Below the pieces are notes generated by a model. It saw only the letters and a program-made list of their open reading frames with translations, made no database searches and was not told where the DNA came from. Source: Bacillota bacterium (GTDB lineage Bacteria; Bacillota; Dethiobacteria; Dethiobacterales; Dethiobacteraceae). From it: DNA of 56,001 nucleotides. Within the stretch, counting starts at the first letter, position 1. Every line of letters starts with the position of its first letter. Below are positions 1-56,001 of the stretch, piece by piece. The stretch is taken from the NCBI GenBank assembly GCA_018725565.1, contig QLUR01000016.1, forward strand, positions 1-56,001, in the 5' to 3' direction. The position numbers and the translations under genes were made by a program.

Positions 1-77
1 GTCTTGCCGTGGTCTACATGACCAATGGTGCCAACGTTAACGTGGGGTTTCGTCCTTTCAAACTTCTGCTTTGCCAT
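1..77 (-). CDS. tuf: Elongation factor Tu, N-terminal fragment (runs off the window)
   Basis: The first 25 codons of EF-Tu, the GTPase that delivers aminoacyl-tRNA to the ribosome, are visible; the gene continues beyond position 1. The translation begins MAKQKFERTKPHVNVGTIGH and runs into the P-loop start (VDHGKT), which is diagnostic for EF-Tu. The ATG at 77 has a strong AGGAGG ribosome binding site a few bases upstream (about 85-91). It lies directly downstream of fusA, the usual str-operon order, so it is probably cotranscribed with fusA. Confidence 0.95.
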   Translation of the reverse strand, partial: MAKQKFERTKPHVNVGTIGHVDHGK

Positions 78-109
78 TTATTGAACCTCCTTTTTTAAGT
101 CCTGCAACT

Positions 110-2188
110 CTACCCTCTGACCCTGGCAACAATTTCCTCGGCCAAAGTTTTGGGAACCTCCTCATAGTGGGAAAACTCCATAGAATAGGTTCCGCGGCCC
201 TGGCTGCGTGAGCGCAGCTCCGTGGCATAGCCGAACATGGCTGAGAGAGGCACCTTGGCCCTGATAACCTGGCCGCCGCCGTGCAGTTCCATCCCCTCAA
301 TACGACCGCGGCGGCTGCTGAGATCTCCGATGACATCGCCCATGTACTCTTCCGGCACAGTCACCTCCACCTTCATCACCGGCTCCAGCAAAACAGGACC
401 TGCTTTGGCTGCGCCGTTTTTAAAGGCCATGGAGGCCGCCACTTTAAAGGCCATCTCTGAGGAGTCCACTTCGTGGTAAGAGCCGTCCACAACGGCCACC
501 TTAACATCCACCACCGGATAACCAGCCAGCACCCCGTTGTTTAAAGCCTCTTTCACCCCGGTATCAATCGCGGATATGTATTCCTTGGGAATAACACCGC
601 CCACGATCTTATTTTCAAAGACATACCCCTGCCCTGGATCTAGCGGCATAATCGCCAACCAGACATGGCCGTACTGGCCGCGGCCTCCGGACTGGCGCAC
701 AAACCTTCCTTCGGACCTAGTTGCGGCACGGACTGTCTCCTTATAGGCCACCTGCGGCTTGCCGACATTGGCGCCGACCTTGAACTCCCTGAGCAGCCGG
801 TCAACAATAATTTCCAGATGCAGCTCCCCCATACCGGAAATAATGGTCTGTCCTGTTTCCTGGTCAGTGCGCGTCCGGAAAGTAGGGTCCTCTTCACTCA
901 GCTTACCCAATGACAGGGACATTTTTTCCTGATCAGCCTTCGTTTTGGGCTCAATGGCCACATCTATCACCGGCTCGGGGAAAATAATATTTTCCAGAAT
1001 TATCTGCTGCGTCTCGCCGCAGAGAGTGTCGCCGGTAGCAGTGTCCTTCAGCCCCACGGCGGCAACGATGTCGCCGGTAGCCACTTCCCGGACCTCCTCG
1101 CGGTGGTTGGCATGCATCCGCAAGATTCTGCCCACCCGCTCCCGTTTGGCCTTAGAAGAGTTATAGACATATGAGCCGCTCGGAAGCGAGCCTGAGTAAA
1201 CCCTGAAGTAGGTCAGCTTTCCGACATAAGGGTCACTCATGATTTTGAACGCCAGTGCTGAAAACGGTTCGCTGTCATCAGCGCTGCGCGTGATTTCCTC
1301 TCCGGTGGCAAGCGAGATCCCCTGTACAGGGGGTACATCGAGGGGAGACGGAAGAAAGTCAGTCACGGCATCAAGCAACGGTTGGACGCCCTTATTTTTA
1401 TAGGATGAACCGCAGAGTACCGGAACAATTTTCACAGCCACAGTTGCGCTGCGCAAAGCCCTGATCAGCTCGGTCTCGCCTATCGCTTCGCCATCCAGGT
1501 AACGGGCAAGCAGTTCCTCATCCTGTTCCGCAGCTGCCTCCAGCATCTTCTCCCTGAACTCGCGGGCCAAGTCAAGCATCTCTGCAGGGATTTCAGCTTC
1601 TTCGCTCTGCATGCCCAAGTCATCGTGATAAAATACTGCCTTCATCCGGATCAGGTCAAGAATGCCCTTAAATTTCTCCTCTGCTCCTATCGGAAGCTGG
1701 AGCGGCACTGCATTGGCGTTCAATCTTTGACGCATCGCGCGAACAACGTTGAAAAAATCGGCGCCGGTGATATCCATCTTATTAATGTAAGCAATGCGTG
1801 GCACCCGGTACTTTTCGGCCTGTCGCCAGACCGTCTCCGACTGAGGTTCTACCCCGCCCTTGGCACAAAATACCCCTATGGCTCCGTCCAGCACCCGCAG
1901 ACTCCGCTCTACCTCAACAGTAAAATCAACGTGTCCGGGTGTGTCAATAATGTTAATCACATAATCACGCCACCTGCAGGAGGTAGCTGCCGAAGTAATT
2001 GTAATGCCGCGCTCCTGTTCCTGGATCATCCAGTCCATGGTAGCAGCGCCATCGTGGACTTCACCCAGCCGGTGAACGCGCCCGGTATAAAACAGAATCC
2101 GTTCGGTAGTGGTTGTTTTTCCGGCATCGATATGAGCCATAATGCCAATGTTCCTGATTTTGTCGAGGGGTGCATTGCGCAAAGCCAA
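110..2188 (-). CDS. fusA: Elongation factor G
   Basis: EF-G is the GTPase that drives ribosomal translocation and, with ribosome recycling factor, splits ribosomes. The 692-residue protein has the usual length. GTPase motifs are clear: AHIDAGKT at residues 18-25, DTPGHVDF at 82-89 and NKMD at 136-139, followed by domains II-V ending in a typical C-terminus. It sits between rpsG and tuf in the str operon. The given start is TTG at 2188, very close to the AGGAGGGG ribosome binding site. A second TTG two codons later (2182) has more normal spacing, so the exact N-terminus is uncertain by two residues. Confidence 0.97.
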
Positions 2189-2224
2189 ACCCCTCCTTTC
2201 CGGCCATGGTTGGTATAGCAGTAA

Positions 2225-2695
2225 CTACCAGCGATAGTGAGCAAATGCTTTGTTCGCCTCAGCCATGCGATGGGTGTCTTCCTTCTTTTTGAAGGCGGAG
2301 CCGCTGCCATTGACGGCTTCCAGCAACTCCGCCGCTAAGCGCTGTGCCATTGTCTTTTCACCGCGCTCCCTGGAGTAGCGAATCACCCAGCGAATGGCCA
2401 AGATGTTGCGGCGGTGCGGGGAAACCTCTATAGGTACCTGGTAATTGGCGCCTCCGACGCGCCGGGCTTTGACCTCCAGCACCGGCGAAACATTTTTGAC
2501 AGCTGCCTCAAAAACTTCCTGGGGATTGCGTCCAGTCTTTTCGCGGATTATTTGCAGCGCGTCGTAAAAAATAGACTGAGCCACACCTTTTTTGCCCTCG
2601 AGCATCAGGCAGTTGATGAATTTGGCCGCCAACCTGGAGTTATATAGAGGGTCCGGCAGAATCTCACGTTTTGTCACCGGGCCTTTTCTAGGCAT
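2225..2695 (-). CDS. rpsG: Small ribosomal subunit protein uS7
   Basis: S7 binds the 3' major domain of 16S rRNA and starts assembly of the 30S head. The protein is 156 residues, the family norm. It starts [20 protein letters not shown] and contains the conserved internal stretch with GGANYQVP. The ATG at 2695 has an AAGGAGG ribosome binding site. It lies between rpsL and fusA, as in most bacteria; in many species S7 also represses translation of this operon. Confidence 0.98.
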
Positions 2696-2745
2696 ATTAC
2701 TAAGCCTCCTTCAACCTGAACAAAAATCACACGTTTCCCTTAATA

Positions 2746-3141
2746 TCAACGCTTCTTCTTCGTTACGACCTGTTTCCGCTTCTTGGAACCGTATTTGGAA
2801 CGCCCCTGCTTCCTGTTATCCACACCTGCAGCATCCAGCGCACCTCGCACCAGGTGATAGCGTACGCCGGGCAGGTCTTTGACACGTCCGCCGCGCACCA
2901 GTACAACTGAGTGCTCCTGCAGGTTGTGACCTATTCCGGGGATATATGCTGTTATTTCAACGCCGTGCGAGAGACGGACTCGCGCAATTTTACGCAATGC
3001 TGAGTTGGGTTTTTTGGGAGTAGTGGTTGAAACCCTCGTACACACCCCGCGTTTCTGAGGTGATTCTACAAGCGCAGGAGCGGTGGATTTTTTGACAATT
3101 TGCTCTCTTCCCCGACGGACTAACTGGTTTAAAGTTGGCAT
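2746..3141 (-). CDS. rpsL: Small ribosomal subunit protein uS12
   Basis: S12 lies at the decoding centre and affects translational accuracy and streptomycin response. The start is ATG at 3141 ([13 protein letters not shown]), with a GGAGGTGG ribosome binding site; an upstream in-frame extension to 3189 is not supported by the family. The 131-residue protein carries the invariant segment [12 protein letters not shown], with the streptomycin-interacting lysine at about residue 43-44, and the second conserved loop near [16 protein letters not shown]. The lysine is present, so the allele looks streptomycin-sensitive. Confidence 0.98.
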
Positions 3142-3216
3142 AATGCTTCCACCTCCTTCCGTCATCACTGTTATGCAGGACCGGGTCATAATTAGGTTTT
3201 TCCATGCAAATCCGAC

Positions 3217-3471
3217 TTACTGCTCAAGCAGGACAGCCGCCGTGGCAGCATCGACCTTAATGCCGCAACTCTTTCCTAAATCCGCCATGCGGTCTACGAA
3301 ACTGATTGGCACGGCCATCTTGACGCACGCATCCAAAACCTGACGCTTGACCCGCTCATCAGCATCCCGGGCCAGATAAACCTGCCTGGCCCTGCCGCTC
3401 AGGACAGCCCTGAGCGTCTGCTTCAGCCCGGTCACAACCAGGCCTGAGGCCTTTAGAGAAGCGAAATCCAT
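3217..3471 (-). CDS. rplGB: L7Ae-family ribosomal protein (YbxF/RplGB type)
   Basis: This is a small kink-turn RNA-binding protein of the L7Ae/L30e family, found in Firmicutes between rpoC and rpsL. The start is placed at ATG 3471 (MDFASLKASGLVVTGLKQTL), preceded by GGAGG. The resulting 84 residues match the family size, whereas the open frame extends 19 codons further upstream without support. The conserved signature around VYLARDADERVKRQVLDACVK is visible. In B. subtilis the homologue associates with the ribosome, but its exact role is unclear. Confidence 0.93.
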   Translation of the reverse strand: MDFASLKASGLVVTGLKQTLRAVLSGRARQVYLARDADERVKRQVLDACVKMAVPISFVDRMADLGKSCGIKVDAATAAVLLEQ

Positions 3472-3524
3472 ACCGCATCCTCCATACAACTGGTAACGGA
3501 CACACTTTTGCATTTTATCACTCT

Positions 3525-6500
3525 TCAACCCTGCTTGTCAATGATATTGCCAGGTATTTTTGCAGATAACTCATCGCTTTGCGGAACAGCCAGTTCTTCC
3601 GGCGGCTCATGGGAAAGTAATTCAGAAGAAGGCGGGCGGCTTGGTTCGCTGGGATAAACTACACGGACACCGCGGTAACGTGACATGCCCGTACCAGCCG
3701 GCACCAGCTTACCGATAATCACATTCTCCTTCAGGCCCAGAAGCGGGTCGCTCTTCCCTTTAATTGCCGCTTCTGTCAGCACTCTGGTTGTTTCCTGAAA
3801 AGAGGCGGCGGATAGGAACGAGTCAGTGGCCAGTGATGCCTTGGTAATCCCAAGCAGCAAAGGCCTGGCCACCGCAGGCTGCCCGCCCCTTGCTGTTACT
3901 GCGCGGTTTACATCTTCAAAGAGAGCCGTTTCGACCAGTCCACCCGGCAGGAGAGGCGTGTCCCCCGCCTCTTCCACTTTCACCCTCTTGAGCATCTGGC
4001 GGATCATTACTTCGATGTGCTTATCGTTGATATCCACACCCTGCAAGCGATACACGCGCTGTACTTCCTGCAGCAGATAAATCTGGACACCGCGCGGTCC
4101 TTTGACTTTTAACAGGTCATGGGGGTTAATCGACCCCTCAGTCAGTTCCTGGCCGGCTTCCACCAGATCGCCTTCCCTGACCTTAATCCGGGAGCCGTAT
4201 GGGATTGAGTAGGACTTGGTTTCACCGTGTTCGGGAGTAATGCGGATCTCACGCCTTTGTCTCCCTTCCGCTACCTGAACTGCACCGTCAAAATCAGCGA
4301 TCACCGCCAACCCTTTCGGTTTACGCGCCTCGAACAGCTCTTCCACACGCGGCAGCCCCTGAGTTATATCATCGCCGGCAACGCCCCCGGTATGGAAGGT
4401 GCGCATCGTCAACTGCGTCCCCGGTTCACCAATCGACTGGGCCGCAATGATGCCCACTGCCTCGCCTACGTCAACTATCCGGCCGGTGGCCAGATTCCGC
4501 CCGTAACATTTAACGCACACACCGTGGCGGGTTTTACAGGTCAGTACTGAGCGAATACGCAGTTCCCTGATGTTTCTGGCTATCAGCAGGTCTGCCAACT
4601 GATCGTCAATAAACTGGTTTTTGTTAACCAGCAAGGTGCCTTCCTGCGGGTCAAAAAGCGCTTCCATGGAAAAGCGGCCGTTAATCCGGTCATGCAATTC
4701 CTCGATTACCTCATTGCCATCGCGAATTTCCGTTACCGAAATTCCCTGAGTAGTACCGCAATCTTCCTCCCGGACAATCATGTCCTGCGCTACATCAACC
4801 AAGCGACGGGTCAGATAACCGGAATCAGCGGTTTTAAGGGCCGTGTCAGCCAAGCCTTTGCGGGCCCCGTGGGTTGAATTAAAGTACTCCAGCACGGTAA
4901 GCCCCTCACGGAAATTAGCCTTGATCGGCACGTCAATAATCCTTCCCGTGGGGTCGGCCATCAAACCGCGAATGCCGGCCAGTTGGGTGATTTGGGAAAT
5001 ATTGCCGCGGGCGCCGGAGTGAGCCATCATATAAATCGGATTAAAACGGTCGAGTGTTTCCATCAGCCGCCCGGTAACTTCGTCTTTGGCCTTGGTCCAG
5101 ACGGAGATGATCCGGTCATAGCGCTCCTCCGCCGTAATCAGGCCGCGATGATACTGTTGCTCAATCTGTTCCACCTGTATGTCGGCGCGGGCTAAAATAG
5201 CTTCTTTCTCCTTCGGCACGGTAATGTCGTCTATGGCCACAGTAATTCCCGCACGCGTCGCGTAGCCGAATCCGGCCTTTTTGATCTCGTCAAGAATCAA
5301 AGCAGTACGAGTAGTACCGTATTTTCTATAACACAGGGCCACAATACTGCCCAGGAAGCCCTTTTTCACCGCCTCGCCCGGCGGGCGATCGCTTATTACC
5401 TTTCGGGCGTCAACGCCGCGCTCCAGGATGAAATCGGACTCCTTTACAGGTAAGTTAAGATCCGGGTGGTTGATATAGGGAAAATCATCCGGGAAAATCT
5501 CATTAAAAATCAGCTTTCCCACCGTAGTAACAAGCAATTTGGGCCCCGGCCTGCGCCTTAGCTCCTCCCGCTCCAAAAACAGCTTCGGATAATTGGCAAT
5601 ATTTACAACAATGCGCGATTGCAGTTCAAGCACTCCCGAATTGTAGGCCAGAATAGCCTCCTCCGCAGAAGAAAAATGCTTCCCTTCACCTCTGGCACCT
5701 GATTTTTCCACCGTCAGGTAGTAGCAACCAAGCACCATATCCTGGGTAGGTGTTGCCACCGGTCGCCCGTCTTTAGGGTTCAGAATATTGTGGGCGGAAA
5801 GCATCAGCAAGCGGGCCTCAGCCTGCGCTTCCGCGGAAAGCGGCACATGTACCGCCATTTGGTCACCATCGAAGTCCGCGTTATAAGCTGTGCAAACCAA
5901 GGGGTGTATCTGGATGGCCCGCCCCTCGACCAGTACCGGCTCAAAAGCCTGGATACCAAGCCGGTGCAGAGTCGGGGCACGGTTGAGCAGTACCGGGTGA
6001 TCACGGATGACTTCTTCCAACACATCCCAGACTTCCGGGCGAACTTTCTCCACCATTCTTTTGGCACTTTTAATGTTGTGGGCCAGGCCGCCGTTAACCA
6101 GGCGTTTCATGACAAACGGTTTAAACAGTTCAAGAGCCATTTCTTTAGGTAAGCCGCATTGGTACAACTTTAGTTCCGGCCCGACAACAATCACGGAGCG
6201 GCCTGAATAGTCAACCCGTTTGCCCAGCAAATTCTGGCGAAAACGACCTTGTTTGCCTTTAAGCATATCGGAAAGTGATTTTAACGGACGGTTACCCGGC
6301 CCGGTCACAGGGCGGCCGCGGCGGCCGTTGTCAATCAGGGCATCAACAGCCTCCTGCAACATCCTTTTTTCGTTGCGAACGATAATATCAGGCGCACCAA
6401 GGTCAAGGAGTCTCTTTAAGCGGTTGTTGCGGTTAATTACCCGTCGGTACAGGTCGTTCAGGTCGGAAGTGGCGAAGCGGCCGCCGTCCAGCTGTACCAT

Positions 6501-7235
6501 AGGACGCAGATCCGGCGGGATAACCGGGACTACGTCCATAATCATCCAGAAAGTCAGATTGCCTGATAGGCGGAAAGCCTCTGCCACTTCTAAGCGGCGG
6601 ACGGCACGAACCTTTTTCTGTCCGCCGGCCGTGCGCAGTTCACTGCGCAATTCGGTCACCAGCTGCTCGAGGTTAATCTCCTCCAGCAGCTTTTTAACTG
6701 CTTCGGCACCCATTTCCGCCCGAAATCCCCGGCCGGCACGGAACAGGTGGTCATATTTTTCCCGGTATTCCCGGTATTCCATCTCAGTGAGCAACTGTTT
6801 TTTTACCAGTCCCGTATCGCCCGGATCAATAACGATATAAGCGGCAAAATAAAGAATTTTCTCCAGCGCACGCGGCGACATGTCCAGGAGCAGGCCCATG
6901 CGGCTGGGTATTCCCTTAAAATACCAGATATGAGAAATAGGGGCAGCTAATTCAATATGGCCCATTCGTTCACGCCGTACTTTGGCACGTGTTACTTCAA
7001 CACCGCACCGGTCACAGACGATTCCTTTATAACGGACACGCTTGTATTTGCCGCAGTGACACTCCCAATCCTTCTGCGGACCGAATATCTTTTCGCAAAA
7101 TAAGCCCTCTCGCTCCGGTTTAAGTGTGCGATAGTTGATAGTCTCCGGTTTTTTCACTTCGCCCCGCGACCAGGAACGAATCATTTCAGGTGACGCCAAG
7201 CCGATTTTTAAGGCATCAAAGTTCACTTCAAGCAA
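3525..7235 (-). CDS. rpoC: DNA-directed RNA polymerase subunit beta'
   Basis: Catalytic large subunit of RNA polymerase. At 1236 residues it is a typical Firmicutes beta' without large lineage inserts. The N-terminal zinc-binding cysteines lie near residues 59-77 ([16 protein letters not shown]). The absolutely conserved Mg-binding motif [12 protein letters not shown] is in the middle, and a second zinc site ([13 protein letters not shown]) is in the C-terminal half. Translation starts at TTG 7235 with GGGAGG eight bases upstream. It is 33 bp downstream of rpoB, in one operon. The last about 40 residues are rich in Pro, Ser and Glu and probably disordered. Confidence 0.98.
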
Positions 7236-7268
7236 GCGGCGTTCCTCCCTTAAAGTTAAGAATTCGTC

Positions 7269-10200
7269 CTATGCTTCTTCATCCGGTTCGTGAACATAAT
7301 CTCTCTTGCGCCTTATCGTTAGGAAATCTTCGTCCGCATCTTCACGCTCAAGGTCAGACAGAAGAGTCTCCGCCTCTTCATCAGGCTCTAACTCCTCGTC
7401 CAAGACCAGTTCCTCATCATCCTCCAAAAAAGTGATTCCTGCACCTTGTTCGGCGGAAAGGTCCTCATCTTCATCGTCGTCTAAAGTATCTGCCGTCAAG
7501 TCTTCATCTTCCAGGTTCAGTGTCAGCGCTCCTCCGAAAATTTCGTCTTCCATCCCCTCAATGTTTACACCCAAATCACGCGGTTCGCCGTCTTCATCAA
7601 CATCCTTGATCTCCATCTCCCCTACTTCTTCGGAGATAACCCGTACATCCATGCCCAAGCTCTGCAATTCTTTGACAAGAACCTTAAAAGATTCAGGCAC
7701 TCCCGGCTCCGGAATATTTTCACCTTTAACAATAGCTTCATAGGTCTTGACCCGGCCAACCACGTCATCTGATTTAACCGTCAGAATCTCCTGCAATGTA
7801 TAAGCGGCACCGTACGCCTCCAGTGCCCATACTTCCATTTCGCCAAAGCGCTGCCCTCCGAACTGAGCCTTTCCGCCAAGTGGCTGCTGGGTCACCAGAG
7901 AATACGGGCCGGTGGAACGGGCATGAATTTTGTCATCCACCAAGTGGGCCAGCTTCATCATATAGATGTACCCAACAGTGATTTCACTGTCAAACGGCTG
8001 CCCGGTCCGTCCGTCATAGAGCACAGACTTACCGGCCCGGTCAAGACACGCCTCTTGGAAGGCCGTTATCACATCACCTTCTCGGGCGCCGTCAAAAACA
8101 GGTGAGGCAATGTGCACGCCAAGCACCTTAGCAGCCCAGCCCAGGTGCGTCTCCAGAATTTGTCCGATATTCATCCGTGAAGGCACTCCTAACGGGTTAA
8201 GCACAATTTCCACCGGAGTACCATCAGGCAGGAAAGGCATATCTTCCTCCGTCAGGATTTTAGCGATCACACCCTTGTTCCCATGGCGGCCGGCCATTTT
8301 ATCTCCCTCGGAAATCCTGCGCTTTTGCGCCACATACACCCTGACCAGCTGGTTAACACCCGGCGGAAGTTCATCAGCCTGTTCACGGGAAAAACTCTTA
8401 ACATCTACCACCATGCCTGCCTCCCCGTGAGGCACACGCAAAGAAGTGTCCCGAACTTCGCGCGCTTTTTCTCCGAAAATCGCCCGCAGCAGCCGTTCTT
8501 CGGCCGTCAGTTCCGTCTCGCCCTTCGGCGTCACTTTCCCCACCAGGATATCTCCGGCACGGACTTCCGCACCAATCCGGACAACTCCGCGGTCATCCAG
8601 GTCCTTAAGCGCCTCTTCTCCGACGTTAGGGATTTCTCTGGTGATTTCTTCCGGACCGAGTTTGGTATCACGTGCTTCCGCCTCGTATTCTTCTATATGA
8701 ATGGAGGTGAACACGTCCTCTTTTATCAGGCGCTGGCTAAGCAGGATAGCGTCCTCGTAATTATAGCCTTCCCAGGGCATAAAAGCCACCAGGATATTGC
8801 GCCCCAAGGCCATCTCGCCAGAATCCGTGGACGGGCCGTCAGCAATAACCTCACCGCTTTGAACATGCCGGCCGCGCTGCACTATGGGGCGCTGATTCAT
8901 ACACGTTCCCTGGTTGGTACGTTTAAACTTCTGCAGGGTGTACCTGTCATACCCCCGCGCAAAAGCCAAACCGGGCGTACCGGAAAAGATTTCCCCGGTC
9001 CGTCCGTTAATCTCCTGGTTCGGGTCATCAACGCCTTCGTCGCGGCGGATCACAATCGTATCTGCTGATACATACACGACCTCGCCGCTGTTTTTGGCCA
9101 GAACAACGACCCCGGAATCCCTGGCCGTCTTGAATTCCATGCCTGTGCCGACAAGCGGTGCCTCGGGCTTAATGAGCGGAACCGCCTGCCGCTGCATATT
9201 TGCACCCATCAAAGCACGGTTGGCGTCATCATTCTCCAGAAAGGGAATCAGCGCAGTAGCCACAGACACCAGCTGCTTGGGCGAAACATCCATTAAGTCA
9301 ACTTCATCCGGACGGCGCAGAACCGTTTCATGCTTATAGCGGCAGATAATCCTGCTGTCCAGGAAATGCCCCGTGCCGTCCAGCAAAGCATTAGCCTGAG
9401 CAATGGTATAATTGTCCTCATCATCCGCGGTCAGGTAGACTATTTCTTCCGTCACCCGGCCTTTTGACTTGTCAACTTTGCGGTATGGAGTTTCAATAAA
9501 GCCGTATTCGTTGATTCTGGCATAGGTACTAAGTGATCCGATCAGACCGATATTAGGACCTTCCGGAGTTTCAATAGGACAGATCCGGCCGTAATGCGAG
9601 TGGTGTACATCGCGCACCTCAAAGCCGGCACGCTCGCGGCTCAAGCCGCCCGGGCCCAGGGCAGAAAGCCGTCTTTTATGAGTCAACTCCGCCAAGGGGT
9701 TGGTCTGGTCCATAAACTGAGAAAGCTGGCTGGAGCCGAAAAACTCCTTTATCGCGGCGATAACCGGCCTGATATTGATTAATGCCTGGGGAGTAATGGC
9801 TTCCACGTCCTGGATGGTCATCCGTTCCCGCACCACTCTCTCCATTCTGGAGAGACCGATTCGAAACTGGTTTTGCAGCAGTTCCCCCACACTACGCAGG
9901 CGGCGGTTGCCGAGATGGTCAATATCGTCGGTTGCGCCTAGTCCGTCTGCGAGGTTAAGCAGATAGGCAACCGTTGCGACGATATCCCCCCGTGTCAAAT
10001 GCTTGACGGCCCGGTGTATCCGTTCATTGTTAACCACCAGCACTTCACGGTCAGAAAGCCTGATGCGGACTCGGCTTACACCTCGCTGTTCAAATTCCCG
10101 GGCCTGCTCCGGAGTAATTGTCTCTCCTGCCCGGGCTAACACCCGGCCTTCACTGTCTAAAACATTTTCAGCCAGCTTGCGGTAGTGGACACGCGGTTCC

Positions 10201-11045
10201 AGGGACAGCTTTTTGTTCATCTTGTAGCGACCCACATGCGCAAAATCATAGCGCTTGGGATCAAAAAACAGCGAATCAAAGAGTGTCCGGGCATTTTCCA
10301 CGTTCAGGGGCTCTCCTGGACGCAGGCGCTTATAAATTTCCAGAAGCCCCGACTCATAGGAGTCAGTATGGTCTTTTTCCAAAGTAGCGAAAATCCGCGG
10401 GTCCTGGTCATAAACTTTTATAATGTCATTATTGCTGCCATAACCTATTGCGCGTAACAGCACTGTAACCGGCACTTTACGGGTCCGGTCCACCCGGACA
10501 TAAATTATATCATTGACATCGGTTTCAAACTCCAGCCAAGCGCCGCGATTGGGAATAATCGTGGCTGTAAACAGCTGTTTGCCGGAAAAGTCGATCTGGC
10601 TGTTAAAATACACTCCCGGCGAACGAACAAGCTGGCTGACAATCACCCGTTCGGCACCATTGATAATAAACGTGCCGTTCTCCGTCATTAACGGGAAGTC
10701 TCCCATAAAAACTTCCTGTTCCTTGACTTCTCCGGTCTCCTTATTGATCAGGCGAACGCGGACACGAAGAGGCACGGAATAAGTAGCGTCCCGTTCTTTG
10801 CACTCTTCCACGGAATACTTGGGGTCGCCCAGCAAATAGCTGATGATTTCCAGCACCAGGTTTCCCGTAAAGTCCTGAATTGGTGAAATTTCATCGAACA
10901 ATTCCTGCAACCCTTCTCTGGTAAACCAATGGTACGAGGACTGCTGGATTTCAATCAGATCAGGCAACTCCAGCACTTCGTCGATCCGGGCGTAGCTGCG
11001 TCTCTCTCTCTTCCCCGCCTCCACGACTTTAAACATCTGGGGCAC
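7269..11045 (-). CDS. rpoB: DNA-directed RNA polymerase subunit beta
   Basis: The 1258-residue beta subunit contains the rifampicin-pocket region ([24 protein letters not shown]) and the C-terminal clamp segment ([24 protein letters not shown]). The core matches Firmicutes RpoB, but the last about 90 residues form a strongly acidic, Asp/Glu-rich tail ending in a short basic patch ([14 protein letters not shown]). The start is GTG 11045; an in-frame ATG at 11036 (MFKVVEAGK) is an equally good candidate because the AGGAG site is close to the GTG. Unlike most Firmicutes, rplJ and rplL are not immediately upstream. A consensus promoter precedes the gene. Confidence 0.97.
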
Positions 11046-11165
11046 TCACTCCTGTCCCTGTTTTTGGCAACCACGAAGCCTTCTGCATGCAAAACAGTAG
11101 CCTCTCCATATTATAGCTATGATATGCAAAAAGACAGCAGGAGCGGCATTGTTAAGCAATGTATA

Positions 11166-11194
11166 ATAATATCACAACGCTTTTCCTGTGTCAA
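11166..11194 (-). promoter_or_regulatory. Sigma-A promoter of the rpoBC-str operon
   Basis: On the minus strand a perfect -35 TTGACA (11189-11194) and a -10 TATTAT (11166-11171) are separated by 17 bp. Transcription would start near 11159, giving an untranslated leader of about 115 bases before rpoB. The leader includes short inverted repeats, for example around 11144-11160. This indicates that rpoB begins its own transcription unit here. Confidence 0.85.
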
Positions 11195-11240
11195 TGTTGT
11201 CAGTAAAAATATATTTTAGTAAATTTTGCTACAAATGATA

Positions 11241-11264
11241 ATACTATGGCCGAGGCCATAGTAT
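11241..11264. terminator. Perfect 11-bp inverted repeat upstream of the rpoB promoter
   Basis: The arms ATACTATGGCC (11241-11251) and GGCCATAGTAT (11254-11264) flank a 2-base centre. It lies between the coiled-coil gene (minus strand, start 11885, stop 11364) and the rpoB promoter. It may terminate that upstream unit, but the following T-run is weak. A protein-binding palindrome is the alternative. Confidence 0.45.
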
Positions 11265-11363
11265 ATATGCCAGCGGTAACATTGAACCTCTCACGGCTGA
11301 AGTCACGAGTGTGCGGTCGGACGTCATCAAAAGCAGTAACTTTAAAGGAGCAGTTTCCAAAAG

Positions 11364-11885
11364 CTATTGCAAAGCAGGTTCATGCACGGGCGCAGGAGGC
11401 GGCTGCTGTACCTGGCCAGCAGAAACCTGGCCAAGGCTCCCTGCCAATGATTGCAGATCTTTTTCGCACTGCTCAAAGTAAGGAAGCAACAACTCCACCT
11501 GCCTGAGCAAGGAGAACAGTTGACTCTGCTCCTGGGACAGCTTGTAGGTTGCCTCCCGGAGCGTCCTGCAGTTTTGCTCAAGAACGCCGCGCCTTTGCAA
11601 AATATCCTGCTTAAGCTGCGGGTTTCCGTGGAAGAGCCCTTGCAACCCCTGCGACGCCCCGGCCTTCTCGGCAAACGTTTCCATCGCCGCTGTAACCGTG
11701 CCTTGCAGGGAAGCCTGTTGTTCCTGCAAGGAGGTCAGCCCTTCGCCTACCTGCCGGCACATCGCTTCCAACTGCAGCATGTAGCCTGCGGCCTGCTCCC
11801 GTTTCTGCCGGATAGTTTCGCAAGTCTGCTCACAATCCTGAGTTAAATTGTTTAAATCAGTATTTACAACTGAATATCCCGGCAA
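11364..11885 (-). CDS. Uncharacterised coiled-coil protein
   Basis: I do not recognise the family. The predicted 173-residue protein is almost entirely helical with heptad-like patterns. It is rich in Gln, Glu and Leu, has several Cys (DCEQTCETI, FEQCEKD), and ends in a Pro/Gln-rich tail (QVQQPPPAPVHEPALQ). No signal peptide or membrane segment is visible. The start is placed at TTG 11885 (MPGYSVVNTDLNNLTQ) because AGGAGG sits seven bases upstream; the open frame extends to 11933 with no better site. It lies 89 bp after the ctpA stop on the same strand, so it may share that unit. A structural or envelope-associated role is only a guess. Confidence 0.6.
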   Translation of the reverse strand: MPGYSVVNTDLNNLTQDCEQTCETIRQKREQAAGYMLQLEAMCRQVGEGLTSLQEQQASLQGTVTAAMETFAEKAGASQGLQGLFHGNPQLKQDILQRRGVLEQNCRTLREATYKLSQEQSQLFSLLRQVELLLPYFEQCEKDLQSLAGSLGQVSAGQVQQPPPAPVHEPALQ

Positions 11886-11974
11886 GTTCCCGCCTCCTGA
11901 CAACTCCTTCCCCATTATTCTGCCCTGCAGCAAATAAAATAACCAAAAAGGCGATTGCCGTGCAAAGTTATTGT

Positions 11975-13402
11975 TTACTGTCTGCCGCTCCGGATTTTTT
12001 CCAGCAGGACCTCCACCGCTTTTTGCTTCTGTGTGTCCGATTTCTCAAGCAGTTTTGCCATTTCTGCCTGCAACTTTTTCCTTGTTTCATCATCAACCCT
12101 GCCGGTGACAGACAGCTCCCGCTCTGCCTGAAAAGCACGCACAGCCCGCTCAGTGGCAGCATCGAACTCGTTGTTCTCCTCTGTTTTAACCCCAAGGTTA
12201 TTTAACATTTTTTGCAGGGAAAGCACCTGGGGACCTTTATCGCCTGGCTGCAGGTTTGTGGGGAGAGGATGGTGCCCCACAAAAAACAACTCCGGCAACT
12301 CTACCGTCACGTTTGGCGTGAGCCCTGCCTCGTCGATATCCCGTCCGGCAGGAGTTATATATTTAGCCACCGTATAACGCAGCCCGCTGTTGCCTGGCAG
12401 GTCCTCCAGATGCTGAACGGTGGCTTTGCCATATGTTTTTGTTCCCACAATGATACCGGCACCGCTGTCCTGAAAAGCTCCGGCAATAATTTCCGCCGCC
12501 GAAGCTGTGTCGCCGTTGACCAGCAGTACAATCGGATATGGTTTGGCCACCCCGTAAGATTTATAAGTATTGATAATTTTATCGTTCCGGTCAACTACAT
12601 GGGTAATGGGCCCGGCTGGAAGCAGTGCCTGCGCTACTTTAACAGCCTGGTCGAGCAGGCCGCCCGGGTTGTCACGCAAATCCAGCAAGAGCCCCTTCAG
12701 CCCCTGATTCTCAAGCTCAAGCAGCGCCGTCGCAAAGTCTTCCCCTGTCTGCTGGGCAAAGGTCGTCAGCTGCAGATAGCCGATGCCGTTTTCCAGCATC
12801 TTGGGGAAAACGCTGGGCATCTGGATATTACTGCGGACAATCTCCAAAGTGAATGGCTCCGCAAAACCATCACGCTGTATTTTCAGAGTGACCTTAGTCC
12901 CTTCCGGGCCACGAATCAGTTTAACCGCCTCCATTGTAGAAAAGCCGGTTAAGTCCTGGTCGTCCACTTTCAGGATGCGGTCTCCGGCCAAAATCCCGGC
13001 TCTTTCCCCGGGAGTACCCCTGATTGGGGTACTAACTGTGATATAGTTCCCGGAAGAAGTGATCTCCACCCCGATCCCTGAAAAGGCACCGGTTGTTCTA
13101 ACCATCAACTCTTCCCAGTGTTCCCGGTCCAGGAAACTGGTTTGCGGATCACCCAGTTTATCTACCATCCCTTGTATAGCGGCATTTAGCAAATCTTCTC
13201 TGGAAACATCCTCCAGGTGTCGCTCAGAAAGTATCTGCAGCACCTCAAGCAGTGGCGCCAGTTCTTCCCTGTCAACTTCTCCCTGCACGGGCAACCCGGC
13301 TGGAGGTGCCTGGTCTCTTCTGTCCGTGCCAGCCACCCTGTAGGTCACCAGATTACTTATAAGAAACAACGCCGCCAGCAGGGCCGCAACTTTTTTGTTC
13401 AT
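11975..13402 (-). CDS. ctpA: S41-family C-terminal processing peptidase with peptidoglycan-binding domain
   Basis: This is an extracytoplasmic serine protease of the CtpA/CtpB/Prc type. Order of parts: an N-terminal signal or anchor (KKVAALLAALFLISNLVTYR, residues 3-22), a helical region, a PDZ domain (about 90-170) and the S41 catalytic core. The core has the catalytic Ser in GDTASAAE and Lys in GTKTYGKATVQ. A PG_binding_1 domain follows (about 395-455; GDKGPQVLSLQKMLNNLG), then a charged C-terminal helix. Total length is 475 residues, as expected for CtpA with this extra domain. Such proteases degrade or activate envelope proteins, sometimes cell-wall hydrolases. It fits its neighbours EnvC-like and FtsEX. 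Confidence 0.93.
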   Translation of the reverse strand: MNKKVAALLAALFLISNLVTYRVAGTDRRDQAPPAGLPVQGEVDREELAPLLEVLQILSERHLEDVSREDLLNAAIQGMVDKLGDPQTSFLDREHWEELMVRTTGAFSGIGVEITSSGNYITVSTPIRGTPGERAGILAGDRILKVDDQDLTGFSTMEAVKLIRGPEGTKVTLKIQRDGFAEPFTLEIVRSNIQMPSVFPKMLENGIGYLQLTTFAQQTGEDFATALLELENQGLKGLLLDLRDNPGGLLDQAVKVAQALLPAGPITHVVDRNDKIINTYKSYGVAKPYPIVLLVNGDTASAAEIIAGAFQDSGAGIIVGTKTYGKATVQHLEDLPGNSGLRYTVAKYITPAGRDIDEAGLTPNVTVELPELFFVGHHPLPTNLQPGDKGPQVLSLQKMLNNLGVKTEENNEFDAATERAVRAFQAERELSVTGRVDDETRKKLQAEMAKLLEKSDTQKQKAVEVLLEKIRSGRQ

Positions 13403-13490
13403 AAAACAGGCACCAACTTTCAGCCTTTTGCGCTAGATCCATTATACTTGGAACCGGCCTGATAATCCACAGGATATTTTGTAACAAGGC

Positions 13491-13606
13491 AATTCGAGGG
13501 ACACCATACTGAATTTTTATTGCTTGACCGGTCATCTTTCCCCGGCGGGAATGCCCGCGCAAGGTATCACGGCCGGTAAAATTCGGTATGGTGTCCCCCT
13601 CGAATT
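13491..13606. repeat. Inverted-repeat element (MITE or REP-like), 116 bp
   Basis: Two near-identical arms face each other: 13491-13518 (AATTCGAGGGACACCATACT...) and 13577-13606, whose reverse complement differs by one base and a 2-base insertion. The about 58-bp centre has smaller hairpins (CCGGCGGGAATGCCCGCG near 13541-13558) and no gene. The arm core GGGACACCATACYGAATTTT resembles sequences I associate with IS200-like/RAYT-linked REP elements. The right arm ends six bases beyond the stop of the M23 gene, so the element may also act as its terminator. Assignment to a family is inference. Confidence 0.7.
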
Positions 13607-13611
13607 ATATT

Positions 13612-14808
13612 TCAGTTGATATAGGGAAGCGGGTTAACCCTTTGCCCGTTGATTCTGATTTCAAAATGCAGGTGCGGCCCTGTGGAAAAGCCGGTCGACC
13701 CAACAGTAGCAATCGGTTGGCCGCGCTGCACATTTTCACCGTCGGCGACCAGGAAGCTATGGTTATGTGCATATACAGTAACAATACCGGCGCCATGGTC
13801 AATAATCACCAGGTTGCCGAAGCCGCCGGCCATTCTGTAAACATGAGCAACGCCCGAGTCAGCGGCCAGCACGTTTACCGGCCGTCCGTTGAAAAAGCGA
13901 GACCCGGGCCAGCGGTTATGCGGGATACCAATATCCACCCCTCCGTGAAACTGGCCGGGGCGGCGCGTAATCGGGTGAACACGGTTGCCAAAGCCGGAGG
14001 TAATCCACTCTGGACCGAACCCGTCCACCGGCCAGTCATACTGGCCGGTGCCGCGGTAACCGGCGCTGCGCTGCCTCGCCAGTGTTTCCTCAATCATTCT
14101 GTCCAGCTTTCTGTTCTCGGCTTCCAGCCTGCGGATCATATCTTCCCGTTCTTCAATCTCATTCCGCGCGGCGACAAGCATCCTTTCGCGCTGCTCTGTT
14201 CTCTTCCCCAGTTCCTCTTCCCTGAGTATATTTTGCCTGCGTAAATCCTGCAACTCCTGCCGCCGCAACCCCAGGTTCTCCTTTAGGGCAACAAATCGTT
14301 CCCGCTCTTCCTGAAACCGGGTAAGAAGCTCCCTGTCCTCCGCAATAATCAGCTGCAAATTATTGTAGCGTGTGAGAAACTCCGCGAAAGTCGCGCTACT
14401 AAAGAGTACTTCCAAATAACTGACCTGCCCGTTTTCGTGAATAGCACGCAGGCGGACAGCCAGCAGGCGCTCCATCTCCGCGATGCTGGCCTCGGCGGCT
14501 GCCAGTTCTTCTTCGGCAACGCCGATTTCACCCTCAATAACGCTGACTCTCCGGCCAAGCAAGCGGACTTCCGCCTGGACCACATCTATTGTTCGTTCCA
14601 GGGAGCGGAGCTCCCTCTCCAGTGTCGTTTCCCGTCTTTTGTACTCCCTTATCTCAGACTCGGTCTGCCTGATCTCCCGCCGCAAAGCTTCCTGCTCATT
14701 TCTCATATCTCTTAAGTCGTTGGCGAATGCCGGAAGCATGGTAACCATCAGCAGCGTTGCCGCCAGCAGGAAAAGCATTGTTTGTCTCAGCTTTACCAAG
14801 ATTCTCAC
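13612..14808 (-). CDS. EnvC-like murein hydrolase activator / M23 peptidase
   Basis: The 398-residue exported protein has a signal peptide (residues 1-29, ending PAFA before NDLRD). A long two-part coiled coil (about 30-245) follows, then a C-terminal M23 (LytM) domain (about 275-398). Zinc-site motifs HGGVDIG and GPHLHFEI are both intact, so it may be an active endopeptidase rather than only an activator. It lies 13 bp downstream of ftsX, the classic arrangement in which FtsEX controls a coiled-coil hydrolase or activator (EnvC, PcsB, CwlO). That makes regulated cell-wall cleavage in division or elongation its probable job. The GTG start at 14808 follows a GGGGAGT motif closely, so the N-terminus could be a few codons shorter. 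Confidence 0.92.
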   Translation of the reverse strand: MRILVKLRQTMLFLLAATLLMVTMLPAFANDLRDMRNEQEALRREIRQTESEIREYKRRETTLERELRSLERTIDVVQAEVRLLGRRVSVIEGEIGVAEEELAAAEASIAEMERLLAVRLRAIHENGQVSYLEVLFSSATFAEFLTRYNNLQLIIAEDRELLTRFQEERERFVALKENLGLRRQELQDLRRQNILREEELGKRTEQRERMLVAARNEIEEREDMIRRLEAENRKLDRMIEETLARQRSAGYRGTGQYDWPVDGFGPEWITSGFGNRVHPITRRPGQFHGGVDIGIPHNRWPGSRFFNGRPVNVLAADSGVAHVYRMAGGFGNLVIIDHGAGIVTVYAHNHSFLVADGENVQRGQPIATVGSTGFSTGPHLHFEIRINGQRVNPLPYIN

Positions 14809-14821
14809 ACTCCCCGGGTTT

Positions 14822-15706
14822 TTACACCTTAAGAAAACGCCGCATGGAGAGGAGGCTGCCAGCCCCCCCGATTGTTGCGCCGAGCACCAGCAGAATTGAT
14901 GATGTCCGCCAGATAACTTCCTGAGGAGGCACCAGAGGCAGGAAGCTCAGGTACGCTTGCGCCATAGTAACAGCCTGTCCATAAAGGTAAATCAGAGCCA
15001 GCACAGGAACAAGTGCGCCAAAGGAACCCAGAGCCAGCCCTTCCAGCAGAAACGGCCAACGAACAAACCACTCTGTAGCACCAACATACTTCATAATCAT
15101 GATCTCCGTCGAGCGGGCGGCAACCGTCAACTTAATGGTATTAGCAATCAATAACAGTGCAGTCATGGCCAGGCCGGCCATAAAGAAAAGCCCCACCCAT
15201 TTTACCGCACCGGTAAAACGGAACAGCTGCTCTACCACCGCAGTGCCATAATCAACACGGGCAATGCCCGGCATGACCTGGAGCTCAGCTGCCACCGCAG
15301 GGATATCCTCTGGGATAATCGTCCTGATTTCAAAAGAATTTCGCAGCGGATTGCGCCCGTCGGCCTCAAAGCCGGCAACGATTTCTGCCCCCAGGTCTTC
15401 TTTTAGCCGCCGCAATGCTTCCTGTCTCGGGACAAACCGGACCTCTTCGACCCGTGCCAGGCGTATCAGTGCCACGCGCAGCCTGTCCACCTCAGCTTCA
15501 GGCAACTGTTCATCAACATAAGCAATAATCTCTACCTGGCCTTTGATTTGATTGGTAAGGTACTCTACGTTAACGTTCAGCAGCATAAAACTGCCCAAGA
15601 TAAACAAAGTAATCGCCACCGCCCCGGCGGAAGCGAAACTCATCCAGGCGTTGCGCAAAATACTATGCAGAGTTTCGGTCAGGTAATAAGCCCACGACCT
15701 AATCAT
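14822..15706 (-). CDS. ftsX: Cell division protein FtsX (permease subunit)
   Basis: This is the membrane partner of FtsE. The predicted 294-residue protein has a short cytoplasmic N-terminus, TM1 (about 23-45), a large extracellular loop (about 46-170) and three more TM segments towards the C-terminus, the FtsX topology. The start is ATG 15706 (MIRSWAYYLTETLHSILRNA), one base after the ftsE stop, which fits translational coupling. The longer open frame to 15802 overlaps ftsE and lacks family support. It transmits ATP-driven conformational change to the adjacent M23 protein. Confidence 0.94.
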   Translation of the reverse strand: MIRSWAYYLTETLHSILRNAWMSFASAGAVAITLFILGSFMLLNVNVEYLTNQIKGQVEIIAYVDEQLPEAEVDRLRVALIRLARVEEVRFVPRQEALRRLKEDLGAEIVAGFEADGRNPLRNSFEIRTIIPEDIPAVAAELQVMPGIARVDYGTAVVEQLFRFTGAVKWVGLFFMAGLAMTALLLIANTIKLTVAARSTEIMIMKYVGATEWFVRWPFLLEGLALGSFGALVPVLALIYLYGQAVTMAQAYLSFLPLVPPQEVIWRTSSILLVLGATIGGAGSLLSMRRFLKV

Positions 15707-15707
15707 G

Positions 15708-16385
15708 TCAGCAATATGCTCCCTTCCACTCATCGCGGACAACCCTGCCACCGTCAAGGACAACCACCCGCCGGCGAAGCGCATCGACAATCTCCCGGTC
15801 ATGTGTCGCCATGACGACCGTCGTTCCCCTGATATTTATATCCCGCAGCAGTTCCACAATGTCCATGGATGTCCTGGGATCAAGGTTGCCGGTCGGTTCA
15901 TCGGCAATGATCAGCACCGGCTTGTTCACTATGGCCCGAGCCAGGCAGACACGTTGCTGCTCCCCGCCGGACAGCTCTGTCGGCTTCATCTTTTCCTTGC
16001 CTCTTATCCCAACCATTTCTAAGGACTCCGGCACACGCCTCCGCATTTCCCGGCCGGAGGCACCGACAACCTGCATGGCAAAAGCCACATTGTCATAGAC
16101 GCTCCGGTTGGGCAGCAGGCGGAAATCCTGAAAAACAACACCTATGTTCCGCCTCAGCAGAGGGACTTCCCGCCGCTTCAGACGCGTGATATCCCGGCCG
16201 TTAATCCTGATACTGCCGGAGCTTGGCAAGAATTCCCGGCAGATAAGCCTGACCAAGGTAGATTTGCCGGCACCGCTTTCGCCGACCAGAAAGACAAATT
16301 CCCCCCGCTCCATTGTCAGGCTGATATTGTTTAAAGCTTCCACGCCATTGGGATAGACCATGGAAATTCGCTGCATCTCGATCAT
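15708..16385 (-). CDS. ftsE: Cell division ATP-binding protein FtsE
   Basis: This is the ABC ATPase of the FtsEX complex. The 225 residues have Walker A GESGAGKST, the signature LSGGEQQRVCLARA, and Walker B LIIADEPTGNLD, with the NLD ending typical of FtsE/LolD-type ATPases. The start is ATG 16385, with a GGAGTGA site about nine bases upstream. It is the first gene of ftsE-ftsX-M23 and is divergent from the oxidoreductase genes on the plus strand. Confidence 0.96.
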   Translation of the reverse strand: MIEMQRISMVYPNGVEALNNISLTMERGEFVFLVGESGAGKSTLVRLICREFLPSSGSIRINGRDITRLKRREVPLLRRNIGVVFQDFRLLPNRSVYDNVAFAMQVVGASGREMRRRVPESLEMVGIRGKEKMKPTELSGGEQQRVCLARAIVNKPVLIIADEPTGNLDPRTSMDIVELLRDINIRGTTVVMATHDREIVDALRRRVVVLDGGRVVRDEWKGAYC

Positions 16386-16591
16386 GTTGTTTGGTCACTC
16401 CAATTCGTGCCTGCAGTCAGAACCAGCCAACCTGCAGCAAGCGACAACATTTTTGTAATTTGTTCGACAACTTTGCTGAAAAACCTTTTTCATCTGTCAT
16501 TTTTTTTCACAAAAGAGGGTAAGTGGAGGATTTGAAGTTCAATCCGGCGAACATTGTTTGGCAAGATAACTGCAAGCAAAGGAGTAGAGGG
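16386..16591. other. Divergent intergenic region ftsE / oxidoreductase
   Basis: About 200 bp separate the two divergent units and must hold both promoters. I see no convincing consensus -35/-10 pair and no hairpin with a T-run. An in-frame GTG at 16523 could extend the oxidoreductase by 23 residues, but those residues do not resemble the family. Confidence 0.5.
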
Positions 16592-18280
16592 ATGAATATA
16601 ATTATCGGCGGAGCGGCAGGTGACGGGATGGAAACCATTGCTCATCTGCTTGCTAAAGCATTAGTCCGGGAAGGATACGGCGTACTGACCACTAAAGACT
16701 ATATGTCACGGGTACGCGGCGGCCACAACTTTTCCCTGCTGCGGGTGGAGGCGGAAACTCCCCGGGCCTCCGCCGCAACTGCAGATATTCTGGTTGCCCT
16801 CAACGAAGAAACTTTCCTGTTGCACCGGGAAAAACTGCTGCCGAGAGGTCGGATTGTCTTTGATCCTGAATTGTTTAGCCTGCCGGCAGCTGATGACCGG
16901 GGATTGCCAGTAAAGCTCCGGACGCTGGCTCTGGCTGCCGGAGGAAAAATTATGGCTAATACGGTGGCCATAGGAGCGGTACTGTCGGTCCTGGGACTGA
17001 AACCGGCCGCAGCGGTCCGCCTGCTTGCGGAGACCTTTGCTCCGGACACAGCACAACAAAATACAGCCGCCTTGCTGGCCGGACATGAGGCAGCCGCAAA
17101 ACTGTGCGGCACCTGTTTCACCATGCCCCCCAAAAGCTTTGAGGGGCCAAGCATTTTTCTTGACGGCAACCAGGCCTTAGGACTGGCGGCGCTGGCCAGC
17201 GGCTGCCGTTTTCTTTCCGCCTACCCAATGACCCCCTCCACCGGAATCTTTTCATATCTGGCGGGGAAACAGGCAGAGTTCGGTCTCGTAGTTGAGCAGG
17301 CCGAGGATGAAATCGCCGCTGTCAACATGGCGCTGGGAGCATCCTTTGCGGGAGTACGCGCCATGACCTGCACCTCGGGAGGCGGCTTCGCCCTGATGGC
17401 GGAAGGCCTGTCCCTGGCCGGAATGACGGAAACGCCCCTCGTCATCGTGGTCGGCATGCGTCCCGGCCCGGCAACCGGCCTGCCCACCCGCAGCGAGCAG
17501 GGGGATTTAAACTTTGTCCTGTACGCCGGCCACGGTGAATTTCCACGGGCGGTGTTGAGCGCCACCCACCTGGAAGACGCTTTCTACCGGCTGAACAAAG
17601 CGTTTGACTTGGCCGACAAATACCAGATGCCTGTTATTTTCCTTTCCGACCAATACTTTGCTGACACCGCTCGCGCCATACCGCCTTATGACTTTACCCG
17701 CCTCCGCTGCGAGCGATATTTGGCCGGCGCCGAAAACCTGGTCCGCCCCTATAAAAGATACCGGCTGACGGACGACGGCCTCTCCCCACGGGCACTCCCC
17801 GGCCAGTTCCCGGAAGAAACGGTCCTGGCAGACAGTGACGAGCACGACGAAGACGGCCATATTATTGAAGACGCCGCCACCAGGGGTCTGATGGTAAGCA
17901 AACGCCTGCGCCGCCTGGAAGCGCTGGCAGCCGAGATGGACGAGCCGGAACTTTACGGACACCCGGAGCCAGAAATCCTGCTGCTTGGCTGGGGCTCTAC
18001 CTACGGGATTCTGCGAGAGGCAATTGAAACCTTGAGGGCCAGCCACCACCGCGCCGCGCTTCTGCATTTCCGCGACCTCTGGCCGCTGCCATCCGCCATG
18101 GTTACAAAACTGCTGCCCCTCGCCAAAATCAGTTTTTGCGCCGAGAATAACGCCACCGGCCAGTTTGCCGGACTGCTCCGCCGGGAAACTGGTCTTACGG
18201 TGGACCACAAAATTCTGCGGTACGATGGACGGCCCTTTGACTCAGGAGAGATTGTCCGGGAGGTGTTAAAAAATGTGTAA
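16592..18280 (+). CDS. 2-oxoacid:acceptor oxidoreductase, fused gamma/alpha subunit (KorA-like)
   Basis: This is the large subunit of a ferredoxin-dependent 2-oxoacid oxidoreductase, which oxidises a 2-oxoacid to acyl-CoA with CO2 release and reduces ferredoxin. An N-terminal gamma domain (about 1-185; GGAAGDGMETIAHLLAKAL, with the SRVRGGHN motif) is fused to the alpha pyrimidine domain. The alpha part starts with GNQALGLAALASGCRFLSAYPMTPSTG and contains EQAEDEIAAVNMALGASFAG. The start ATG 16592 has GGAG eight bases upstream. It overlaps the beta subunit by 8 bp (ATGTGTAA). The fusion is typical of 2-oxoglutarate or generic 2-oxoacid types; the substrate cannot be read from sequence. No ferredoxin-like delta gene is adjacent. 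Confidence 0.92.
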   Translation: MNIIIGGAAGDGMETIAHLLAKALVREGYGVLTTKDYMSRVRGGHNFSLLRVEAETPRASAATADILVALNEETFLLHREKLLPRGRIVFDPELFSLPAADDRGLPVKLRTLALAAGGKIMANTVAIGAVLSVLGLKPAAAVRLLAETFAPDTAQQNTAALLAGHEAAAKLCGTCFTMPPKSFEGPSIFLDGNQALGLAALASGCRFLSAYPMTPSTGIFSYLAGKQAEFGLVVEQAEDEIAAVNMALGASFAGVRAMTCTSGGGFALMAEGLSLAGMTETPLVIVVGMRPGPATGLPTRSEQGDLNFVLYAGHGEFPRAVLSATHLEDAFYRLNKAFDLADKYQMPVIFLSDQYFADTARAIPPYDFTRLRCERYLAGAENLVRPYKRYRLTDDGLSPRALPGQFPEETVLADSDEHDEDGHIIEDAATRGLMVSKRLRRLEALAAEMDEPELYGHPEPEILLLGWGSTYGILREAIETLRASHHRAALLHFRDLWPLPSAMVTKLLPLAKISFCAENNATGQFAGLLRRETGLTVDHKILRYDGRPFDSGEIVREVLKNV

Positions 18281-19121
18281 AGCAGCCGACTACCTGAAAG
18301 AAGAAACAGCCTGGTGCCCAGGCTGCGGGAATTTTGCCATCCGTCAGGCGCTGGCCGAAGCGCTGGCCGAGCTTTGCCTGCCGCCGCACCGGGTGCTGAT
18401 GTGTTCTGGCATCGGCCAAGCCGCGAAAATGCCGCACTACATCCGCGTCAGCGGCTTTAACGGCCTGCACGGCCGCGCCCTGCCGCCGGCCACAGGCGCC
18501 CGTGTCGCCAACACCAGCCTGACCGTTATCGTTGAATCAGGTGACGGCGACAGCTATGGCGAAGGCGGCAACCATTTCATCCATACCGTCCGGCGCAACC
18601 CGCATCTGGCCCACTTCGTGCATAACAACCAGGTTTACGGGCTGACCAAAGGGCAGGCCAGCCCGACCAGCGAACTGGGCATGAAGACAGGCGTACAGAC
18701 CGGAGGCGTCATTTCACCCCCGCTCAATCCGCTGGCCCTGGCCCTGATCATGGGAGCCGGTTTTGTGGCAAGGTGTTTCTCCGGAGAAAAAGAACACCTG
18801 AAAGAAACAATGAAAGCCGCCCTTGTCTTCCCCGGCTACGCCTTGGTCGACATCCTGCAGCCCTGCGTTACTTTTAATAAATTAAACACCTATGCCTGGT
18901 ACAAAACACGCGTTTACCCGGCGGAGGGACATAACACCAGCGACTGGATGGCTGCCCTGTCACTCTCCCGCCAGTGGGGCGAGCAGATACCGCTCGGCAT
19001 CTTTTACAGCGTTCCGCGACCGACCTTTGAATCTCAGCTGCCCGCCCTGGAAGGCGAACCGCTGGCGCTGCGTCCCTTCAGCCCGCTGGATGTCGCCCGC
19101 GCCCAGGACGAATTCCGCTGA
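18273..19121 (+). CDS. 2-oxoacid:ferredoxin oxidoreductase beta subunit (KorB-like)
   Basis: This is the thiamine-diphosphate-binding subunit that partners the preceding gene. The 282 residues include the CPGCG motif (15-19), of which one cysteine usually ligates the Fe-S cluster. The ThDP/Mg signature is SGDGDSYGEGGNHF, followed by HNNQVYGLTKGQASPTS. The length is normal for KorB-type beta subunits and the frame is intact. The 73-bp segment 18921-18993 near the 3' end is repeated 1.3 kb downstream (20207-20279), so recombination has occurred beside this gene, yet its C-terminus (PLDVARAQDEFR) looks complete. Confidence 0.93.
   Translation: MCKAADYLKEETAWCPGCGNFAIRQALAEALAELCLPPHRVLMCSGIGQAAKMPHYIRVSGFNGLHGRALPPATGARVANTSLTVIVESGDGDSYGEGGNHFIHTVRRNPHLAHFVHNNQVYGLTKGQASPTSELGMKTGVQTGGVISPPLNPLALALIMGAGFVARCFSGEKEHLKETMKAALVFPGYALVDILQPCVTFNKLNTYAWYKTRVYPAEGHNTSDWMAALSLSRQWGEQIPLGIFYSVPRPTFESQLPALEGEPLALRPFSPLDVARAQDEFR
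18921..18993 (+). repeat. 73-bp direct repeat, parental copy inside the beta-subunit gene
   Basis: Positions 18921-18993 match 20207-20279 at 72 of 73 positions; the one difference is G at 18927 versus A at 20213. Homology stops sharply at both ends. Here the segment is in frame within the oxidoreductase, so this is the source copy. The second copy is out of context. Confidence 0.95.
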
Positions 19122-19136
19122 AGAAAATTGACCTGA

Positions 19137-19556
19137 TTACTGTTCGATATAGCGGACAATATCCCGTATAAAACTATAATAGTCGTTCAGGTGCTCCTGC
19201 AGTATCCTGTAAACCTCCCGGTTGTCCACGTCATCGTACATATGCACAATCCGGTTCCGAAAACGGGCCATAGCCACATAGGTTGCCTGCATTTCTCTGT
19301 TGAGGATACCATGTTTGCAGAGAATGATGAAAGAGTCGGCATTCCTTTTCGGAATTTCAAAAGAATGACGCGCAATAATGTGATTCGCTATGTCAAGCAT
19401 TGCTTCCACTGCGATTTGTAAATTATGTCTGGCTGTATCCGTCAGTTTATAATCACAAAGAAATTCATCTTCCCTGCTCTTTTTCAATTCCTCCAGCTTT
19501 TCCAGACATGTTTTGATTGCTCTCAGTTTATTGCGGATTTTTTCATGATTAACCAT
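19137..19556 (-). CDS. hepT: HepT-family (DUF86) RNase toxin
   Basis: The 139-residue helical HEPN protein carries the RX4HXY active-site motif exactly: R100, H105 and Y107 in RNRIVHMY. HepT toxins are HEPN domains neutralised by a MntA-type nucleotidyltransferase; in characterised pairs, MntA AMPylates the tyrosine of this motif. The gene overlaps the upstream nucleotidyltransferase gene by one base (TAATG), as in known mntA-hepT operons. It converges on the oxidoreductase beta gene with a 15-bp gap. Confidence 0.88.
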   Translation of the reverse strand: MVNHEKIRNKLRAIKTCLEKLEELKKSREDEFLCDYKLTDTARHNLQIAVEAMLDIANHIIARHSFEIPKRNADSFIILCKHGILNREMQATYVAMARFRNRIVHMYDDVDNREVYRILQEHLNDYYSFIRDIVRYIEQ

Positions 19557-19978
19557 TAGAGATAATCCTCCCGTAATTTTTCATCAAAGTCTGCATCAAT
19601 TTGTCTCAGACGGTAACCAAAATCACCGTAATGGTTGATGGTTGCCTCAACATAGTCCGCTGTCAGCAGGCGATCCCGTTCAAAAACAACACGCCCTGTT
19701 GAGAGAGCCCTATGCGCAATATTTACAGAAGCATTGCGCAAAATAACCACATCCACATCATCCCTGTCAAGCAATAAAGACAGGTCAGCCGCCATTATTA
19801 ACTCTTTCATCAGTGGGATTTCGTTCTTCAGCAAAACAGCTATATCTATATCGCTTAGCACATGTTCCTGATCCGTGCCGAAAGAACCGAACAACAAGAC
19901 AAGCAGCACATCATCCCTTGTGCTGAAATACGAATGCAACATATTTATGGTTTCAGCATGTTTGTTTTTGTCCTTCAC
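19556..19978 (-). CDS. mntA: MntA-type minimal nucleotidyltransferase antitoxin
   Basis: This is the antitoxin partner of HepT. From the GTG start at 19978 the protein is 140 residues. It contains the complete GSX10DXD signature: G31-S32, then D43 and D45 (GSFGTDQEHVLSDIDIAVLL). This marks an active minimal nucleotidyltransferase. The expected third acidic position follows in DRDDVDVVIL. The GTG start is favoured by a GGGGAT motif upstream; the open frame runs to 20218, through sequence that looks like mobile-element debris, and an ATG at 20053 is also possible. The pair is plausibly addictive and may stabilise the surrounding island. Confidence 0.85.
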   Translation of the reverse strand: MKDKNKHAETINMLHSYFSTRDDVLLVLLFGSFGTDQEHVLSDIDIAVLLKNEIPLMKELIMAADLSLLLDRDDVDVVILRNASVNIAHRALSTGRVVFERDRLLTADYVEATINHYGDFGYRLRQIDADFDEKLREDYL

Positions 19979-20100
19979 GCCAACACATCCCCATACATTT
20001 TCTTTATTGTACCGTTTAATTCGCCTTTTCACAAGCTTTGCCAGTAATGCCATGCCCAAAATTTTGTGCTGGTTTTCACTCGTTAATTTGGCAGCATAGT

Positions 20101-20210
20101 TTAATATAGAAAACCTGGTAACCATGAAAAACGGCAAGACGGTAAAAAAGACGGTGTATGAGAAGCAAGTTGTGTTCTGGGCAAAGAAGTACGCGGATAA
20201 GCAAGAGCGG
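20101..20210 (+). pseudogene. Transposase fragment (IS1634/IS4-like), inferred
   Basis: On the plus strand an open stretch, readable from about 20101 with an ATG at 20124, encodes a segment containing KTVYEKQVVFWAKKYADKQ. I recognise this as resembling the conserved core of IS1634/IS4-type transposases, from family memory rather than a search. It has no start signal or full domain and stops abruptly where the 73-bp copy of the neighbouring oxidoreductase gene begins (20207). The simplest reading is a remnant of an insertion sequence left after recombination. Confidence 0.45.
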
Positions 20211-20279
20211 AGAGACATAACACCAGCGACTGGATGGCTGCCCTGTCACTCTCCCGCCAGTGGGGCGAGCAGATACCGC
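20207..20279 (+). repeat. 73-bp direct repeat, displaced copy of oxidoreductase beta-gene sequence
   Basis: This copy matches 18921-18993 with one mismatch. It is joined on the left to the transposase-like fragment and on the right to unrelated AT-richer sequence, and it is not part of a sensible protein here. It lies in the same orientation as the source. Recombination between the copies would delete the toxin-antitoxin pair and fuse the end of the beta-subunit gene to this region. Confidence 0.95.
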
Positions 20280-20443
20280 GCAATTATGCAAATGGCTCGG
20301 CAGGACTGTGCGCTGGACAAATGAACGCACTTAGCATTATGCATAATCTGATATTTTCCAGGGAAAGATTTTACATGTATGGAATTTAGTTTGTACCAGC
20401 TTGATGAGCAGGTTCTACCTCTAAAATAAGGAGCGGATAAGCC
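20280..20443. other. Gap before the peptide cassette
   Basis: AT-richer sequence with no clear gene. It should contain the promoter of the downstream cassette; TGGACA near 20315 and TATGCATAAT about 20 bp later are the best but weak candidates. A 16-codon frame (20379-20429, ATG to TAA) with a poor AGGGAAAG site lies here and I do not consider it a gene. Confidence 0.4.
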
Positions 20444-20533
20444 TTGATAAGACGTAAGAAAAAATGGAAAAAACCTCAACTGATCGATGTTACCGGCAAG
20501 TTAATGGCCCAGCCGTTCATTAGGTTTACCTAA
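20444..20533 (+). CDS. Candidate RiPP precursor peptide, 29 residues
   Basis: Seen: a TTG start at 20444 preceded by AAGGAG with a 10-base spacer, then 29 codons to TAA at 20531. An in-frame stop lies just upstream. The peptide has a basic N-terminus (IRRKKK) followed by WKKPQLIDV (residues 8-16) and a C-terminal part, TGKLMAQPFIRFT. Known: leaders that bind PqqD-like recognition elements, including lasso and PqqA-type leaders, often carry an aromatic-x-x-P-x-L pattern, which this matches as W-x-x-P-x-L. Context: eight bases later starts a PqqD-like gene, then a radical SAM gene. I infer this is the substrate, with leader at residues 1-17 and core at about 18-29. There is no Cys, so sactipeptide-type thioethers are unlikely. 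C-C or ether links at Lys, Gln, Phe or Arg, or decarboxylation, would be candidates. Confidence 0.62.
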   Translation: MIRRKKKWKKPQLIDVTGKLMAQPFIRFT

Positions 20534-20541
20534 GCGCAAAG

Positions 20542-20790
20542 ATGAAAATTCTCCCGCAGATTAAAATCAGGGAAGAGCAGTTCGGGTTGCTTCTCTTCGA
20601 TAAAGAAAGGGAAAAGTTTTTTATCACCGATGAGGTAGGGAAAAATGTTTTGGCGGCGATAGAAAGCACAACGAGTATAGATGAAGCGGCTGAACAGCTG
20701 AGCCTGCAATATGAAGCGACAAGTGAAGTGATAAAACAGGATGTAATCTGTTTTGTTGAAGAAATGATCCAAGCGGGGATAATGCGCTAG
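20542..20790 (+). CDS. PqqD-like peptide-recognition (RRE) protein
   Basis: The 82-residue protein resembles PqqD/MftB-type RiPP recognition elements: a beta-rich start (LPQIKIREEQFGLLLFDKEREKFFITDEVGKNVLAAI) then helices (TSIDEAAEQLSLQYEATSE, KQDVICFVEEMIQAGIM). Known members bind the leader of a precursor and hand it to a radical SAM enzyme. It starts at ATG 20542 with only a weak ribosome binding site, so coupling to the small upstream frame is likely. It is followed by the radical SAM gene 38 bp later. The family assignment is from pattern and context; I am fairly sure of the fold, less of the exact subfamily. Confidence 0.82.
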   Translation: MKILPQIKIREEQFGLLLFDKEREKFFITDEVGKNVLAAIESTTSIDEAAEQLSLQYEATSEVIKQDVICFVEEMIQAGIMR

Positions 20791-20828
20791 TTTCCGTATA
20801 ATACAGCCCGTCCGGGTTAGGCAGGTTG

Positions 20829-21803
20829 ATGGAGGAAATGGACAGGGAGCTCCGGGATATTACTTTATCAGATTTAAGGTCACCCCTTTTTTTCGCTTGG
20901 CACATGACCAACAAATGCAATTTACGCTGCATCCATTGCCTTTGGGAATCGGGGCCCGATGCCTCATGGCCCGGTGAGCTTGTTGAAGCGGAGGCGCTGT
21001 TAGTTTGCCGGCAGCTTATTGATTTTCAGATACCGTATGTGGCCTTTTCCGGAGGGGAACCGCTGCTTCATCCGGCCTTTTGGCCGGTTTGTGAGTTGCT
21101 TGCAGAAAAGGGCATCGAGGTGAAAATAGAGAGTAACGGTCAGCTCGTAGACGATGACACCGCTAAAAGACTCGCCTCTTTAAATCTGCGCTCAATTCAA
21201 ATCAGTATTGACGGCACAACCCAGGATGCTTATTCCAAAATGCGGCCTGGCGCACAGTTGGCGCAAGCCCTGGAGGCTGTAACAAAGCTGGTTAAGCGCG
21301 GCGTATCCACAGAAATAGTCTATGTTCCTGCCAAATTCAATTTCTATGAAGCGGAAAAGCTCATCGATCTGGCCGTAGAGCTAAAAGTCAAAGCCTTCTA
21401 TACCGGGAAAACTATGTTTATCGGGAGAGCGGTTAAAAACTGGGACCTTCTAGGCTTAGAAGAAGAAGAGAACGAAAAACTGAGCCGTCTTCTGGAAAAA
21501 AAAGCAGCAGAATATCAAGATAAGATGACCATTCTCTATTATCCATATAGCGTTACGGACGAATTAAATTACCGCTTAAAACATCCCGCCGCCAGTTTGC
21601 TGTTGATGGCCAATGGCAAGGTCAAATTAATCGGCTCAATGCCTTTCGTTTGTGGAGATGTCAGGAAACATAACTTAACCGAAATCTGGCAGCGTTATAT
21701 CAAAGCATGGGCTCACCCGGAAGTAATTGAATATGCGAATTCGACGCTGGAAACACCGGCTCTTCTTGCCGGAGCCAACGATTTTGTCGAGTTACATCTT
21801 TGA
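20829..21803 (+). CDS. Radical SAM enzyme with degenerate SPASM-like C-terminus
   Basis: Seen: the CxxxCxxC motif binds the catalytic 4Fe-4S cluster (C30, C34, C37 in TNKCNLRCIHC). It is followed by the glycine-rich SAM motif FSGGEPLLHP and a TIM-barrel pattern (VKIESNGQLV, IQISIDG). The C-terminal part keeps the SPASM-type phrase CGDVRKHNLTEIW but has only this one cysteine there, so the auxiliary clusters of a full SPASM domain seem absent or reduced. Length is about 324 residues. Known: PqqE and MftC modify peptides presented by PqqD-like partners. Inference: it modifies the 29-residue peptide encoded upstream. The last base of the next gene's start overlaps its stop (TTGA). Confidence 0.88.
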   Translation: MEEMDRELRDITLSDLRSPLFFAWHMTNKCNLRCIHCLWESGPDASWPGELVEAEALLVCRQLIDFQIPYVAFSGGEPLLHPAFWPVCELLAEKGIEVKIESNGQLVDDDTAKRLASLNLRSIQISIDGTTQDAYSKMRPGAQLAQALEAVTKLVKRGVSTEIVYVPAKFNFYEAEKLIDLAVELKVKAFYTGKTMFIGRAVKNWDLLGLEEEENEKLSRLLEKKAAEYQDKMTILYYPYSVTDELNYRLKHPAASLLLMANGKVKLIGSMPFVCGDVRKHNLTEIWQRYIKAWAHPEVIEYANSTLETPALLAGANDFVELHL

Positions 21804-22669
21804 ACCCGGCTCATTTTCGCCTTCTGCATCTAGTCAGATACCGCTTTTTCCTCTTTGCCGGTTCTCTGCCCTATATCCTAGGGGCTGCGACCGCATTTTA
21901 TGACGCAGCAATTTTCAATCTTCACTTATTCTTTGTGGGGTTCCTGGCTTTAAGCCTCGCTTTTGCCGGAGTAGAGATATTTAACGAATATTTTGAGCCG
22001 GAAGACAGGGTGTTTTACAAAGGTCTTGCCCATCAGCCTCGCTTAAGCATTTGGTTGGGTGCAGGCTGCTTTGCTTTAGCTTTGTCTATTGCCGTTTACC
22101 TGTCTTTTAAAAGCGGGGCTTTGATTATTATTCTTGCTGTCATGGGGTTTCTGATCGCGTATTTCTATGTTGGTCATCCTTTAAGGCTGATATATAAAGG
22201 GCTGGGTGAAGCGGCAATTTTCCTGGCTTATGGCCCGTTGATGGTTTTGGGGAGTCACTTTTTGCATAGTCAGAAGGTGACTCCTGCCGCTGTCTTTGCT
22301 TCCTTCATTCCCGGCACCTTAATTTTCTCGCTGGCAATATTAAATGAGATAGTTGACTACTATCAGGACCTATTGGCGGGTAAAAGAAATATATTGTTTA
22401 GAATAGGCAAGAAAAAGGGCGCCGCTTTATTCATGATTGCTCACCTTTTCGCATATCTCCTCGTTATCATCGGCGCGTCTCTGGACATACTCCCCCGCTA
22501 TTCCCTACTGGCTCTAATTGGCTTGCCGGCGGCTTTAAAAGGAGTCGTGTCGCTAGGTCAACATTATGATGAACCGGTGAAACTGATCGGCACAGTAAAC
22601 AATACTATTTTCAGCTATATAACAGTCAACGGCGTCCTTGTTATCAGTCTAATCTTCGCGGCTGACTGA
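21800..22669 (+). CDS. UbiA-family prenyltransferase (MenA-like)
   Basis: The 289-residue integral membrane protein has about eight or nine hydrophobic helices. The first Asp-rich-type motif appears as FNEYFEPEDRVF (N62), with Glu replacing the usual second-position Asp. The second is complete: N182-x3-D186-x3-D190 followed by AGKR (LNEIVDYYQDLLAGKR). The loop phrase YFYVGHPLRLIYKGLGE is also typical. UbiA enzymes transfer polyprenyl groups to aromatic or quinone acceptors. The start is TTG 21800, overlapping the radical SAM stop by four bases, so the two are translationally coupled. Presence in a peptide-modification cassette is unusual. Alternatives are ordinary quinone synthesis (MenA), for which no other men or ubi genes are nearby. 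Confidence 0.85.
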   Translation: MNPAHFRLLHLVRYRFFLFAGSLPYILGAATAFYDAAIFNLHLFFVGFLALSLAFAGVEIFNEYFEPEDRVFYKGLAHQPRLSIWLGAGCFALALSIAVYLSFKSGALIIILAVMGFLIAYFYVGHPLRLIYKGLGEAAIFLAYGPLMVLGSHFLHSQKVTPAAVFASFIPGTLIFSLAILNEIVDYYQDLLAGKRNILFRIGKKKGAALFMIAHLFAYLLVIIGASLDILPRYSLLALIGLPAALKGVVSLGQHYDEPVKLIGTVNNTIFSYITVNGVLVISLIFAAD

Positions 22670-22737
22670 TTAAGCGACAGCTAGAACAGCATACTGTAAA
22701 TGTGATAATTGGGTAAAGACGAATTCCGTTAAAGCAA

Positions 22738-23595
22738 TCAGGCCCTTGTCTTGCGGTGTTCCACAAGTTTAAAGCCTTCACCCAACACTTCATGGGCGTT
22801 GCCGACGATGACAAAGGCACGGCTGTCCGTTTCATGGACAATTGCCTTCAGCCGCGGCACTTCCGCCTGGCTGACAACGGTCAGCACCATTTCCCGCGGC
22901 AGTCCCGTATAAGCGCCTTTTCCCGTAAAAACTGTAGCGCCGCGGTTCAGCTCCCCCAGAATTCTGCTGACGATCCGCTCGCAGTGGTCGGAGATGATCA
23001 GCGTAGCTTTGCTGGTACTGACACCCTCCTGGACCAGGTCAATAACCCGGCTGCTGACAAAAAGGGAAATCAGCGAGTACATCGCCAGCTCCAGGTTAAA
23101 AATCAGCCCGGCCAGAGCAACAACGAGAAAATCTGCACCAATCAGGCTCTGCCCCATGGTAGAGCCAAAAATTTTATTTAAGAGTTGCGCCGCCAGCACG
23201 GTGCCCCCGGTAGAGCCGCGCGCGCGGAAGACCAGGGCAATGCCGATACCCATCAGGATGCCGCCATACAGTGAAGCCAGCAGCAGGTCATAGGTCACTA
23301 CCGGCAGGACAGCCAGGACTTCCACCAGGACAGCAAGGGAAACCGCCCCGAACAGCCCGCGGAAAATGAACGGTGCGCCGAACATACGTGCTGCCAGGAT
23401 AAAAAGCGGCAGATTAAGGAGAAAGATAGTCAGGCCGGCGGGCACCTGCAGCAAAAAATAGAGGATGACCCCCAGCCCGCTGATGCCGCCGGCCGCAATT
23501 TTATTGGGCAGCAGAAACATATTAAAAGAGGCAGCCACCACGGCTGTCCCCAGCAAAACACCAAGATACTCAATGTAGACGGCTGTTTTTTTCAC
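22738..23595 (-). CDS. yitT: YitT-family membrane protein (DUF161 plus DUF2179)
   Basis: The 285-residue protein has five or six membrane segments in its N-terminal two-thirds (YitT/DUF161; FNMFLLPNKIAAGGISGLGVI is characteristic). A soluble C-terminal DUF2179 domain follows (about 215-280; GATVFTGKGAYTGLPREMVL). Its function is unknown in the family; the DUF2179 fold resembles small regulatory ligand-binding domains. The GTG at 23595 (MKKTAVYIEYLG) is chosen because AAGGAG lies about 11 bases upstream; the frame remains open to 23625 into the prfB end. It follows prfB by 23 bp and probably belongs to the secA-prfB unit. Confidence 0.9.
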   Translation of the reverse strand: MKKTAVYIEYLGVLLGTAVVAASFNMFLLPNKIAAGGISGLGVILYFLLQVPAGLTIFLLNLPLFILAARMFGAPFIFRGLFGAVSLAVLVEVLAVLPVVTYDLLLASLYGGILMGIGIALVFRARGSTGGTVLAAQLLNKIFGSTMGQSLIGADFLVVALAGLIFNLELAMYSLISLFVSSRVIDLVQEGVSTSKATLIISDHCERIVSRILGELNRGATVFTGKGAYTGLPREMVLTVVSQAEVPRLKAIVHETDSRAFVIVGNAHEVLGEGFKLVEHRKTRA

Positions 23596-23618
23596 GCGCT
23601 TTTCACTCCTTGCCGTCC

Positions 23619-24723
23619 TTAACAACCAGCTGTCTGCCGCAGGTAGGACTCCATAAACACATCGATTTCTCCATCCATCACTGCTTCAATGTTCCCCACT
23701 TCCGCACCGGTCCGGTGGTCACGCACCTTAGTGTACGGTTGAAAAACATAAGAGCGGATTTGGCTGCCCCAAGCGATTTCCTTCTGCTCCCCCCGCAGGC
23801 CGGCCAGTTCTTCAGCCTGACGCCGCTGGTACAGGTCTGCCAGTCGGGCGCGCAGGATCTTCATAGCTCGATCGCGGTTGGCATGCTGTGATCGTTCATT
23901 TTGGCACTGGGCCACTATCCCGGTAGGCAGGTGAGTAATGCGGACAGCCGAATCGGTGGTGTTGACGTGTTGCCCGCCGGCGCCGCTGGAGCGAAAGGTG
24001 TCTATCTTAAGGTCTTCGGCAGGTATAACGACCTCCTGGTCTTCTTCCCCCACCTCCGGCAAAACATCGAGCGAAGCAAAGGAGGTATGTCGCCTTTTGG
24101 CTGCATCGAAGGGAGATATCCGAACCAGCCGGTGTACGCCGCGCTCCGCTTTAAGGTAGCCGTAAGCGTTTTTGCCTTTAACCAGCAGGGTAGCGCTTTT
24201 AATCCCAGCCTCGTCGCCCGGCAAAAGGTCTAGAATCTCTAGCTGGTAATTTCTGTTTTCCGCCCAGCGGGTGTACATCCTCAGCAGCATAGCAGCCCAG
24301 TCCTGGGACTCGGTCCCGCCGGCTCCGGGATGGATGGCGATAATGGCTGCGTGGCCATCGTAACGCCCGCGGAAGAGCAGCGCCAGTTCCAGCCTGTCAA
24401 ATTCCTGCAGCATCAGCGACGCATTCTGCTTTGCCTCTTGCCAGAGGGCGTCGTCATCTTCCTCCTCGGCAAGCGCGATTGTCACTCCCAGTTCTTCCAG
24501 CGCTGCCTTAAGCTTGTGCAAGGGGGCCGTCTCCTCGCGCAGCGTTTTCAGCTCCAGCATGACCTGCTGCGCTTTTTCCGGTTCGGACCAAAACTTTGCA
24601 TCGGCCGTTAATTTTTCAAGTTCAGTAATACGGCCTGTTTTGCCCGCCACGTCAAAGGGAAACACCCAATTCATGCAGGCGCCTGATAATAGCTGCCTCG
24701 GCCTGTTTAATCTCCGCTGACAT
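23619..24723 (-). CDS. prfB: Peptide chain release factor 2, with programmed +1 frameshift
   Basis: RF2 recognises UGA and UAA and releases the finished protein. Translation begins at ATG 24723 and reads 23 codons ([15 protein letters not shown]...) to CTT followed by in-frame TGA (24652-24654). The conserved slip site CTTTGAC lies at 24651-24657; a +1 shift continues into the long frame ([14 protein letters not shown]...), giving about 367 residues. The SPF codon-recognition motif ([13 protein letters not shown]) and the GGQ catalytic loop ([15 protein letters not shown]) are present. The frameshift autoregulates RF2 levels. A conventional gene call would miss the first 23 codons. It starts nine bases after the secA stop. 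Confidence 0.95.
24651..24657 (-). promoter_or_regulatory. prfB programmed +1 frameshift site CTTTGAC
   Basis: The minus-strand heptamer CTT TGA C places an in-frame UGA after codon 23 of prfB. The same signal controls RF2 in many bacteria: low RF2 slows termination and favours slippage. A purine-rich GGGTG stretch lies a few bases upstream, where the stimulatory Shine-Dalgarno-like element usually sits, though here it is weak. Confidence 0.93.
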
Positions 24724-24732
24724 TGCCTCCAC

Positions 24733-27588
24733 CTACTTTCCACAACATTTTTTATGTTTCCGGCCGCTGCCGCAGGGGCACGGTTCGTTGCGGCCGATTT
24801 TAGCCGCCCGTACCGGCCCGGGTACTACTGTCCCGGCGCCGGGGGGCTTCTCATCAACAACGGCAACTGTCTGGCGGCGCGGCTCCACCATAATGCGGCG
24901 GTAGAGCAGCTCACGCACCACGTCTGTCTTGATTGAACGCACCATCTCCTGGAACATTTCGTAAGCCTCGTACTTGTATTCCACCAGCGGGTCGCGCTGC
25001 CCGTAGGCGCGCAAGCCCACCCCCTGCCGAAGGTCATCCATGGCATCAATATGGTGCATCCACTTGCTGTCCACTACGCTAAGAAGAATCACACGTTCCA
25101 GTTCGCGCATCAGCTCCGGCCCCAGCTGCCGCTCCCTTTCCGTGTAAAAATCATGGGCGGTCTCCAGCAGCGCCTGACGCAGCTCATCCCTGTTTTTTCC
25201 CTGCAAGTCCCCTGTTTTTATGGTTTTCTGCGGCAGAAACGTGCTTTCTCCAAAATGCAGCAGGCCCGGCAGGTCCCATTCATCATCATAGACTTTCTCA
25301 CCGGCGAACTGGGCAACGCTCTCCCCGACCAACTCCCCGATCCAGTCAAACACTTGCTCCCGCAGGTTCTCGCCGTCCAAAACACGGCGACGCTGCCTGT
25401 AAATAACCTCGCGCTGTTCATTGATTACATTGTCATAATCCAGAACATGTTTGCGCAGGTCAAAGTTGCGGGCTTCCACCTTTTTCTGCGCCGTTTCAAT
25501 GGCCCTGCCGACCAGCGGGTGGTCGATAGACATATCCTCCTCAAGGCCGATCCGCTCCATAATGCTCTTAATATTATCGCCGCCGAACAGACGCATTAAG
25601 TCGTCTTCCATAGCCAGATAAAACTGGGAAGAGCCGGGGTCCCCCTGGCGGCCGGAACGGCCGCGCAACTGATTGTCAATACGCCGGGCTTCGTGGCGCT
25701 CGGTGCCAAGAACATGCAGCCCGCCGGAACTGACTACTTTTTCTTTTTCCGCCGCCGTTATTTCCTGGTATTTCTGCAATGTTTCCCGGTAAAAGAGCCT
25801 GGCTTCCTCCCTGTCTTTTTCCGGCACATCGAGCCTCGCCATGTAATCTTCCTGCATTTGGCCGTACTTGCCGCGGAACTCGCTATCCGCCAGTACAAGG
25901 TGATTACCGCCAAGCAGGATATCAGTACCGCGTCCGGCCATGTTGGTGGCAATGGTCACCGACCCCAGCCGGCCCGCCTGCGCGATAATTGCCGCCTCTT
26001 TCTCATGGTGCTTGGCGTTCAGCACTTCGTGGCGGATGCCGCGTTTTTGCAGCAGCCGGCTTAGCTCTTCCGACTTTTCAATGGAAATGGTGCCAACCAG
26101 CAAGGGCTGCCCCATGTCGTTCCGCTGGGCAATGTCCTCCACCACCGCGCGGAACTTCCCGCGCTCAGTCTTATAGACCGCATCCGGCAGGTCGCGGCGA
26201 ATCATCGTCTTATGCGTAGGGATGACCACCACGTCCATCCCATAAATCTTCTGGAACTCTTCTTCCTCCGTGGCTGCCGTGCCAGTCATGCCGGCCAGTT
26301 TTTTATACATACGAAAATAATTCTGAAAAGTAATGGAGGCCAGCGTCATGCTCTCCTTGGCCACCTTAACCTTTTCTTTGGCTTCAATGGCCTGGTGCAA
26401 CCCGTCGCTGTAGCGCCGGCCGAACATCAGACGGCCGGTAAACTCATCGACAATAATCACTTCACCGTCTTTAACCACATAGTCGCGGTCACGCTGCATC
26501 AGGGAGTGGGCCCGAAGCGCGTTTTCCATCTTCTTTCTTTTGATTTGTGCCATTTCCAGGCTTTTGCCGCCAAGTAAGTCCTGGACTTCGCTCTCGGCGA
26601 TGTGTTCTTCCCCGTACAGGTTTTTCTCTCCTAGCAGGCGCTCCACTTCACGCTGGCCGTCTTCCGTCAGCTCCACTACCCTGGTTTTTTCGTCTACCTT
26701 GAAGTGGCGTTCTTTCTTTAAGACGCGGGCCGCCTGGTCAAACCTGAGATAACCGTCATCTTGCTTGTCTTCCTTCATTTGACCGGAAATAATCAACGGT
26801 GTCCTGGCCTCATCGACCAGGATGCTGTCCACCTCGTCCACGATGGCGTAGTACAGCTCACGCTGAGCCAGTTGCTCCCGGTAAAGCACCATATTGTCGC
26901 GCAAATAGTCAAAGCCGAACTCATTGTTCGTCCCGTAAGTAATGTCAGCCGCATACGCCGCCCGCCTGGCGGCAGAATCCAGACCGTGCACAATCAGGCC
27001 CACCGACATCCCCAAAAACTGATAGACCGGACCCATCCATTCGCTGTCACGGCTGGCCAGGTAGTCGTTGACGGTGACGATATGCACCCCCCGCCCAAGC
27101 AAGGCGTTTAAATATGCCGGCAAGGTAGCCGCCAGCGTCTTGCCCTCACCGGTCTTCATCTCGGCGATACGCCCCTGGTGCAGCACAGCGCCGCCGACCA
27201 GCTGCACATCGAAATGGCGCATGCCCAGCGTCCGGCGCGACGCCTCCCGTACCACGGCGAAAGCCTCCGGGAGAAGCTCGCCTAACGCGGCGTGCTCGGC
27301 TCCGGCAAGCTCTTTCTCCGCCTCTCGCAAGTCCCGCGTCAGTTCGCGGCAATACTCCACGTCAGCCTCTGTGTCAAGTTCCCGGCGCATGTCGGCCACC
27401 CGCCCGCGCGGCTCTGCCAAAGCCTGTTCCAGCTTCAGGCGGAATTCATCCGTCTTGGCCCGCAGTTCCCCGTCGGACAGGGACTGCACACTTCCCTCCT
27501 GGGCGTTGATCTGAGCCACCAGGGGCATGACTTTTTTCAGTTCCCGCTGGTTGACATCGCCGATTATCCTGGCAATCAGCCCGCGCAT
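24733..27588 (-). CDS. secA: Protein translocase ATPase SecA
   Basis: SecA pushes unfolded preproteins through SecYEG. From ATG 27588 ([19 protein letters not shown]), preceded by GGAGGG, the protein has 951 residues. Motifs include Walker A ([13 protein letters not shown]), Walker B ([15 protein letters not shown]), the helicase motif MAGRGTDI, and the C-terminal zinc finger [19 protein letters not shown] that contacts SecB or ribosomes. It is longer than B. subtilis SecA (about 841) because of an enlarged C-terminal half. The upstream TTG at 27606 overlaps a hairpin and is not used. prfB follows immediately. Confidence 0.97.
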
Positions 27589-27608
27589 TACCAGCCCTCC
27601 AGGCAAAT

Positions 27609-27640
27609 AAAATTAAAGCTGCTCAAGCAGCTTTAATTTT
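27609..27640 (-). terminator. Strong hairpin with T-run upstream of secA
   Basis: A perfect 14-bp stem (arms 27609-27622 and 27627-27640, loop TCAA on the plus strand) is followed on the minus strand by TTTTATTT. It lies 82 bp past the stop of the peptide-importer operon, so it should terminate that operon. The stem is only 20 bp from the secA ATG, so any secA promoter further upstream would read through it. Confidence 0.85.
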
Positions 27641-27641
27641 A

Positions 27642-27669
27642 ACATTATTTTTCTTCCGATACAAGGCAA
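27642..27669 (-). promoter_or_regulatory. Possible secA promoter
   Basis: On the minus strand -35 TTGCCT (27664-27669) and -10 TAATGT (27642-27647) are spaced 16 bp. Transcription would begin at the foot of the hairpin at 27609-27640. The match is moderate, so this is a candidate only. Confidence 0.35.
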
Positions 27670-27721
27670 AGCATACCCTACTCAATCTCTCGCGCCTCCA
27701 AAACTAACCGTATGCCATCAA

Positions 27722-28630
27722 TCATCTGTTGAACTGACGCAGGCGCGGGTCCAAAGCGTCGCGCAGGCCGTCCCCGAACAGGTTGAGCGCCAGCACTGTC
27801 AGTAAAATAGCCAGCCCCGGAAAGGTGGTGACATGAGGGGCGTCACGCAGAAAAGCGCGTCCGCTCGAGAGCATACTGCCCCATTCAGGGGTGGGCGGCT
27901 GCGCGCCAAGCCCGATAAAACTAAGAGCTGCCGCTGAGAGAATCGCCCCGGCCACCGAGAGCGTGCCCTGAACGATAATAGGAGCAAGAGAATTGGGCAG
28001 GATGTGCCGGAAGATAACGCGTAAAGTACCGGCGCCGCTGGCCCTGGCCGCTTCGACATATTCCAGTTCCCGCACTCCGAGGACTGCGGCTTTGGCCACC
28101 CTGGCAAAATTGGGGATCAGGCTGATGCCAACCGCCACCATGACATTGGTCAAACCAGGGCCAAGCGCGGTGACAATGACGATAGCCAGCAAAATAGTGG
28201 GCAGTGCCAGCATTACATCCATTACCCGCATAATCAAGTTATCCAGCCGGCCGCCATAGTATCCGGCCAGCATCCCGAGCAACCCTCCGCCGGCCAGAGC
28301 GATAGCCACGGAAAAAAAGCCCACCGGCAGGGAAAACCGCGCTCCAAAGATAATCCGGCTTAAAATATCACGGCCGAACTCATCGGTGCCAAGCAGGTGG
28401 GCAGGTCCCGGGGGCTGCAGGCTAGCGGGAAGATTTTGCGCTGTCGGTGAATAGGGGGCAAGCCAGGGCGCGAGAAGTGCGACGACGGTGAAGAAAGCAA
28501 GCACCGCCGCGCCGCACAGCGCCAAGCGGTTGCGGCGCAGCTGCCACCAAAAGTCGCTGACCCTCTTCCGATGCTCTGCAACAGCAGCGGCTGCAGATGG
28601 GCAATAATCCGGAACAGGCTGTGTTTTCAA
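27722..28630 (-). CDS. dppC: Dipeptide/oligopeptide ABC transporter permease, DppC type
   Basis: This is the second membrane subunit of a peptide importer. The 302 residues have an N-terminal cytoplasmic segment, TM1 (LCGAAVLAFFTVVALLAPWL), the OppC_N region and a BPD_transp_1 domain. Its EAA loop contacts the ATPase (EAARASGAGTLRVIFRHILP). The start is TTG 28630, with AGGAG seven bases upstream. The frame stays open to ATG 28690, but that extension is only the translation of a REP-like repeat. It is the last gene of the operon D-F-A-B-C and ends before a strong terminator. Confidence 0.92.
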   Translation of the reverse strand: MKTQPVPDYCPSAAAAVAEHRKRVSDFWWQLRRNRLALCGAAVLAFFTVVALLAPWLAPYSPTAQNLPASLQPPGPAHLLGTDEFGRDILSRIIFGARFSLPVGFFSVAIALAGGGLLGMLAGYYGGRLDNLIMRVMDVMLALPTILLAIVIVTALGPGLTNVMVAVGISLIPNFARVAKAAVLGVRELEYVEAARASGAGTLRVIFRHILPNSLAPIIVQGTLSVAGAILSAAALSFIGLGAQPPTPEWGSMLSSGRAFLRDAPHVTTFPGLAILLTVLALNLFGDGLRDALDPRLRQFNR

Positions 28631-28646
28631 ATCAGTTCTCCTGCTT

Positions 28647-28681
28647 CTACCCTGCCCTCTGAGAGAGGGTAGGGTGAGGGG
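28647..28681 (-). repeat. REP-like palindrome, copy 1 (between dppB and dppC)
   Basis: On the minus strand it reads CCCCTCACCCTACCCTCTC and then folds back (GAGGGCAGGGTAG). It shares its core with the copies at 29694-29735 and 32461-32500 but is in the opposite orientation. It sits in the non-coding gap and feeds an artificial N-terminal extension into the dppC frame. Confidence 0.75.
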
Positions 28682-28723
28682 TATTTTCATCCTTCCGATG
28701 GTTCCGCAAGCGGCATGGTTGCC

Positions 28724-29650
28724 TTATTTGTATCGGGCACGTATCCGCGGGTTAAGAAAAGCATAAAGCAGGTCAACCAGCAGGTTAACAATAGCAAAAG
28801 CAAACGCCAGCATCAGCACCGCCCCCTGCACAACCGGGTAATCCTTGGCCCGGATCGCCTCCACTGCCAGCCTGCCGGCTCCCGGCCAGGCAAACACGGT
28901 TTCTGTAATAACGGCACCGCCAAGCAATGCTCCGAACTGCAGGCCAATAACGGTGACCACCGGCAAAAGCGCGTTCCGAAAAGCGTGGCTGTATATGACC
29001 GTTTTTTCCGGCAGGCCCTTGGCGCGTGCCGTACGGACATAATCCTGATTGATTACCTCCAGCATGCTGGAACGGGTCATGCGCGTAATCAGCGCTGCCG
29101 CACCGGCACCCAAGGTAAGTGCCGGCAAAACCAGGGAGGACAGCCCGTCCCGCCCGGAAGGCGGCAGCCAACCCAGGTTAACGGCAAACAGCAGCATCAG
29201 CATCAGCCCCAGCCAGAACGACGGCAGCGAAGCGCCGAGCAATGCCAGCAGCATCCCGGCGTTATCCAGCAGCGAATATTGTTTGACGGCCGAGAGAACC
29301 CCTACAGGGACACCTATAAGGACAGCGATCACCACCGCCGCCACCGCCAGTTCGGCGGTGGCAGGCAGGCGGCTGAGCACTTCCGTCATAACAGGACGGC
29401 CGGAGCGGTAAGAGCGCCCCAAATCCCCCTGTAAAGCCGCCCCCAGAAAGCGGGCATACTGGACGGGCAGCGGCTCCAGCAGTCCCATCTCCTGCCGCAG
29501 CAACTGCAACTGTTCCTCCGTCGCCCGCTCTCCGAGCATCAGGAGGGCGGGGTCCCCCGGTGTAAAATGCATCAAGAGAAATACAATCAGCGATACGCCA
29601 AGCATTACCGGGATAACAAGCAAAACCCTGCGCACCACGTAGCGCCGCAT
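28724..29650 (-). CDS. dppB: Dipeptide/oligopeptide ABC transporter permease, DppB type
   Basis: This is the first membrane subunit of the importer. The 308 residues start MRRYVVRRVLLVIPVMLGVSL, typical of DppB/OppB. There is a long extracytoplasmic loop after TM1 (PGDPALLMLGERATEEQL) and six membrane segments. The EAA-like loop is VRTARAKGLPEKTVIYSHAFRNALLPVVT. It is preceded by AGGAGG with a somewhat long spacer to ATG 29650. Substrate specificity lies in the binding protein, so dipeptide, oligopeptide or nickel transport are possible. Confidence 0.93.
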   Translation of the reverse strand: MRRYVVRRVLLVIPVMLGVSLIVFLLMHFTPGDPALLMLGERATEEQLQLLRQEMGLLEPLPVQYARFLGAALQGDLGRSYRSGRPVMTEVLSRLPATAELAVAAVVIAVLIGVPVGVLSAVKQYSLLDNAGMLLALLGASLPSFWLGLMLMLLFAVNLGWLPPSGRDGLSSLVLPALTLGAGAAALITRMTRSSMLEVINQDYVRTARAKGLPEKTVIYSHAFRNALLPVVTVIGLQFGALLGGAVITETVFAWPGAGRLAVEAIRAKDYPVVQGAVLMLAFAFAIVNLLVDLLYAFLNPRIRARYK

Positions 29651-29693
29651 GCCCCGCCCTCACCTCCTGCCCTTAGTCCGGCAAAATCCGCTG

Positions 29694-29735
29694 CCGCCCC
29701 CTCACCCTAACCCTCTCCCCGGGAGTGAGGGGACT
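29694..29735 (+). repeat. REP-like palindrome, copy 2 (between dppA and dppB)
   Basis: It reads CCCCTCACCCTAACCCTCTC on the plus strand and closes with GTGAGGGG, forming a stem. It lies in the 90-bp gap between the binding-protein and permease genes. Such hairpins can protect upstream mRNA, which could raise binding-protein expression over the permeases. Confidence 0.8.
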
Positions 29736-29740
29736 GAAGT

Positions 29741-31276
29741 CTATTTCTTCTCCACCGCCCGGAGCATGTGATGCCCGGCAGGATGGAAGACGAACCCGGA
29801 AATGCCGGCTCCCATGCCTACCACTTCCTCACGTACATGCAAGAACAGCCACGGTGCCTCCCGGGTGATAATCTCCTGCGCCTCGAGGTACGCAGCCAGG
29901 CGCTCCTGTTCGTTGATAATGGTCCGGCCCAGGTCAAGCAGTTCATCCACCCGGCTGTTGCTGAAAAAGGTGCGGTTGCCGGCGCTGCCGGACTGGCTGC
30001 TATGGAACATGGGATAAAGACCATAGTCGGCGTCCCCGGTCACACTGAACCAGCCCAGGATGAACATTTCGTGCTCTCCCGCCGCTGTCCGTTCCAGATA
30101 AGCACCCCACTCCACCACCTCAACGGTCACTTCAATGCCGATCTTCTTTAACTGCGCCTGGACAACTTCGGCAATCCTGACGCGCTCCGGGTTGTCATTG
30201 GTCCAAATCGTTGTCTTAAAACCGTCCGGGAGTCCGGCAGCAGCCAGCAGCTCTTTGGCCCTGGCCGGGTTGTACTCGTAACCGTCAAGCGCGGGGTGGG
30301 CCCCAAACACATTGGGAGGAATCGGCCCCACCGCCCTGGTGCCAATGTTCAGCAGGATGTAGTCAATGATTTCTTCAACATTGATGGCATAATTGATCGC
30401 CTGGCGGACCTCCGTCCTGTCAAACGGCGCTTTTTTCATGTTAAAACCGATATAATTGGTGGCCAGGGTGGGCTTGCGGACCAGTTGCAGTTTGGCGTTC
30501 CCGGCCAGCCTTTCCACATCTTGAGCTGCAATGTCGTAAGCAATGTCCACGGCGCCGGTTTCCAGCTCCACGGCGCGTGTGGCACTGTCCGGAATATTCC
30601 TGAACACCACCTTGTCAATCTTGGGCGCCCCTCCCCAATAAGCCTTGTTGGCCGCCAGTTCCACCGTGGCGCCCGGCGTCCAGGCGCTAAACGTAAACGG
30701 CCCGGTTCCCACCGGTTTGACCCCGAAAGCTTCCCCGGCGCCTGCAACCGCTTTTTCATTCAAAATAGAGGTGGCCGAATGGGCCAGGTGAGAGAGGATA
30801 GGAGCAAAGGGCTGAAGCGTGGTGATTCTGACTGTGTGGTCATCGACAACTTCCACGCCGGCCAGCGGTTCAAGTATAAAGGCAGCCGGAGATTTGGTTT
30901 CCGGGCTAATCAGCCGCTCAAAGGTAAATTTTACATCATTTGCCGTAAACTGCTCGCCGTTATGGAACTTTACTCCCCGGCGCAGGGTAAATTCCCAGGT
31001 CAGTTCATCCATTTGTCTCCAGGCGGTGGCCAAACCCGGCTGGATGGCCATCTCCTCATCCTGAAAGAGCAGAGTGTCATACAACTGCTTCATTATCCTC
31101 GCGGAAGGCAGCTCGTTCGTCTTGTGCGGGTCGAGGGAAACGGCGTCGGCTCCCTGCGCAACTGTCACGATGACCAGCTCCGGGGCAGGCCGCCTGCCGC
31201 AGCCCGGCAGCAAAAGCGTAGCCACAAGAAGCAGCAGTAATGTTAAAGCAAGATATTTTCTTCCGGTTGTTTTCAC
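29741..31276 (-). CDS. dppA: Peptide-binding lipoprotein of the ABC importer (SBP family 5)
   Basis: This is an extracellular solute-binding protein of 511 residues. The lipoprotein signal ends LLLPGC, so Cys26 is the lipidated residue. The family-5 signature is clear near KFHNGEQFTANDVKFTFERL, with the usual start VTVAQGADAVSLDPHKTNE. The GTG at 31276 has GGGGGAG upstream. Related proteins bind dipeptides, oligopeptides, nickel chelates or heme; nothing here decides the ligand. Its position between the ATPase genes and the permease genes is unlike the common A-B-C-D-F order. Confidence 0.93.
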   Translation of the reverse strand: MKTTGRKYLALTLLLLLVATLLLPGCGRRPAPELVIVTVAQGADAVSLDPHKTNELPSARIMKQLYDTLLFQDEEMAIQPGLATAWRQMDELTWEFTLRRGVKFHNGEQFTANDVKFTFERLISPETKSPAAFILEPLAGVEVVDDHTVRITTLQPFAPILSHLAHSATSILNEKAVAGAGEAFGVKPVGTGPFTFSAWTPGATVELAANKAYWGGAPKIDKVVFRNIPDSATRAVELETGAVDIAYDIAAQDVERLAGNAKLQLVRKPTLATNYIGFNMKKAPFDRTEVRQAINYAINVEEIIDYILLNIGTRAVGPIPPNVFGAHPALDGYEYNPARAKELLAAAGLPDGFKTTIWTNDNPERVRIAEVVQAQLKKIGIEVTVEVVEWGAYLERTAAGEHEMFILGWFSVTGDADYGLYPMFHSSQSGSAGNRTFFSNSRVDELLDLGRTIINEQERLAAYLEAQEIITREAPWLFLHVREEVVGMGAGISGFVFHPAGHHMLRAVEKK

Positions 31277-31363
31277 TGTTCTCCCCCTCTAATCATCATA
31301 GCGTCGGGGCGACGTCCTGTCACCCGCATACGCAAAGTCTTCCGACGTTGCGTATATCTTTTG
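31277..31363. other. Gap between dppF and dppA
   Basis: An 87-bp gap. It holds an 8-bp inverted repeat, ATACGCAA (31328-31335) and TTGCGTAT (31348-31355), but no T-run and no REP-like core, unlike the other gaps of the operon. The GGGGGAG site of dppA is at its end. Confidence 0.5.
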
Positions 31364-32455
31364 TCATCCTCGAAAAACTCCTGTGCCCCTAGGGTTAATG
31401 TCAGCTCCTTCAACGTCAGGCGCTCTGCCCTGCAAGCTCTCGGTCCGACTTCCGTTTTCCGGCGCTCCGACCTCCGACTTCTGCCCTCCAACTATATGGC
31501 AGGCCGCCAGGTGTCCGCCGCCGCAGTCGTGCAAATGCGGTTCTTCTTCCCGGCAGCGCGGCAACCTTATAAAACAACGCGGGTGGAACCGGCAGCCGCG
31601 CGGCAGATTGGCTGGACTTGGCAAGTCCCCTTCCAGTACAATCCGCTGCCTGCGAACGGCGGGATCAGGCAGCGGCACAGCGGACAGCAGCGCTTGGGTG
31701 TACGGGTGAGCCGGTCTCTCAAAAAGCACGGCGACCGGCGCCGATTCCACAATCTTGCCGAGGTACATCACCGCCACGCGATGGCTCATGTACCTGACGA
31801 TACTAAGGTCATGGGAAACAAAAACATAGGCCAGTTTGTACCGCTCCTGCAGGTCCAGCAGCAAATTTACAATCTGCGCCTGAATGGAAACATCAAGCGC
31901 CGACACCGGCTCATCGGTGACCACCAACTGAGGATTCAGCGCCAATGCCCGGGCAATGCCGATCCGCTGTCGCTGCCCTCCGCTGAATTCATGCGGGTAA
32001 CGCCACAGATGGTGCCCTTCAAGACCGACAGCCGCCAGCAGCTCCCGCACCATGGCCAGCCTCTCCTGCCGGTCACGCGCCAGGCCATGGATCGACAACT
32101 GCTCGCCGATGATTTCCGCCACCGTCAACCGCGGATTTAACGAACCGTACGGGTCCTGGAAAATTATCTGCAGTTCCCGGCGCAGGTGTTGCAACGCCCT
32201 GCCTCTCAGGTGAACGATGTTTTGCCCCTTGTAAATCACCTCTCCGGCCGTAGGCGTCAGCAGGCGCAACAACAACCGCGCAACAGTCGTTTTGCCGCAG
32301 CCCGACTCGCCCACCAGCCCCAGCGTCTCTCCGGGCCGCACAAAAAAATCAAGGCCGTCCACCGCTCTCACCTGGCCGACAGTCCGGCCAAGTATCCCTC
32401 CCGTGATCGGAAAATATTTTTTTAAGCCCCTTACTTCCAGCAGCTTTCCCGTCAA
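31364..32455 (-). CDS. dppF: Peptide ABC transporter ATPase, DppF/OppF type
   Basis: This is an energising subunit of the importer. Walker A is [15 protein letters not shown], the signature [15 protein letters not shown], and Walker [13 protein letters not shown]. The C-terminal oligopeptide/dipeptide region ([25 protein letters not shown]) has the Cys spacing that binds an Fe-S cluster in some homologues. The natural end is near HLAACHIV. About 40 further residues ([20 protein letters not shown]...) look like translated GGAAGTCGGA-type repeats added at the 3' end. The start is TTG 32455, whose only ribosome binding site is the G-rich end of a REP-like repeat. Confidence 0.92.
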
Positions 32456-32460
32456 GCTTC

Positions 32461-32500
32461 CCGCCCCCTCACCCTAACCCTCTCCCCCGCGGGGAGAGAG
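32461..32500 (+). repeat. REP-like palindrome, copy 3 (between dppD and dppF)
   Basis: It starts CCCCCTCACCCTAACCCTCT and then forms the stem CTCTCCCC/GGGGAGAG with a CGCG loop. It is in the same orientation as copy 2. Its G-rich complement lies just upstream of the dppF TTG and may act as the ribosome binding site. Confidence 0.8.
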
Positions 32501-32544
32501 AAGAATAGTGTCCCTCAAGTTACGAGTGGGGACTGCAGTTCCTG

Positions 32545-33513
32545 TTAATTCTGCGGCCAGCAGCTGATCTGGCGGCCGTCGGGCCGCAGGAGAAGCTCCG
32601 GCCGCTCAACCCGGCAGCGCTCGGCAGCCTTGGCGCAGCGCGGCTCAAACAAACAGCCTGCCGGCAGGCAGGCAGGATGCGGGACAACCCCGGGAATCGC
32701 CGGCAAACGTTCCGTCCGGCCGGTAAGCCTGGGGAGCGAATTAAGCAAGCCTTCCGTATATGGATGCCCTGGGCTGTCAAACACCGCGCTTACCTCCCCC
32801 TGTTCCACAATCTTGCCGGCGTACATCACCGCCACCCGCCCGGCCATCTCCGCCACCAAGCCAAGATTATGAGTAATCAGCATGACGGCCATCCCGGAAC
32901 CGTCCCTCAGTTCCCTGATGACCTCCAGGATTTGCGCCTGCACCGTAACATCGAGCGCCGTCGTCGGCTCGTCCGCAATCAGCAGCCGGGGGCCGCAGGA
33001 GAGGGCCATGGCAATCATGGCCCGTTGCCGCATCCCTCCGCTCAAGGCATGGGGATACTCGTCGACAATCCTCTCCGGCTGGGGCATCCCGACCCGGGCC
33101 AGCAACTCCACACTTTTTTCGCGCGCCGCTTTTTTCCCGAGCCCCTTGTGCAGGCGCAGGCTTTCACCAATCTGGCGGCCAATGGTAAACACCGGGTTCA
33201 GAGAAGTCAGCGGCTCCTGAAAAATCATGGCAGCCTTGTTGCCCCGCACTGTCCGCATCTCCCGCTCAGAAAGCGCCAGCAGGTCCAAGCCGGCAAAATA
33301 CACCCGGCTTCCCGCCAGGACCCTGCCAGGTGCGGGCACCAGGCGCATCACTGACAACGCGGTTACACTTTTACCGCAGCCGGATTCTCCGACAATGGCC
33401 AGCGTCTCCCCGCCCCTGACCGACAGGCTCACACCGTCCACCGCCGGCACCACACCGTCCCTGGTATAAAAATGTGTGCGCAGGTTCTCAATGCTTAAAA
33501 CAGTGTCCGCCAC
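32545..33513 (-). CDS. dppD: Peptide ABC transporter ATPase, DppD/OppD type
   Basis: This is the first gene of the importer operon. The 322 residues have Walker A GESGCGKSVTALSVMRL, Q-loop MIFQEPLTSLNPVFTIG, signature LSGGMRQRAMIAMAL, Walker B LLIADEPTTALD and the C-terminal peptide-transporter region with conserved Cys (CLFEPRCAKAAERCRVERP). The GTG at 33513 has GGGGGAG just upstream. It is divergent from the ABC exporter, sharing a region with paired operators. Confidence 0.93.
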   Translation of the reverse strand: MADTVLSIENLRTHFYTRDGVVPAVDGVSLSVRGGETLAIVGESGCGKSVTALSVMRLVPAPGRVLAGSRVYFAGLDLLALSEREMRTVRGNKAAMIFQEPLTSLNPVFTIGRQIGESLRLHKGLGKKAAREKSVELLARVGMPQPERIVDEYPHALSGGMRQRAMIAMALSCGPRLLIADEPTTALDVTVQAQILEVIRELRDGSGMAVMLITHNLGLVAEMAGRVAVMYAGKIVEQGEVSAVFDSPGHPYTEGLLNSLPRLTGRTERLPAIPGVVPHPACLPAGCLFEPRCAKAAERCRVERPELLLRPDGRQISCWPQN

Positions 33514-33626
33514 TGCTCCCCCCTTTCACCGCTTTCTTCGCAGTGGCACTATTCGCAACCGGCAAGCATTTTTCCTGCCGTTTTTTGTCTTTTTTTATTG
33601 CCTGCACTCCATTTTTCCGCGGGAAA

Positions 33627-33686
33627 CATATAAAAACTACTTGACCACATGGTCAAGAGCGTGATATGCTTGACCATGTGGTCAAG
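33627..33686. promoter_or_regulatory. Twin 18-bp operators with divergent promoters
   Basis: Two palindromes, CTTGACCACATGGTCAAG (33640-33657) and its reverse complement (33669-33686), are 29 bp apart centre to centre. The left one supplies TTGACC as a -35 on both strands: plus strand 33641-33646 with a possible -10 TATGCT at 33665-33670, and minus strand 33651-33656 with TATATG at 33627-33632, both with an 18-bp spacer. A TetR-family regulator encoded downstream is the natural ligand. Binding would block both divergent units, by inference. Confidence 0.75.
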
Positions 33687-33707
33687 TAGTTTCCGGAGGT
33701 GATTATC

Positions 33708-34454
33708 TTGGAGGCGAATACAAAATCGATATCAGTCAAAGGCCTGCGTGTCAGTTACGGTAAAGTGACCGCGCTGTCGGGCATAGACCTGGAGCTCAAT
33801 CCGGGGCAGCCTGTAGCCCTGCTAGGCCCGAACGGAGCCGGCAAAACAACCCTGATCAATGTCTTGACGACTATGGTCAGGCGATTTGAGGGTCAGGCGC
33901 TGGTAGCAGGCCTGGATGTGCGCAAGAACTCTGTTAAAGTAAGATCGCTCATCGGCCTCATGCCTCAGGAGAACAACCTGTATGAGCCTTTGTCAGGCCT
34001 GGACAATCTCCTTTTACAAGGAGCGCTGCACGGCATGGACAAAACAGCATCCCGAAACGCCGCCGCTGACGTGCTCAAAAGGATAGGGCTCTTTGATGTC
34101 GCTGGCAGGCCTGTATCCACCTATTCGGGAGGAATGAAAAGAAGGCTCATCTATGCCAGAACAATGCTCCATAACCCGCAGATGGTATTTCTTGACGAGC
34201 CTACAACCGGGCTTGACGTACAATCGCGGTATGCGCTTTGGGAAGATATCGAGTCCTTTTCCGCCCAAAATCGCTCTATAGTTCTCACAACCCATTACAT
34301 CGAGGAAGCGGAAAGGTTTTGCCAAAGGATTATCGTGATCGACAAAGGCAGGGTTATCGCCGACGGATCTCCGGAGTCGCTTAAGACAAGAGGAGAAAAG
34401 ACCCTGGAGGAAGTTATCCTTAACCTCACAGGAAAGGAGCTGACGAAACTATGA
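33708..34454 (+). CDS. ABC transporter ATP-binding protein (drug/multidrug exporter type)
   Basis: This is the ATPase of a two-gene ABC-2 exporter. It has Walker A GPNGAGKTTLINVL, signature YSGGMKRRLIYARTM, Walker B MVFLDEPTTGLD and the H-loop LTTHYIEEAERFC, the pattern of DrrA/CcmA-type subunits. The TTG at 33708 is eight bases after GGAGG; the GTG at 33699 overlaps the ribosome binding site and is rejected. It overlaps the permease gene by ATGA. Expression is probably repressed by the TetR protein through the twin operators. Substrate unknown. Confidence 0.92.
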   Translation: MEANTKSISVKGLRVSYGKVTALSGIDLELNPGQPVALLGPNGAGKTTLINVLTTMVRRFEGQALVAGLDVRKNSVKVRSLIGLMPQENNLYEPLSGLDNLLLQGALHGMDKTASRNAAADVLKRIGLFDVAGRPVSTYSGGMKRRLIYARTMLHNPQMVFLDEPTTGLDVQSRYALWEDIESFSAQNRSIVLTTHYIEEAERFCQRIIVIDKGRVIADGSPESLKTRGEKTLEEVILNLTGKELTKL

Positions 34455-35551
34455 GAAAACTACCGGCGCTTATAGGTATCATGCGCAACGAAATTCTTTT
34501 ACAGTTTAAAACTAAACTTTTTGTCATGTCGCTAATCAATTCGATTGTTGTTGTAATCCTCTTCGGCTACTTGGCCGGACTTCAGGCGCAGCCCATGAAT
34601 CACTTAAGAGTCGGCGTAATAGAAGGTACGCCTCCCGCAGAAATTTTAACCGGGTCGGAAAAGGTCAAAGCTATAGTATTCGCTGATGCGCAAGCAGCGG
34701 AGAAAGCTTTGCGTAATGGCGAAGTGATCGCCTCGGTATTAACTCCTGCCGGCGACGGCGGACTAACGGTCCTGCTAGACGACACACAAGGCGCCGCTGC
34801 CCGCGCCGCGCTGGCAAACATCACCGCCTCGCTTCTGGAAGCATTTCCAGGCGCAATAAGCGCTCCGGGTGCTCAACCTGGCGGAGCTGCAGCGGTATTT
34901 GAAATTGAGGAAGCTTGGGGGCTCAATATGGATGACCCGGCCTATCTGTTAAGGCTTCTTGGAGCAGGGTTGGCGGCAATGGTTGTTTTATCAAACGCTT
35001 TTGTCTTCAGCGGCTTTACCCTGATATCTGAGAAAACGTCTGGAACGATCTATTTTCTCGCTTTAGCCCCGCTAAGCCGCCTCTGGATCGTCCTCGGCAA
35101 ACTTCTCGCCAATACCTTCCTGATTATGGTTTCAACAATTTTGACGGTGCTGATGGCCATCTATCTTTTCGGTGCAACCCCTACCGGTTCGCTCTGGCTT
35201 CTTATCCTTGCGGCATTGCTGGCAGGCGTCGGACTTATGGGACTTTGTTACGCAATCAGCGCGTATGTAAAAGAAGAACGAACCTTCAGGGTGGCAGCAG
35301 GTTTGCCGCTCATGATGCCGATGATGTTTCTTTCAGGAATAATGTATCCGGTAGCTATTTTCCCTGAGTGGCTTCAGTCGCTGAGCCAATTTTTCCCGCT
35401 TACATGGATGGTTGAAATAGCCCACATGGTATTTTTTAAAGGAGGCACTATGGCCGATGTCTGGCAGCCCATGCTGCTGTTAGGGATTTTTTCGGCGGCT
35501 ATGGTATTGTTGGGCGGGTTCACGGTGTCCCGGCTGATGCGTATACAATAG
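34451..35551 (+). CDS. ABC-2 type transporter permease
   Basis: This 366-residue membrane subunit pairs with the preceding ATPase. TM1 is near the N-terminus (VMSLINSIVVVILFGYLAGL), followed by an extracytoplasmic domain of about 140 residues. Five more TM segments lie in the C-terminal half (LLGAGLAAMVVLSNAFVFSGF onward), ending with the typical MFLSGIMYPVAIFPEWLQ loop. This is the ABC2_membrane_3/YhgE-like layout used for export of drugs or lipids. It starts within the last codons of the ATPase gene. Confidence 0.9.
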   Translation: MRKLPALIGIMRNEILLQFKTKLFVMSLINSIVVVILFGYLAGLQAQPMNHLRVGVIEGTPPAEILTGSEKVKAIVFADAQAAEKALRNGEVIASVLTPAGDGGLTVLLDDTQGAAARAALANITASLLEAFPGAISAPGAQPGGAAAVFEIEEAWGLNMDDPAYLLRLLGAGLAAMVVLSNAFVFSGFTLISEKTSGTIYFLALAPLSRLWIVLGKLLANTFLIMVSTILTVLMAIYLFGATPTGSLWLLILAALLAGVGLMGLCYAISAYVKEERTFRVAAGLPLMMPMMFLSGIMYPVAIFPEWLQSLSQFFPLTWMVEIAHMVFFKGGTMADVWQPMLLLGIFSAAMVLLGGFTVSRLMRIQ

Positions 35552-35577
35552 TTCGCTTTTTTCTTTAATATACCTTA

Positions 35578-35605
35578 GGGGTATGCTATCATTTAAGCAT
35601 ACCCC
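35578..35605. promoter_or_regulatory. 10-bp inverted repeat before the TetR gene
   Basis: GGGGTATGCT (35578-35587) and AGCATACCCC (35596-35605) flank an 8-base centre. No T-run follows on the plus strand, so a terminator is unlikely. It could be an operator for autoregulation or a messenger hairpin. It does not match the TTGACCA operators upstream of the exporter. Confidence 0.5.
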
Positions 35606-35632
35606 CACAACATATTGAAAGGATTTTGCCTG

Positions 35633-36337
35633 TTGGACACAAACAGCTCATTTGAAAACCTTGACAGCGCCAGGCAGGAAGCCATAAGAAAGGCCTGCCT
35701 GGAGGAGTTTGTGCGCGCCGGATACAGCGGCGCCTCCACAAATGTCATGTGCAAAAACGCCAGAATAGCGAAAGGGCTGCTTTTTTATTACTTTGGAAAC
35801 AAAAAGCGTTTGTTCTTATACCTCACCAAGTACTGCACGATGCTTCTGATCGATAGTTTTTACGATGGAATTGAGCTCAAAAGAGAAAGTATCTTTGACC
35901 GCCTGCTCACTCTCACCATGCGCAAATGGGCGCTGCATGAAAAGCACCCTTTGGAGTACGGCTTTCTGGCAAAACAGCTTCTCGACTGCCCGCCGGAGGT
36001 GGAACTGGAAATTACAAAGATAAAAAAGAAAAACATGGAGCGCGCCATGCAAACGATCATACGCGACCTTGACCTGTCGGATTTAAGGCCCGGTATTGAC
36101 CAGGCCAAGGCGATCGAAATGGTGCTTTTTGTCATTGAGGGGTTCAAGGCCAAAAACATAGAAAAATACAGGGCGAATCCCCGCCTCCTAAGCGAGCTTC
36201 ATGGCGAGATTATGCCTGAGATGAAAGAGTATTTAGATATGTGCCGCATTGGGATCTGTGGCCGACCCCAAGAAGGGCTTATTACCAGCGGCTTTCAGGG
36301 CTGCCGGTCTGCGGGGCAAGCATCTGCCTCTGGATAA
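35633..36337 (+). CDS. TetR/AcrR-family transcriptional regulator
   Basis: The N-terminal helix-turn-helix (about 10-60) has the family pattern: ACLEEFVRAGYSGASTNVMC, then IAKGLLFYYFGNKKRLFLYL. A helical ligand domain follows. The TTG at 35633 (MDTNSSFENLDS) is about nine bases from AAAGGA; the frame is open from 35615. It follows the exporter it probably controls. The last about 20 residues (LITSGFQGCRSAGQASASG) lie antisense to the 3' end of the DUF5317 gene and look unlike a natural TetR end. The original stop may have been lost by rearrangement. It may sense the exporter's substrate. Confidence 0.88.
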   Translation: MDTNSSFENLDSARQEAIRKACLEEFVRAGYSGASTNVMCKNARIAKGLLFYYFGNKKRLFLYLTKYCTMLLIDSFYDGIELKRESIFDRLLTLTMRKWALHEKHPLEYGFLAKQLLDCPPEVELEITKIKKKNMERAMQTIIRDLDLSDLRPGIDQAKAIEMVLFVIEGFKAKNIEKYRANPRLLSELHGEIMPEMKEYLDMCRIGICGRPQEGLITSGFQGCRSAGQASASG

Positions 36338-36824
36338 ATAAAAAAACACCGAGCGTAATCAGGATATCGCCGGCACTGATTACTACCGGTCCGGGGAAAT
36401 GCCAGCGCAAGGGGATTACATCGGCCAGGAAGGGGAGCCTGGTACTGCCTGTCAGCAAGGTATGCGTACCCTGCGGTACTGTGGCGGCGCCGATGGCCTC
36501 CAGCGCGTCCGGCGACACCGGCATCGCGCCGCCGTTAAACAGCATCACCAGCAGGTTCAGCGCACTGCCTGCCCCAAGCGGCAAAAAGCCGGCCCGCCTG
36601 ATGTTCAAAATAAAAAACCAGCCGAGCGCAAGATAAGCTACCGGCTGCAGCCAGACAGCCGCCGGCAGCCGGTAGGTCGCCAGCCAGTCTGCCAGGAGGC
36701 GCAAGCTAACTGTCAGAAAGAGCAACGGCACCCCCCGAAGATCAAGGGCGGCCAGGCGCGCCAGTTTGCCGCCGCGCAGCAGCGCCGCCAGCACGGCCGC
36801 GGCCACCTCGGTAAACACCGTCAT
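36282..36824 (-). CDS. DUF5317 family membrane protein
   Basis: The 180-residue membrane protein has about five hydrophobic segments. It carries phrases I associate with DUF5317: NGGAMPVSPDALEAIG, then HTLLTGSTRLPFLADVIPL and SAGDILITLGVFLFIQ. The family is common in anaerobic Firmicutes and of unknown function, often beside HD-GYP or sensor genes as here. Its ATG overlaps the upstream HD-GYP stop by four bases (ATGA), and GGGGGGAG precedes it. Its 3' end overlaps the convergent TetR gene by 56 bp. Confidence 0.85.
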   Translation of the reverse strand: MTVFTEVAAAVLAALLRGGKLARLAALDLRGVPLLFLTVSLRLLADWLATYRLPAAVWLQPVAYLALGWFFILNIRRAGFLPLGAGSALNLLVMLFNGGAMPVSPDALEAIGAATVPQGTHTLLTGSTRLPFLADVIPLRWHFPGPVVISAGDILITLGVFLFIQRQMLAPQTGSPESRW

Positions 36825-38074
36825 TTAAGCTCCCCCCTGCGCCGCAGCGCCCGTACCAAGGCCGCAGTCACATCGGCACAAAACTGCGTGCCGCTGCAGA
36901 GCTGCATCTCGGCAACCGCCTGACTGAGGGTTTTCGGCTGATGGTACGGCCGCCCGGAGGTCATGGCGTCAAAAGCGTCGGCCACCGCCACAATGCGGGT
37001 GGCCAGGCAAATTTCCTCCCCCGTGCGGCCGTTCGGGTAGCCGTGGCCGTCCAGCCGCTCGTGATGGTAGCGGACCACTTCGGCATAAGAACTGATAAAC
37101 TGGATGTTTTTCACTATCTCAGCGCCGGTGGCCGGGTGGCTGCGCATCACGTCATACTCCTCGGACGTAAAGCGGCCCGGCTTATTTAACACAGCCTCCG
37201 GGATACCGATTTTGCCGATATCGTGCAGCAGCGCCACCGCCTCCAGTTTTTCCAGTATATCCTCGCGCAGACGCAGTTCCTGGCCGATCAGTACGCTGTA
37301 CTCCGCCACCCGCTCCGAGTGCCCGCAGGTATAGTGGTCCTTGGCTTCCATCGCCCTGACCAGCGCCCTGATAGTACCCAGGTGCTGCTCGCGCATCTTC
37401 ATATACAGGAGAAAAGTGTGCCGCGCCAGCAGCAGCGGGACGGCCAGCAGCAGCACCCCCAGCACGCCCATGTTCAGGTACAAAACGGCCAGCAGCAGGC
37501 CAAGCGGCGCCAGCGCCAGGTAATTGGGCAGCGCCCAGCGCATATTGGTTAAGTAATTGGCCCGGAAAGAAATTTTTTGCCATAAGGCTAAGACAATCGT
37601 GACCAGCAGCACGTTTAACAGCAGGTAGGCGGACGCGCTGCCAAAGAGCGGCACCAGGTCGCCCGGCAGCCGGATGGCGCCGCTGCGGCCGCCCAGCTCC
37701 AGGTAAACGTAGCCGGACAGACCGACCACCAGCGGAAAGAGCAGCGCGTTAAACAGCGTTTGGTACCACCGTGCCCAGCGACGCTCAAAAACAAAAAGCA
37801 GCACTGTTGAAACAAAACTGGTCCAGGCGGCCGCGGCCGGGCCGAAAATAATGATCATGGCCAGGTCCAGGGCAAAGCCGACAGATACAGTGCCTTGGCC
37901 GCGCGGCAACGGCACCCTAAGGACTTCCGCGCCGGCCTGCAGGAACACAAAAAAGACCAGCGGCCAGACCAGCGCGCCAGCCGGCGGCAGGTTAAACAGC
38001 AAAAACAGTGTGCCTGCCAGGACAATTAAGAAAAAATATACTTTATAAGCAAGCGACTTTTTTTGAAAAGACAT
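36821..38074 (-). CDS. Membrane-anchored HD-GYP domain phosphohydrolase
   Basis: The N-terminal half (about 1-215) has seven to eight hydrophobic segments forming an integral membrane sensor region. The C-terminal half is an HD-GYP-type domain: GHSERVAEYS, ALLHDIGKIGIPE, RSHPATGAEI and YHHERLDGHGYP, followed by ADAFDAMTSGRPYH. In HD-GYP proteins this metal site hydrolyses cyclic-di-GMP. Here the GYP triad reads HGYP with the key residues kept, so activity is likely. The ATG at 38074 (MSFQKKSLAYK) follows GGAGGG; the frame extends to 38104 without a better signal. It is coupled to DUF5317. Confidence 0.9.
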   Translation of the reverse strand: MSFQKKSLAYKVYFFLIVLAGTLFLLFNLPPAGALVWPLVFFVFLQAGAEVLRVPLPRGQGTVSVGFALDLAMIIIFGPAAAAWTSFVSTVLLFVFERRWARWYQTLFNALLFPLVVGLSGYVYLELGGRSGAIRLPGDLVPLFGSASAYLLLNVLLVTIVLALWQKISFRANYLTNMRWALPNYLALAPLGLLLAVLYLNMGVLGVLLLAVPLLLARHTFLLYMKMREQHLGTIRALVRAMEAKDHYTCGHSERVAEYSVLIGQELRLREDILEKLEAVALLHDIGKIGIPEAVLNKPGRFTSEEYDVMRSHPATGAEIVKNIQFISSYAEVVRYHHERLDGHGYPNGRTGEEICLATRIVAVADAFDAMTSGRPYHQPKTLSQAVAEMQLCSGTQFCADVTAALVRALRRRGELK

Positions 38075-38109
38075 CTTGCCCTCCGCTCTTTCAGGACCGA
38101 GCATTTTTA

Positions 38110-38187
38110 CTAGTGACCAAAACGGGCGCCGCCGGCCAGCACCAGCGTGCCAAGCGCGATTAAGGCGCGGAGAATTTTTCTCGTCAC
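38110..38187 (-). CDS. Small hydrophobic peptide, 25 residues, upstream of the HD-GYP gene
   Basis: A GTG at 38187, preceded by AAGGGGGTT with suitable spacing, opens a 25-codon frame ending in TAG. The peptide begins MTRKILRALIALGTLVLAGG, a short basic start and a hydrophobic helix, then a few polar residues (ARFGH). It could insert in the membrane or be a short secreted leader-like peptide. It lies 35 bp upstream of the HD-GYP gene in the same direction. I do not recognise a family; the evidence is the ribosome binding site and composition only. Confidence 0.4.
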   Translation of the reverse strand: MTRKILRALIALGTLVLAGGARFGH

Positions 38188-38426
38188 AGAAATAACCCCC
38201 TTTGCGGTGTGCTCCGCCGCGCTCCGCTATCGGGCGGCGGGCTTACCGCTCCGCTCGGGGTGTTTTTTGTCGGTCCTGAATATTAAAAAATATCAAACAA
38301 CTGAGGCCGCCTCGCGCGGCAGTTCCACTACCTTTGCCTGCTGCCTGTCCGACCTCTTGCCGGGCAGCCCTTTTGCAGCAGGCGGTTTATTTTGTTTATT
38401 TTATCGAAGTGTTTCCGCGGTAAAGC
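38188..38426. other. Intergenic region upstream of the small peptide
   Basis: About 240 bp. On the minus strand there is a GCCGC/GCGGC hairpin near 38309-38323 followed by a T-rich stretch about 12 bases later, perhaps a terminator for the upstream gene. I looked for a c-di-GMP riboswitch, which would suit the HD-GYP gene, and found no match to its conserved core. Confidence 0.4.
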
Positions 38427-39041
38427 TCAGTCGCTGACACGCAGCCGCCGGTTAAGCGCGGCTAGTGTCGCGCGGACCACCGTTTCTTTTTCCTCCTGAC
38501 GGACCAGGGCGCTGCCGACCAACGATTCTTCAACGGCGCCGCGCACAAAGGTAACGGACACGGCCACGAATTGGCGGCCGCCGATCGCAAACTGGTTTAC
38601 ATCCTCCAAAATCACGCTGCTGCCGGGCTCCATGAAGGGCTGCAGGGCCTGGATGGTCGCTTCGGCCACCAGGCGCAGCCGGTTGGTGCGTGAACTGACG
38701 CCGCTGCTTTTCCCCTGGCTGCTCCTTTTCTGAGAGGCGATTTCTACTGTGGCCTCCATGCGGGCGTCCTGAAGGTGAAACTGCAACGCGGAACATTTCA
38801 GCCGCCGTGCCTGGAACGGGCTTTGCTCCCTGTTTAACTGGACAATCGACACTTTTTTATGGTCCAAATCCATGCCGCATTCCACCCGTAACAGCGTTTC
38901 GATGTCCCGGACGATTTGCTTAGGCTGGCGCGTTTCTTCGGCCAATACATGAATCTCTTCTATTTCCCTGTTTTCGCCGGTAACAATATTGACAGAAACA
39001 ACGTCGCGGATTTGTTTAATCAGCTTTTCCAGGTCGGACAT
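38427..39041 (-). CDS. Uncharacterised protein, about 204 residues
   Basis: I do not recognise a named family. The N-terminal 60 residues (DLEKLIKQIRDVVSVNIVTG, then EIEEIHVLAEETRQPKQIVRDIETLL) look like an alternating strand/helix unit. A linker rich in Ser, Arg and Gln (about 115-125) follows. The second half (RLVAEATIQALQPFMEPGSS, VAVSVTFVRG) reads like another alpha/beta unit ending in a helix. No signal peptide or membrane segment is seen. The start is uncertain: ATG 39041 is given; TTGs at 39068 (after GGGGGG) and 39098 are alternatives. Neighbours do not suggest a role. Confidence 0.6.
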   Translation of the reverse strand: MSDLEKLIKQIRDVVSVNIVTGENREIEEIHVLAEETRQPKQIVRDIETLLRVECGMDLDHKKVSIVQLNREQSPFQARRLKCSALQFHLQDARMEATVEIASQKRSSQGKSSGVSSRTNRLRLVAEATIQALQPFMEPGSSVILEDVNQFAIGGRQFVAVSVTFVRGAVEESLVGSALVRQEEKETVVRATLAALNRRLRVSD

Positions 39042-39183
39042 ACGGATTTCTTTTGGAGCGTCGGCCAACTTGCTATACCCCCCGCTATTAATTGCCAACT
39101 GCTCCCCCGAAAAGCATTGGGCAGGTTAATTTGTCAACTCTTACTAGCGCTATTTCGACCTGTTTAGGCAAACTCCTTCCAGA

Positions 39184-39212
39184 AAATAAAAAAAGCCACC
39201 TTTTCGTGGCTA
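39184..39212 (-). terminator. Rho-independent terminator after the NTP-transferase-like gene
   Basis: On the minus strand AGCCAC and GTGGCT pair around a short GAAAAG loop, followed by seven T and more T-rich sequence. It lies about 55 bp past the stop at 39265. Confidence 0.88.
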
Positions 39213-39264
39213 TAGCAGACCATATCAAATATTTTATGGCAAATTCCTTTAACAAAAAGGCTGG

Positions 39265-40377
39265 CTACAGCAAGCAGCCGAGCTCTTCAGTAAAGAGAAA
39301 CAAAGCGCCGCCGACCAGCGTTTGCCCGCCGAGCAGAACCGGTATGCCGCAGTGACGGGCGGCGCGCGTAAACTCCCGGGCCCAGGCATCGCTGATTTCC
39401 CCGTCCTGTCCAAGGTCGGAACAGAAGCGGTCAGCAACGGTCAGGTTTTTACGCAAGGCTGCGAACAGTACCCGTGTGTCAATCAGGGCGGCGTGGGCGA
39501 CTTTAGCCAGCGCCTGAAAAAACCGCTCCGGCCCGGTCTCCGCCAGCCAAAAACCGAGGAGCGAGACCACCTCGCCCCGCTCCTCGCGCGCGAGCGCTTT
39601 CATGCCGCGTTCCTCGGAAAACACGCGCAGCCGCACTTTAAAATGGCTATTCAGGCGGGCGATAGCCGGTGCGCCTACCCGTCCGATCAGCGCTAGCTCC
39701 TGCCACTCCCCCTGCAGCACTCTTTTTAGTTGCCAAACTGTGCTTAAGTCGAGCGGCAGAGCGTCCAGGCAGCGGCGCAGGCACGGTCCGCCAAACGGGG
39801 AGGCAGCCAAAACGAGCAGGTCGCCTGGCGTGTCAAGGTCAAATTGCGTCCCCATGCTGAGCGGCAGCAAAACCTGTTCAAAGCGAGCATCATAGCGCAG
39901 CAGCAGGGCCAGTGCGTTATCGGTGGCTGGTGGTGGGAAGCTGTACAAGACCGAGGCGGGATTAAGGCCGATGATATCGGCCGACTGGACATTGTTGGCC
40001 ACAAAACGGTCCTGCCGTTCCACTAGCAGACGGCAGGCCAGAGCCAGTTCCTCCCGGCTGATCAGCGGCAGCGCGGCACCGCCAAGACAAAGCAGGGACC
40101 TGAGGCGGTACTTTTTTACCAGCGCCACCAACTGCCGGCCGAAATGAAAGCCGGCGGGAGACAAAGTGTTAACCTCGGCGCAGAAACGTGGATCCAGGCT
40201 CAGCATAGCCAGTTCCGGCCGGTTGGTAACCAGGATAACCCGTTCTGCATCCGGCAGAGAAAGGAGCTTGTCCACCGTGTCAGCCAGCACCGCATGCCGG
40301 ACACGGTTAAACATTTCCTCGGCCGCGCTCTGCGTGTCGCTGCCTTCAAAAATGACTGCGGTAACGGCCTCCGCCAA
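39265..40377 (-). CDS. Uncharacterised protein, possibly GT-A/NTP-transferase-like
   Basis: The about 370-residue cytosolic protein begins LAEAVTAVIFEGSDTQSAAE. The first 190 residues alternate strands and helices (RVILVTNRPELAMLSLD, LLCLGGAALPLISREELAL, NALALLLRYD), ending in TQFDLDTPGDLLVLA. This last phrase resembles the end of CofC/MobA-type nucleotidyltransferase domains, where a target or acceptor follows DIDTPEDL. The C-terminal half is mostly helical with a GGQTLVGGALFLF ending and has no clear match. A TTG at 40377 has AAGGAG ten bases upstream; GTG 40386 is too close to it. It lies 15 bp after hpf. The function is a guess from one motif. Confidence 0.6.
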   Translation of the reverse strand: MAEAVTAVIFEGSDTQSAAEEMFNRVRHAVLADTVDKLLSLPDAERVILVTNRPELAMLSLDPRFCAEVNTLSPAGFHFGRQLVALVKKYRLRSLLCLGGAALPLISREELALACRLLVERQDRFVANNVQSADIIGLNPASVLYSFPPPATDNALALLLRYDARFEQVLLPLSMGTQFDLDTPGDLLVLAASPFGGPCLRRCLDALPLDLSTVWQLKRVLQGEWQELALIGRVGAPAIARLNSHFKVRLRVFSEERGMKALAREERGEVVSLLGFWLAETGPERFFQALAKVAHAALIDTRVLFAALRKNLTVADRFCSDLGQDGEISDAWAREFTRAARHCGIPVLLGGQTLVGGALFLFTEELGCLL

Positions 40378-40391
40378 GCAGCCCACTCTCC

Positions 40392-40928
40392 TTACATCTT
40401 GATGGTAGGCTCAATCAGCCCGTAGTTCCCGTCCCGGCGGCGATAAACCACGTTCACCTGATCGCTGTCGGCATTGGCAAATACATAAAAGTCATGCCCG
40501 AGCAGGTTCATCTGTAAAATAGCTTCCTCAACAGGCATCGGCTTAACAGGGAAGCGCTTTGTTTTTACTAACTGCAGCTCCGTTTCTTCCGTCACCGGCG
40601 GCAGTTCGGTCAGCGCTTTCAGGCCGCCTGCCTGGCGCGGCTTACGGTTGATTCTCGTCTTATATTTGTCAATCTGACGTTCCAGCTTGTCAACCACCAG
40701 GTCAACAGAGGCGTACATGTCCCCCGTTGTTTCCTCGGCCCGCAAAATCATCCCGTTGATGCCCACCGTCACCTCTACCGTATGCAGGCCGCGGAGCGTG
40801 GCAAGGACTACCTGCGCTTCCGTATTGACATCAAAATATTTATTAATCTTGCCAAGTCTTTTTTGCACATATTCCTTTAACGCCTCTGTGACTTCAAAAT
40901 TGCTTTTCCCTCTGATTGTCATCTTCAT
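40392..40928 (-). CDS. hpf: Ribosome hibernation promoting factor, long form
   Basis: Long HPF (178 residues) dimerises 70S ribosomes into inactive 100S particles in stationary phase or stress. The N-terminal HPF/RaiA domain (about 1-100) starts MTIRGKSNFEVTEALKEYVQKRL, with the DMYASVDLVVDKLERQI helix. After a linker comes the dimerising C-terminal domain (about 120-178; VKTKRFPVKPMPVEEAILQM, then LLGHDFYVFANADSDQVNVV). Two ATGs (40928 and 40922) are in frame; the first follows GGGAG at long spacing. It is followed by the NTP-transferase-like gene. Confidence 0.96.
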   Translation of the reverse strand: MKMTIRGKSNFEVTEALKEYVQKRLGKINKYFDVNTEAQVVLATLRGLHTVEVTVGINGMILRAEETTGDMYASVDLVVDKLERQIDKYKTRINRKPRQAGGLKALTELPPVTEETELQLVKTKRFPVKPMPVEEAILQMNLLGHDFYVFANADSDQVNVVYRRRDGNYGLIEPTIKM

Positions 40929-41029
40929 CTGTCCTTACTCCCTTCCGCTTTATTATTAGTATTCACTGGTGCGGGAGAAAATCCTGCCATGCTGCAAAAT
41001 CGAGCCCGCCCAGCCTCTTGGGCTGCCAT

Positions 41030-41060
41030 AAAAAAATCCCCCGCGCTGCTGGTGGGGGAC
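41030..41060 (-). terminator. Rho-independent terminator of the cold-shock gene
   Basis: On the minus strand TCCCCC and GGGGGA pair around an 11-base loop, then a run of seven T. It lies about 30 bp past the stop of the cold-shock gene. Confidence 0.88.
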
Positions 41061-41092
41061 TTTTCCCGGATTATGTCAGGCCGCCTTTCCGG

Positions 41093-41293
41093 CTAAACTA
41101 CTTTAACCACGTTAGCCGCCTGGGCGCCACGGGTACCTTCCACAATATCAAACTGGACCTGCTCGCCTTCGGAGAGAGACTTAAATCCTTTCTCCTGAAT
41201 GGCGGAATAGTGGACGAACACGTCGCCGCCGTCTTCCCGCTCAATAAACCCGTAACCTTTTTCCTGATTGAACCACTTGACCTTACCGAACAC
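41093..41293 (-). CDS. csp: Cold-shock domain protein
   Basis: This is a single-stranded nucleic acid-binding CspA/CspB-family protein. Taking GTG 41293 as start gives 66 residues beginning [20 protein letters not shown], the canonical size and start. RNP1 (KGYGFIE) and RNP2 (DVFVHYSAI) are intact. The GTG has AGGAGG ten bases upstream. An ATG at 41302 lies almost on the ribosome binding site and would add MKI, so it is less likely. A promoter about 55 bp upstream and a terminator downstream show it is a single-gene unit. Confidence 0.95.
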
Positions 41294-41348
41294 TATTTTC
41301 ATTCCTCCTAAAAAAATAGAACTTGCATGCCTGTACAGGCGCAACGCC

Positions 41349-41377
41349 AATGTAACATATCCCGGAAGCAAAGTCAA
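41349..41377 (-). promoter_or_regulatory. Promoter of the cold-shock gene
   Basis: On the minus strand -35 TTGACT (41372-41377) and -10 TACATT (41349-41354) are spaced 17 bp. The predicted leader is about 50 bases, which may hold cold-responsive mRNA structure. Confidence 0.65.
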
Positions 41378-41392
41378 CCACTCCCGATTTTT

Positions 41393-42085
41393 TTAGCGGG
41401 CTGCTACTGCCAGGTAAACAGTGCCGGCACCGGCGTCCAGCAGTGCTTGCGCGGCATAGTGGGCGGTAGCGCCGGTCGTCAGCAAATCGTCGACCAGGAG
41501 TATATTGCCGTGCAAAGCAATGCCCGGCAGAACGGCAAATGCCTCCCGGACATTGCCCCAGCGCTCTGCGGCTGCAAAGCGCGTCTGGCTGATGGTATCA
41601 ATGGTTCTTACCAGTGTTGTGAACAGCGGGATCCCTAGCTCAGTGGCCACGGCTTCTGCCAGCAGCAAAGACTGGTCGTAGCCGCGTTCCGCCAGTCGCC
41701 GACGATGCAGCGGGACGGGCACAACGGCGGAAATTGCCGGCCAGGGACAACGTCGGACCTGCCGGGCCAGCAGCCGGCCAAGGGGTACCGCCAACTGCGA
41801 CTGCCCGGCATATTTATAACGGTGAATAACTCTCCTTATTTTTCCGCGGTACTGTCCGGCAGCACAGGCGCCGGAAAAGGCCAGGCGGCAACCGCGGCAG
41901 GCGGCACAGACCCCCCGCTCCGGCAGCGACTGACCACATCGACGGCAGCAGCTGGCCGGGTCGGGCAATGTCGCCAGGCAGGCGGCGCAAAACCCGTCCA
42001 GCTCCCTGTTGTCGCCCTGACGGCCGCGGCAGAGCAGGCAGCGTGACGGAAAGAACAGTTCCAGCAAAGGGAGCAGCAGGCTCAC
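41393..42085 (-). CDS. comF: ComF-family amidophosphoribosyltransferase-like protein
   Basis: ComF proteins take part in DNA uptake or single-strand DNA processing in competent bacteria. The N-terminus carries zinc-binding Cys pairs (CLLCRGRQ, FCAACL, CCRRCGQ, VCAACRGC). The C-terminal PRTase domain has VVPVPLHRRRLAERGYDQS and the PRPP loop ILLVDDLLTTGATA. Start choice: GTG 42085 has GGGGTGAGGG at a usable distance; GTG 42094 is three codons earlier. It lies within 20 bp of the recD2 stop in one operon, suggesting a DNA-metabolism role. Confidence 0.92.
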   Translation of the reverse strand: MSLLLPLLELFFPSRCLLCRGRQGDNRELDGFCAACLATLPDPASCCRRCGQSLPERGVCAACRGCRLAFSGACAAGQYRGKIRRVIHRYKYAGQSQLAVPLGRLLARQVRRCPWPAISAVVPVPLHRRRLAERGYDQSLLLAEAVATELGIPLFTTLVRTIDTISQTRFAAAERWGNVREAFAVLPGIALHGNILLVDDLLTTGATAHYAAQALLDAGAGTVYLAVAAR

Positions 42086-42101
42086 AGCCCTCACCCCGTA
42101 A

Positions 42102-44288
42102 TCAGAGCCGGCCGCTTAATCTGGCAGCCAGCCTCGTATAGCGCGCTTCTATCCTGTTGTTACGCACGGCAATCGCCAGGGCTTTTCTGGTCCCGATCAG
42201 CACCACCAGCTCTTTGGCCCTTGTGATAGCGGTGTACAACAGGTTTCTCTGCAACAGCAGATAATGCTGGGTGACCACCGGCAGGATCACAACCGGATAC
42301 TCGCTGCCCTGGCTTTTGTGGACTGACACGGCAAAAGCCGGCACAAGCTCCTCAAGTTCATGCAGCTCGTACGTCACCTCCCGCGGTCCGCTGATATCCG
42401 GAAAACGTACCGTCGCCTCGCCGTCTTCCCGGTTGATATAAGCAAGGGTGCCAATGTCCCCGTTAAACACTTCTTTTTGGTAGTTATTGCGAATCTGCAT
42501 CACTTTGTCGCCCTGGCGAAAACAAGTGCTGCCCGTCCGCAGTTCCGGTTTGTGGGGCGCCGGTGGGTTTAAGCGCTCCTGCAGGTGGCGGTTGAGGTTA
42601 TCCACGCCGAGGACAGTGCGGCGCATGGGGCTTAACACCTGAATGTCGGCAGGCGGACTTTTCCCCCTCTCCTTAGGCAGACTGTGACTGCAAAGGTCCA
42701 GGATCTGCACCAGCATCTTTTCCGGTTCCGCAGAGGAAATAAAACGAAACTCCCCCCCTCGGGACTCAAGCAGCGGCAGTTGTCCGCTGTTAACCAGGTG
42801 AGCACTTTTGACAATCGCGCTCCTGTCACTGAAGCGAAACAGCTGCGTGAGCCTCACTACCGGCAGGGCTGCAGAAGCGATGATATCGCGCAGGACGTTG
42901 CCCGGTCCGACGGAGGGCAACTGATCGGCATCACCTACCAGGACAAGGCGGCAGCCGCCCGGTACGCTTTTCAGCAGGGCACAGAATAGATTAATGTCCA
43001 CCATGGAAACTTCATCAACAATCAGCACATGCGTGCGCAGCGGACGTGTTTCATTCCGCTGGAAGCGCATCTCCCCGTTTTCACTCTTGCTGTATTCCAA
43101 CAGACGGTGAATGGTTTTTGCTTCCTGCCCGGTAGCTTCATGTATCCTTTTGGCCGCCCGGCCGGTCGGAGCTGCCAGCATCACTTCCAGCCCCAGTTCC
43201 GCAAAGAGGGTGAGCAATGTCCTGATGGTGGTCGTTTTGCCTGTGCCCGGACCGCCGGTGATCACCAACACGCCGCAGGACAGCGCTAAGCGCACTGCCT
43301 GCCGCTGTCCCTCCGCGAGTTTCCCCCCCGCCTCTGCCTTCGCCGCCCGCTGTTCTGTCTCCGGAAAACTTTGCGCCGCCAGCGTCAGCAATTTTTCCGC
43401 CGCGTAGCGTTCGGCATAATATTGCGGCGCGAGATATACGGCTTCGCAATCGCCATGCAATTCCCGCACAATTTTGTTTTCCGCTGCCAGGCGGCTTAAC
43501 TGCTTTTCCATTACAGCAGCCCATTCGCCGGATTGGGTCGCATCGCTGTCATCCAGGGCCAGCGCCCCGGTCACGGCACCTGCCAGTTCCGTCACCGGCA
43601 GGAAAGTATGTCCCTCATCCTGTGCCTGCTTTAGACTGTACAGTATCGCCGCCCGGATACGGTGCGGCGAGTTGGCGGCCAGTCCTATCTCCAGTGCGAT
43701 TTTATCGGCTGTGCGAAAGCCGATGCCAAAGACCTCCTCCGCCAGCCGGTACGGGTTATTGCGGACAACAGTTTTGGTTTCCGCGCCATATGTGCGGTAA
43801 ATGCGGGCAGCATACCCGGGGCTGACACCGCACTCCTGCAAGAAGGACATAATACGCATTATCTCCCGCCGCTCCTGGACTGAGGCGGCAATTTTTGCCG
43901 CCCGCTTTTCGCCGATCCCATCTATTTCCAGAAGGCGACCTGGTTCGTTTTCCAGCACAGTAAGCGCTTGGATGCCGAATACTTTGACAATTTTTTCAGC
44001 TGTAACGGGACCCACGCCGCAAATTTGCCCGGAAGAAAGATAACGCAGCACCCCTTTTACGCTTTGCGGCGCAAGAAGTTCGTGAGACGTCACTTTAAAC
44101 TGCCGGCCGTATTCCGGATGTTCCGACCATTCCCCTTCCAGGCGCAGCTTCTCACCGACGCCAAACCGCGGCAGGTTACCGATCACCGTATGCAGTGCTT
44201 CATCTTCACCGCGCAGCCGGGCTACCAGGAAAAAAGTTTCTTGGTTGTAGTAGGTGATTCTCTCCACGGTGCCTTCCAGTTCGGGCAT
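42102..44288 (-). CDS. recD2: RecD2-type DNA helicase
   Basis: This is a 5'-3' SF1B helicase of the RecD-like group not associated with RecBC. At 728 residues it has an N-terminal OB-like and helix-hairpin-helix part (LEIDGIGEKRAAKIAASVQE). The helicase core has Walker A VITGGPGTGKTTTIRTL, motif II LIVDEVSMVD, motif III VGDADQLPSVGPG, and a C-terminal SH3/2B region ending with motif VI (SVHKSQGSEYPVVI, YTAITRAKELVVLIG). The ATG at 44288 follows GGAGGGG. It precedes comF in the same unit. Confidence 0.95.
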   Translation of the reverse strand: MPELEGTVERITYYNQETFFLVARLRGEDEALHTVIGNLPRFGVGEKLRLEGEWSEHPEYGRQFKVTSHELLAPQSVKGVLRYLSSGQICGVGPVTAEKIVKVFGIQALTVLENEPGRLLEIDGIGEKRAAKIAASVQERREIMRIMSFLQECGVSPGYAARIYRTYGAETKTVVRNNPYRLAEEVFGIGFRTADKIALEIGLAANSPHRIRAAILYSLKQAQDEGHTFLPVTELAGAVTGALALDDSDATQSGEWAAVMEKQLSRLAAENKIVRELHGDCEAVYLAPQYYAERYAAEKLLTLAAQSFPETEQRAAKAEAGGKLAEGQRQAVRLALSCGVLVITGGPGTGKTTTIRTLLTLFAELGLEVMLAAPTGRAAKRIHEATGQEAKTIHRLLEYSKSENGEMRFQRNETRPLRTHVLIVDEVSMVDINLFCALLKSVPGGCRLVLVGDADQLPSVGPGNVLRDIIASAALPVVRLTQLFRFSDRSAIVKSAHLVNSGQLPLLESRGGEFRFISSAEPEKMLVQILDLCSHSLPKERGKSPPADIQVLSPMRRTVLGVDNLNRHLQERLNPPAPHKPELRTGSTCFRQGDKVMQIRNNYQKEVFNGDIGTLAYINREDGEATVRFPDISGPREVTYELHELEELVPAFAVSVHKSQGSEYPVVILPVVTQHYLLLQRNLLYTAITRAKELVVLIGTRKALAIAVRNNRIEARYTRLAARLSGRL

Positions 44289-44383
44289 ATTTTCCCCTCC
44301 GCCAGGGATTATTCCACACTTCCCGGCCTAATCCTGCCACTGCTTTATTATGTACGGGGAGGCGGCCTCCCCGTTTCTGCCTG

Positions 44384-44605
44384 CTACTGGAAAGAAGCCA
44401 GCTCCACCACTTCTCTGGCAATGATACTGGCGCGCACCTTGCCGGTCAGGGCGCCGCCGTTGCTGTGAAAAATATTCCTGGCAATCACCAGGTCCATGGC
44501 GGCGGCCACCTCCGTCGCTGTCAGGTTCACGCGCGGGCCGGCCAGGGTAATATTAAACGTCGAGCCTGCCTCATTGCGAAAGACGAGCTGTAAAGTCTGT
44601 TCCAC
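44384..44605 (-). CDS. DUF2922 family protein
   Basis: The 73-residue protein begins MEQTLQLVFRNEAGSTFNIT and includes LTATEVAAAMDLVIARNIF, the DUF2922 pattern. Members are small, of unknown function, and nearly always follow a DUF1659 gene in Firmicutes, as here with a 36-bp gap. A strong ribosome binding site (GGAGAGGATG region) precedes the start. It is likely to act together with its neighbour. Confidence 0.9.
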   Translation of the reverse strand: MEQTLQLVFRNEAGSTFNITLAGPRVNLTATEVAAAMDLVIARNIFHSNGGALTGKVRASIIAREVVELASFQ

Positions 44606-44641
44606 TTGCTCACATCCTCTCCTATCTGCCGACAGCCGGCG

Positions 44642-44866
44642 CTACTGGCGGATCAATTCCCCTTCATCCAGGCGACGCAAAACCGCGACCGGCAGCGGCT
44701 GCAGCGACAGCAGCAACTGTACTACATCATAGACCTCCTGATGGCTTGTTTCCGGGCGAATCCGTCCGAACACGCGATTAACATATACAGGGTTGCCCTG
44801 AGGGTCCATACCGCTCAGTAACCTGGCCTGGCAGCGGCTGAACCCTTTGCTTAAAACAACAGCCAT
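44642..44866 (-). CDS. DUF1659 family protein
   Basis: From ATG 44866 (MAVVLSKGFSRCQARLLSGM) the protein has 74 residues, matching DUF1659. This start is seven bases after GGAGG; an earlier ATG at 44872 abuts the site and is rejected. The conserved central NRVFGRIRPETSHQEVYDVV is present. Function is unknown; it pairs with DUF2922 downstream. Confidence 0.88.
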   Translation of the reverse strand: MAVVLSKGFSRCQARLLSGMDPQGNPVYVNRVFGRIRPETSHQEVYDVVQLLLSLQPLPVAVLRRLDEGELIRQ

Positions 44867-44960
44867 TTTCATCCCTCCCTTCCGCCGCCTCTGCAGCAGT
44901 TTGATTATATGCCGGGATAAGCCAAGGCGGCAAACAGCGACTTCTGTCAGGAAAGCCACG

Positions 44961-44991
44961 AAAAAAAGCCGCCAAGCACAAACTTGGCAGC
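44961..44991 (-). terminator. Rho-independent terminator of metK
   Basis: The minus strand reads GCTGCCAAG, loop TTTGTG, CTTGGCGGC, then seven T. It lies about 45 bp past the metK stop. Confidence 0.9.
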
Positions 44992-45037
44992 AGGATACGC
45001 TGTTTTTTCTTTAACTCATCGTAACCGCTCAGGCAGC

Positions 45038-46252
45038 TTATCGTTGCAGTACTAGCGGCCGCACCCCCGACTCCTCACGTATCCGTTCAGCCTTGTCGGT
45101 TTGCTCCCACGGCAGTTCAAGGTCGTCGCGGCCAAAATGGCCGTAGGCGGCCACCTGCTTATAAATGGGCCGGCGCAAGTTAAGGTCGCGGATAATGGCG
45201 GCGGGACGCAAGTCAAAATAGGCAGGGATTAAAGCGGCAATTTTCTCCTCCTCCACCCGGCCTGTGCCAAACGTTTCCACCATCAGCGAGAGAGGATTGG
45301 CCACGCCAATAGCATAGGCCAACTGCACCTCACACTTGTCAGCCAAGCCGGCGGCAACAATGTTTTTGGCTACATAACGGGCGGCGTAGGCGGCCGAGCG
45401 ATCGACCTTGGTCGGGTCCTTGCCGGAAAAAGCCCCGCCGCCATGGCGCGCAAAGCCGCCGTAAGTATCGACAATAATTTTCCGCCCGGTCAGGCCCGCG
45501 TCCCCCTGCGGGCCACCGACGACGAACCGCCCGGTTGGATTGATAAAAAAGCGGGTACCGTTATCCAGGTAGACCGAAGGGATTACCGGGTAAATAACTG
45601 CTTCCAAAATATCTCTCTTGATTTTTTCCAGCTCTATGTCCTCCCGGTGTTGGGCAGAAACAACGATCGTAGTAATTGTATTAGGCCTGCCGTCCACATA
45701 TTTAACGGTAACCTGCGTCTTTCCATCCGGGCGCAGGTAAGGCAGCACTTTTGTTTTGCGCACCTCAGCCAAACGCTTGGCCAGCTTGTGGGCCAAGGCT
45801 ATCGGCAGCGGCATCAGTTCCGGCGTTTCGTTGCAGGCAAAGCCGAACATCATCCCCTGGTCGCCGGCGCCGATCGTATCCAGGTCTTCTTCCTGCAGTT
45901 CACCGGACTTAGCTTCCAGGGAACAGTCCACTCCAAGGGCAATGTCCGGAGACTGCTCATCGATGGAGGTCAAAACAGCGCAGGTGTCGCCATCAAAGCC
46001 GTATTTGGCCCTGGTATAGCCGATGCCCTTAACTGTGTCACGGACGATGCGCGGGATGTCTACATAACACGCCGTGGTGATTTCGCCGGCAACCAGCACC
46101 AACCCCGTGGTGACAGCTGTTTCGGCCGCCACGCGCGCCCGCGGGTCTTTGGCCAGAATGGCATCCAAAATTGCATCTGAAATCTGATCCGATACCTTGT
46201 CCGGGTGTCCTTCGGTGACCGACTCCGAAGTAAAAAGAAAATCTTTGCCCAT
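45038..46252 (-). CDS. metK: S-adenosylmethionine synthetase
   Basis: MetK makes SAM from methionine and ATP. From ATG 46252, after AGGAGG, it is 404 residues beginning [20 protein letters not shown]. The signatures [29 protein letters not shown] and [20 protein letters not shown] are intact. It has its own promoter and an S-box riboswitch leader, so expression falls when SAM is abundant. It ends with a strong terminator, so it is a single-gene unit. It supplies SAM to, among others, the radical SAM enzyme in this window. Confidence 0.98.
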
Positions 46253-46308
46253 TTTACAGCCTCCTGTCATAGCTTAGCCTGCTGCAAAATCGCAGCGGGT
46301 AAACAAAA

Positions 46309-46341
46309 GAAAAAAACCTCTTTTGGATTATAAGAGGTTCT
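46309..46341 (-). terminator. Expression-platform terminator of the metK riboswitch
   Basis: On the minus strand AACCTCTT pairs with AAGAGGTT and is followed by a T-run (TTTTTTC). The 3' strand of the aptamer P1 stem and its following GAGAGGTTAC can pair alternatively with AACCTCTT, giving the antiterminator. Confidence 0.9.
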
Positions 46342-46357
46342 TTTTTATAAGTAACCT

Positions 46358-46458
46358 CTCTTATCTCCCGGGGCAGCCCCCAGCTGGAGTTGGCACCGTG
46401 ACATATAGTCCGGTTGCCGGGTTTCATCGGGCCAGTCCCTCCACCTCTCTGGATAAGA
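46358..46458 (-). ncRNA. SAM-I (S-box) riboswitch aptamer
   Basis: On the minus strand, P1 is CTCTTATCC (46450-46458) paired with AGATAAGAG (46358-46366). Between them lie the S-box consensus blocks: AGAGNGGTGGAGGGACTGGC, then CCGATGAAACCCGGCAACC, then CACGGTGCCAACTCC. The aptamer is followed by a terminator hairpin and metK. SAM binding stabilises P1, allows the terminator to form, and switches off metK. Confidence 0.95.
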
Positions 46459-46482
46459 GTATGCGGTTGTGTTTACAGCTAA

Positions 46483-46511
46483 ATAATAACGAAGACGCCT
46501 GTGCTTGTCAA
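46483..46511 (-). promoter_or_regulatory. Promoter of the metK riboswitch transcript
   Basis: On the minus strand a perfect -35 TTGACA (46506-46511) and a -10 TATTAT (46483-46488) are spaced 17 bp. The -35 ends just past the fabZ stop codon. Transcription would start about 15 bases before the aptamer. Confidence 0.85.
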
Positions 46512-46513
46512 TT

Positions 46514-46960
46514 CTATTTTTTGCGGGAAGCCGCTGCTTTATCTGCCAAGGCAAATAAAAACTCGCCATCTGCGACAACCTTGCCGCCGACACTGGCTGT
46601 GCCGCGCCCCTTGCCCAACGGCCCGTGTGTTTTCATTACCTCCATCTCCAACAACAGTGTATCGCCTGGCAGCACCTGCCGCCTGAAGCGCAGGTTGTCG
46701 ATCCCGGCAAACAGCACCAGCTTATCTTTGTTTTCCGGCAGCGTCATGACAGCCGCGGCACCCACCTGCGCAATTGCTTCTACCAGCAGCACCCCCGGCA
46801 TCACCGGATATCCGGGGAAGTGTCCCTGAAAAAACTGTTCGTTGATTGTAACGTTTTTGATACCGGTTGCGCGCTGTCCCGGAACCACCTCCAGCAGGCG
46901 GTCCACCAGCAGAAAGGGGTAGCGGTGCGGCAGGATATTTTCGATATCCCAATTCGACAT
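46514..46960 (-). CDS. fabZ: 3-hydroxyacyl-[acyl-carrier-protein] dehydratase
   Basis: FabZ dehydrates beta-hydroxyacyl-ACP in fatty acid elongation. The 148 residues start [20 protein letters not shown] and contain the catalytic [20 protein letters not shown] block (His and Glu of the hotdog active site). The ATG at 46960 follows GGGAGGGAG. It lies between a phosphoribosyltransferase and metK, away from other fab genes. Confidence 0.96.
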
Positions 46961-46984
46961 TAAATACTCCCTCCCGTCCTTAAT

Positions 46985-47641
46985 TCAGTCACTGTCTTTC
47001 CAGACCTGGCGCAGCATACTTCGTACCTCATCATCGTCAAGCTGCTCAAAGTGTCTGTAAAACTGGCCTACAGACCAAAACTGCTCCGGTTGCAACGGGC
47101 ATATCACTTTGTCAGCATCACAGGCCAGCATGGCCAGTGAATCTGCCGGCCCAACCGGCACTGCCAGAATCAATTCACGCGGGTTCTGCCTGCCTGCCGA
47201 CTTAAGTGCGGCGCTGAGCGTAAAGCCGGTGGCCACACCGTCGTCAATCACGATCACCGTACGAAACTTCAGCACCGCCGCGGGGCGGCTGCCGCGATAG
47301 ACAGTCAGTCGCCGCCTGATTTCCGACACTTCTGCGGCAGCCGTTCGCCTGATATACTCTTCACTCACCCCCAGGTTCTGCGCCAGCCGGCGGTTTAAGA
47401 GCACTTCCCCGTCTTCACAGACTGCTCCGATCGCCAGCTCCGGCTGGCCTGGTGCCCCAATTTTACGCGGAATAATTAAATCCAGGGAGCATCCCAGTGT
47501 TTGTACCACAGGCAGCGCTACCGGCACACCTCCTCGCGGCACGGCCAGGACCAGCGTTTCCGTACCCTGGTAGGATAGCAGCAACTCCGCCAGTACGTCT
47601 CCGGCTTGCCGGCGGTCACGGTAATCTGTCAGCCGGTTCAA
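46985..47641 (-). CDS. Phosphoribosyltransferase-domain protein
   Basis: The 218-residue cytosolic PRTase-fold protein has the PRPP-binding loop TVIVIDDGVATGFT and a start (YRDRRQAGDVLAELLLSYQG, then VLAVPRGGVPVALPV). These match the family often annotated as phosphoribosyltransferase or erythromycin esterase-associated. True substrates are unknown. The TTG start at 47641 has GGAGGG eight bases upstream. It follows the CooC-like gene with a 51-bp gap. Confidence 0.85.
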   Translation of the reverse strand: MNRLTDYRDRRQAGDVLAELLLSYQGTETLVLAVPRGGVPVALPVVQTLGCSLDLIIPRKIGAPGQPELAIGAVCEDGEVLLNRRLAQNLGVSEEYIRRTAAAEVSEIRRRLTVYRGSRPAAVLKFRTVIVIDDGVATGFTLSAALKSAGRQNPRELILAVPVGPADSLAMLACDADKVICPLQPEQFWSVGQFYRHFEQLDDDEVRSMLRQVWKDSD

Positions 47642-47692
47642 CGCTCCACCCTCCCTCGCGAAAGCCTTCCGCTTCGCCTCAGGTTCACAACC

Positions 47693-48445
47693 TTACAGTT
47701 TCAGCTTGTCAGCAATCCGGCCAACGGCAATTACTGCCGCAGAGTCCTCCGGCAGCTCTACCAGGGGTCTGCCCTGCAGGTCAAATTCGGCTACCAGTGG
47801 GTCAAGCGGGATTGTGCCTAACAGTTCAAGCCCCGTTCTGTCAATCTCTTCCTGCAATTCGGCAATCTCATCTTTTGTCACTTTGCTCACCACCAGGTAA
47901 GCGGCTTTAACATCCAGTTTGACCGCTTTGACGATTTCATAGACCCTGGCCGCGGAACGGATGCTGCGAACCGCAGCATCGCTGACAACAATAAGCGTAT
48001 CAACCTGAGAAATGATGCGGCGGCTCAGATGTTCCAATCCGGCCTCGTTATCTACCGCCACATAGTCGTAACTGTTGCGCAGTTTTTCCAGGTGCTTGCG
48101 CAACAGGTCATTTGGGTAGCAGTAACAGCCGGCCTTCTGCGGGTTACCCATCACCAGGAGATCAAAGTCCTTGGTTTCCACAATGGCGTCTTGCAGTTTG
48201 TATTCCATATACATTTCTTTTGTCATCCCGGAAGGGACGGCTTTAGGGTCCTTAGTCCCTTCCAGAATGGTGGAAATTGTTTTTTCCACCTCCAGACCCA
48301 GCGCCTCGTTCAGGTTGGCGTTCGGGTCAGCGTCTACAGCCAGCAGCGCCTTGCCCGGCCTGTTTTTCTGCAGGTAGCGCAATAAGAGCGCCGTAAAAGT
48401 CGTTTTACCAACTCCACCCTTTCCGGCAATGGCAATTTGCATCAT
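47693..48445 (-). CDS. cooC: CooC/AcsF-like nickel-insertion ATPase
   Basis: This is a MinD/Mrp-type P-loop ATPase: GKGGVGKTTFTALLLRYL, switch VDADPNANL, and the CXC motif in AGCYCYPNDLLR. That motif is the metal-binding and dimerisation feature of CooC and AcsF, which load nickel into CO dehydrogenase and acetyl-CoA synthase. The length (250) is normal. No CODH gene is in the window. Here it follows a MoxR ATPase and a VWA protein, which is not the usual CODH neighbourhood. The start ATG 48445 has AAGGATG upstream. Confidence 0.9.
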   Translation of the reverse strand: MMQIAIAGKGGVGKTTFTALLLRYLQKNRPGKALLAVDADPNANLNEALGLEVEKTISTILEGTKDPKAVPSGMTKEMYMEYKLQDAIVETKDFDLLVMGNPQKAGCYCYPNDLLRKHLEKLRNSYDYVAVDNEAGLEHLSRRIISQVDTLIVVSDAAVRSIRSAARVYEIVKAVKLDVKAAYLVVSKVTKDEIAELQEEIDRTGLELLGTIPLDPLVAEFDLQGRPLVELPEDSAAVIAVGRIADKLKL

Positions 48446-48471
48446 CTGAAAATCATCCTTCCTAAAAGTTT

Positions 48472-49809
48472 TTAAGAAAATATTTTCCCCCGCATCACTT
48501 TTTCAAGGTCGGAAATGGTGTTGCAGGGATACATCCGGACAATTTTGCGGAACGTGCCGACAGACTGAGCGTGTTCCCAGTCCTGCAGCGGAAGCGTATT
48601 GAGCCACACTACCTCCTTAACCTTTCTTTTCAGTTGTGCCAGTTCCCTGGCCGCATCAAACAAAGCCAGTGTTTTCGTGTCACTTACGATAATCATGTAA
48701 GCATCAGCGGTCAGCACATGAGCATAATCCTGCCGCAGTACCCGCAGTGCCTCGGCAAGATTGGTGCCTCTTCCCCATTCCCCGGACCGGTTTACCATTT
48801 CCTGCATCACCGCGCTGAATTCTTCCCCGGACCGGAAATGAGGAGTTACCCGTGCCAGGTTTTCCGAGAAAACAAAGCTTTCTATACCGCCGACCACGCT
48901 GTGCAAACCGTAAATAAACTGTAAAACAAAACCTGAATAACGGGTCATCGAACCTGACACATCACATAACAGCAAAAGTTGCGGCTTTTGCCGGCGGCGG
49001 CTGCGGTAGCGCAGGATGAACAGAGTGCCGCCATAGCGCATATTATAGCGTATCGTCCGGCGCAAGTCCAGACGCCGGCGCTTTTTGCTCCGGCGGTAGC
49101 GGCGCGTAATCCGGGCTGACAACTGGCGGGCCAGTTTACGGATCAACTCTTTGGCCTGCAGCAGGTCTTTGTCCGATATGGACCGCATATCTTCCTCCAG
49201 GAGTCCCGGAGAACCGTTTACGGTGCCGGCACCCACTGCCTCGACCAAAGCATCCATTTCCTGTTCGCCCGTGACGGGCGTTTCATGTGGTGGCGGCCGG
49301 CCATGCGGCCCCCGGCGCCAGTAAGCAAGCGAACCTTTAATAACCTTCTCCAGAACCGGGCGAAAGTTGTGTTCAACCTTTTTGCCTTCCTCCGTTTTTT
49401 TAATAAACTCCAGCAATTTCTGGCGTTCCTTTTCCGGCAGGTTGGCAAAAATTCTTTTTTCACTGTCGGAAAGGGCCAGAGGCGCCCCCCGAAAACTTAG
49501 TTCTTGCCCGGCTTGCTCCAATAGCCTGCGGTCAGTTTCCTTCTTTTGTCCGTATGTCTCCTGCTGCTGTTCCCGTTCTTCAGGAGGAGCAAAAAAAACG
49601 TCAAAAGCCTTATCGAAAACCTCTCTCTCCCCCGGACGCTTGACCAAGGTGGCTTTCAGCGCAACCCGCACCGTTTCCCGCTCGGAGAGGTCAACAAGCA
49701 TTAAAGCAGCTAATGCGTCAATCACCTCCCCGCTGCCGATGCGCACCCCCAGGCGGCGTAACAGATGAACGAAGCGTACAACACTGTTTTCCAGGAAATC
49801 AGGGACCAT
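48472..49809 (-). CDS. VWA domain protein, CoxE-like
   Basis: The about 445-residue protein has a mixed N-terminal helical part, a basic region (RRYRRSKKRRRLDLRRTIRY) and a C-terminal VWA domain (about 280-445). The MIDAS motif is intact, LLLCDVSGSMTRYS (DxSxS). CoxE-type proteins partner MoxR/CoxD ATPases to remodel metal enzymes. The ATG at 49809 (MVPDFLENSVVRFVHLLRRL) overlaps the upstream ATPase by 11 bp; the frame continues to 49875 inside that gene without a signal. It is followed 26 bp later by the CooC-like gene. Confidence 0.88.
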   Translation of the reverse strand: MVPDFLENSVVRFVHLLRRLGVRIGSGEVIDALAALMLVDLSERETVRVALKATLVKRPGEREVFDKAFDVFFAPPEEREQQQETYGQKKETDRRLLEQAGQELSFRGAPLALSDSEKRIFANLPEKERQKLLEFIKKTEEGKKVEHNFRPVLEKVIKGSLAYWRRGPHGRPPPHETPVTGEQEMDALVEAVGAGTVNGSPGLLEEDMRSISDKDLLQAKELIRKLARQLSARITRRYRRSKKRRRLDLRRTIRYNMRYGGTLFILRYRSRRRQKPQLLLLCDVSGSMTRYSGFVLQFIYGLHSVVGGIESFVFSENLARVTPHFRSGEEFSAVMQEMVNRSGEWGRGTNLAEALRVLRQDYAHVLTADAYMIIVSDTKTLALFDAARELAQLKRKVKEVVWLNTLPLQDWEHAQSVGTFRKIVRMYPCNTISDLEKVMRGKIFS

Positions 49810-50698
49810 ACACTTTTTCTGCCGATACATATTCCGCCAGGCGGGCCGCTCCGATCTTTTTCTGAAAAACATCAAAATCAGCCTTGGTCTTCAGCAACAT
49901 GGCCAGTGTCTGTTCAATAGCCGTCTTGGTCAGCCGGTCCTTGTCCAGGGCCAGCAAAGAACGTACCCAGTCCAAGGTTTCAGCAATGGACGGCTTCTTT
50001 CTTATTTCCTGCTCATTACGGACCAGAGCCACAGCCCGGGCCACTTCTGCGGCCAGTCTTTCACCCACTTCCGGAAGACGGGAGCGGATAATGGCGATTT
50101 CCCGTTCCACCGTCGGATAGTCCAGATAAAGGTAGACGCAGCGCCGTTTTAAACCATCCGATAGCTCCCTTTCATTGTTGCTGGTCAGAACCACTATTGG
50201 AACATGATGTGCGTAGAGAGTCCCCAGTTCCGGCACAGAGACCTGGAAATCCGACAACACCTCAAACAGGAAAGCTTCAAACTCTTCGTCTGTCTTGTCC
50301 ACCTCGTCAATCAACAAAACAACTTTCCTTTCTGACTGGATGGCTTTGAGCAAGGGACGCTCCAGCAGGTACTGGCGGGAAAAGAGGCCCTGCTCCATAT
50401 CTTCCATACTGGTCATTTCCTTGGAAATTTGAATTTTTAACAGCTGCCGCTGATAATTCCACTCATACAGCGCTTTGTTTTCATCCAGACCCTCATAGCA
50501 TTGCAGGCGTATCAGCTCAGTATTAAAAACAGCAGCCAACACCTTGGCCAGTTCCGTCTTGCCGACACCCGGCGCCCCCTCCAACAATAACGGCTTTTCC
50601 AGGCGCAGCGCCAGGTATACTGTAATAATTACATCTTCGTCCGTAATATACCCTGCCTCCCGGAAAGCCTTATGCAGCTCAGTAATGGTAAAATCCAC
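49799..50698 (-). CDS. MoxR-family AAA ATPase
   Basis: This is a MoxR/CoxD-type AAA+ ATPase, about 299 residues. It has Walker A LLLEGAPGVGKTELAKVLA, Walker B KVVLLIDEVDKTDEEFEAF, sensor 1 PIVVLTSNNERELSDGLKRR and arginine finger region. GTG 50698 is chosen; the TTG at 50722 lies almost at the transcription start of the promoter at 50730-50758. MoxR ATPases with VWA partners activate metal-containing enzymes such as methanol dehydrogenase, CO dehydrogenase or nitric oxide reductase. The operon continues with the VWA gene and a CooC-like gene. Confidence 0.9.
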   Translation of the reverse strand: MDFTITELHKAFREAGYITDEDVIITVYLALRLEKPLLLEGAPGVGKTELAKVLAAVFNTELIRLQCYEGLDENKALYEWNYQRQLLKIQISKEMTSMEDMEQGLFSRQYLLERPLLKAIQSERKVVLLIDEVDKTDEEFEAFLFEVLSDFQVSVPELGTLYAHHVPIVVLTSNNERELSDGLKRRCVYLYLDYPTVEREIAIIRSRLPEVGERLAAEVARAVALVRNEQEIRKKPSIAETLDWVRSLLALDKDRLTKTAIEQTLAMLLKTKADFDVFQKKIGAARLAEYVSAEKVYGP

Positions 50699-50729
50699 CG
50701 GCTTCACCCCGCTTGCAGTCAATGGTTAC

Positions 50730-50758
50730 ATTATAAACCATGGTTACCGCCGCGGCAA
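50730..50758 (-). promoter_or_regulatory. Promoter of the MoxR-VWA-CooC operon
   Basis: On the minus strand a perfect -10 TATAAT (50730-50735) and -35 TTGCCG (50753-50758) are spaced 17 bp. The start point is near 50723, about 25 bases before GTG 50698. Confidence 0.8.
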
Positions 50759-50778
50759 TGACAGTCGTCACAGCAAAA

Positions 50779-50805
50779 CAAAAAACCGGCCTGCCTGCCG
50801 GTTTG
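50779..50805 (-). terminator. Rho-independent terminator after the 45-residue protein gene
   Basis: The minus strand has AAACCGGC paired with GCCGGTTT around AGGCAG, then TTTTG. It lies just past the stop of the small gene at 50819 and before the MoxR promoter. Confidence 0.85.
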
Positions 50806-50818
50806 TATTAATTTCATG

Positions 50819-50956
50819 TTAATTGTTCAGCAATTCAATTTCTTCATCTAAATCAATTATTCTGTTCAAAATTTCAGCCCTGTACGCACCCGAAGCCCAA
50901 ATGTACTCTCGCAGCAAATCATCGCGGACTTCAACCAGGCTGTTCAATTGCTTCAT
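50819..50956 (-). CDS. Small conserved-looking protein, 45 residues
   Basis: An ATG at 50956 with GGAGG seven bases upstream opens 45 codons: it begins MKQLNSLVEVRDDLLREYIW and continues with AEILNRIIDLDEEIELLNN. It is acidic and predicted as two helices, with no membrane segment or signal peptide. A strong terminator follows the stop. I do not know a family; the ribosome binding site, composition and terminator together support a real gene. It could be a small regulatory or structural protein. Confidence 0.6.
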   Translation of the reverse strand: MKQLNSLVEVRDDLLREYIWASGAYRAEILNRIIDLDEEIELLNN

Positions 50957-51246
50957 CTTGTTGCCTCCTCTCACTTGTCGTACTGCGCCGATTTATTTTT
51001 CCCAGTATTCGGTTGAATTTATTCCCATCAACTGTGACTGTTTTAAACGCTCTGCCGCTAAAAATTGAGCCTGTTATTATCTGCCCAGGACAAATATTGC
51101 TGCACAATATCTTGATTCAATTTTAATGCGCGTATAGTTACTTGTCTATAGATAATCAGAATTTAACTAAGAAAAGATTAAAATAATTCTAATTATAAGA
51201 TTGCTCGACACTCAAACTCTGCCCGCAGGGCAATTCGACAAATATC
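50957..51246. other. Intergenic region between carB and the 45-residue gene
   Basis: About 290 bp, AT-rich. The minus strand holds traces of a possible short broken frame (see the entry at 50993-51120). No clear terminator for carB is visible beyond a small GCCC/GGGC hairpin at about 51222-51232 with no T-run. Confidence 0.4.
50993..51120 (-). pseudogene. Possible broken small gene
   Basis: Two partial frames lie end to end. The first from TTG 51120 reads MNQDIVQQYLSWADNNRLNF to TAG at 51058-51060. Shifting one frame at the run of five T, the next reads LAAERLKQSQLMGINSTEYW to TAA at 50993. The joined about 42-residue product is helical and polar, but no ribosome binding site is seen. An insertion of one T would restore the frame. 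It may be a sequencing error or a decayed gene. Confidence 0.25.
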
Positions 51247-54200
51247 TTACGCCTGATTGCGCACCTGCTGGTGATACTCCTGAATGGATTTAATGCGCAT
51301 TTGCTTCTGATTCAGCATTTCTATTGCAGTCACCACTGCCTCCGCTCCAGCCATGGTAGTAGTAAAAGATACTCTCTGCTGAAGTGCTGTTCTCCGGATT
51401 GAAAAAGAATCCCGCTGAGCCTGCGCTCCTGTTACCGTATTGATAACAAAGTCCACTTCCCGGTTCTTAATGGCATCCACCACATGGGGGCTGCCTTCAG
51501 CCACTTTATTCACTGCTACTGCAGGCAACCCCCGTTCCTGCAAAAACTTGCTCGTACCTCTGGTAGCCATGATTTTAAAGCCCTGGCGCAGCAGTCTTGC
51601 GGCAATATCCACCACCTGCTCTTTATCTTTGTCCTTAACGCTGATAAAGACTGTGCCGGAAACGGGTATCCTGTTGTGGCTAGCCGCTTGGGCTTTAGCG
51701 TACGCCAATCCGAAATCTTGATCTATCCCCATCACTTCCCCTGTGGACTTCATCTCCGGCCCCAGTATCACATCGACCCCCGGAAACTTATTAAAGGGAA
51801 AAACCGCCTCTTTAACAGCCACATGCGGTATTGTCACCTCTTTGGCCAGGCCGAGCCCGGACAGTTTGTGCCCCAGCAGCACCTTGGTAGCCAGTTTGGC
51901 ATATGGTATTCCGGTTACCTTGCTGACAAAAGGGATGGTGCGGGAAGCCCGCGGGTTAACCTCCAGGATGTAAACGGTTTTGTTTTTGACAGCGTACTGG
52001 ACATTCATCAGTCCCCGGACACCCAGCTCTGTAGCCAGCGCTTTAGTCTGCGACTTGATTTCCTCCAGTACGGCGCTCTGCAAAGTACGGGGAGGCAGAG
52101 AACAGGCCGAATCGCCGGAATGAATGCCGGCTTCTTCAATATGCTCCATGATCCCCGCAATTACCGTGTCGGTGCCGTCAGAAACGGCATCCACATCAAC
52201 CTCTACGGCATCCTCCAGATATTCGTCAATCAGCACCGGATGCTCAGGAGATGCCAGCAGTGCCCGCCTCATGTAATCCTGCAAGCCCCCGTCATCATAA
52301 ACGATTTCCATCGCTCTGCCACCAAGAACGTAGGAAGGCCGGACAATCACCGGATAGCCGATGCTCTTCACGGCCGACAAAGCTTCTTCCACTGAAGTTG
52401 CTGTAGCGTTTTCCGGTTGCCGTAAATTCAGCTTGTGCAGCATCTCTTTAAAACGTCTCCTGTCCTCCGAGCGGTCAATAGCGTCAGGGGAAGTGCCGAG
52501 AATCCTGATTCCCGCCTGCCAAAGGGGGACGGCCAGTTTCAGCGGCGTCTGCCCGCCGAACTGTAAAATTATTCCTTCAGGTTTCTCTAATTCCACGATA
52601 TTCAGCACATCTTCCGCGGTAAGAGGCTCGAAATAGAGTCTGTCAGCCGTGTCATAGTCCGTACTTACTGTTTCCGGATTACAGTTAATCATAATGGCCT
52701 CATATCCCTGTTCCTGGCAGGCAAAAACAGCATGGACACAACAGTAGTCAAATTCAATCCCCTGACCGATTCTGTTAGGTCCGGAACCAAGGATAACTAT
52801 TTTGGGCCGCCCCGAATCAGCCGCCTCGCATTGTGCCGCGGCAGCCGGCTGCCCTGCACGGTAAAACGGCCTCTCATAAGTAGAATAGAAGTATGGCGTG
52901 TAGGCCTTAAACTCCCCCGCACAAGTATCAACCATCTTATAGACGGGCAGGATGCCATACTTCTTCCGCCAACCGCGGACAGCTCCCTCCGTTGTGCCAA
53001 GCAGTTCTCCTATTCTGCGATCGGAAAAACCATATTCCTTCGCTGTACGCAACAACTCCGCCGGCAGTGCTGCGGAGTCTCCCTTCGGTTTTTTGGCATA
53101 GCATGCTATTTCATTCTCCAGCGTAACCATCTGCCAAACGTTATGAAGAAACCAGGGGTCCACACCGCACAGCGCGCTGACCTCCTCGACAGAGAGTCCC
53201 CGCCTGAATGCCTCCGCAATATACCAGAACCTTTCACTGCCGGGAATAACCAGCTCTCTGCGCAAGGCAGCCAAATCTCCGCCTTGCCGCTCCAGCCCAT
53301 GGTTCCCTTTTTCCAGACTTCTTATCGCCTTGCTGAGTGCTTCTTTAAAAGTACGGCCAATTGACATTACTTCGCCCACCGACTTCATCTGCGTCATCAG
53401 AGTAACATCCGCTTCCGGAAATTTTTCAAAGGCAAAGCGCGGGAATTTTACCACCACATAATCAATGGCCGGCTCAAACGAAGCCGGAGTCTCTCTCGTT
53501 ATATCATTGCGTATTTCATCCAAAGTCAGACCGACAGAGAGTTTGGCCGCAATTTTCGCTATGGGGAAACCGGTCGCTTTGGAAGCGAGCGCCGAGCTCC
53601 TGGAAACTCTGGGGTTCATTTCAATTACCACCATGCGGCCGTTTGCCGGGTTTACAGCAAACTGGACATTGGCCCCGCCGGTTTCCACACCTATTTCCCG
53701 CATAATAGCAATACCCGCATCTCTCAAGCGCTGGTATTCCTTCTCTGTCAGCGTTTGCGCCGGCGCTACGGTGATGCTGTCGCCGGTGTGAATACCCATG
53801 GCGTCAAAATTTTCAATAGTGCAGACAACCACCACGTTGTCTTTCTTATCGCGCATCATTTCCAGCTCATATTCCTTCCAGCCTAGGACCGATTCCTCTA
53901 CCAGCACCTGATGGGTCATACTGAGCTCCAGGCCGTTTTCCAGGATACTTTTGAATTCATCGATGTTATAGGCAATGCCGCTGCCCGTGCCTCCTAAAGT
54001 AAAGGCCGGCCGCAAGATGGCCGGGAAACCTATCTCTTTTATACTCTCCAGCCCCTCGGCCGATGAGTTGACCGCAATGCTTTTAGGTACCTCCAGGGCG
54101 ATTCTGCCCATCGCTTCTTTAAACAGGTCCCGGTCTTCCGCTTTTTTGATCGTTTCCAGGCGGGCGCCGATCAACTCTACGCCAAACCTGTCCAAAACCC

Positions 54201-54516
54201 CTTTTTCAGCCAATTCCACCGCCAGGTTCAGACCCGTCTGCCCGCCAATGTTCGGCAACAAAGCGTCAGGCCTTTCCCGCTCAATAACTCTTTCCAGAAT
54301 CTCCGGATTCAGTGGTTCAATATAAACGGCATCAGCCGTTTCCGGGTCAGTCATAATCGTGGCCGGATTGGAATTAACCAAGACAACTTTGTAGCCTTCC
54401 TCGCGCAACGCTTTGCAGGCCTGGGTGCCGGAATAGTCAAACTCGCACGCCTGGCCGATAATTATCGGCCCCGAACCGATAACAAGTATTTTTTTGATAT
54501 CCGTTCTTTTCGGCAT
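51247..54516 (-). CDS. carB: Carbamoyl phosphate synthase, large subunit
   Basis: This subunit makes carbamoyl phosphate from glutamine-derived ammonia, bicarbonate and two ATP. The 1089 residues comprise two ATP-grasp synthetase units: residues 1-400 begin [20 protein letters not shown] and residues 570-950 begin [20 protein letters not shown]. An oligomerisation domain lies between, and the MGS-like allosteric domain is at the end (about 950-1089). The stop of carA and this ATG overlap by one base (TAATG). The enzyme serves pyrimidine and arginine synthesis; the PyrR leader suggests pyrimidine control. Confidence 0.98.
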
Positions 54517-55652
54517 TACTCTTTACCCCCAATCATCTTCCTAAACCTGCTAAAAATATGCGTCGCGTCGTTTGGGCCCGGCCCCGCTTCCGGGTGATGC
54601 TGCACGGAAAAAGCCGGCAGCTCTACATGACGCATCCCCTCTTCCGTCCCATCGTACAGGTTTTTATGTGTCAACCGTACCTGCCCGCCCAAGCTTTCAA
54701 TATCCACACAATAATTGTGGTTTTGCGCCGTAATTTCCACCCGGCCTGTTTCCAGGTCCAGCACCGGATGGTTTCCGCCGTGATGGCCGAATTTTAACTT
54801 GTATGTCTTGCCGCCCATGGCCAGGCCCATTGCCTGGTGACCAAGGCAGATACCGAACAACGGCTTTTTGCCCAGTATTTTTCGCGCGTTGTCGACGACA
54901 TAAGTCACCGTAGCCGGATCACCCGGCCCGTTGCTTAAGACCACGCCGTCGCACTCCATCTCCAGCACTGCCTCCGCCGGTGTCTGTGCCGGCACCACCG
55001 TCACGGCAAAGCCGGCCGCCACCAAATGGCGCAGGATGCTGTATTTTACCCCCAGGTCATAAACCACAACCTTAAGCTGAGTTTCAACCTGCTCCGCCGG
55101 CTGGCACCACGGCCTGCAGTCCTGTTGCCAGCGGTACGGGTTAGCCGCCGAAACTTTCTTTACCAGATCAACAGCCGCCATGCCCGGATGTGCCCTTACT
55201 TTTGAAAGCAGGCTGGAGACGCTAAAATCCACCGTGGAAATGACCCCCAACTGAGAGCCGTGATTGCGCAAATGCACGGTCAGCGCCCTGGTATCTATCC
55301 GCTCTATGCCAACAACCCCTTGCTCTTTCAGGTAACTGCCCAGCGACAGACATTTCACACCGCCGGTACCGGCGCGCCAATTACTGGGAAAATCAAGGTA
55401 TTCCTTAACTATAAATCCTTCTGCTTTGATGCCGCCGGCAGACTCCACATCCTCGCCGTTAACGCCGTAATTGCCGATCTGCGTGTAAGTCATGGCCACA
55501 ATTTGTCCCTTATAGGAAGGATCCGTCAAAATCTCCTGGTAGCCGCACATCGAGGTGTTAAAGACCACCTCCCCTACAGTTTCTCCCGCCGCACCGAAGT
55601 TCGTCCCCTCAAAAGCAGTCCCATCGGCCAAGACCAGCACTGCCCTGTTCAT
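54516..55652 (-). CDS. carA: Carbamoyl phosphate synthase, small (glutaminase) subunit
   Basis: The glutaminase subunit supplies ammonia to CarB. From ATG 55652 ([20 protein letters not shown]), nine bases after GGGAG, it has 378 residues. The catalytic Cys is in [18 protein letters not shown] and the His/Glu pair in [14 protein letters not shown]. The upstream open frame to 55691 lies in the leader and is not translated. It overlaps carB by one base. Confidence 0.97.
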
Positions 55653-55689
55653 TCCGTCACTCTCCCTTTTCACCGGATTTACAGGCAAC

Positions 55690-55728
55690 AAAAAAAGCTA
55701 ACCCGGCGGTCTATACCGCCTTGTCAGC
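55690..55728 (-). terminator. Attenuator terminator upstream of carA
   Basis: On the minus strand the stem GCTGAC...GTTAGC extends through GGCGGT/ACCGCC (55697-55728) and is followed by seven T (55690-55696). It stops transcription 38 bp before carA unless an alternative fold forms. It also overlaps the stop of the mini-frame. Confidence 0.85.
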
Positions 55729-55750
55729 CAGGTAAAGCAGCAGCTTTCAT
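55724..55750 (-). CDS. Eight-residue leader mini-frame in the car attenuator
   Basis: The minus-strand AAGGAGG site precedes ATG 55750, which opens MKAAALPG and then TGA (55724-55726). The stop falls within the terminator stem. A ribosome on it would disturb the stem, so it could modulate attenuation. No family exists for such a tiny frame; the call rests on the very good ribosome binding site and position. Confidence 0.45.
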   Translation of the reverse strand: MKAAALPG

Positions 55751-55768
55751 TTGCCAAGCCTCCTTTTT

Positions 55769-55782
55769 AGCCTCTCAGGACT
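55769..55782 (-). promoter_or_regulatory. PyrR-binding loop of the pyrimidine attenuator
   Basis: On the minus strand AGTCCTGAGAGGCT matches the PyrR anti-antiterminator consensus ARUCCNGNGAGGYU at every position. With UMP or UTP bound, PyrR stabilises this loop, so the downstream terminator forms and carAB transcription stops. Confidence 0.88.
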
Positions 55783-55806
55783 AATTTAAAGGTGCTTACC
55801 TGCGCT

Positions 55807-55835
55807 ATATTATCATACGGTTTGCTGCCTGTCAA
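55807..55835 (-). promoter_or_regulatory. Promoter of carAB
   Basis: On the minus strand -35 TTGACA (55830-55835) and -10 TAATAT (55807-55812) are spaced 17 bp. Transcription would begin near 55800, about 150 bases before carA, leaving room for the PyrR loop and attenuator. Confidence 0.88.
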
Positions 55836-55960
55836 CAAAAAAAGCGGGGACCTTTTTCAGCGCTGCGGCGCGTTAAAATACCGAAAAATTAACTCTTGAA
55901 AAAATTTTAAAAAAGTTCTGTTTTCTCGTTAGTTTGACAGCTTAGCTAAATACAGAAACC

Positions 55961-55992
55961 AAAAACCCCCTGCGGCATAAGGCTTCAGGGGA
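55961..55992 (-). terminator. Terminator of the gene upstream of carA (outside the window)
   Basis: Stem CCCCTG/CAGGGG (55967-55972 and 55986-55991 on the plus strand), followed on the minus strand by GTTTTTGG. It should end a minus-strand transcript coming from beyond the right edge. On the plus strand it is followed by AAAATTTTTT, so it may work both ways. Confidence 0.75.
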
Positions 55993-56001
55993 AAATTTTT
56001 T

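Follow-up and report, generated by a model that had tools for sequence, protein, structure and literature searches.

Discrete PqqD-like RiPP recognition elements (RREs) are employed by the paeninodin-type lasso and LPP systems (PadeA/B1, PbaA/B1, and LppA/B), whose leaders carry a [W/Y]xxPx[L/V] motif. Two discrete RREs have been solved together with their leaders, in which [Y/W]xxPx[L/V] fills two pockets, and residue F83 of PbaB1 splits the leader-binding cleft (Popov et al. 2026, PMC13381572). Tryglysin (WgkABC) and similar cassettes consist of a short peptide, a discrete RRE, and a radical SAM maturase, and mycofactocin (MftABC) and PQQ (PqqADE) likewise rely on a small peptide, a PqqD/MftB-like chaperone, and a radical SAM enzyme from the same broad family. 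Side-chain prenylation of RiPPs is known on Ser, Thr, His, Arg, Tyr, and Trp (PMC12715784). MenA-type prenyltransferases of the UbiA family are characterized by acidic motifs 1 and 2. The prenyltransferases of cyanobactin and lanthipeptide pathways are soluble barrel-type proteins, and we know of no point at which RiPP pathways and the lipid-quinone enzymes of the UbiA superfamily meet.

In the window analyzed here, a stretch of 56,001 nucleotides from a Bacillota bacterium (contig QLUR01000016.1), four consecutive genes encode a precursor peptide, an RRE, a radical SAM enzyme, and a UbiA-superfamily prenyltransferase. We rate this locus as an RRE/radical SAM RiPP cassette whose tailoring enzyme belongs to a superfamily not expected there, and we somewhat favor the reading that it is a horizontally acquired, RRE-guided cassette whose peptide would be modified by the radical SAM enzyme and then prenylated by UbiA. 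If UbiA does prenylate an encoded peptide, it would constitute a new peptide prenyltransferase class and open a previously unknown way of making membrane-anchored small molecules, requiring just four genes and easily tested in the laboratory. The initial annotation knew of no description of this combination, and a literature search, with most subscription journals outside its scope, likewise returned no report combining UbiA, RiPP, and radical SAM.

With the paeninodin-type lasso and LPP systems, the cassette shares the discrete RRE, the leader motif, and pocket residues, but it has no leader peptidase, macrolactam cyclase, kinase, or exporter, possessing instead a radical SAM enzyme, a UbiA protein, and a core of about eight residues. 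The WgkC model of tryglysin matches its RRE (E 3.5e-7), whereas the core has no WGK, the radical SAM enzyme lacks SPASM cysteines and reaches a score of 72 where the cut-off is 650, and UbiA is added. Relative to mycofactocin and PQQ, the peptide termini differ, SPASM clusters and downstream mft or pqq genes are absent, and UbiA is again an addition; the radical SAM enzyme scores 107.6 bits with the MftC model (cut-off 265) and 56 bits with PqqE (cut-off 381), the MftB model gives 22 bits against a cut-off of 33, and no MftA match was found. The UbiA protein carries both acidic motifs of MenA-type enzymes, motif 1 in altered form, but differs in its shortened first loop, in its link to a peptide, and in residing in a genome where the DHNA pathway was not found. 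Prenylation of a RiPP would be shared with the cyanobactin and lanthipeptide prenyltransferases, which, unlike the cassette enzyme, are not integral membrane UbiA proteins.

Gene layout and coding constraint

An open-reading-frame check located all four frames on a single strand, and the plus-strand row of genes recorded in the initial annotation was borne out by its coordinates and by Pfam matches above curated cut-offs (PqqD 39 bits, Radical_SAM 83 bits, UbiA 50 bits). The 29-aa precursor peptide, (L/M)IRRKKKWKKPQLIDVTGKLMAQPFIRFT, is encoded at 20444..20533 from a TTG start with AAGGAG ten bases upstream. It is followed by the discrete PqqD-like RRE (82 aa, 20542..20790; PF05402, 39.4 bits), the radical SAM enzyme (325 aa, 20826..21803), which carries the CxxxCxxC motif (C31, C35, C38) and may start at ATG 20838 rather than TTG 20826, and the UbiA-superfamily membrane prenyltransferase (289 aa, 21800..22669; PF01040, 50.3 bits). 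The intergenic gaps measure 8 and 35 bases, and the UbiA start falls inside the radical SAM stop, the two genes overlapping by a common TTGA. The cassette contains no leader peptidase, exporter, cyclase, transporter, or immunity gene.

About 85,000 species genomes were scanned by a pattern-based method that reaches close relatives only; with the radical SAM protein as query, it returned a single close relative, L008, from a MAG recorded as Dehalococcoides mccartyi. The 16S of this MAG matches Thermomicrobium best, at 76.8%, among plasmid records only, a match that does not by itself place the cassette contig in that genome. L008 holds the same four genes in identical order, with identities of 60% (PqqD-like), 70% (radical SAM), and 57% (UbiA), and at the equivalent place encodes the peptide MQKKEWKKPKLIDVTGKIMAQPFIRFT, preceded by AAGGAGG. 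Because the order and the peptide are kept in a second genome whose flanks differ from those in the window, the view that the four genes form one unit is supported. The cassette is known from these two copies, both in MAGs, and searches of the genome groups around L008 yielded nothing beyond L008 itself.

Conservation within the cassette is highest in the peptide, with 22 of 27 residues identical between the copies, 20 of the 22 C-terminal residues identical, and the last eight, AQPFIRFT, invariant. Ten of the last 22 codons differ, eight silently and two with a change of residue; over the whole peptide, pN is 0.084, the lowest among the four genes, against a pS of 0.74, with synonymous divergence so near saturation that dN/dS is merely indicative. 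Since L008 carries its own version at the equivalent place and the changes are mostly silent, the peptide is, on this comparison, a real gene under purifying selection, in line with its listing as a gene in the initial annotation. The same coding constraint rejects a chance frame or an RNA leader. Neither Pfam nor the curated models gave a family match for the peptide, and a PDB search with it found no match. Its leader bears the motif W8-x2-P11-x-L13, Tyr is missing from both copies, and the core is free of Tyr, Trp, and Cys, the usual acceptors of radical SAM modification and aromatic prenylation. In both copies, as expected of a RiPP, a conserved precursor gene adjoins modifying enzymes.

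Predicted leader recognition and the radical SAM enzyme

When the PqqD-like profile was compared with the PDB, the top entries were leader-binding RREs (9x8z, 9x90, 6jx3, and 5v1u; E 0.012-0.41, each weak alone), comprising both RREs of PMC13381572 and two other lasso RREs. Pocket residues are matched in both copies by Tyr57 (PbaB1 Y69), Leu53, Val32, Val36, Phe71 (F83), and Asp67 (LppB D70), and the PbaB1 residues L41, V71, and E75 find no match. At the sequence level, the PF05402 score above cut-off, the pocket residues, and the WxxPxL motif mark the protein as an RRE, and its predicted binding of the peptide leader is well supported. Leader and protein together resemble lasso-type recognition elements more closely than those of PQQ or mycofactocin.

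Beyond CxxxCxxC, the only cysteines of the radical SAM enzyme are C61, C89, and C276, all three shared by both copies, with C276 alone in the C-terminal region; it therefore has no SPASM or twitch set of cysteines for auxiliary clusters. As it resembles the NirJ2 and GeoRSP models as far as residue 290, a degenerate SPASM region is suggested. A class-wide search returned only two weak relatives of this enzyme (E 1e-34 to 1e-36). Of the two next nearest radical SAM genes in the class, one has as its neighbor a PqqD-like gene that scores under the cut-off at 19.9 bits; the second (L017 600-2701, minus strand) lies beside a 271-aa gene without a Pfam match, a 59-aa peptide frame with a leader-like start (YKTPIL), and a second radical SAM-like protein. 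The two neighborhoods hint at a peptide-maturase group. The L017 region itself looks like a separate RiPP locus, and a short contig from one member of the family (L018 315-3117, minus strand), with PqqD-like, radical SAM, and ABC-transporter-like genes, is a possible RiPP locus. Structure predictions from two-sequence alignments were too poor for use, with a pLDDT of 51 for the radical SAM enzyme and 48 for UbiA.

Proposed prenylation and competing readings

Binding, two reactions in a fixed order, and a prenyl acceptor make up the pathway that we infer from the gene unit, the coding constraint, the leader and pocket match, and the family assignments, all read from the sequence. The PqqD-like protein would capture the 29-aa peptide by its WxxPxL segment, so that the radical SAM enzyme, presented with the C-terminal part, could modify the invariant AQPFIRFT region. 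UbiA would then move a polyprenyl chain from its diphosphate onto the modified peptide, with Thr, Arg, a modified Phe, or the C-terminal carboxylate as candidate acceptors; UbiA enzymes are known to prenylate arenes, hydroxyls, and carboxylates. A product prenylated by UbiA would consequently be held in the membrane. A house-keeping or signaling role may be preferred over an antibiotic one, because the core is invariant in two hosts and the cassette carries neither exporter or transporter nor immunity gene, two copies being thin evidence for such a role.

The UbiA protein keeps motif 2 (DxxxD, in NE(I)xDYYQD), while motif 1 reads NExxE..D; its catalytic activity is not certain, because the first Asp-rich loop of the protein is shortened by about ten residues compared with relatives from the class. 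It is the only UbiA detected in its genome. In most members of the family, one or two UbiA proteins of another type occur, in contexts that appear unrelated by eye. Retention of UbiA with the other three genes in both copies and the overlap of its start with the radical SAM stop support a single pathway, as does a genome in which neither another UbiA nor MenB nor a convincing MqnA/D was detected. Prenylation of the peptide may fairly be proposed. Against this pathway weigh the small number of copies, the lack of a leader peptidase or exporter in the cassette, the core without the usual acceptor residues, the shortened UbiA loop, and the absence, among the papers searched, of any report of a UbiA acting on a RiPP together with a radical SAM enzyme.

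A possible, if doubtful, alternative is that the peptide serves as a scaffold, as in PQQ and mycofactocin, with the radical SAM enzyme remodeling a few residues, proteases excising a small molecule, and UbiA prenylating that excised piece, the product being a membrane redox carrier or quinone-like lipid. The short invariant peptide with its RRE and radical SAM enzyme would suit such a scheme, as would a UbiA closest to aromatic MenA-type enzymes in a genome with no quinone pathway otherwise detected. However, the peptide offers no Tyr, the radical SAM enzyme scores well short of the cut-offs for PqqE and MftC, and no further tailoring or protease genes are present in the cassette. Nothing points to a redox cofactor like PQQ, with which the initial annotation compared the cassette. 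Only tentatively might the peptide, acted on by the RRE and the SPASM-less radical SAM enzyme, supply a headgroup for UbiA to prenylate and so, in a Bacillota lineage where menaquinone synthesis is not detectable, yield a membrane cofactor or lipid of peptide origin.

It is unlikely that the cassette merely joins two neighboring functions, peptide maturation carried out by the RRE with the radical SAM enzyme, alongside a UbiA making an unrelated lipid. Other UbiA genes of the class do sit beside unrelated genes, such as SpeD-like and aspartate kinase-like ones, but these lone proteins, although the nearest kin of the cassette UbiA, share only 23-34% identity with it, and the cassette gene is retained in both copies despite differing flanks and overlaps the radical SAM gene.

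That UbiA is MenA and the cassette serves menaquinone supply is very improbable. MenA models are indeed its best curated matches, but at 84-89 bits it reaches about a third of their cut-offs (225-277 bits). A profile search that detected its controls found no MenB over cut-off in the cassette genome or in 13 others, and MqnA/D matches in the cassette genome are marginal, the better one lying in a 443-aa two-domain protein read as another protein. Because no menaquinone route through MenB or MqnA/D was found, the cassette UbiA is unlikely to be MenA, and a menaquinone role is largely refuted; the initial annotation had named membership of an unrelated menaquinone pathway as the case against its proposal, and this was not seen. 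Among family members, most have a MenA-like UbiA near a SpeD-like gene (L045, L046, L047, and L050), yet in most of these neither MenB nor MqnA/D was found over cut-off.

A lasso-peptide or bacteriocin cluster that has lost its other genes is a scarcely credible reading of the cassette: the lasso-like leader motif and the RRE fit, but neither genome has a B2 leader peptidase (PF13471) over cut-off, the cassette holds no transporter and no gene of cyclase size, and decay is contradicted because both copies hold the same four genes.

Distribution and genomic setting

Neither 19 genomes of the same family, nor the remainder of the class (97 other genomes in total), nor about 397 further genomes of the phylum contain the cassette; a second, smaller phylum sample apparently consists mostly of the same genomes again. 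The conserved synteny sought by the initial annotation therefore stands only between the window and L008, across unlike flanks, and its absence from the family, class, and phylum samples makes horizontal spread of the unit probable. Close relatives were found neither on plasmids nor in viruses, and the peptide as a tblastn query had no match among plasmids.

The contig carries rpoB, rpoC, secA, and ftsEX and is therefore chromosomal; the PDB entries closest to its RpoB are ones that we take to be Bacillota polymerases. Directly upstream of the cassette lies a toxin-antitoxin pair of a HepT-like RNase and an MNT-type nucleotidyltransferase (19137-20218, minus strand). This pair is flanked by a 73-bp direct repeat of 99% identity, the original at 18921-18993 in the 3' part of a ferredoxin oxidoreductase beta-subunit gene and the partial copy at 20207-20279 (plus strand), just upstream of the cassette, which is likely an insertion scar. 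Given this partial duplication, the HepT/MNT neighbor, and a G+C content of 45.7% against 54% for the window, the cassette, a stretch of low GC inserted in the chromosome of a Bacillota bacterium, was probably acquired. Elsewhere in the window, a SAM riboswitch (RF00162, 87 bits) occupies 46358-46459 on the minus strand.
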